In this document: piece after piece, positions 1 to 31,145 of the stretch
How positions within the stretch are numbered: position 1 is the first letter of the stretch
How the letters are laid out: every line of letters begins with the position of its first letter
IMG/VR virus record: IMGVR_UViG_3300046167_000035
Coordinates: 1-31,145 of that record
Reading direction: 5' to 3' (one strand)
DNA length: 31,145 nucleotides
DNA from: a virus
Made by a program: the position numbers and the translations under genes
Notes under the pieces: model-generated
The model's database searches: none
The model's input: only the letters and a program-made list of their open reading frames with translations
Told to the model about the DNA's origin: nothing

Positions 1-1
1 G

Positions 2-287
2 GGACTTGCCCAGGTGACAAACTTCCCTGTTCACTTCGGCAACTGATGGCAATGTTACCGCCCAGATATTTTACTTAAAGAATCAAGATGCGAAGACATG
101 GAAAGACCGAGTCGAAAATGTCCATGCAACTATCAACCTTAATGATGTTCTAAGCGGTGCAAAGGATAGAATCGGCAAATATATGGCGAATGAAAAGAAA
201 CTAACAGAAATAAATCCTTTACCTACAACATCTAAGGAGAAGGAAAGCCTGGTAATTAATCAGACTGACAAGAAAAAGAATAAATAA
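2..287 (+). CDS. terS: Terminase small subunit, C-terminal part, frameshifted
   Basis: This is the C-terminal end of a DNA-packaging small subunit, which recognises phage DNA and hands it to the large terminase encoded downstream. Frame 2 (from base 2) reads GLAQVTN and then breaks. Frame 3 continues as SLFTSATDGNVTAQIFYLKN and runs to the TAA at 285-287. The phrase GNVTAQIFxLKN is typical of phage small terminases and homologous small-terminase-like DNA-binding proteins. The two frames join smoothly if one T of the TT at 23-24 is removed. The C-terminal tail is Lys-rich (KKKNK). The N-terminal helix-turn-helix lies outside the window. Position next to terL supports the call. The family call is good; whether the frame break is real is uncertain. 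Confidence 0.75.
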
Positions 288-377
288 ATGGCGGTTGTTG
301 CTCCTCCTCATGGCAACAGCGTTCAAGGGTTCGCCAATAAGTAGAGATTTGTTAGATGCTCCAACAAATATGATGCT

Positions 378-411
378 TATACCCCCCCTTGATTTTTTCG
401 CACGGGGTATA
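378..411. other. Perfect 8-bp inverted repeat between terS and terL
   Basis: TATACCCC at 378-385 is matched by GGGGTATA at 404-411, with an 18-nt spacer. The left arm runs into a C7 tract. This lies in the roughly 185-bp stretch between the small terminase stop (287) and the next supported gene (472), which holds no convincing gene. It could be an RNA hairpin, an operator or part of a packaging recognition site. No U-tract follows directly, so it is not a canonical terminator. Function is unknown. Confidence 0.45.
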
Positions 412-430
412 TTACGTGTAACTGTTGCGA

Positions 431-461
431 TAATTTTTTTTAATTTTTTTGAATTTTTTTT
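431..461. repeat. Three 10-bp phased T-tracts (predicted DNA bend)
   Basis: Three consecutive 10-bp units, TAATTTTTTT, TAATTTTTTT and GAATTTTTTT, occupy 431-460, with an extra T at 461. T-runs of 7-8 repeat exactly once per helical turn. It is established that A/T-tracts phased with the helix bend DNA. The site lies between the terminase subunit genes, just before the ribosome binding site of the 29-codon ORF. A role in packaging initiation or as an upstream promoter element is inference. Simple slippage expansion of a T-rich stretch is an alternative. Confidence 0.7.
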
Positions 462-471
462 GGAGCAAAAT

Positions 472-561
472 ATGAAAGAGGCAATACGAGAAATCTTAGC
501 AATACTTAGCATTGGTGCTGTAGGCAACATCGCAATATTTTTAATACTGGTACATATATGA
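472..561 (+). CDS. Small single-pass membrane peptide upstream of terL
   Basis: A 29-codon ORF starting at ATG 472, with GGAG at 462-465 six bases upstream. The product begins MKEAIREILAIL and continues into a hydrophobic stretch of about 20 residues, predicting one transmembrane segment. Its TGA (559-561) overlaps the terL ATG (558-560) in an ATGA arrangement, which suggests translational coupling. The same frame is open further upstream to 295, but that extension would translate the phased T-tracts as Phe-rich sequence and has no obvious ribosome binding site. No family is recognised. Confidence 0.45.
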   Translation: MKEAIREILAILSIGAVGNIAIFLILVHI

Positions 562-2090
562 AATACGGAGCAGAACAAGAAAAGGAATTGATGACCGAGA
601 TATGGTCGCCCTACATAAAAGATGATCCATACAACTTTGTAAAGTTTATCTTTCCCTGGGGACAGAAGGACACCCCCCTTGAAGACTTTGAAGGCCCTAG
701 GAAGTGGCAAGAAGAAATTTTAAAAAAAATGACAGTCCACATCCAACGTAACCAAGGACGTGTTGATCCCGAAATGTTTAGATTAGCTGTAGCATCTGGT
801 CGTGGTATCGGAAAGTCTGCACTTGTCTCCTGGCTAATACTATGGATGCTATCCACACGACTAGGCTCAACCATAATCGTAACCGCCAACACCGAACAAC
901 AGCTCAGATCAAGAACATGGGCAGAGCTAGGTAAGTGGCTAACCCTAGCAATAAACAATCACTGGTACTCTAAGACAGCCACCACGATTAAACCAGAAGG
1001 TTGGTTTGAAGAAGCACTCAAAAGAGATCTAAAAATAGACACTGGTTACTACTACGCCCAAGCACAATTATGGAGCGAGGAAAACCCAGACGCGTTTGCA
1101 GGTATCCATTCATCATACGGTGTATGTTTAATTATGGATGAAGCATCAGGTATCCCAGCTCCTATCTACTCAGTCTCCGAAGGTTTCTTCTCCGAGCCAA
1201 CTGAAAACCGTTACTGGTTTACCTTCTCCAACCCCAGAAGAAACTCAGGCCCTTTCTACGACAGCTTTACATCTAAACGTAAGTTCTGGAATCTAAAACA
1301 AATAGACTCACGAACTGTAGAGGGTACTGACCAAAAACTTTTTCAAACTATGCTAGAGCAGTACGGTGAAGATTCTACCGTTGCAAGAGTAGAGGTACTC
1401 GGAGAGTTTCCAAACTCCGATGATGATTCAGTCATACCAATGGAACTTGCTAGAAACGCAATCAACAGAGATGTATCACTAACTGCAAAAGCACCAATCA
1501 TCTGGGGACTGGACGTAGCACGTTTTGGTGGAGACAACTCAGCACTTTGCGTCCGACAAGGCAACACAGTTTTTGAAATTAACACTTACAAATCTATGGA
1601 TTTAATGCAATTATGCGGTGCAATTAAAAATAAGTTTGATGATTGCACAGTCATAGAAAGACCAGAAGAAATACTTATTGATGTTATTGGTCTTGGTGCA
1701 GGAGTTGTAGATAGACTAGCGGAACAAAATTTACCAGTAAGAGGTATCAACGTATCCGAGTCACCATCGTCAAAGAAAAACTATCTCAACCTACGAGCTG
1801 AGTTATGGTTTGCTATTAAGGATTGGTTGGCGCTGCGTAATTGCCGACTTCCTAATGATGATGAGCTTGTATCAGAATTGGCAGCGCCTTCTTACAAATA
1901 TACATCAACAGGAAAAATAAAAATAGAGTCCAAGGATGAAATGAAAAAAAGAGGAATCAAATCGCCCGACAAAGCAGATGCTCTTGCATTGACCATGGCA
2001 TCCTCGGCTGCAAGTTTTAGTGGAGGAGAGAACTTTTTAGGGTATAATTTCAAGAAACCATTGACATCAAGAATAATACGAGTGGGATAA
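558..2090 (+). CDS. terL: Terminase large subunit (packaging ATPase and nuclease)
   Basis: The 510-residue motor that cuts concatemeric phage DNA and pumps it into the prohead through the portal. The ATPase domain shows a Walker A motif, SGRGIGKS (residues 80-87, Lys86), and a Walker B, CLIMDE (Asp194-Glu195). The C-terminal RNase H-like nuclease has its first acidic residue in WGLDVARFGGD (Asp319), a second acidic strand in ILIDVIGLG, and a final Asp near SPDKADALA. Length is normal for the family. ATG 558 overlaps the preceding TGA. A second in-frame ATG at 591 has a better ribosome binding site (AAAGGA, 581-586), so the true start could be 33 bases downstream. Portal follows after 6 bases. 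Confidence 0.95.
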   Translation: MKYGAEQEKELMTEIWSPYIKDDPYNFVKFIFPWGQKDTPLEDFEGPRKWQEEILKKMTVHIQRNQGRVDPEMFRLAVASGRGIGKSALVSWLILWMLSTRLGSTIIVTANTEQQLRSRTWAELGKWLTLAINNHWYSKTATTIKPEGWFEEALKRDLKIDTGYYYAQAQLWSEENPDAFAGIHSSYGVCLIMDEASGIPAPIYSVSEGFFSEPTENRYWFTFSNPRRNSGPFYDSFTSKRKFWNLKQIDSRTVEGTDQKLFQTMLEQYGEDSTVARVEVLGEFPNSDDDSVIPMELARNAINRDVSLTAKAPIIWGLDVARFGGDNSALCVRQGNTVFEINTYKSMDLMQLCGAIKNKFDDCTVIERPEEILIDVIGLGAGVVDRLAEQNLPVRGINVSESPSSKKNYLNLRAELWFAIKDWLALRNCRLPNDDELVSELAAPSYKYTSTGKIKIESKDEMKKRGIKSPDKADALALTMASSAASFSGGENFLGYNFKKPLTSRIIRVG

Positions 2091-2096
2091 AAATTT

Positions 2097-4241
2097 ATGG
2101 AATATGATAAAGACGATATAGTTGAACAACTAGACGAACAACAAGAGTCTTATGACGAAGAGAAATTACAAGGCTGTCTTAAATCCGAAATGGATGACGC
2201 TAAAGACTTCATTGACCAAATTGGTGAACAACGAGCAGATGCAACAGACTACTATCTAGGCAGTCAGCCTGGATCAACATCTTCTCTTCAATCAGAGTTC
2301 ATATCAACAGACGTTAGAGACAGCGTACTGTTTATGCTTCCTTCTATCATGCGTACCTTTTTTGGTACTAGCAAGATAGTTGAGTTCATACCTAAAGGCC
2401 CTGAAGACATACAACTTGCTACACAGCAAACCGATTACATTAACTATGTCATCCAGCAAAAGAATCCTGGATTCAAAGTTTTGTATGATGCTTTTAAAGA
2501 CGCACTAATCAGAAAAACTGGTTTTGTAAAAGCCTACTGGGATGACAGTATTACTGCATCAACACACGAATACACAAACATTTCTCCAGAAGCCTACCAA
2601 GCACTCATACTTGATCCTAACGTAGAGGTAATAAAAGAGTCTGTAGAAATGCAAAGCATGACATTGCAAAACCCTGAAACTGGTGAGCAGATTACACAAG
2701 AAACACCAGCCAGTTACGACATTAAAATTAGAAGAATTAAACCTAAAGACCAAGTGGTTATAGAAGCAGTACCACCTGAAGAAGTTTTAATATCAAGAAA
2801 TGCTAGAGACTTAGAATCATCACCTTACGTTGCACACCGCATGGTAAAAACTGTAAGCGACTTAGTTGCTATGGGTTACAACAAAGAAGACATGGAACAA
2901 TACGCTGGTTCTGGTGACTCTGTAGATGCAGAAAGTTATGACGAAGAACAAGCAAGAAATCCTTACGCTGATTTTTCTGGCGTAGATAGAACTGACCAAA
3001 ATAATGTTCTCTATGTAGAGCATTATGTTTTTTATGATTTAGATGGCGATGGTATAGATGAAAGGATTAGGGTATGCACTGTAGGCAATGGGATGAACAT
3101 TGTTAACGCAACACCTTGGGACGATCTACCTATTACACTCTTCTGTCCCGATCCTGAACCTCACACCTCCATTGGTTCATGTCCTGCGGACTACCTAATG
3201 CCTATTCAAGCGGCTAAATCTCAGATAATGAGAGACACCCTTGACAGTCTAGGCCACGCCATCTTCCCGAGAATGGGAATTGTTGAAGGACAAGTTAATA
3301 TTGACGATGTCCTTAACACCGACATAGGACAACCTATTAGAATGAGAGCGCCAGGAATGGTACAGCCTTTCGCTGTGCCTTTCGTTGGTAAAGAAGCCTT
3401 CCCAGTATTGTCTTATCTTGACGAAGCCAAGGAGAACCGCACAGGCGTTTCCAAAGCCTCCGCTGGACTAAACGCAGACGCACTTCAGTCTTCTACCGCC
3501 CAAGCAGTATCGGCAACTATGTCTGGTGCGCAAGGCAGAGTAGAACTTATTTGCAGACACTTTGCAGACGGAATGAAAGATTTATTTAAACTGGTTAACT
3601 CACTTGTTATCAAGCACCAAGAAGGTCAAGATATGATGAGACTGAACAACGAGTTTGTACCTATTGATCCTAGATACTGGGATGCTGACAAAGACTTAGT
3701 TATTAATGTTGGTATATCTAAATCATCTGACGAAGAGAAGTTCCAAGTCTTAACAGCCTTATCACAAAAACAAGAACAAATCTTACAAACACTAGGCCCT
3801 GATAATCCTTTACTCAATCTACAGCAGTACGCTAACACATTGACCAAAATGATTGAAATGGCTGGTTTCAAAGATGCTAATTCATTTATAAACACAACCG
3901 TTCCACCAATGCCACCACAGCAACCGCAAGATCAGAAACCTTCTCCTGAAGAAATGTTAGCTCAAGCAGAAGCAATGAAGGCACAGAACTTAGCACAAAA
4001 AGCTATCATTGATGCAGAGACAGACAGAATGAAAATTATCATGGATGACGACAGAAACCGTGATGAACATGAAGCTGATCTAAAAGTAAAAATAGCTGAA
4101 CTAGAAGCTAAGTACGGTACGCAAGTAAATGTAGCAGAGATCAACGCTATCATGGAAAGAGATAGAGAAGCTATTAGACAAGTAGCAAAGAATCAATCTC
4201 AAGGAATGTTTACAAATGGAAACAACCAACCAATCGGATAA
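2097..4241 (+). CDS. Portal protein
   Basis: A 714-residue protein directly after terL, the usual place and size for the large portal of podoviruses. The portal forms the dodecameric ring at the capsid vertex through which DNA passes and on which the tail is built. The N-terminal half includes DVRDSVLFMLPSIMRTFFG and a long helical and beta-rich core. The C-terminal part from about residue 600 is Pro/Gln-rich and then strongly charged and helical (EAMKAQNLAQKAIIDAETD and following), consistent with a coiled-coil or barrel extension as in P22-type portals. The assignment rests on size, order and overall character, because portal proteins have no catalytic motif. Confidence 0.85.
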   Translation: MEYDKDDIVEQLDEQQESYDEEKLQGCLKSEMDDAKDFIDQIGEQRADATDYYLGSQPGSTSSLQSEFISTDVRDSVLFMLPSIMRTFFGTSKIVEFIPKGPEDIQLATQQTDYINYVIQQKNPGFKVLYDAFKDALIRKTGFVKAYWDDSITASTHEYTNISPEAYQALILDPNVEVIKESVEMQSMTLQNPETGEQITQETPASYDIKIRRIKPKDQVVIEAVPPEEVLISRNARDLESSPYVAHRMVKTVSDLVAMGYNKEDMEQYAGSGDSVDAESYDEEQARNPYADFSGVDRTDQNNVLYVEHYVFYDLDGDGIDERIRVCTVGNGMNIVNATPWDDLPITLFCPDPEPHTSIGSCPADYLMPIQAAKSQIMRDTLDSLGHAIFPRMGIVEGQVNIDDVLNTDIGQPIRMRAPGMVQPFAVPFVGKEAFPVLSYLDEAKENRTGVSKASAGLNADALQSSTAQAVSATMSGAQGRVELICRHFADGMKDLFKLVNSLVIKHQEGQDMMRLNNEFVPIDPRYWDADKDLVINVGISKSSDEEKFQVLTALSQKQEQILQTLGPDNPLLNLQQYANTLTKMIEMAGFKDANSFINTTVPPMPPQQPQDQKPSPEEMLAQAEAMKAQNLAQKAIIDAETDRMKIIMDDDRNRDEHEADLKVKIAELEAKYGTQVNVAEINAIMERDREAIRQVAKNQSQGMFTNGNNQPIG

Positions 4242-4399
4242 GATATACGATTTAGAATTTCTTGATGGAGATTTTATTTATGTTGGTTCGGACATTAAGG
4301 CTAAGAACTTTAGAAGAAGCTAAAAGAGTCGCAAGAGTGTTTCTACAAATACCACCAGACTCAGAGCTGATATCTTGTACGGAGACATTGATACACTAA
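4216..4399 (+). CDS. Small protein of unknown function, frameshifted
   Basis: Two short frames join into one sensible 60-residue protein. From ATG 4216, the first frame reads METTNQSDKIYDLEFLDGDF and continues to IKAK before breaking. The second frame carries TLEEAKRVARVFLQIPPDSE and ends at TAA 4397-4399. Removing one A of the AA at 4306-4307 fuses them so that IKAK runs into TLEEAKRVA, a strand-then-helix pattern common in small proteins. The gene begins inside the end of the portal gene with AAGGA at 4201-4205. Its TAA overlaps the next ATG. No named family is recognised. The alternative is two separate micro-ORFs (4216-4323 and 4280-4399). Confidence 0.5.
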
Positions 4400-4497
4400 T
4401 GAAAAAATATTTAATTAAAACTTGGCAATGGTTAGACAGCTTGATGAAGCCTAAACCAATTATCAAAAAAAGAGGACGACCAAGGAAAAAGAAATAA
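4399..4497 (+). CDS. Very small basic protein with AT-hook-like tail
   Basis: A 32-residue ORF, with its ATG (4399-4401) overlapping the preceding TAA and its own TAA (4495-4497) overlapping the next ATG. The N-terminal part is an amphipathic Trp-containing helix (MKKYLIKTWQWLDSLM). The C-terminus, KKRGRPRKKK, contains the GRP core of an AT-hook, a minor-groove DNA-binding motif, so DNA binding is plausible but not shown. The double stop/start overlap supports it being translated. No family recognised. Confidence 0.5.
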   Translation: MKKYLIKTWQWLDSLMKPKPIIKKRGRPRKKK

Positions 4498-4770
4498 TGG
4501 CAATAACCTATAGAGGCGAAAAGTTCGCTGGTTACAACAAACCTAAACGTACCCCTAACCACAAAACAAAGTCACACGCTGTCTTAGCAAAAGTCGGTAG
4601 CACCATAAAATTAATTCGCTTTGGTCAACAGGGCGTAAGCGGTGCTGGTAAAAAACCAATGACTGAAAAAGGCAAAGCAAGAAGAAAATCATTCAAGGCA
4701 AGACACGCCAAGAATATCGCAAGAGGGTAAGTTGTCCGCAGCTTACTGGGCTAACAAAGTAAAATGGTAA
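4497..4770 (+). CDS. DUF6321-like small basic phage protein, frameshifted
   Basis: A conserved small protein found near portal and lysis genes of many marine phages; its function is unknown. The first frame starts MAITYRGEKFAGYNKPKRTP, is rich in Lys and Arg, and ends ARHAKNIARG at a premature TAA (4728-4730). The +1 frame continues KLSAAYWANKVKW and stops at 4768-4770. That phrase is the expected C-terminus of the family. Deleting one G from GGG 4725-4727 restores a 90-residue protein. Basic composition suggests nucleic acid contact. The family name is from memory; the repaired reading frame is seen directly. Confidence 0.75.
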
Positions 4771-4779
4771 GGAGATACT

Positions 4780-4911
4780 ATGTCATTATATGAAAATATA
4801 AATAAAAGAAAAAAAGCTAAAACAAGCAGACCAAAAAAGAAATCTACAATTTCTAAAAAAGCCTACGCCAACATGAAAGCTGGTTTCCCTAAAAAGAAAA
4901 AGAAGAAGTAA
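4780..4911 (+). CDS. Lysine-rich small phage protein
   Basis: A 43-residue ORF, with GGAG at 4771-4774 five bases before the ATG. The product, starting MSLYENINKRKKAKTSRPKK, is extremely basic and ends in a run of lysines (FPKKKKKK). It contains the phrase SKKAYANMKAGFP, which I recall from small proteins next to DUF6321-like genes in marine phages. Function unknown; a nucleic-acid-associated role is possible from the charge alone. Confidence 0.7.
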   Translation: MSLYENINKRKKAKTSRPKKKSTISKKAYANMKAGFPKKKKKK

Positions 4912-5031
4912 TTGTTTGGTTGGTTTGATAAGTTTTTAGAGTGGTCGTTCCAACGACACGCAAACAACCTACACAAAAAATATACATATGATAGACAAAC
5001 TAATAAAACCCGTAAGCGAACTACTAGATAA
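4912..5031 (+). CDS. Possible small amphipathic protein, TTG start
   Basis: A 39-codon frame opening with TTG immediately after the preceding TAA. It starts FGWFDKFLEWSFQRHANN, which looks like an amphipathic helix, and turns basic at its end. It overlaps the first 44 bases of the holin gene in another frame, no clear ribosome binding site is visible, and the later residues may only be a shadow of the holin. Without it, this stretch is only a 76-base gap. Weak call. Confidence 0.3.
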   Translation: MFGWFDKFLEWSFQRHANNLHKKYTYDRQTNKTRKRTTR

Positions 5032-5359
5032 GTTTATTCCAGACGCGGATACAAAACAAAAGATTGCACATGAAATCGCAACCATGTCGCAAAAGCACAT
5101 CCATGAAATTGCTAAAGCACAAATAGAAGTTAACAAAGAAGAAGCCAAGGGTAACTGGTTTCAATCATCTTGGAGACCAGCTACAGCATGGATATGTGTT
5201 GCAGGATTTGCAGTCAACTTTTTAATCAGTCCTCTCGCTGCACCTTTTGGTATTGTTGTACCTCAAGCAGATACATCAACGATGCTACCTGTTCTTATGG
5301 GTATGCTTGGTCTTGGCGGTATGCGATCTTATGAAAGGGTAAAAGGCGTTGGAAAATAA
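4988..5359 (+). CDS. Holin, GTA-type 3TM family
   Basis: A 123-residue membrane protein matching the three-TM holin family first described for gene transfer agents (GTA_holin_3TM). Holins form inner-membrane lesions that let the endolysin reach the cell wall. An amphipathic N-terminal half (LIKPVSELLDKFIPD, then a charged helix) leads to the family's characteristic GNWFQSSWRPATAW motif. Hydrophobic segments follow (ICVAGFAVNFLISPLAAPFG and MLPVLMGMLGLGGMRSYE). Its TAA overlaps the next ATG, and the M15 endolysin lies two genes downstream, forming a lysis cassette. Confidence 0.88.
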   Translation: MIDKLIKPVSELLDKFIPDADTKQKIAHEIATMSQKHIHEIAKAQIEVNKEEAKGNWFQSSWRPATAWICVAGFAVNFLISPLAAPFGIVVPQADTSTMLPVLMGMLGLGGMRSYERVKGVGK

Positions 5360-5643
5360 TGAACCAGATAGCCAAAGTAGATGATAAATCTTCTTTAAGC
5401 ATATCGCTTCCTTACCTTGCACAAATAGTAGTTGCTATATCTTTAGGAGTTTGGGGTTATGCCAACATTACCGAAAAGATAGATACAAACTCACAAGAAA
5501 CTAGAAACCTCAGAGGAAATCAAAACAACTATATCTTCCCAGATATTAGAACACTTGAGCAACAAGTAGTAGAATTAGAAAAGGAAGTATTAATTTTAAA
5601 AACAGAAATAGAATTTTATAAAAAAGAGTTAGAAAAAAAATGA
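5359..5643 (+). CDS. Membrane-anchored coiled-coil protein of the lysis cassette
   Basis: 94 residues. One N-terminal transmembrane segment (about residues 17-37, LPYLAQIVVAISLGVWGY) is followed by a long charged helix with heptad-like spacing (LEQQVVELEKEVLILKTEIE). This is the architecture of inner-membrane spanins (Rz-like), and the gene sits between holin and endolysin. A spanin role is therefore a reasonable inference, but no outer-membrane partner with a lipobox was found, and small accessory holins can look the same. The start overlaps the holin stop in TAATG. Confidence 0.6.
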   Translation: MNQIAKVDDKSSLSISLPYLAQIVVAISLGVWGYANITEKIDTNSQETRNLRGNQNNYIFPDIRTLEQQVVELEKEVLILKTEIEFYKKELEKK

Positions 5644-5675
5644 TTAAATTAATAGTAAAAGGTTATATAAGATGA
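5640..5675 (+). CDS. 11-codon linker ORF bridging spanin-like gene and endolysin
   Basis: ATG 5640-5642 overlaps the upstream TGA (5641-5643) as ATGA. Eleven codons (MIKLIVKGYIR) later, its TGA (5673-5675) overlaps the endolysin ATG (5672-5674), again as ATGA. It exactly fills the gap between the two genes, so ribosomes could pass through by termination-reinitiation. It contains AAAAGG (5657-5662), which is also the endolysin ribosome binding site. It may be coincidental in AT-rich DNA. Confidence 0.3.
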   Translation: MIKLIVKGYIR

Positions 5676-6043
5676 CTTGGGAAAACTTCAAAGAAGAAGA
5701 GTTTGCTTGCAAACATTGTGGTAAAAATGGTATTTCACACGAACTAATAAATAAGTTACAATCACTTAGAACTGAGCTGGGTTTTCCTTTTATTATTACA
5801 TCTGGTTACAGATGCGAAGAACATCCAATAGAAGCGAGAAAGAAAACACCAGGTACTCATGCAGAAGGATTGGCTGCTGATGTATATGTAAGAGGAAGCA
5901 AAGCACTCAACATAGTATCAAAAGCTAAAGATTATGGATTTACTGGCGTTGGTGTGAATCAAAAAGGAGATGCTCGTTTTATACACTTAGACATCTCGGA
6001 AGAAAAAGAAAACAGACCAAGGCCACACATTTGGAGTTATTGA
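5672..6043 (+). CDS. Endolysin, peptidase M15A family
   Basis: A 123-residue single-domain zinc peptidase of the M15A type (D-Ala carboxypeptidase/L-Ala-D-Glu endopeptidase-like), which cuts peptidoglycan cross-links during lysis. Zinc ligands of the HxxxxxxD...H pattern are visible: His63 and Asp70 in GTHAEGLAADV, and His105 in RFIHLDI. The motif ITSGYRCEEHP (41-52) is characteristic of the family. A CxxC-type pair, Cys13/Cys16 in ACKHCGK, sits near the N-terminus. It has no signal peptide, consistent with holin-dependent release. The stop overlaps the next start as TGATG. Confidence 0.92.
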   Translation: MTWENFKEEEFACKHCGKNGISHELINKLQSLRTELGFPFIITSGYRCEEHPIEARKKTPGTHAEGLAADVYVRGSKALNIVSKAKDYGFTGVGVNQKGDARFIHLDISEEKENRPRPHIWSY

Positions 6044-6279
6044 TGGACAACCCTATTTTATTTTGGAACGCGATTATCACTCTCGTTTATGTTCCTATTA
6101 TATACAGCATCCGCACTAACGCTGCTGATGTCAAAAGGGTTGAAATATTGGTCAATAAAACAAGAGAAGAAATACCTACACGCTACGCAACCAAACAAGA
6201 CTTGCATTTAGACATGCAAAGAATTTTTGACAGACTAGACAAATTAGACGAAAAAATTGATAAACTAATAGCTAACTAG
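6043..6279 (+). CDS. Membrane-anchored coiled-coil protein
   Basis: 78 residues when started at ATG 6043, which overlaps the endolysin TGA and has TTGGAG at 6031-6036 as ribosome binding site. An N-terminal hydrophobic segment (about residues 4-25, ILFWNAIITLVYVPIIYSI) precedes a soluble helix ending MQRIFDRLDKLDEKIDKLI, a clear short coiled coil. This topology resembles small holin-accessory proteins such as the XhlA-like group. Context suggests a lysis or membrane role; no specific family is assigned. Confidence 0.7.
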   Translation: MDNPILFWNAIITLVYVPIIYSIRTNAADVKRVEILVNKTREEIPTRYATKQDLHLDMQRIFDRLDKLDEKIDKLIAN

Positions 6280-6288
6280 GAATTAATT

Positions 6289-6861
6289 ATGCCAGGATAC
6301 GATCACTTAAATAACAATCTAAACTACATACCATCTTATGCAATCACTCCTGCTGTAGATGCACCACAAATACAAAACGTACCAACACTACCAGCAGTAA
6401 CGAACCAAATGTCCAGCAATAGACAGCCTGGTTTTAGTATTACTAACGACTTTATAGAAGAAGACTTTAATCCTGGACAAACTATTGGGCCAGTAGGAAT
6501 GAACTTTGAAAACATACCAAAAGGTTTATTTGCAAACACAGAGCCAGAGCCTATTGAAATGTCCAAGTATGACGACAGAGATAGAAGTCCAATAAGGGAT
6601 TTTGATTTTTATGATTACTTTGGAACAAACATTGATGGACTAAATAGATTTAATTCTATGATTCCAGATAACACTTATTCATCTGGTTTGGATTATGCTA
6701 GATCAATCGCAGATGGTTCTAACGTAGACAATATGATTAGCCAAGGTCAAAGCTATTCATCACAAATGCCTCAAGGCTACACACAACAAGAAGTTGGTAA
6801 AAGTGGCTATCAAGGTTTTGATTATTCTGGACTACAAAGACTAATAGACAACATAGGTTAG
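6289..6861 (+). CDS. Hypothetical protein, mostly disordered
   Basis: A 190-residue protein rich in Asn, Pro, Gly, Ser and Tyr, with few long hydrophobic stretches, so largely disordered or extended. Tyr- and Asp-rich patches (FDFYDYFG; SQGQSYSSQMPQGYTQQ) are notable. It lies between the lysis cassette and the scaffold/capsid pair. A minor virion or assembly role is possible, but nothing in the sequence shows it. Ribosome binding site GGAA precedes the ATG. Confidence 0.7.
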   Translation: MPGYDHLNNNLNYIPSYAITPAVDAPQIQNVPTLPAVTNQMSSNRQPGFSITNDFIEEDFNPGQTIGPVGMNFENIPKGLFANTEPEPIEMSKYDDRDRSPIRDFDFYDYFGTNIDGLNRFNSMIPDNTYSSGLDYARSIADGSNVDNMISQGQSYSSQMPQGYTQQEVGKSGYQGFDYSGLQRLIDNIG

Positions 6862-6862
6862 T

Positions 6863-7123
6863 ATGCCCTCACAAGAAGATATCTTAAACTCAAACGAAGC
6901 AGAGTTAATTCTAAACTCAGAAACATTCAAACACGCTGTAAACAATCTTAAAGATGACTACATAAATTTATGGTTATTGTCCAAAGACAGTGATATAAAT
7001 AAAAGAGAAAATTTACACAAAGCAATCAAACTTTTACCCGAAATAGAAAAACATTTAAGAATAATAGTAGAGAAGGGTAAGATCACAAAGTCACAATTAG
7101 GAAGATTGAATAAAGTTGTGTAA
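6863..7123 (+). CDS. Small helical protein upstream of scaffold
   Basis: 86 residues, nearly all alpha-helical and charged. It contains NEAELILNSETFKHAVNNL, a Tyr/Trp stretch YINLWLL, and a C-terminal segment IEKHLRIIVEKGKITKSQLG. Similar small helical proteins with a 'seed, insert, hold-ends' pattern are common just before capsid genes in marine and enteric phages. Their function is not established. It starts one base after the stop of the preceding gene. Confidence 0.7.
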   Translation: MPSQEDILNSNEAELILNSETFKHAVNNLKDDYINLWLLSKDSDINKRENLHKAIKLLPEIEKHLRIIVEKGKITKSQLGRLNKVV

Positions 7124-7132
7124 AATTTAATT

Positions 7133-7151
7133 TAGTATTGTTAAAATACTA
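7133..7151 (+). promoter_or_regulatory. AT-rich hairpin upstream of scaffold gene
   Basis: TAGTATT (7133-7139) pairs with AATACTA (7145-7151) around a 5-nt loop. It occupies the 51-base gap between the preceding stop and the scaffold start, followed 8 bases later by T5. It could be a weak terminator, an mRNA processing site or part of the leader of the scaffold-capsid transcript. Its AT-only character makes stability modest. Confidence 0.3.
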
Positions 7152-7174
7152 CTTTACATTTTTAAGGAATGAAT

Positions 7175-8176
7175 ATGACCAACAACGCAAAGCCGATTGG
7201 TTTACAAACAAATTTAGAACAGACAGAACAATCTTTCGAAAGTTTTTTGACTCCATCGGAACAACCAGAAAACGAACTAGAACAACCATCAGAAGAATTA
7301 GTCAACGAAGACGAAGTCATTGAAGATGATGAAATCATTGAAGAAGACGAAGACCTAGAAGACGACTTTGAAGAAGATGAAGACGAACCTCAAGAAGATC
7401 AAGTTGAAGTAGAGGAGTCCGAGCAACCACAGCTATATACTATTAAAGTAGATGGTGAAGATACCCAGGTCACGCTTGAAGAACTCCAAAGTGGATACAG
7501 TCGCCAAAGAGATTATACGAGAAAAACTCAAGAGTTAGCTGAACAGCGTAAAGCTATTGAAGCTCAACAAAAAGAGGTTTCTCAAAAAGATGCAATTTAT
7601 TCGCAGTTGTTACCAAAACTGGAAGCGACTTTGAAAGGCGAGTTAGGAAACGAGCCAGATTGGAATGCACTTTATGATACTGATCCTATTGCCTATGTCC
7701 GTGAAAAAGACTTATGGAATGAGAAGAAGCAAAGGTTACAAGCCGCGGAAGCTGAAGCAACTAGACTCCAACAGGAACAAGCTGCAAAGCAACATGAAGA
7801 ACTTGAAAAGTTCGTCAAGTACGGTAATGAACAATTGCTAACACAAATTCCAGAATGGCAAGATAACGAAATAGCAGTTAAAGAAAAAAACTCTATTCGG
7901 GATTATGGTGTTAATGTTTTAGGCTATTCATCTCAAGAGATGGACAGCGTTTACGACTACCGAGTTTTACTTGGTTTAAGAAACGCATGGTTACAACATA
8001 AGACACAACAAGCTACTAAAGTAAAGCCAACTGAAAAGAAAGCGGCAGCTCGAACCGCCCGACCTGGCACTTCAAATGTACCTAAAAGTTCAACACCAGC
8101 GAAAAGAGCGCATCAAAGGTTAGCTAAAACTGGCAAAGTCCAGGATGCGGCTAAATTATTTGAACAAATTATATAA
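7175..8176 (+). CDS. Scaffolding protein
   Basis: About 333 residues immediately before the capsid gene, the standard location for the internal scaffold that guides prohead assembly. The N-terminal third is a long acidic, Glu/Asp/Pro/Gln-rich tract (residues about 30-85). A beta-like segment follows (YTIKVDGEDTQVTLEELQSG), containing the YSRQRDYTRKTQELAEQ motif common in phage scaffold/assembly proteins. Next is a long coiled coil (EQRKAIEAQQKEVSQ onward; LQAAEAEATRLQQEQAA), and the C-terminus is basic (KRAHQRLAKTGKVQDAAKLF). ATG 7175 is preferred over 7169 because AAGGA (7164-7168) then has 6-base spacing. Confidence 0.85.
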   Translation: MTNNAKPIGLQTNLEQTEQSFESFLTPSEQPENELEQPSEELVNEDEVIEDDEIIEEDEDLEDDFEEDEDEPQEDQVEVEESEQPQLYTIKVDGEDTQVTLEELQSGYSRQRDYTRKTQELAEQRKAIEAQQKEVSQKDAIYSQLLPKLEATLKGELGNEPDWNALYDTDPIAYVREKDLWNEKKQRLQAAEAEATRLQQEQAAKQHEELEKFVKYGNEQLLTQIPEWQDNEIAVKEKNSIRDYGVNVLGYSSQEMDSVYDYRVLLGLRNAWLQHKTQQATKVKPTEKKAAARTARPGTSNVPKSSTPAKRAHQRLAKTGKVQDAAKLFEQII

Positions 8177-8199
8177 ACTTTTAAACATAGGAAAATATC

Positions 8200-9135
8200 A
8201 TGGCACAAGTAACAAACGCATTTGATACATACGAGGCTAAGGGTAATAGAGAGCAGTTAAGTAATGTTATTTACAACATCTCTCCACAAACTACTCCTTT
8301 TATGTCTTCAATCGGAAAAAATTCAATCAGCAACGTAGTTTTTGATTGGCAAACAGAAACATTACCAACAGCAACTGGAGCTGGTCAATTAGAGGGTTTT
8401 GAATTAGCAAGATCACAAACTGCACCAACTACAAGAGTTAGTAATGTGGCTCAAATCTCATCAAGAGACGCAACTGTGACTGGTTCACAGCAAGCAACTG
8501 ATTCAGCTGGAAGAAAGTCAGAAATGGCTCACCAACTAGCAATCATGTCTAAAGCTCTAAAAAGAGATATGGAAACAGCACTTTGTCAAAAAGGCGCTAA
8601 AACAACTGGTAATGCTACAACAGCAAGAGTAACTGGTGGTTTCGAATCTTGGATTACATCAAACGTATCAAGAGGAACTGGTGGTTCAGGAGCTGGTAAC
8701 GGTGCTGCTCCAACTGATGGAACACAAAGAGCTTTAACAGAAACATTATTAAAGTCTGTATTACAAGACTGTTTTGCTAATGGCGGAGAGCCTTCAATGG
8801 CAATCTGTGGCCCAGTTAACAAGCAAAAAATATCTGGTTTCACAGGTAGAGCTTCAGCAAGACAAATGATTGATGCAAACACAGTAGAGGCTTCTGTTTC
8901 TATTTACGCATCAGACTTTGGTGAGTTGAAAATAGTACCGTCTAACTTCAGTAGAGAAAGATCACTTTTATTAGTTGATCCAGACTTCGCTAAAGTTTCT
9001 TTCTTAAGAGACTTTAAAACAGTTGATATCGCTACAGTAGGTGATGCAGTAACTAAAATGATTTTATGTGAGTATGGATTAGAAATGAGCAACCAAGCTG
9101 CTCACGGTATAGTCGCAGACTTAACAACTTCATAA
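8200..9135 (+). CDS. Major capsid protein, SU10/DUF5309 type
   Basis: A 311-residue capsid protein of the HK97-fold group called SU10 major capsid protein (DUF5309). The family signature at the N-terminus is visible: NREQLSNVIYNISPQTTPFM, then DWQTETLPTA. Later segments, RSQTAPTTRVSNVAQI and REFTV-like RDATVTGSQQATD, fit the E-loop region. The C-terminal ERSLLLVDPDFAKVSFLRDF matches the P-domain strand common to the family. Ribosome binding site AGGAAA precedes the ATG. It is followed by a strong UUCG hairpin, which would favour high expression of this most abundant virion protein. Confidence 0.92.
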   Translation: MAQVTNAFDTYEAKGNREQLSNVIYNISPQTTPFMSSIGKNSISNVVFDWQTETLPTATGAGQLEGFELARSQTAPTTRVSNVAQISSRDATVTGSQQATDSAGRKSEMAHQLAIMSKALKRDMETALCQKGAKTTGNATTARVTGGFESWITSNVSRGTGGSGAGNGAAPTDGTQRALTETLLKSVLQDCFANGGEPSMAICGPVNKQKISGFTGRASARQMIDANTVEASVSIYASDFGELKIVPSNFSRERSLLLVDPDFAKVSFLRDFKTVDIATVGDAVTKMILCEYGLEMSNQAAHGIVADLTTS

Positions 9136-9149
9136 GTTAGTTAAACTTA

Positions 9150-9169
9150 GGGAAGGCTTCGGCCTTCCC
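9150..9169 (+). terminator. UUCG-loop hairpin after the capsid gene
   Basis: GGGAAGGC (9150-9157), loop TTCG, GCCTTCCC (9162-9169): a perfect 8-bp GC-rich stem capped by the exceptionally stable UUCG tetraloop, 15 bases after the capsid stop. The downstream tract (ACCCTTTATT) is only weakly U-rich, so termination may be partial. Partial attenuation or 3'-end protection would boost capsid mRNA relative to downstream genes. This is the clearest terminator-like structure in the late region. Confidence 0.85.
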
Positions 9170-9183
9170 ACCCTTTATTAAAT

Positions 9184-9483
9184 ATGTCACAAAAACGTAC
9201 AATCACCGACCACAAAACTGGTTACAAATCAGAGTTCATTACAGAGGATGACAAGTTTGTCTATCACACAACTCAAGATGTTGCTCCTGTCATTGACCAC
9301 GTTAAGAAACTAAGAGACAATACACCTAAGCCTGGAAAAGATATGCGACACATAGCTGAAGTACCCATGGTAATTTGGCAAAAAGCATTACGAGAAGGTT
9401 GGTCACAGGATTCCGCAAAGTGGAAACAATGGCTAAACAATCCAGACAATAACGTCTTTAGAACTTGGCAAGGTAAAGTATGA
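9184..9483 (+). CDS. Conserved hypothetical protein after capsid
   Basis: 99 residues, soluble, mixed alpha/beta, starting MSQKRTITDHKTGYKSEFI. It contains a conserved-looking AEVPMVIWQKALREGWSQD segment and a C-terminal WKQWLNNPDN...FRTW. I recognise this as a gene that follows SU10-type capsid genes in marine phages, but no function is assigned. Its TGA overlaps the ATG of the adaptor gene (ATGA at 9480-9483), suggesting coupled translation with head-completion genes. Confidence 0.75.
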   Translation: MSQKRTITDHKTGYKSEFITEDDKFVYHTTQDVAPVIDHVKKLRDNTPKPGKDMRHIAEVPMVIWQKALREGWSQDSAKWKQWLNNPDNNVFRTWQGKV

Positions 9484-10127
9484 CATATGCAGAATTAAAA
9501 ACAGCCATAGCTGGTTATCTAAACAGATCAGATTTAACATCTACCATAGATACATTTATTGATAATGTAGAGGCTGAACTTAACAGAAAGTTAAGAACAA
9601 AAGACATGATTGTAAGAGCTACTGCAACAGCAGATGCTCAATACTTAGCAGTACCAGATGATTGGCTAGAAGCCATCAATGTAGAAATAACATCAAATAA
9701 TTTCAGTCCGTTATTTCAACAGTCTATAGAATCTTTAGATGTTTATAGAAAATCAAATAACAACTCAACAGGTCAACCAGTATATTATGCAATGGTTGAT
9801 GGTACTATAGAATTAGCACCAACTCCTGACGTTCCTTACACCCTACAGCTGACTTATTATGGTAAAATAAATGCACTGAGTGATACCAATATAACTAACT
9901 TTGTATCAGTATCAAACCCAGATGTTTACTTATATGGTGCATTGAAACACGCTTCTATCTACTTGATGGAAGACGACAGAATAGCAATGTTCACACAACA
10001 GTTTGAGAAAGCATTAGAAGAAATGAGACTTGCTCAAGAGAAAGCTGCATTTGGTAAGGGTTCTCTAATGATGAGAAGAAAGACTTACGGAACAAAACAA
10101 AAAAGAAATTACTACTACGGTAATTAA
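9480..10127 (+). CDS. Head-tail adaptor protein, gp4/gp6-like
   Basis: 215 residues. The start, TYAELKTAIAGYLNRSDL, and the following FIDNVEAELNRKLRTKDM are the hallmark of phage adaptor proteins (P22 gp4-like/SU10 adaptor), which sit beneath the portal and connect it to the tail. The middle is beta-rich (YLAVPDDWLEAINVEI; YTLQLTYYGKINALSD), and the C-terminal half is helical with a basic end (MMRRKTYGTKQKRNYYYG). Position after capsid and before tail genes agrees. ATGA overlap with the previous gene. Confidence 0.82.
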   Translation: MTYAELKTAIAGYLNRSDLTSTIDTFIDNVEAELNRKLRTKDMIVRATATADAQYLAVPDDWLEAINVEITSNNFSPLFQQSIESLDVYRKSNNNSTGQPVYYAMVDGTIELAPTPDVPYTLQLTYYGKINALSDTNITNFVSVSNPDVYLYGALKHASIYLMEDDRIAMFTQQFEKALEEMRLAQEKAAFGKGSLMMRRKTYGTKQKRNYYYGN

Positions 10128-10138
10128 AGGAGAATACG

Positions 10139-10531
10139 ATGGCAGGATTTAGTGATTATTTAGAAGACAAAGTTTTAGAGCATGTCTTTGGTGGCAATGC
10201 TTATTCAGCACCGTCAACATTATATGTTGCTTTATATACAGTAGCACCAACTGATACAGGCGGTGGAACTGAAGTATCTGGCGGAGCATATGTAAGAAAA
10301 GCATCGGCATTTACTGTGTCTGGAACTAACCCAACAACAGCAAGTAACACAGGTGCAGTTGAATATCCAACAGCTACAGCAAACTACGGAACAGTAGTTG
10401 CAGTTGGTATCTTTGATGCACTATCATCAGGAAACTTGTTAGCATACGCAAACTTAACTACATCAAAAGTTGTAAGTACAGGAGATGTGTTCAGATTCAA
10501 CACTGGTGATTTAGACGTAACACTGGCTTAA
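10139..10531 (+). CDS. Small tail-associated structural protein
   Basis: 130 residues, beta-rich and Gly/Thr/Ala-rich. The signature STLYVALYTVAPTDTGGGTEVSGGAYVR (about residues 23-50) is found in a family of short virion proteins near tail fibre genes in many phages. The exact role is not established. A good ribosome binding site (AAGGAG) lies ahead of the ATG. It sits between the adaptor and fibre genes, so a tail or fibre-attachment component is likely. Confidence 0.7.
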   Translation: MAGFSDYLEDKVLEHVFGGNAYSAPSTLYVALYTVAPTDTGGGTEVSGGAYVRKASAFTVSGTNPTTASNTGAVEYPTATANYGTVVAVGIFDALSSGNLLAYANLTTSKVVSTGDVFRFNTGDLDVTLA

Positions 10532-10535
10532 GATC

Positions 10536-11078
10536 ATGGCCAGTATAGGCTATAACAAAGGCTACTACTCAAGATCAAAGTATAACGATCTTGCTATACA
10601 AGCCGAAGCAACCATTCAAGTCGTTTCAGGAGTTACCGCTACTGGAACACAAATAGATGTACCTACAGCAGTCATACAGGCTGTTTCAGGCTTTACTGCA
10701 ACTGGTACACAGATTGATAGAGCAGTTGCAACTATTAGTGCTGTATCAGATGTCAATGCAGTAGGCAGAAAAACACATGGTGCTAATGCAACCATTGCAG
10801 CAGTATCAGACTTTGACTCACAGGCATTTATAACCGTAGCTGGTTTCTCAACCATTGCACAAACATCAGGCTTTGATGCAACAGGTAGAGCAACATTCGC
10901 AGCCGCATCAACGATCAACCAAACCAGTAGCCTTGTCGCTGTTGGTGGTCTAAAATGGGAAGATATAATTGTTCCAGGCGATACATGGACAGATCAGATA
11001 GTTGCAAGTGCAACATGGACAGATCAAAGTAACCCATCAACAAATTGGACTGAATTAGACAAACAAGAGGCAGCTTAA
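10536..11078 (+). CDS. Repeat-containing tail protein
   Basis: 180 residues built from about six imperfect 20-residue repeats. Each holds an Ala/Thr-Ile-x-Ala/Val-Val-Ser core followed by a V/F-xAxG step (e.g. ATIQVVSGVTATGTQ, AVIQAVSGFTATGTQ, ATISAVSDVNAVG, ATIAAVSDFDS). The C-terminus changes to Trp-rich units (WEDIIVPGDTWTDQ, ATWTDQ, TNWTEL). Such short beta repeats suggest an extended fibre or shaft-like virion element. It sits directly before the long tail fibre, whose ATG abuts its stop. No enzyme motifs. Confidence 0.7.
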   Translation: MASIGYNKGYYSRSKYNDLAIQAEATIQVVSGVTATGTQIDVPTAVIQAVSGFTATGTQIDRAVATISAVSDVNAVGRKTHGANATIAAVSDFDSQAFITVAGFSTIAQTSGFDATGRATFAAASTINQTSSLVAVGGLKWEDIIVPGDTWTDQIVASATWTDQSNPSTNWTELDKQEAA

Positions 11079-14000
11079 ATGGCAGATACATATACAACTA
11101 ATCTAAACTTAACAAAACCAGAACCAGGTGCAGCAGAAGATACCTGGGGTATTTCGCTTAACGCTGACTTAGACTCTCTTGATGCAATCTTTGGTTCAGG
11201 TGGTACAGCAGTATCTATGGGTGCTGTTACCTTGGATGGTTTGACTGTTGATGGTGTAGGTAGTTTAGATAACAATGGATTAAATTTAGAGTTATCAAGC
11301 TCTAACACAGGCATCATTTATGATGCACAAAATGGCTATCATACTTTTAAAAGAAATGGCACTAATGCACTACAGATTAATGGTGGAAATGGTGATATAG
11401 CTTTCTACGATGATACAGGCACAACAAAAGTTTTCTTCTATGATGCTAGTGCTGAGAGATTGGGCATCGGCACAACTTCGCCAAGTGAGAAGCTAACTTT
11501 AAGAAGTACGCAATTTGATACTACTCATATATCTATTGGTGACAGTGTAGAAAGGCTAAGAATTGGTTATTTACATGCAGGAGGTTTGGCATCATCCACA
11601 TCAGCCTCTCAAATAGGTAGTGATTCTAGTTCTGATTTATCAATCGCTGCACCATCAAATGGTGCTTCTGAAATAAAATTCTTTACAAATACTGCAAGTG
11701 GTACGCCTAGTGAAGCTCTCAGAATAGATAGCAGTCAACGTGTTGGAATCGGCACAAGTTCGCCACAAGGTAATCTTCATGTAGAAGGTGCAGCAGGTGT
11801 ATCAGGTGGTGGTATTATTTATGTTACTGATGCTGATAATGGAAGCACAGCAAGTGATGCTTTACAAATTTCTAAATCAGGCGATACAGCTTTTATCTAC
11901 AATAGAGAAACTTCAGGTAATTTACAATTGGGTGCAGGTGGTAATGCAAACCATATGATTGTTAGAACTGACGGCAAAGTTGGTATAGGAACGAGTTCAC
12001 CAAGTTATGCACTTGATGTACGTGATAATTCTAATATTTTATTACAACTAGCATCTACTACTGCATCAAATAATGCAAGAATGGTATTTGCACCTAATAA
12101 TACAGCTATATTTAACGTAGGCGTAGATGTTTCAAGTTCAGATTTTACTTGGTACGATGTTCAAACAGCTACATCGCCTATAAAAATAGAACAAGGTGCA
12201 GCAACTAATTCATTAGTTTTAAAATCAGATGGTAAACTTGGAATTGGAACTGGCTCTGCAAATGCACCTTTACATGTAAAATCATCTATAGATTATATTA
12301 CAAGATTTGAATCAACAGATACAACTGCTGGTATAGTATTACAAGACTCAAGTTCAAGTAGTAGAGTAACAAATACTGGTGGTAATTTAATTTTATCTGC
12401 TGATATAAATAACGAAGCAAGTAACTCAGCAATAAGATTTATGCTAGATACTTCATCTAATACTGGTACTGATGCTGCTATGGTTCTAAAAAGTACAGGT
12501 CTTGGTATAGGTATTCCCTCACCCAATTCAGGTTCAAAACTACACATACGAGGAACTGATGGTGCGTCAGGTGCAAGTACTAATGTAGCAGCAAATGAAG
12601 TATTTATTGAGAATAATGGTAATGTTGGAATTACTTTAGGAACACCCAATACTGGTACAGGTTACTATGCTTTTGCTGATAGTGATATTGCTTTACGAGC
12701 TGGTATATTCTATGACCATTCTACTGATGATATGGGCTTTAGAGTTGCTTCGTCAACTGCTATGACTATAGATTCTAACCGTAATGTTGGAATAGGTACA
12801 AGTTCACCAGCAAGAAATCTACATGTTCACGCATCTAACTTTACAGATTTACATTTAACAAACGATACAACTGGTGCTACAGCTAGTGATGGTACAAGTT
12901 TTACTGCTATTGGTTCAGATATTTATTTAACTAACAGAGAAGCTGGAAACATGGTTTTCCAAACTTCAGGAACAGAAAGAGCTAGAATAGACTCATCAGG
13001 TAATCTTGCCATAGGTAATATAAGTGCTGCTGCTAAATTAGATATTAGACAAGATTCAGGCTCGGCTATTAGATGTGAAGATGGTAGTGGTGCATATTTT
13101 GTAGTTAAACAGGGTGGTCTTGTTGGTATAGGAACGCCTTCACCCGATGCACCTTTAACAGTACATAACAGTTCTGACCCTGAAATAAGATTTGGGTACA
13201 GTTCAACACAAGACCACAAAATTGCATGGGATAGTTCTAAAGTATTTATTCATGCTGACCCTGAAAATGCTAATGGTAGTTCAGCTATAGGATTTGCAGT
13301 TGATGGAACTGAAAGAGCTAGGATAGACTCATCAGGTAATTTTGGAATTGGCACAAGTTCACCAAGTGCTAATCTTCATGTTAAATTAGGTGGAATCGGA
13401 GATGACAGTATATCCTTAGTTGAATCACAGGGTTCAGCTACTTATGGTGTTTATATAAAATCAACTTATGCTGAAGAAATGGGTAGAGTAGGTGCATTAA
13501 GTCAAGCAGATGGTGGTCTTGATGGTGCTAGTATTGCTTTTAAAGCTTATGGAAGAGACATAGTTTTTAATACTAATGAAGGTTCTAATAACGCAGAAAG
13601 AGCAAGGTTTCTTAGCGGTGGTGCATTTTTAATTGGAAAAACTGCACTAGGTGTAAACACACAAGGTTTGCAATTTAATGGTGGTCTTTTAGCAGTCACC
13701 AAAGATGGTGCACAACCTCTAATACTTAACAGAAAAACAACTGATGGAGTTGTTGTTGATTTAAGAAAAGATAATAATACAGGCGGTATTATAGGAATAC
13801 AAGAACCACAAGATAATGCAGAAGAACTTTATATAGCTAATGGTACTGGGACTAGTTCTGTCGGTCTAGCTTTTTGGGATTACATAAATACTTCAAGGAT
13901 TGCACCTTGTAATGGAACTGGAGCATATCAAGACAATTCTATAGACCTTGGTTACTCAGGTGCAAGGTTTGATGACATCTATGCAACCAATGGAACTATA

Positions 14001-14315
14001 CAAACTTCAGACAGAAACGAAAAACAAGACATACAAGCCTTAACAGATGCAGAGCAAAGAGTTGCTACAGCATGTAAAGGTTTGATTAGAAGATTCAGAT
14101 GGCAAGATGCAGTAGAAGAAAAAGGCGATGATGCTAGATTACACTTCGGAGTTATAGCTCAAGACTTACAAGATGCATTTACAGCAGAAGGCCTTGATGC
14201 AGGTGATTATGGTATGTTTATATCTAGCACCTGGGAAGATGATGACGGGGTAGAGCAAACTAGGCTCGGAGTAAGGTATAATGAACTCCTAGCTTTCATA
14301 ATAACAACTTTATAG
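11079..14315 (+). CDS. Long tail fibre with S74 self-cleaving chaperone domain
   Basis: 1078 residues. Residues 1-38 form an N-terminal module ([20 protein letters not shown] onward) shared with the second fibre. The body contains about ten repeats of the type GIGTSSPxxxLHV, often preceded by ERARIDSSGN, typical of beta-helical or beta-repeat fibre shafts. The C-terminus is an intramolecular chaperone auto-processing domain (peptidase S74). The Ser-Lys dyad lies in SDRNEK (Ser977, Lys982), and the rest of the domain shows GVIAQDLQDAF and RLGVRYNELLAFI. By family knowledge, this domain helps trimerise the fibre and then cleaves itself off before the Ser. The fibre is the probable host receptor-binding protein. 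Confidence 0.9.
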   Translation: MADTYTTNLNLTKPEPGAAEDTWGISLNADLDSLDAIFGSGGTAVSMGAVTLDGLTVDGVGSLDNNGLNLELSSSNTGIIYDAQNGYHTFKRNGTNALQINGGNGDIAFYDDTGTTKVFFYDASAERLGIGTTSPSEKLTLRSTQFDTTHISIGDSVERLRIGYLHAGGLASSTSASQIGSDSSSDLSIAAPSNGASEIKFFTNTASGTPSEALRIDSSQRVGIGTSSPQGNLHVEGAAGVSGGGIIYVTDADNGSTASDALQISKSGDTAFIYNRETSGNLQLGAGGNANHMIVRTDGKVGIGTSSPSYALDVRDNSNILLQLASTTASNNARMVFAPNNTAIFNVGVDVSSSDFTWYDVQTATSPIKIEQGAATNSLVLKSDGKLGIGTGSANAPLHVKSSIDYITRFESTDTTAGIVLQDSSSSSRVTNTGGNLILSADINNEASNSAIRFMLDTSSNTGTDAAMVLKSTGLGIGIPSPNSGSKLHIRGTDGASGASTNVAANEVFIENNGNVGITLGTPNTGTGYYAFADSDIALRAGIFYDHSTDDMGFRVASSTAMTIDSNRNVGIGTSSPARNLHVHASNFTDLHLTNDTTGATASDGTSFTAIGSDIYLTNREAGNMVFQTSGTERARIDSSGNLAIGNISAAAKLDIRQDSGSAIRCEDGSGAYFVVKQGGLVGIGTPSPDAPLTVHNSSDPEIRFGYSSTQDHKIAWDSSKVFIHADPENANGSSAIGFAVDGTERARIDSSGNFGIGTSSPSANLHVKLGGIGDDSISLVESQGSATYGVYIKSTYAEEMGRVGALSQADGGLDGASIAFKAYGRDIVFNTNEGSNNAERARFLSGGAFLIGKTALGVNTQGLQFNGGLLAVTKDGAQPLILNRKTTDGVVVDLRKDNNTGGIIGIQEPQDNAEELYIANGTGTSSVGLAFWDYINTSRIAPCNGTGAYQDNSIDLGYSGARFDDIYATNGTIQTSDRNEKQDIQALTDAEQRVATACKGLIRRFRWQDAVEEKGDDARLHFGVIAQDLQDAFTAEGLDAGDYGMFISSTWEDDDGVEQTRLGVRYNELLAFIITTL

Positions 14316-14324
14316 GAGAACAAG

Positions 14325-14681
14325 ATGGCAAATACATACGAATGGGACTGTAAAACAGTAGACGTGTACCCAGAATACGAGGATCACACAGATACAGTTT
14401 ATAACGTCCATTGGAGACTTAATGCAACAAGTAGTGAAACACACGAAGTAGATGGTCAAGAAGTACCATACACCGCTAGTGTTTATGGCACTCAATCATT
14501 ATCATTAGAAGATGTCGGTACAGACTTTAAACCTTTTGACGAATTAACTAACACAATAGTTACTGGTTGGGTTGAAGGTAATATGGGTGAAGAGGAAGTA
14601 GCTAATTTAAAGTCTGCTTTAGACTCAAAAATATCTGAAGAGATAACACCTACGACTGAAACAAAAACTATAGGCGAGTAA
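14325..14681 (+). CDS. Fibre-associated small protein (DUF7936-like)
   Basis: 118 residues, acidic, starting MANTYEWDCKTVDVYPEYED. The pattern WDCKTVDVYP...DTVYNVHWRL...YTASVYGTQSL is a conserved small beta-rich protein type seen next to tail fibre genes of marine phages. Function is unknown; a fibre-tip or adaptor role would fit the location between two S74 fibres. GGAG ribosome binding site at 14314-14317. The Pfam-style name is from memory and should be treated as tentative. Confidence 0.65.
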   Translation: MANTYEWDCKTVDVYPEYEDHTDTVYNVHWRLNATSSETHEVDGQEVPYTASVYGTQSLSLEDVGTDFKPFDELTNTIVTGWVEGNMGEEEVANLKSALDSKISEEITPTTETKTIGE

Positions 14682-14687
14682 AATATT

Positions 14688-15851
14688 ATGGCTGATACTT
14701 ATACAACTAACTTACAACTCAGAAAACCAGAGGTAGGAAGTTCTACTAATACCTGGGGAGACAAACTTAATGCAGACCTAGATCAAGTAGATGCAGTCTT
14801 CTCGGCAAATGGAGCAGGAACAAGTGTTGGCCTACATGTGGGAACTGGTAAAAATTTAAAAGTAAATGGTACATTAACAGCAAGTGCCGATGTATTTTTA
14901 AATGGAAATGGCTTACAAAACGCATTAAAGTTTGTTGATGCAAGTGGTTACTCAATTGGACTAAAAGCACCAGCAGATTTAAACGATACAAACATAACAT
15001 TGGTGTTACCCGACACTACAAACACATCTAATGGTACAGCCTTAATTGCTACAAACGTAACCAATAATGTTGTAACTCTAGGATTTGGTACTCCGCCAGT
15101 TACAGTAAGTAATTACTTTGCATCATCTGGACTATCAAGCAAAGACTTAGGAACAGGCTTACATCTTAAGACTGGTGATAGCGGAGCTTCATCTGTTCAG
15201 GCTAGTTATGATGAATTGGTTATAGAAGGTAGTGCTGACGCAGGTATATCAGTTTTATCGGGAGCATCTAATAGTGGCGGAATAAGATTTGGTGACTCAG
15301 GTAACTCTAACGCTGGTGGCATTACTTATCTTCATACCGATAATACTATGAACTTTGTTGTTAATGGTACTTCATCTTTTTCTGCAAATGGCCAAGACAT
15401 TATGATACCTGATTCATCAGACGCAGGTAGAATACAAATAATGGGTTCTTACACAAATCCACAAATAATTATTTATGGGCCAACCAATAGCAATACTACT
15501 AAAATGTCTTTTAGAAATGGTAATGGTGCAGTTGGAACTATTGCAACAAATGGTTCTGCTACCTCTTACAATACATCTTCAGACTACAGGTTAAAAGAAA
15601 ATGAAGTAGCTGTATCTGATGGTATAGAAAGATTAAAACAATTAAAGCCTTACAAATTTAATTTTAAAGCTGATCCAGATACAACAGTTGATGGCTTCTT
15701 TGCACATGAGGTTTCAAGCGTAGTACCAGAGGCTATAACTGGAGAAAAAGATGGAGAGGAAATGCAAAGTATAGACCAAAGCAAACTTGTTCCTCTTTTA
15801 GTCGCAGCAGTTCAAGAACTAACAACTAGATTAGAAGCATTGGAGAATTAA
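14688..15851 (+). CDS. Second tail fibre with S74 chaperone domain
   Basis: 387 residues. The N-terminal module [20 protein letters not shown] and the following [17 protein letters not shown] are clearly homologous to the long fibre's N-terminus, so both may dock at the same tail site or on each other. The middle is a beta-rich short shaft without the GIGTSSP repeats. The C-terminal S74 domain spans residues 298-387, with the dyad Ser298/Lys303 in SDYRLK, followed by [14 protein letters not shown] and a terminal helix, [16 protein letters not shown]. It probably self-cleaves like its neighbour. Duplication of an anchor with a different tip suggests two receptor-binding options. Confidence 0.88.
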
Positions 15852-17351
15852 ATGCCATTAATACAAGTGACTCCTCCACCTGGCATTGTCACTAACGGTA
15901 CTGATTATGCCAACAAAGGAAGATGGACAGACGGTGACTTAGTACGTTTTGAAAACGGATACCTAAGACCAATCGGTGGATGGACAAAACTCAACACATC
16001 AGCTCTTACTGGTACTCCTACTGGTATGTTCTCCTACATAACCAATGGCGATAAAAAAGTATTAGTAGTTGGAACAAGAGAAAAAATCTATGTCTTAATA
16101 AACGATACTTGGTATGACATCACACCATCAGGTTTTGTTACAGACGCATCTTTTGATCCTTTAGGATATGGTGCATATCACTATGACGCTGAAGAATATG
16201 GTGATGCACGTTCACAATCTGGTTTATTATTTAACACCAACTCTTTTTCTTTTGACAACTTTGGCGAGATATTACTTTTTTGTTGTCCATCAGACGGAAG
16301 AATATTTCAATGGAATCCAAACACACCTAGCACAATAGCAGCACCCGTTTCAGGTGCGCCAACTAACTGTGCTGGTGTATTAGTTACTAACGAAAGACAT
16401 GTTGTAGCTTTAGGTGCAGGTGGAGATCCAAGAAAGATACAATGGTCATCAAGAGAAACACTAACAACATGGACTGCGGCATCAACTAATACTGCTGGTG
16501 ATTTACAAATACCTACAGGTGGTAGAGTATTAAGTGCAGTTAAATGGCAAACAGACGTTATTATCTTTACTGATACTGGCGTAGCTAGATTGTATTACAC
16601 AGGTTCTCCTTTTATCTATGGCATACAAGACGCTGGTACTAACTGTAAAGCAATCAGTCCAAGAACAGTTGTAGCTGCTGATTCATTCTTATGTTGGATG
16701 GGTGAAAACTCATTCTTTGTATTTGATGGAACAGTTAAAGAAATAAAATGCGAAGTACATGATTTTGTTTATGACAATATAAATAGTCCATATAGAAAAA
16801 CATCATGTGGTGGTCACAACTCTAACTTTAATGAGATGTGGTTTTTCTTCCCTGTTGGCACAGATCAGTTAACACCAAACAAATATGTTATCTGGAACTA
16901 CATAGAGAACGTATGGAGTATTGGTTCAATGGATAGAGGATGTTGGTTAGACCAAGGCGTATTAGACTTTCCAACAGCATGTAATAGTTCTGGTTTTGTT
17001 TACCAACACGACAGCACAACATTAATTGAATCAGAGGACATAGGTTCAGCAGTACCCTACGCAACGTCAGGGCCTATTGAGATAGGCGTTGGTGATAACT
17101 ATGTACAATGTAATCAGATTATTCCAGACGAAGAAGCAAACACCTTACCTGGAGTCGAATTAAGTTTTACAGGAAGATTTACACCACTTGGTGCAGAGAC
17201 AGATTTTGGGCCTTTTACTTTTGAAGCTGATGGTTACACAGACGCAAGATTTACAGCAAGACAAGTTAAGATGAAAGTAACAGGCGACACAGATCAATTA
17301 TTTAAAGTTGGTAATATACGACTAGATGTTAAAAAAAGAGGTCGTAGGTAA
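15852..17351 (+). CDS. Tail hub / DNA-stabilisation protein, P22 gp10-like
   Basis: 499 residues, starting MPLIQVTPPPGIVTNGTDYA directly after the fibre stop. The protein is beta-rich with blade-like repeats (e.g. GDKKVLVVGTREKIYVL; WQTDVIIFTDTGVARLYY; ENSFFVFDGTVKEI), consistent with a beta-propeller. Size and location match the packaged-DNA stabilisation protein gp10 of P22-like podoviruses, which plugs beneath the adaptor to keep DNA in. Homology to gp10 itself cannot be proven by eye. The TAA-containing end overlaps the next gene's ATG by one base. Confidence 0.7.
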   Translation: MPLIQVTPPPGIVTNGTDYANKGRWTDGDLVRFENGYLRPIGGWTKLNTSALTGTPTGMFSYITNGDKKVLVVGTREKIYVLINDTWYDITPSGFVTDASFDPLGYGAYHYDAEEYGDARSQSGLLFNTNSFSFDNFGEILLFCCPSDGRIFQWNPNTPSTIAAPVSGAPTNCAGVLVTNERHVVALGAGGDPRKIQWSSRETLTTWTAASTNTAGDLQIPTGGRVLSAVKWQTDVIIFTDTGVARLYYTGSPFIYGIQDAGTNCKAISPRTVVAADSFLCWMGENSFFVFDGTVKEIKCEVHDFVYDNINSPYRKTSCGGHNSNFNEMWFFFPVGTDQLTPNKYVIWNYIENVWSIGSMDRGCWLDQGVLDFPTACNSSGFVYQHDSTTLIESEDIGSAVPYATSGPIEIGVGDNYVQCNQIIPDEEANTLPGVELSFTGRFTPLGAETDFGPFTFEADGYTDARFTARQVKMKVTGDTDQLFKVGNIRLDVKKRGRR

Positions 17352-17578
17352 TGGCACGAAAGGCATTAAGAAGACCAGGGCCAGTATTAGATACAGATTA
17401 TCAAAACTATCTGATTTCTGAAATAGAGTACAGAGATGGGTTATCATTTAAGAAAGGTGAAAGAATAGAGGTTAGTGGTGTAGATGCTACTGAACTCGTA
17501 TTAGTGAGTCCAAATGGAACAAAATATAAACTTAGTATCGCAGACAACGGAACAATCTCCGCCACAGCAACAGTCTAA
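17351..17578 (+). CDS. Small beta-rich hypothetical virion protein
   Basis: 75 residues, starting MARKALRRPGPVLDTDYQNY. The basic N-terminus is followed by alternating hydrophobic beta strands (ERIEVSGVDATELVLVSPNG; YKLSIADNGTIS). Starts at the last base of the previous stop and overlaps the next gene by 65 bases in another frame. It is conserved in type among marine podoviruses between the hub and ejection genes, to my recollection; function unknown. Confidence 0.65.
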   Translation: MARKALRRPGPVLDTDYQNYLISEIEYRDGLSFKKGERIEVSGVDATELVLVSPNGTKYKLSIADNGTISATATV

Positions 17579-17939
17579 AGAAGACTGGGAGCTAGAGTTT
17601 GAAAGGTTAGAGCCACATATTATTAGTGCATTAAAGCATCAAGATAGGTATAATCTAATTGATATTAAAGAAAAAATCGGGCAAGGATTGTTTCATATAT
17701 GGCCTGGTAAAGACGCTTTTTATATATCTAGTTTTGGCGAGTTTCCAAAATATAGAATTTTAAATTTATTTTTGTGTGGTGGTAGCTACGAAGAACTAGA
17801 AGAAATGCTTAAAAGCATAGAGAAGTTTGCAAAACAATGTGAATGCAAATACCTTTATGGCGGTGGTCGTAAAGGATGGCTAAGAAAAATTAAACATCTT
17901 GGTTTTGAACAAGAATACATAGTCAAGAAGGAATTATAA
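17514..17939 (+). CDS. GNAT-like small phage protein (T7 gp13-like)
   Basis: 141 residues. An N-terminal Gln-rich tail precedes a fold containing IKEKIGQGLFHIWPGKDAFY, the helix SYEELEEMLKSIEKFAKQ and the end phrase GGRKGWLRKIKHLGFEQEY. That last phrase resembles the (G/R)GW...LGF end of GNAT-fold proteins, including the internal/assembly protein gp13 of T7-like phages. The acetyl-CoA P-loop is not evident, so an enzymatic role is doubtful. It lies just before the ejection-protein genes. The assignment is tentative. Confidence 0.55.
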   Translation: MEQNINLVSQTTEQSPPQQQSKEDWELEFERLEPHIISALKHQDRYNLIDIKEKIGQGLFHIWPGKDAFYISSFGEFPKYRILNLFLCGGSYEELEEMLKSIEKFAKQCECKYLYGGGRKGWLRKIKHLGFEQEYIVKKEL

Positions 17940-17941
17940 TT

Positions 17942-18784
17942 ATGGGAATAGAAACAGTATTAGGTTTAGGAGCAGCTTATTTAGGTTCTAAAAGTAGCGG
18001 GCCTAAACAAACATCAACCTCTACAGTTGATCCAGCAACTGCAGCTCGTTATGAAGATTTATATAACAGAGCGCAAGGCGTAGCAGGTCAACCATTTACA
18101 CCATACACAGGTGCTAGAGTAGCTGGATTTAATCCAGATCAACTGGCTGGTTTTGATGCAACAAGAAACATGTTTGGTAGATCATTATCTTTTGATCCTA
18201 CAGGACAACTAAACAACTTAGCTCAAGGCCCACTTAACATACAACAATTTCAGAATCCTTATAACGAACAAGTTATTAATAACACACTTGGTGATCTTAA
18301 TGATGCAAGACAGATGCAAATACAAAGCGATCAAGATGCAGCAATAGGCAGAGGTGCTTTTGGTGGTTCTCGTTCAGCATTGCTTGAATCAGAAACAAAC
18401 AAAAACTTTGCAGACATAGCTGGTAGAACCTCTGGTAATTTAAGACAGTCTGGATTTAACAACGCAGCAAATCTAGCATTAAACGACAGAAACTTCAGAG
18501 CTGGTTTATTTGGTAATCAGTTAGCAGATCAATACAGAGGATTAGGTTTACTATCTGGTATTGGAAACCAGCAACAAGGACTAGGACAAGCTGGACTAGA
18601 TGCAAACTACAACGAGTTTACAAGAGGATTGAATTATGGCCCACAACAGGTAGATTTATTGCGTAGTGCTGTATTCGGTGGAACACCAGGCATGACAACT
18701 ACATCTCAAAACAAAGTAAGCGGAATGGACAGAATCGGTAATGCCATTGGTTCTTATAATACAGTTCAAGGTCTGTTCGGTTAA
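17942..18784 (+). CDS. Probable DNA-ejection (internal virion) protein 1
   Basis: 280 residues, starting MGIETVLGLGAAYLGSKSSG, with a Gly/Ala-rich hydrophobic N-terminus. A region rich in Asn, Gln and Gly follows (LGDLNDARQMQIQSDQDAA, GRGAFGGSRSALLESETN), with little Cys or Trp. This composition and the run of three similar genes after the tail hub match the P22 gp7/gp20/gp16 ejection set, which is expelled ahead of DNA to form a trans-envelope channel. No detectable catalytic motif. Confidence 0.65.
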   Translation: MGIETVLGLGAAYLGSKSSGPKQTSTSTVDPATAARYEDLYNRAQGVAGQPFTPYTGARVAGFNPDQLAGFDATRNMFGRSLSFDPTGQLNNLAQGPLNIQQFQNPYNEQVINNTLGDLNDARQMQIQSDQDAAIGRGAFGGSRSALLESETNKNFADIAGRTSGNLRQSGFNNAANLALNDRNFRAGLFGNQLADQYRGLGLLSGIGNQQQGLGQAGLDANYNEFTRGLNYGPQQVDLLRSAVFGGTPGMTTTSQNKVSGMDRIGNAIGSYNTVQGLFG

Positions 18785-18789
18785 AAATT

Positions 18790-20067
18790 ATGCAAAAATT
18801 TAATTTCAACAATCCAGGCGGTCTTTTAAATTTAAACCCTAATGATACAGGTTCGTTGGGTATAAACATATCACCTATTAATGAGCAAAAGAAATTAGAA
18901 GATGAGCAAAGAAAAAAAGAAGAACAAAGATTAAAGTTACAAAACCTAGCTGACACTTTTAATATGATTGGTGCTAACCAGTCTGGTGATACACAAAGAA
19001 TGGCTTTTCATTCAAACAGACTAGCACAAAGAAAAGCAGAGCAAGAAGCTAGGCAGTTGAAAGCTCAAGAAGAGTTAGAAGCTAGGACGTTAAAACAACA
19101 GCAAGATATGGAAATACGAAATTATTTTGGTGATAACGAAAATCTTGCGACAGTGGCTAAAATAGCAGGAGTTCCAACTGCTATTAATATACAACAAAGA
19201 CAAATAGCTCAACAAAAACTAATACAAGAACAAAATGCACAAGCTGAAATAAACTTTTTAAACGAAAAAAGAAGAATTGATTCTCTCACAGCAGGTGGTT
19301 TGACGCCAGAGCAGGCAAACGCAGTTGTTTATGGCGGTTTGACATTTGATGAAGCTACAAGTATAGGCATAGATGAAGACGCTGAAGAACAAGAAGCACG
19401 AATACAAACATTAATAAATAGTGGCGTTGATAGATTAGCTGCGGAAGCTATAGTTGTAGGCGGTGTAAGCCCAAGTGATTTACAAAAGTTAAAAATAACT
19501 GATGTGTCTAAACCTTTAGAATCTTTAGATGAAGAAATCGAAAAAGAATATAAACAGTCTGAAGGCTTACAATTAATAGATCAGGCATTTAGTTTAAAAG
19601 ATACAATAGATAATACAGCTAATAAAGTTTTTGGGCCTGTTCTTGGAACTTTCGCTAAAGACACTAACTCCGCTATAAACGCTAAAAATGTTTTAAATGA
19701 AAATCTTAGAGAAAGATTTGTAAATGAATATTCTGGTAGGCCGAGTGTTTATCTAAATCAAAGAATAGATGCTTTGCTTCCTATGGGAACTTATATTTCA
19801 GAATTTGATGCTATGCAAAAATACCAAGAAATTAAAAGAATTTTAGATCGAGGAAAAGGACAGTTGCAAGAAAATATAGAGAGTGGAATATTTACAGGTA
19901 CAGATTTACTTACTCTACAAAACGAATACAAAAAAACATCATCTTTAATTAGAGATTTAGAAACATCTATTGGAAACCTTGACAAAAGTAAAGTTAACTT
20001 AAATACAAAAGGATTAACTTCTGATGGCTCATACAATTATATCTTTGAAAAAGATAGCGGTTTTTAA
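18790..20067 (+). CDS. Probable ejection protein 2, with UBA-like duplicated motif
   Basis: 425 residues. The N-terminus is Asn-rich and is followed by a long charged coiled coil (residues about 35-160, EQRKKEEQRLKLQNLADTF and on). Two ungapped 33-residue repeats then appear at residues 163-195 and 205-237, both following I-x-S/T-L...G-L/V...A-x-A-V/I-V-x-G-G-L/V. The C-terminal part is helical (LINQ-like LIDQAFSLKDTIDNTANKV; IRDLETSIGNLDKSK). Location and size resemble P22 gp20-like ejection proteins. The assignment comes from order and composition only. Confidence 0.6.
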   Translation: MQKFNFNNPGGLLNLNPNDTGSLGINISPINEQKKLEDEQRKKEEQRLKLQNLADTFNMIGANQSGDTQRMAFHSNRLAQRKAEQEARQLKAQEELEARTLKQQQDMEIRNYFGDNENLATVAKIAGVPTAINIQQRQIAQQKLIQEQNAQAEINFLNEKRRIDSLTAGGLTPEQANAVVYGGLTFDEATSIGIDEDAEEQEARIQTLINSGVDRLAAEAIVVGGVSPSDLQKLKITDVSKPLESLDEEIEKEYKQSEGLQLIDQAFSLKDTIDNTANKVFGPVLGTFAKDTNSAINAKNVLNENLRERFVNEYSGRPSVYLNQRIDALLPMGTYISEFDAMQKYQEIKRILDRGKGQLQENIESGIFTGTDLLTLQNEYKKTSSLIRDLETSIGNLDKSKVNLNTKGLTSDGSYNYIFEKDSGF

Positions 20068-20069
20068 TT

Positions 20070-22094
20070 ATGGCTACATACCAAGAAGTAATACAAAAAA
20101 AACAAGCCAAAGAAGTATTTGAAAAAGTAAAAGCTGATGGTTTTAAATTACTTCAAGAAGGTAAAATTGACGAGCTTACTTACAACACTAAGGTTAGAAA
20201 TGTTGGCGTTGAACTTGGTTTAATTGGGCCTAACGAATATCCTGGAAGGCTACCTGGATTTGTAGAGCCAACATTAGAAGTGCTTGGTGGTATAGGTGGG
20301 GGAATAGCTGGTATTCCAGGCGGAATACCTGGTATAGCTACTGGTGCTGGTCTTGGTTCTGCTTCAGGATCACTATTAACAGATTATATAGGAGATATAG
20401 TTTCTCCAAACATGCCGTCACCTAATGCTGGTCAAAGATTAAAAGATGCGGCTATAACAGGAACTATTGATACTGCTTTAACAGCAGCAGCTCCTGGTGC
20501 TGGTAAACTTTTATCTAATACTCTTAAAAGCGGAATTACTGGCGGTAAAAATATAATCAATAAAGGTGCAGATAAATTATCTGCAACAATACCATCAACA
20601 AGTCAAAGAGTTGGCCTTACTGAGAAGGCCTTGGGCATAACAGATGATGCGGCTGAGAAAGCAGAATTACTAGGTAAAGAAAAGATAGAGTTATCACTTG
20701 GTCAAGCAAGCTCATCACCTTTTGTAAAAGGTGCTTATGATCTATCTAGTCGTATGCCTTTAGCTGGTAAGCCAGGTCAAGCACAATTAAAAAATGTTTT
20801 TGCGCAAGTTGAAAAAGCATTAGATAGAAGAATATCTCCTTCAGCAAAAATAAAACCACTAACTGAATCAGAAAGATCAGATTTAATCAAGAAAGTTGGT
20901 TTAGAAAGTTTTAATACATGGAGAAAATCTTATTCTTCTGTTTATAAAAAAGCTGATGCGGTAAATAAAAGTAAGGGTTCTTTTTTTGATTTAGGTAACT
21001 TATCTAAAACAGCAGATAGAGTATATCCTAAGAGTAAATTTACTGATGCGCCTGCTGATGTTTTAGAAGTTTTAGATGAATTAAAGTTATATAAGTCTAA
21101 TTTTAAAGTTAGTAAAAAGGGTGGAGTGACTCCAATATCTAATAAATTAACTTTCAATGATGTAAAAGCGCTGGACACTAAACTTACAGATTTATCTAAA
21201 AAGTATGATCCAGCTAAAAGTCAAACTCCTAACAATTACGCTTACAGAACTACTAACGCATTGCTTGACACAATGAAAAAACAATTACGTGATCCAAGAG
21301 ATGAAGCTGGTCGTTTATATCTTGCTGGTGACAAAATGTTTAAAAGCTACATGCAACAAGTAGAAAACAAAACAGGTAAAGAGTTCCAAAAAGCATTAGG
21401 AAGAGGATCATTAAGACCAGGTATAGGCAGACCACCTACTGCTAGAGTTGAAGATTTATATGCTAGAACTTTCGGTAAAAACAAAAGTCCAGAGGCAGTA
21501 AGAGAACTGAGAGCATTGGTTGGAGACAAACAAGTTAATGAGTTAGCTGCAAATTATTTAGATGGTATATTTAGCAAATATATAAAATCAGATAAAAGAG
21601 ATTTTACAAAACTTTTTGATGAACTTGGTTTATCTAACCCACAAAGTATGCAATATGAAGCAACTAAAGAATTGCTTAAAACTTACAAACATACCAACAT
21701 TGATGATTTGTCAAACTTTTTAGGAGCATTAAAAGAGTTCCCAGAAGTATTACCAGAAGTAAACCAATTTATACAAAGGTCTGGAATGCTTAGAGCTGCA
21801 AGTTCTTTAGGGCCTAGCGCAGTAGTTGGAATGACTGGAGCAAGTACAAGCGGTGGTATAGGAGCATTTGCTGGTTTAGGTATGATGTATGGTTTAAATA
21901 AATTCTTAGCAAAGCCTTTTAATAAAGATGTAATAAAAAATGCAAGTGCTGGAAACAAAGAGGCACAAAAGAAATTATTAACAAGATTCTTAGAATACTT
22001 ACCGCAATCGCTACCTAGTGGTATGCCTGCTGCGGCAGTAGGAGTACAGCCATTAGTACCTTTAGTAGAAGATCAGTTACTTAACGAAAACTAA
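20070..22094 (+). CDS. Probable ejection protein 3 (large internal virion protein)
   Basis: 674 residues. Near residues 65-115 there is a strongly Gly-rich hydrophobic tract (GGIGGGIAGIPGGIPGIATG, AGLGSASGSLLTDY), and near the C-terminus another (VVGMTGASTSGGIGAFAGLG). Both could insert into membranes. The central region is basic and helical. This matches the third, largest member of a P22-type ejection set (gp16-like). No lytic transglycosylase motif was recognised. It is the last gene of the late block; the next gene belongs to the integration region. Confidence 0.6.
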   Translation: MATYQEVIQKKQAKEVFEKVKADGFKLLQEGKIDELTYNTKVRNVGVELGLIGPNEYPGRLPGFVEPTLEVLGGIGGGIAGIPGGIPGIATGAGLGSASGSLLTDYIGDIVSPNMPSPNAGQRLKDAAITGTIDTALTAAAPGAGKLLSNTLKSGITGGKNIINKGADKLSATIPSTSQRVGLTEKALGITDDAAEKAELLGKEKIELSLGQASSSPFVKGAYDLSSRMPLAGKPGQAQLKNVFAQVEKALDRRISPSAKIKPLTESERSDLIKKVGLESFNTWRKSYSSVYKKADAVNKSKGSFFDLGNLSKTADRVYPKSKFTDAPADVLEVLDELKLYKSNFKVSKKGGVTPISNKLTFNDVKALDTKLTDLSKKYDPAKSQTPNNYAYRTTNALLDTMKKQLRDPRDEAGRLYLAGDKMFKSYMQQVENKTGKEFQKALGRGSLRPGIGRPPTARVEDLYARTFGKNKSPEAVRELRALVGDKQVNELAANYLDGIFSKYIKSDKRDFTKLFDELGLSNPQSMQYEATKELLKTYKHTNIDDLSNFLGALKEFPEVLPEVNQFIQRSGMLRAASSLGPSAVVGMTGASTSGGIGAFAGLGMMYGLNKFLAKPFNKDVIKNASAGNKEAQKKLLTRFLEYLPQSLPSGMPAAAVGVQPLVPLVEDQLLNEN

Positions 22095-22105
22095 CATGTC
22101 CCAAC

Positions 22106-22585
22106 ATGACACGAGCAACGGAGAGAATAGGTAGGAGTGGCGAATACCTAACTTGCTCGGTGATAGCAAGGGAAACCGATACTGTAACAGTTATGCCTCA
22201 TGGTGCTAACGCTGACATAATCTTTGAATGGGAAAACAAAATGTATCGTTGTCAAGTAAAGACAGTTACCCATATAGAGAAAGCAAGAAACAGTTGGCGG
22301 TTTGATTTACGAAAAGGATCACACAGCAAGTCAAGAGAGTACAAAGAAAACACCATTGATATATTCGCCTTGGTTAATCTTAAGTACCAGAATGTTTACT
22401 TCTTACCTTTTAACAATTGCAAATACCTACAATATTCTGTACATGACGAACCCATGAAAGCTGTTAATTCAATAGAGAGTTTTAGAGAAGCTATGGATGC
22501 AATAATTTCGGCAAATGGGCGGCAAATAGGCATATCAGTCCATGACATACCTCTTGAAAAACCCCAGAAACTAGCGGTTATTTAA
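22106..22585 (+). CDS. PD-(D/E)XK endonuclease-like protein next to attP
   Basis: 159 residues. The N-terminal half shows the nuclease core: a GRSGEY helix, then ANADIIFEW (Asp) and, 12 residues on, YRCQVKTVT, in which Q-x-K replaces the usual E-x-K. This resembles the PDDEXK_5 group, related to some homing and restriction-type nucleases. The second half contains ENTIDIFALVNLKYQNVYFL, common in that family. Its 3' end carries the left pair of attP arm-type repeats, so the gene and the integration region are physically interlocked. A role in DNA cleavage is likely; the target is unknown. Confidence 0.7.
   Translation: MTRATERIGRSGEYLTCSVIARETDTVTVMPHGANADIIFEWENKMYRCQVKTVTHIEKARNSWRFDLRKGSHSKSREYKENTIDIFALVNLKYQNVYFLPFNNCKYLQYSVHDEPMKAVNSIESFREAMDAIISANGRQIGISVHDIPLEKPQKLAVI
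22510..22530 (+). repeat. Left arm-type repeat pair of attP
   Basis: GGCAAAT occurs at 22510-22516 and again at 22521-22527, 11 bp apart, as GGCAAATGG followed by GGCAAATAGG. The same paired arrangement with identical 11-bp spacing occurs at 22749-22766, on the other side of the tRNA-like core. Paired, helix-phased short direct repeats flanking a core are typical arm-binding sites for tyrosine integrases. Confidence 0.65.
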
Positions 22586-22590
22586 CTGTT

Positions 22591-22625
22591 CGGGGAGTAG
22601 CGCAGCTTGGTAGCGCACTATGTTT
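22591..22625 (+). other. attP: attP core: 5' half of a tRNA-Pro gene
   Basis: The sequence folds as the first half of a tRNA. The 5' acceptor strand is CGGGGAG (22591-22597) and is followed by TA. The D stem GCGC (22600-22603) pairs with GCGC (22613-22616) around AGCTTGGTA. Then come A and the 5' anticodon-stem strand CTATG (22618-22622) plus TTT of the loop. The opening is that of bacterial tRNA-Pro. Resemblance ends in the anticodon loop, and no 3' half follows, so it is not a functional tRNA. With an integrase gene 150 bases downstream, it is best read as the phage attachment core, with crossover in or near the anticodon arm. Confidence 0.75.
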
Positions 22626-22674
22626 ACAAGCCATCACACAATTTCACATCATTACTTTTTTTTACTAAAAACCC

Positions 22675-22704
22675 TTGTTTTCTTTACAAGATTCAATTTA
22701 TAAT
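22675..22704 (+). promoter_or_regulatory. Predicted sigma70-type promoter for the integrase
   Basis: -35 TTGTTT (22675-22680), 18-base spacer, perfect -10 TATAAT (22699-22704). It lies between the attP core and the integrase start, so transcription would begin about 22711 and read into the right arm repeats and the integrase gene. Confidence 0.6.
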
Positions 22705-22748
22705 TTACTCGTTAATAGGTAAACAATCACATCAATACTGCTGATTTT

Positions 22749-22768
22749 GGCAAATGGATGGCAAATGG
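22749..22768 (+). repeat. Right arm-type repeat pair of attP
   Basis: GGCAAAT at 22749-22755 and at 22760-22766, 11 bp apart, matches the left pair in sequence and spacing. The second copy runs directly into the integrase ribosome binding site (GGAGG, 22767-22771), so integrase binding here could also repress its own translation start region or transcription. Autoregulation is inference. Confidence 0.65.
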
Positions 22769-22776
22769 AGGAAAGC

Positions 22777-23869
22777 ATGGCGCAATACCAGACTGATACA
22801 AAAGTGAAAGGTCTTAGAATTTATCCAACAGGATATTATGTGTACTATCGGATAGATGGTAGACGAAGAGTTATGAAGTTAGCCAACACAGATATTCTTA
22901 TTGGTGTTGCAAGAAACAAAGCACAAAAAATACTTGGTGAAGTAGCACAAGGCATTGATCCATTAGAAGCAAAGAAAGTAGAAGCTGATGCTTACACCTT
23001 AAACCAGGCATTTGAGTTAAAGCTAGAAGACTTGTTCAACAATAACAAGAAGTGCGTAGAGATGAAGGATGGCAAGATAGATGGTGAGCCAAGACGTATG
23101 TGGGATAGAGATGTTAAGAATACTTTAGGCAAGATGAAACTAGAAAGCGTTGAGACTGGTGATATAACTAAGCTACATATTGCAGTAAGTAAGAGAGCTA
23201 AGTACCAAGCCAATAGAGGTGGTGCAATTGATTAGTTCTGTGTTTGAGAACAGCATTAGATTGTCTTTAGTTAAGTATAACCCTGCAAAGTACGTTAAAA
23301 AGAACCCAGAGATGCAACGTGATAGGCCTTTAACAGATAAAGAGTTCGCTGAAATAAATAAGCAGATCAATATTATAGAGTCACAAACGCATGAGCGACA
23401 CTTAAATTCTATCAAGTATATAAGGCTATGTATCTTGACTGGTGGTAGATGTGTTAGCGAAATTGGTAGTGCTAAGTGGTCTGATCTTGATGGTAATAAA
23501 TTAGTCTTAGAAGAACATAAGACAGACTACCAGGGTAAGCCAAGAGTAATACATCTAAACAATCAAGCTATGGCAATCATTAACTCTTGCGATAGAAACA
23601 GCGAAACAATACTTGGTGTTAAATATCCTTTCCATACTTGGAACAAAATTAGAAAAGCTGCGGGATGTCCAGATGTGACGTTCCACGATCTAAGACATAA
23701 CTTTGGTACTATGGCAGGTGAGCAAATGAAGATTGAAGATGTGAAGACTCTTATGGGACATAAAAGCATTAAGGCTACTGAGCGTTACCGTAAAACTAGA
23801 GAGCATATAGCCACCGAAGAAATGCAGAATGTCGGTAACTATATGCAAAAGATAATGATGTCTAATTAA
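22777..23869 (+). CDS. int: Tyrosine integrase, frameshifted
   Basis: Catalyses site-specific recombination between attP and the host attB. ATG 22777 is chosen because GGAGG (22767-22771) precedes it. The first frame holds an N-terminal arm-binding-like part (GLRIYPTGYYVYYRIDGRRR) and the core-binding start (AKYQANR), and stops at 23235. The +1 frame continues LISSVFENSIRLSLVKYNPA and contains the full catalytic set: Arg in ILTGGRCVSEI, HDLRH, and GHKSIKATERY with Tyr nucleophile. Deleting one G at 23218-23219 joins the frames into 363 residues of normal integrase order. Ends overlap the convergent DUF3310 gene by 4 bases. Confidence 0.9.
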
Positions 23870-24144
23870 AGTTCTTCGTAGTGTTTAATTAAAGCGTTTA
23901 AATACCATTGAGCTTTTTCTAAATCTTGGATGTTTGCGTCTTTGTCTTTGTGTCTGTAAAGATACTTCCAGATGTTACCTTCTAAGTAAGCTGGAAAATT
24001 TCCAGAACCAACTCTATCTTTTATCAAATCAATACATTCTATTTTTCCTTGATAGTGCATAGGTCGTTGAACTGGATCATGTTTTTCTTTTTTTAATTCT
24101 TCCAATTTATCCCACTCCTCTCTTGTAACTTTATCTATACTCAT
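23866..24144 (-). CDS. DUF3310 family protein
   Basis: 92 residues on the minus strand, starting at 24144. The second half is a textbook DUF3310 match: PMHYQGKIECIDLIKDRVG, then YLEGNIWKYLYRHKDKD and a C-terminal DLEKAQWYLNALIKHYEE. The family includes T7 gp1.7-type small proteins linked to nucleotide metabolism; enzymatic function is not settled. Its ribosome binding site is the strongest in the window: AAGGAGGT on the minus strand (24149-24156), 4 bases from the ATG. It is the only convincing minus-strand gene, converging with the integrase and diverging from the early block. Confidence 0.9.
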   Translation of the reverse strand: MSIDKVTREEWDKLEELKKEKHDPVQRPMHYQGKIECIDLIKDRVGSGNFPAYLEGNIWKYLYRHKDKDANIQDLEKAQWYLNALIKHYEEL

Positions 24145-24213
24145 TTTTACCTCCTTATTAATGCGTAAATGTTATTGATAAATTTTCTGTAAATTTTTTC
24201 TGAAGATTTAATC

Positions 24214-24242
24214 TGAATAATATTTCTATTATTTCTTGTCAG
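24214..24242 (-). promoter_or_regulatory. Weak candidate promoter for DUF3310
   Basis: Read on the minus strand: -35 CTGACA (24242-24237, five of six matches to consensus), 17-base spacer, -10 TATTCA (24219-24214, a poor match). The gene needs its own promoter because it is the only one facing this way, and this is the best candidate seen in the divergent intergenic region. Confidence 0.3.
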
Positions 24243-24246
24243 TCAC

Positions 24247-24276
24247 TTGCTTTATTAAATTTACTTAGAGTAGAAT
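24247..24276 (+). promoter_or_regulatory. Predicted early promoter
   Basis: -35 TTGCTT (24247-24252), 18-base spacer, -10 TAGAAT (24271-24276). It lies 30 bases upstream of the first gene of the rightward early block, within the 161-bp gap that separates it from the divergent DUF3310 gene. It would drive the recombination/replication operon. No clear palindromic operator was noticed overlapping it. Confidence 0.5.
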
Positions 24277-24305
24277 AACATAATCACGAAGTAATAGGTA
24301 ACAAC

Positions 24306-24491
24306 ATGGAAGAAAAAATATTTTTAGATCAGAATGAACTAGCAAAAAGATGGTTACGTTCTCCTAGAACATTAGAGAACTGGAGAACAAAAGGAACTGG
24401 CCCAACATATCAAAAGATTGGTGGTAAAGTTTTATATCGTCTTAGCGACATAGAAGAAATAGAAAATAAATCAGACGTATCTGGAGAGTAG
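24306..24491 (+). CDS. MerR/excisionase-type helix-turn-helix protein
   Basis: 61 residues with the HTH_17 pattern: FLDQNELAKRWLRSPRTLEN followed by WRTKGTGPTYQKIGGKVLYR and the SDIEEIE end. Such small winged-HTH proteins act as excisionases (Xis/AlpA-like) or regulators. As the first gene after the early promoter and close to int-attP, an excisionase or early regulator role is likely. AGGT (24296-24299) precedes the ATG. It is the only regulator-like protein in the window. Confidence 0.8.
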   Translation: MEEKIFLDQNELAKRWLRSPRTLENWRTKGTGPTYQKIGGKVLYRLSDIEEIENKSDVSGE

Positions 24492-24492
24492 T

Positions 24493-24915
24493 TTGGTCAA
24501 CGCACGAAACAAAGGGCGTAGAGGTGAGCGCGAAGTTATTGACGCAATTAAAGAACTTTTAGGCATAGAGCTAGAAGTTAATTATGCTCAGACTTTTGGT
24601 GGCGGTCACGACTTACTAGGAATGCCAGGTTATGCAATTGAAGTCAAAAGACGCAAAGCAATCACACAATCAGATATTAAAAACTGGTGGGATCAGTCTG
24701 TAAGACAGGCAAAGAAAGTAGATTTATTACCATGTCTTTGGTTCAGACAAGACAGAGCAGATTGGAAGGTAGCGATACCATGTCCATATTCTAGCGAGAA
24801 AGATTTTTTTCCAGTTGAAGATGTAAACATTGCTTCAATTATCAGTCCAGAACTTTGGGCGGCAATAGCAAGAGAGGAGTACAACATTGGCACACGCGAT
24901 ATTAGCACCGAGTAG
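24493..24915 (+). CDS. Hjc-like PD-(D/E)XK nuclease
   Basis: 140 residues, starting with TTG 24493, one base after the previous stop and 6 bases after GGAGAG. The nuclease core is clear: NKGRRGEREVIDAIKELLG (catalytic Glu in GERE), GGGHDLLGMPGYAIEVKRR (Asp, then E-x-K). This pattern is that of Holliday junction resolvase-like phage nucleases (Hjc/VRR-type). It probably resolves branched DNA in replication or packaging. Overlaps the next gene's start by 29 bases. Confidence 0.8.
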   Translation: MVNARNKGRRGEREVIDAIKELLGIELEVNYAQTFGGGHDLLGMPGYAIEVKRRKAITQSDIKNWWDQSVRQAKKVDLLPCLWFRQDRADWKVAIPCPYSSEKDFFPVEDVNIASIISPELWAAIAREEYNIGTRDISTE

Positions 24916-25621
24916 TATAAACAGAATTATAAGATGTCCTGCTTCAGCTAAGATTAATGCTGTAGCGGAACGAAGAGGAAGTATAGCTGCGGCTAGAGGT
25001 ACTGCGGTTCACGAAATGTGTGAAGCTCTACTTAAGAATAGATTAGATGGTATTACATTAGCTGATTACTACCTTGGTAGAACTGTTGATGTAGATGGTT
25101 TTAGTTTTGACATTACTAAAGATGATATTGCTATAGCTGAAATCTATGTTGATTATATTAATCAGCGAACAGAAGAACTTAACGGTAAATTATTAATAGA
25201 AGAAAAAGTAAATGCTCCAGAGATTAGTGATGATCTATGGGGAACTGCTGATGCAGTCATCTTAGGTGAAAGCAATAGAATGGTAGTAGCAGATTTAAAG
25301 TCTGGTGCTTGGCCTGTAGATGTAGTGATGAATGAGCAGTTAATGACTTACTCATTAGCATGTCTGGCTAGATGGGGAAACGAAGATACTGTGATTGAAA
25401 TGACAATCATACAACCAAACAAAAGAGCCTTTCATAAAGATGGGCAAATAAGAACTTGGGATATTCAAGCTGTCGATCTTGCAGATTGGGGTTTGAATAT
25501 TCTGAAACCAGCTTGTGATGAAGCAATGGGTGATGAGCCTAGCTTTAATGCTGGAGACTGGTGCAAATTCTGTTCACACAAAGAAGTTTGCGAAACATAC
25601 AACAATCCAAAGGAGGATTAA
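24887..25621 (+). CDS. DUF2800 Cas4-like exonuclease
   Basis: 244 residues, starting at TTG 24887 with GAGGAG (24874-24879). It begins AHAILAPSSINRIIRCPASA, the usual opening of DUF2800 proteins. The PD-(D/E)XK core is visible: RGTAVHEMCEALL, then LWGTADAVI and VVADLKSG (D-x-K). Cysteines in WCKFCSHKEVC near the C-terminus, with Cys18 in the RCPAS segment, could form a Cas4/AddB-like iron-sulfur cluster. Such nucleases process DNA ends for recombination with single-strand annealing or Sak4-type proteins, and a Sak4-like ATPase gene follows. The family call is strong. Confidence 0.88.
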   Translation: MAHAILAPSSINRIIRCPASAKINAVAERRGSIAAARGTAVHEMCEALLKNRLDGITLADYYLGRTVDVDGFSFDITKDDIAIAEIYVDYINQRTEELNGKLLIEEKVNAPEISDDLWGTADAVILGESNRMVVADLKSGAWPVDVVMNEQLMTYSLACLARWGNEDTVIEMTIIQPNKRAFHKDGQIRTWDIQAVDLADWGLNILKPACDEAMGDEPSFNAGDWCKFCSHKEVCETYNNPKED

Positions 25622-25623
25622 TA

Positions 25624-25922
25624 ATGGTAGATAAAAAGAAAGAGCAACCTCTTTTAAGTTTCCAAGATAAAGATGGAAACCCAAGAGAGATATTTGAGAA
25701 AGACTTAACTGATTTGAATAGACCTTTAATTCAGCAGATTAGTCAAGACCTAGGGAGCGCAACAACAACTTGAAGAGGCGTTTCAATTAGCAACTAAAAC
25801 TGTTCATCACATGGAAAGTGTTAGAAGGAGTATGCAAAATTCACTTAGAGAAGCTAGAAGATGTTTTGCCACCTTACAAGAAACCAATTGTAATTGAAGG
25901 TGCTGACAAGGTAGGTAAATAA
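25624..25922 (+). CDS. Small coiled-coil early protein, twice frameshifted
   Basis: Starts at ATG 25624 after AAGGAGG. The first frame reads VDKKKEQPLLSFQDKDGNPR and on to ISQDLG, then stops. Deleting one G of GGG 25753-25755 continues AQQQLEEAFQLATKTVHHME. Deleting one A of AAAA 25836-25839 leads into HLEKLEDVLPPYKKPIVIEG and ADKVGK, stopping at TAA 25920-25922. That stop overlaps the ATG of the Sak4-like gene, which supports the repaired end. The 98-residue product is helical in its middle (likely coiled coil). Function unknown. Confidence 0.6.
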
Positions 25923-26708
25923 TGTCGTTAGCAGCAATACAAAAGAAAAGTAAAGCTAAAGCGTCAATAACAATTATCTATGGCCCTTCTGGTCTTGGTA
26001 AAACAACACTTGCTGTTGGTAGCAAAAACCCAGTCGTAATTCAAACTGAAGAGGGGACTGGGTATTCTTACTAACAATAGGGATATAGCTCATTTTCCAT
26101 TAGCAAAAGATTACGATACTTTTATTGGTTATCTTAGATCACTTGTTGATGCAGATGAACTTGAATACAACACATTGGTTATTGATTCATTAGATTGGTT
26201 AGAGCCATTAATACATCAAAAGACTTGTGAAGCACATAAGCAACCTTCAATAGAAAGTTTTGGTTATGGTCGTGGTTACAATGAGGCACTTAAGTATTTT
26301 AGAGAAGTCCTTGATTTAGTTAATAGATTAAGAAACGAAAAGAAAATGCGAGTAGTGTTGATTGCTCATAACCAAATCAAAGCGTTTCACGATCCAAGCA
26401 CAGAGTCTTACGACAGGCATGAACTTAAGCTACATAAAGCAGCTTCAGCCTTGGTGTTAGAAGCAAGTGATATGTGTTTGTTCTTAAACTACAAAAAGGG
26501 AACGGTAAAAGTACAAGGCAATAAAGGATTAACAAGTAAAACTGTTCAGTCTGGAAGAGTCTTAGTTACTACTGAGTCACCTGCATGTGTAGCTAAAAAC
26601 AGATACGGTTTACCAGAAGAGATACAAGTGATTGATGAAGGTGATGACTTTATTGTTAGAGCTGAGAAAACTTGGGCAGAGATTGGAAAGCTAATCGCTA
26701 AGAAATGA
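25922..26708 (+). CDS. Sak4-like RecA-fold ATPase, frameshifted
   Basis: A RecA/AAA-type ATPase (AAA_24 group), of the kind that acts as a phage recombinase or recombination mediator (Sak4-like). The first frame has SITIIYGPSGLGKTTLAVGS with Walker A at residues 21-29 (Lys27), then breaks at GGGG 26053-26056. Dropping one G gives TEEGLGILTNNRDIAHF and leads to the second frame, with Walker B in YNTLVIDSLDWL and sensor-like VVLIAHNQIKAF. The repaired protein is 261 residues. Neighbouring DUF2800 nuclease and DUF669 SSB-like gene form a common phage recombination set. Confidence 0.85.
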
Positions 26709-26899
26709 TTACTGACCAAGAAAAAGCAATCTACTATTTAACTAAAGCTAAAATTTTAGTTGAAGAGGTGAGCGAAAGTAACGGTGATGATGATCATATT
26801 CTACCGTTAGGTGCAAACAGAGTCTTAGTTGATGTTGTTGATGCCCTTAAAGAAGAGATTGATAGAGCCAGTGATTACGAAGAGTATGATCCTGGTTAA
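26705..26899 (+). CDS. Small acidic hypothetical protein
   Basis: 64 residues, starting MITDQEKAIYYLTKAKILVE, overlapping the stop of the ATPase gene by 4 bases (ATGA). It is acidic (ESNGDDDH; EEYDPG at the end) and mainly helical. No family recognised. Translational coupling to the Sak4-like gene suggests a helper or regulatory partner in the same process, but nothing more can be seen. Confidence 0.65.
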   Translation: MITDQEKAIYYLTKAKILVEEVSESNGDDDHILPLGANRVLVDVVDALKEEIDRASDYEEYDPG

Positions 26900-26935
26900 A
26901 CATTAATAGTTAAATTTTTTACGGAGGTAACGAAC

Positions 26936-27424
26936 ATGGATTTAACACAATTTGGTATGGATAAGTTTGAAGCTGGAGCAGAGAGTTCTGGTGGAGAGCA
27001 AGCAAGAGTGAAACCTGGCAGATACAATTTAAAGTATTCTGGTTCAGACATGGTTGAGGGTAGGAATGGTTGGAAAGCATTAAAGATTTTATTTGATGTT
27101 GAAGGCGAAATCATATCAGTCAATCATGCTTTCACTATGGCACACAATAACGAGAAGCCTGTTGAGATAGGAAGACAATCATTGTCTCTTATGCTTAATG
27201 CAATGGGTGTCGGATCAATGAAAAATACTGATGAACTACTTGGTAAAAAAGTAGAAGCAGAACTCATTGTTGGTGAGAAAGGTTACTTAGAAATAAACGA
27301 TAACTTTGGTAAGACTTGGATGGCAGTTGGAGCGAGTGCTAACAACTTAAATCCTAAAGAGGAACTACCAAAAGAAGAGATGTTTCCTAGTGGCGTAGAT
27401 GACGAAGACGACCTTCCTTTTTAG
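26936..27424 (+). CDS. DUF669 ssDNA-binding protein
   Basis: 162 residues with GGAGGT ribosome binding site (26922-26927). It starts DLTQFGMDKFEAGAESSGGE. The segments KPGRYNLKYSGSDMVEG, GWKALKILFDVEGE and SVNHAFTM form the OB-like core of DUF669 phage proteins, used as replicative single-stranded DNA-binding proteins. The C-terminus, GVDDEDDLPF, is a classic acidic SSB tip (D-D-x-L/I-P-F), which in SSBs recruits replication and recombination partners. It sits between the recombinase and primase-helicase genes, agreeing with this role. Confidence 0.88.
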   Translation: MDLTQFGMDKFEAGAESSGGEQARVKPGRYNLKYSGSDMVEGRNGWKALKILFDVEGEIISVNHAFTMAHNNEKPVEIGRQSLSLMLNAMGVGSMKNTDELLGKKVEAELIVGEKGYLEINDNFGKTWMAVGASANNLNPKEELPKEEMFPSGVDDEDDLPF

Positions 27425-27437
27425 ACAAGATGATCTC

Positions 27438-27770
27438 ATGTATCGGAGGCCGAGCTTATGTTCATACTGTCATGGCTTGGCTTCTCCTTTACTTCATATT
27501 CGTAATGGCAAGATCAAAGGAGCTTGTAGTTACAAACATCTTAAACTTATCGGGGAAAACAAAAAAATGGAGCATATCAAAAACTTTGCACAGATCAACG
27601 AGGAGTTGTTATCTGTCGCATTATCGGAAAGCAAATCTAAATACATAGAGGCTTCCAAAAAAAATAAATCTTACGTTCTGCATGAATGGAGTAAGGAAGA
27701 CAGAATAAATTTTGTCCGAAGGCTTGTGTCTAGCTATTTAAACAATTCTAAGGCACAGGCTGATGACTGA
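27438..27770 (+). CDS. Small zinc-finger-like early protein
   Basis: About 110 residues if started at ATG 27438 (MYRRPSLCSYCHGLASPLLH). An alternative in-frame ATG at 27399 would overlap the DUF669 gene; neither has a strong ribosome binding site. Cys and His residues in LCSYCHG and GACSYKH are spaced like a zinc-binding ribbon. The rest is helical and charged (NEELLSVALSESKSKYIEAS; EDRINFVRRLVSSYL). It overlaps the primase start by 8 bases. A DNA-binding accessory to replication is a fair guess; no named family. Confidence 0.65.
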   Translation: MYRRPSLCSYCHGLASPLLHIRNGKIKGACSYKHLKLIGENKKMEHIKNFAQINEELLSVALSESKSKYIEASKKNKSYVLHEWSKEDRINFVRRLVSSYLNNSKAQADD

Positions 27771-29620
27771 TTTAACACAATTTTATGGTGAGCAAGGTTT
27801 AGTAATAGACAAGAACTTTGCTTTTACAAGTACCAGTAAATCTAATGGCGATCTTATTAGTGAGATGCGTTCTAATGGTTTGCTTGTAGATTTTTTAGAT
27901 ACCACAGGCAATCTAGTTAGAGTTAGCGTTAGTGCAACTGCAAATTCAAGACCAGATAAATCAAATGAACGATCTGGTTACTATGCGTACAATCAATTAG
28001 ATAATAATTTTATTTGCATTTACGGTAATTGGAGAACATCCCAGGAGTGGAAGTTTACTTCTTATAATCCTAACGAGATGTCTGCTGAACAAAAACGATT
28101 AATGCAGACTAAGTTGGAGGAAAGTCAAAAAAGGCGAGAGGAAGCTAAGACTAAGAAGCAAGAAGAGGTTTCCATATATGCCAAAGAAAAGTTTGCTAGT
28201 GCGAATGAAGTGACGGATCATAATTATTTAAATGATAAAAAGGTTAAAAGCTATGGTTTAAAAACAATCAATGGAAACCTATTGATTCCCGTGCATTCTA
28301 TCACCAAAAGTGATAACGGTATATTAGTAAACGATATAAAGTCCCTCCAATATATCTTTCCAGATGGCAGTAAAAAGTTTGTCGGTGGTGGCGAGATTAA
28401 AGGCAATGTATTTTTAATTGGTTGTGAAGCAACTGAATTGCCCTATCTTGATACCTTAATTTTATGCGAGGGATACGCTACAGGAAGCTCTATATTTGAA
28501 GCTACAGGATTACCTGTTGCGGTGGTCTTCTCTGCTAATTTCTGTTTAACAGCGAGTGTTAGGTTGCGTAAGGTAACGGGTGCTAAGTTTGTTATTGCAC
28601 TTGATAACGATACGTCTGGTATTGGTGAGAAAAATGCTAACGAGGTAGGTTAATGCAGTTAGTAATTGTGTTTCCAGACTACCAAGTATTACAGGTGATT
28701 TTAATGATCTGCATTTAGCTAAAGGATTAGAACAGGTTAAGTTAGAGTTATTAGAGTCTAAGTTCAACATAAGACAATATGCTATTCGTAACTTGGTTGA
28801 AGAACCAAAACCAATTGAGTGGTTAGTAGATAGTTTTATTCCTCTTGGTAAACCAGGAATCATTGCGGCAGTAGGTGGGGTTGGTAAGTCTTTATCAATG
28901 ATCCAACTTGCTTTGGGTATTGCTACAGGTGGTCAATGGTGGGGAAAAAACATCATGCAAAAAGGATCAACTGTAATTTTTGCAGCCGAAGATGATTTGT
29001 CTGAAGTGCATAGAAGGATTGCTTCGCTTGATCCTTTAGGTTTACGATTTCAATCTGAGTATGATGTGTATGTCTTTCCGATTCCAGAACAAAAAGAACC
29101 AATGATTTTATTAAGGGAAGAGGGCGTTACATCAATGGCTCAAGAATTAGTTGAAGAGTTAAAGACAATACCAAACTTACAGTTAGTGGTATTTGATCCA
29201 CTCCAGGCATTTACAACGGGAAATATTAGTTCAAGTAATGAAGTAGGCCAATTGTGGGGTTCTTACTGTGCAAACATATCAGCCAGACTAGGGGTAACAT
29301 GTCTCACCGTTCATCATTTAGCTAAATCGGCTCTTACCAATGATTCAGATGATGCACTAAGCCATAGAGCTGAAATTCGTGGTGCTTCAAGTATTACTGA
29401 TTCAGTTAGGTTCGCGATAGCTATGTGGTTGGCTGATAGTGATACTTGCGAAAAGATTTGCATGGATCAAGGTATTGAATTTGACAGAATGGCAGTTGTT
29501 AAGGCTAGTCTGGTTAAAAGTAATTCGGGTAACGTAGATTACCAAACTAAAACTTTGGTTCGTAATGGTGCAGTTTTAGAAATTTTAGATGAAAATAAAA
29601 AGTCCTTTGAATGGGACTAA
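27763..29620 (+). CDS. TOPRIM primase-RecA-type helicase fusion, frameshifted
   Basis: The reconstructed 618-residue protein links a primase-like N-terminus to a helicase. The TOPRIM part shows LILCEGYATGSSIFEATGLP (Glu236) and FVIALDNDTSG (Asp281, Asp283), the metal-binding set. The frame breaks at TAA 28651-28653. Deleting one T of 28650-28651 gives NEVGNAVSNCVSRLPSITGD and leads straight into the RepA/AAA_25-type helicase: Walker A AAVGGVGKS (Lys375), Walker B LVVFDPLQAF and the conserved HHLAKS. No zinc-binding N-terminal domain is evident. It would prime and unwind phage DNA; no DNA polymerase is encoded here, so it presumably uses the host's. Confidence 0.85.
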
Positions 29621-29632
29621 GGAGAAAGGAAA

Positions 29633-30798
29633 TTGAATGTTTTAAGTTTGTTTGATGGTATGAGTTGTACGCGTATAGCTCTTGAAAGACTTGGTATTGA
29701 TGTTAATCATTACTATGCAAGTGAAATTGATAAATACGCAATGAAAGTTAGCGAAGAAAATTATCCAAATATTATACAAATAGGTGATGTTACTGATTGG
29801 CAGTCTTGGGATATTGATTGGAGTTCTATTGATTTAGTTATCGGTGGTTTTCCATGTCAGTCTTGGTCACTAGCTGGTAAGCAGTTAGGCGATAAAGATG
29901 AAAGAGGTAAATTGTTCTGGGTAATGTTAGATGTAATGAAAAAGGTTATAGAAAATAATCCTAATGCTTATTACTTAATGGAGAACGTAAAGATGAAAAA
30001 AGAGTTTGAAGAGTATATTACTTTTCATACTGAACAGGCTTTACCAAATGTGAATAAGTATTTAATTAATTCAGCGTTAGTGTCAGCACAAAATAGAGTC
30101 AGATATTATTGGACAAATATCCCTGGAGTTGAACAGCCTGAACAAAGAGGCATTGTTTTAAGAGATATATTAGAGACAAGAGAGATAGAAAGGTTTGTCA
30201 GATAAAGCCATTGCATACATGAATAGAGGTAGCGAGAAATGGTCGGGTGGTAAAACTAGAGCAGAGCATTACATAAAACATGAAAGCAAAAAGTCTAATT
30301 GTTTAACAGCGAAATATGCACAAAGGCGTTCCTTATGGTGTTATTGCGATTGATAAACCAATCCAGGTTGGTGAAGCTATAGATATAAATGGTCACGACA
30401 TATTAAAAAGAGTCTATTCAGAAGATGGTAAATCACCAACTTTAAATGCTTGTACGGGTGGCAATAGAGAACCAAAGGTAATGATTGATAAAAGAAAACC
30501 TAATCAAATTAATCCTAGTAAGAAAGCAAGTGGTAAACAACCATACATGCAAGATAGGGTTTTTCATGTTGATGGTAAGTCTCATGCTTTAACAAGAGAA
30601 TTTGCATCAAGAACCAATGTCGGGGATGAGCTAGAAGTGTATTGGCGAAAGCTAACTCCTATTGAGTGCGAAAGATTACAAACAGTTCCAGATGATTATA
30701 CAAACCATGTATCAAATACTCAGCGTTATAAAATGTTGGGCAATGGATTCACGGTTGAAGTAATTTGTCATATTTTAAATAACATGGAGATTAAATAA
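29633..30798 (+). CDS. dcm-like: C5-cytosine DNA methyltransferase, twice frameshifted
   Basis: Transfers methyl from S-adenosylmethionine to cytosine C5, most likely to shield phage DNA from host restriction. Starts at TTG 29633 with GGAG and AAAGGA upstream. Motif I is LSLFDGMSCTRIAL, motif IV GGFPCQSWSLAG (catalytic Cys75), motif VI YYLMENV and motif VIII QNRVRYYWTN. The frame breaks at TTT 30194-30196, continues in DKAIAYMNRGSEKWSGG, and breaks again at AAA 30322-30324 before GVPYGVIAIDKPIQV. The C-terminus has KLTPIECERLQTVPDDYT and motif X (LGNGFTVEVI). Removing one base at each point gives 387 residues. No partner restriction enzyme is seen. Confidence 0.9.
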
Positions 30799-30929
30799 TG
30801 AATGGGAAAGGTAGCGATCAACGACCAAGACAAATAGATAAAAAAGTATTTGAGGATAATTGGGACAGGATATTTGGTAAGAAAAAGACCAAAAAAGATG
30901 CTAAAAAAGATAAACCAAAACAAAAGTGA
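30798..30929 (+). CDS. Small basic conserved phage protein
   Basis: 43 residues, starting MNGKGSDQRPRQIDKKVFED and then NWDRIFGKKKTKKDAKKDKP. The opening GKGSxxRP and the NWDxIF phrase mark a short conserved phage protein that I recall from early regions; function unknown. Its ATG overlaps the methyltransferase TAA (TAATG), so it is the last gene of the early operon before the repeat-containing gap. Confidence 0.75.
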   Translation: MNGKGSDQRPRQIDKKVFEDNWDRIFGKKKTKKDAKKDKPKQK

Positions 30930-30931
30930 TT

Positions 30932-30993
30932 GTATATACGGGTATACGATTGTTGTATATAGGGGTGTCCAATAATCGTACATAGGGGTGTAC
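30932..30993. repeat. Three 16-bp repeats at exact 23-bp intervals
   Basis: GTATATACGGGTATAC (30932-30947), GTATATAGGGGTGTCC (30955-30970) and GTACATAGGGGTGTAC (30978-30993). Starts are spaced exactly 23 bp. The first and third are imperfect palindromes (GTATA...TATAC; GTACA...TGTAC), the middle less so. This is the layout of iterons at a replication origin or of tandem operators for a repressor. It lies in the 207-bp gene-free gap after the early operon. Confidence 0.75.
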
Positions 30994-31016
30994 AAATATC
31001 CTAGACTAAACTAATA

Positions 31017-31045
31017 GAGAGAGTGAGCCTTTTGGCTCATCTCTC
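31017..31045 (+). terminator. Strong hairpin, possible terminator of the early operon
   Basis: Two 6-bp stem blocks separated by one bulged G (31023): GAGAGA (31017-31022) with TCTCTC (31040-31045), and TGAGCC (31024-31029) with GGCTCA (31034-31039), closed by a TTTT loop. It follows the 23-bp repeats. No U-tract follows (the next bases are CAGGGAAAAAA), so intrinsic termination is uncertain. It may protect the transcript end or be part of an origin structure. From 31046 to 31136 no gene is visible. Confidence 0.55.
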
Positions 31046-31136
31046 CAGGGAAAAAATATCAGTAATATTTACTCATAAAGTTGGGTTGTAATTGTTAGGT
31101 TAATAACTAAATGCAATGCAACAAAAGGAAACATAC

Positions 31137-31145
31137 ATGAAGCAG
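31137..31145 (+). CDS. Start of the next gene (3 codons)
   Basis: ATG AAG CAG at the very end of the window, preceded by AAAGGAAA with suitable spacing. Only Met-Lys-Gln can be read. It does not join in frame to the small terminase fragment at base 1. Confidence 0.45.

Follow-up and report, generated by a model that had tools for sequence, protein, structure and literature searches.

A three-unit array of inverted repeats co-varies with a winged-helix phage protein and may be its autoregulatory operator

Near its 3′ end, the phage record IMGVR_UViG_3300046167_000035 (the window, i.e. the whole stretch of 31,145 bp analysed here) carries an array of three inverted-repeat units whose half-sites change between related phages in step with two recognition-helix residues of a small downstream protein that we call wHTH2. 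Our comparison indicates that the array is very probably the cognate binding-site cluster of wHTH2. With moderate confidence we further propose that the array is the autoregulatory operator of wHTH2. Systems of this general kind, whether operator or iteron module, are already known; for the wHTH2 family and its natural specificity series we found no description in open-access papers.

In each 22-bp unit, two 7-bp half-sites in inverted orientation enclose a 6-bp centre, and a single flanking base stands at either end. The putative binding sites, none of which is assigned a strand, follow the last small gene of the record and comprise unit 1 (ATTGTATATACGGGTATACGAT, 30929–30950; half-sites TTGTATA and TCGTATA), unit 2 (GTTGTATATAGGGGTGTCCAAT, 30952–30973; TTGTATA and TTGGACA) and unit 3 (ATCGTACATAGGGGTGTACAAA, 30975–30996; TCGTACA and TTGTACA). 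A repeat search recovered exactly three copies, starting at 30930, 30953 and 30976 with spacings of 23 and 23 bp, in agreement with the exact 23-bp step reported in the first-pass annotation. That such an arrangement is unlikely by chance was also confirmed: on a three-copy equal-spacing score with a maximum of 48, the triple reaches 40 and is the top position in the whole record, against maxima of 35 in dinucleotide shuffles of the record (n = 100) and 32 in shuffles of the gap (n = 2,000). The two units previously described as palindromic are units 1 and 3, while unit 2, the least symmetric of the three, combines one good half-site with a variant. The idea that the bound faces of the helix are related holds only approximately, given that 23 bp is about 2.2 turns and neighbouring sites are turned by roughly 70 degrees. 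When ten records were searched with the units, only the three array units exceeded shuffled sequence and no further matches were found elsewhere in the genomes, which rules out a genome-wide regulon with dispersed operators and sets the array apart from Cluster A-type stoperators, of which 20–30 are spread over the genome.

Relatives were gathered by searches with the proteins encoded downstream of the array, and yielded 47 distinct array-plus-protein combinations. The contigs concerned come from uncultured phages and mostly look marine. The array, its 23-bp spacing and its downstream flank are kept in all 47; an additional class, E (L139 and L200), differs in that units 1 and 2 are spaced by 22 bp. 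Alignment of the same gap in relatives, the check proposed at the outset, revealed extensive conservation, with three units, 23-bp spacing and downstream sequence retained both in close relatives (L002–L007 and L092) and in more distant ones (L074 and L075). The loss of the repeats in syntenic relatives, which was to count as refutation, was therefore not observed. The genes upstream of the array vary between loci, and the module therefore starts at the array. No relatives were found in bacterial genomes or among named phages, and extra scans with alignment and divergent wHTH2 queries returned the same contigs and no new ones.

The window ends nine bases into the first downstream gene, wHTH1, whose start (ATG AAG CAG, encoding MKQ; 31137–31145, plus strand) was placed by alignment to L002–L007 and their open reading frames. 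Gene order in the relatives puts wHTH2 beyond the contig end. At every locus the array stands before wHTH1 and wHTH2 or, where wHTH1 is missing, before wHTH2 only. The latter applies to eight of the 47 combinations, which represent nine loci from two distinct clades, and there the array and a hairpin directly precede wHTH2. In relatives, wHTH1 is a 121-residue protein with a weak match to Penicillinase_R, a repressor family, and wHTH2 has 144–145 residues with a sub-threshold match to HTH_36 at residues 52–106. An AlphaFold model of wHTH2 was too poor to use (mean pLDDT 39). The proposal that the repeats form the control region of a regulator whose gene lies immediately beyond the contig end is strongly supported, firstly by these two winged-helix-like genes and secondly by the recognition helix of the second, which co-varies with the repeats.

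There are three main half-site classes, and class tracks wHTH2 recognition-helix residues 89 and 91, which give the motifs HRH, NRH and NRK, in 45 of the 47 combinations. The helix GM-HRH-TVSK goes with half-sites TyGTAyA (also TTGGACA); NRH goes with TyGGmTA, one half of unit 2 keeping TyGTATA; and NRK goes with TTGGGTA or TTGACCA. Class E, with helix SRQ, has yet another half-site sequence. The copy of wHTH2 belonging to the window itself, outside the contig, is predicted to carry H-R-H. When single wHTH2 columns are ranked by raw mutual information, those that vary fast and mark clades come out on top, so we relied instead on a test of column pairs with few states and on a tree from which the helix codons had been left out. 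Taken together, columns 89 and 91 assign 42 of 44 full-length proteins to the right array class while using just three states. Of the 1,596 pairs drawn from 57 variable columns this one ranks first; two others equal it but each require ten states. The tree calls for several class switches: NRK/GGGTA turns up at three points and HRH/GTAyA within two deep clades. In independent comparisons, which are too few for a significant sign test, helix and array shift alike, one of them rarely stays unchanged and an opposite change never occurs.

Some observations do not fit so neatly and count against the operator reading. Within the clade of the window (n = 17) the classes are separated by columns 89 and 91, but column 122 separates them likewise; no other column does. 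Two contigs violate the helix/array rule, L111 with a GGGTA array and an HRH helix, and L092/L135/L198 (one contig) with a GTAyA array and an NRK helix. Both derive from metagenome 3300046167 and may reflect recombination or chimeric assembly.

That the array is read by wHTH1, or by a regulator from some other part of the phage genome, is very unlikely. In favour of wHTH1, it is the gene nearest downstream of the array at most loci and has a weak repressor-family match. However, wHTH1 shows no co-variation with array class: it is up to 100% identical in comparisons of phages that differ in array and wHTH2 helix, HRH and NRK phages among them, it is 100% identical in L105 and L107, whose array classes differ, and the nine loci that lack it still have intact arrays. 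We therefore rejected wHTH1 as the array reader. That array and helix differ around an identical wHTH1 is hard to explain unless wHTH2 reads the array. Against a regulator encoded elsewhere, none of the other genes in the nine genomes compared follows array class, a comparison in which the variable minus-strand genes are not judgeable.

The inverted repeats might instead work as a row of hairpins formed by RNA or single-stranded DNA, for instance in attenuation, priming or packaging. In favour of this, the two arms of each inverted repeat change jointly between classes, and the array as RNA folds better than shuffled sequence (z −3.3), yet the lowest-energy fold does not contain the three units as separate hairpins and the self-complementarity of unit 2 is poor. 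Orientation is also informative. The core of unit 1 is inverted in L002–L005, so that both orientations, GTATATACGGGTATAC and GTATACCCGTATATAC, occur among close relatives, and centres of the forms TAyGGG and CCCrTA are both found across classes, the centre remaining GGG-rich throughout. Flipped units of this sort fit a symmetric dimer on double-stranded DNA better than an oriented RNA element. Moreover, base pairing by itself gives no reason why the arm sequence should follow the wHTH2 helix residues. On the strength of the fold and the two orientations we rejected tandem RNA hairpins as the main reading and regard them as extremely improbable.

Why we favour an operator that acts on the wHTH2 gene itself becomes clear from what lies immediately downstream. 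A conserved, promoter-like box (ATATCCTAGACTAAACTAATA, 30996–31016, plus strand) stands at a constant distance from unit 3 in all classes, and its 21-bp consensus in relatives is ATATCCwArACTArACTAATA. We read this box as a putative promoter, in which TAAACT at 31007–31012 is a possible −10 element; a sigma-70 promoter scan called none here, which weighs against the operator reading. The box is followed by a hairpin with a one-base bulge (31017–31045, plus strand; −19.5 kcal/mol, z −3.6). Across relatives its inner pairs are TGAGCC/GGCTCA, TGGCC/GGCCA or TGCCC/GGGCA, and the position of the bulge moves with a compensating A-T to T-A change. The hairpin was dismissed as an intrinsic terminator, since it has no T-run and none was called, and no known RNA family was found in the window. 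The hairpin probably marks the 5′ end of the wHTH1-wHTH2 transcript. Both box and hairpin keep a constant distance in the interval that separates the array from the start codon. In L165, L192 and L193 the gap before wHTH2 is filled by array, box, hairpin and ribosome site.

Taken together, these features suggest a simple arrangement. A wHTH2 dimer would read the two 7-bp half-sites of each unit through helix residues 89 and 91, and three such dimers could lie side by side at 23-bp steps. Because the array abuts the promoter-like box and the hairpin of the transcript, bound wHTH2 would most likely control its own transcription, in the simplest form as a repressor that covers the −35 region. It must be said that wHTH2 itself lies outside the window, and that its family matches are sub-threshold, some of them pointing to replication initiators instead of repressors.

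The latter matches lead to another role for the same protein and sites, in which the units would be origin iterons and wHTH2 an initiator that recruits the phage primase-helicase, autoregulation being secondary. We consider this possible but less likely. Its support includes weak PHROG matches of wHTH2 (E 0.001–0.25) to 'replication initiation O-like' and related families, the HTH_36 domain noted above, the Toprim/AAA primase-helicase encoded in the early operon and an AT content of 71% right after the hairpin in the window, compared with 63% genome-wide. There is also a precedent in PLE satellites, whose origin has three semi-palindromic iterons that vary in step with the DNA-binding domain of their RepA_N initiator, RepA (PMC8263062). 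The likeness to our array is evident in the three semi-palindromic repeats and their co-variation with a DNA-binding protein, but the PLE repeats are about 30 bp long, compared with units of 22 bp here, and a Pfam search with wHTH2 matched no initiator model, RepA_N included. The lambda origin, with four 18-bp iterons (PMC3349717), likewise resembles the array in having short repeats and an early-operon protein as their (here predicted) binder. The lambda iterons, however, sit within gene O beside a 38-bp AT-rich tract, whereas the array lies upstream of the gene and, in minimal loci, has no conserved long AT-rich tract next to it. The origin reading is also weakened by the small size of wHTH2, at about 144 residues with no further domain seen. 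GC skew is uninformative on the origin, as it climbs through all records with no turning point.

In phage lambda, OR consists of three palindromic sites about 23–24 bp apart from centre to centre. The autoregulatory operator that we favour shares with OR the three palindromic sites in a row beside a regulator gene and a specificity that varies among related phages. It differs in that wHTH2 is a winged-helix, HTH_36-like protein and not of the CI/Cro type, and in that the array has neither a divergent gene nor a second operator elsewhere in the genome. Tripartite operators have been described in phages (PMC6550527); plasmid-borne iterons, for their part, can exclude related phages (PMC3349717). 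By analogy with such immunity or replication-incompatibility systems, the array/helix pair probably sets the specificity type of a phage, because nearly identical phages carry different classes. That phages which are otherwise alike have switched specificity several times may point to selection for escape from the protein of a relative, as in heteroimmune phages (PMC6550527) or in exclusion by iterons (PMC3349717). The operator and origin roles may also go together. A more ambitious version, in which a three-site array that is both operator and origin replaces CI-type immunity, and in which residues 89/91 and the half-sites of an undescribed regulator family switch together between nearly identical phages under selection to escape a resident or co-infecting relative, is unlikely in our estimation.

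From sequence alone, the analysis connects a non-coding array that carried no annotation with one particular small protein of the phage. The natural protein/site pairs HRH, NRH, NRK and SRQ provide material for tests of two-residue specificity in winged-helix proteins and, if the classes correspond to immunity or incompatibility groups, they would serve as a marker of which uncultured phages are able to coexist in one cell.

Several features of the record itself deserve mention. The phage looks temperate, with genes for terminase, portal, tyrosine integrase, exonuclease, a Sak4-like annealing protein, primase/helicase and cytosine methyltransferase, and it also carries an HTH_17 excisionase-like gene. 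The integrase (22747–23869), primase-helicase (27763–29620) and methyltransferase (29633–30798) genes are each split into two reading frames, and because all three are intact in relatives G001/L007 (367, 620 and 379 residues, respectively) the record probably holds frameshift errors. Positions 1–287 encode the end of the small terminase subunit, whose counterpart in L075 is at 9189–9689. The map appears to be circularly connected, because relatives bridge the two window ends with about 3 kb containing wHTH1, wHTH2 and small minus-strand genes. Located between the genes for wHTH2 and the small terminase subunit (7573–10042 in L007 and the same region of other relatives), these minus-strand genes form a hypervariable cargo spot that is almost wholly different from phage to phage between flanks of more than 90% identity. 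A lone DUF3310 gene (23866–24144, minus strand; PHROG 'nucleotide kinase') lies between the integrase gene and the early operon. Finally, the cytosine methyltransferase gene, just 5′ of the array, is accessory and is unmatched in most of the whole relatives compared.
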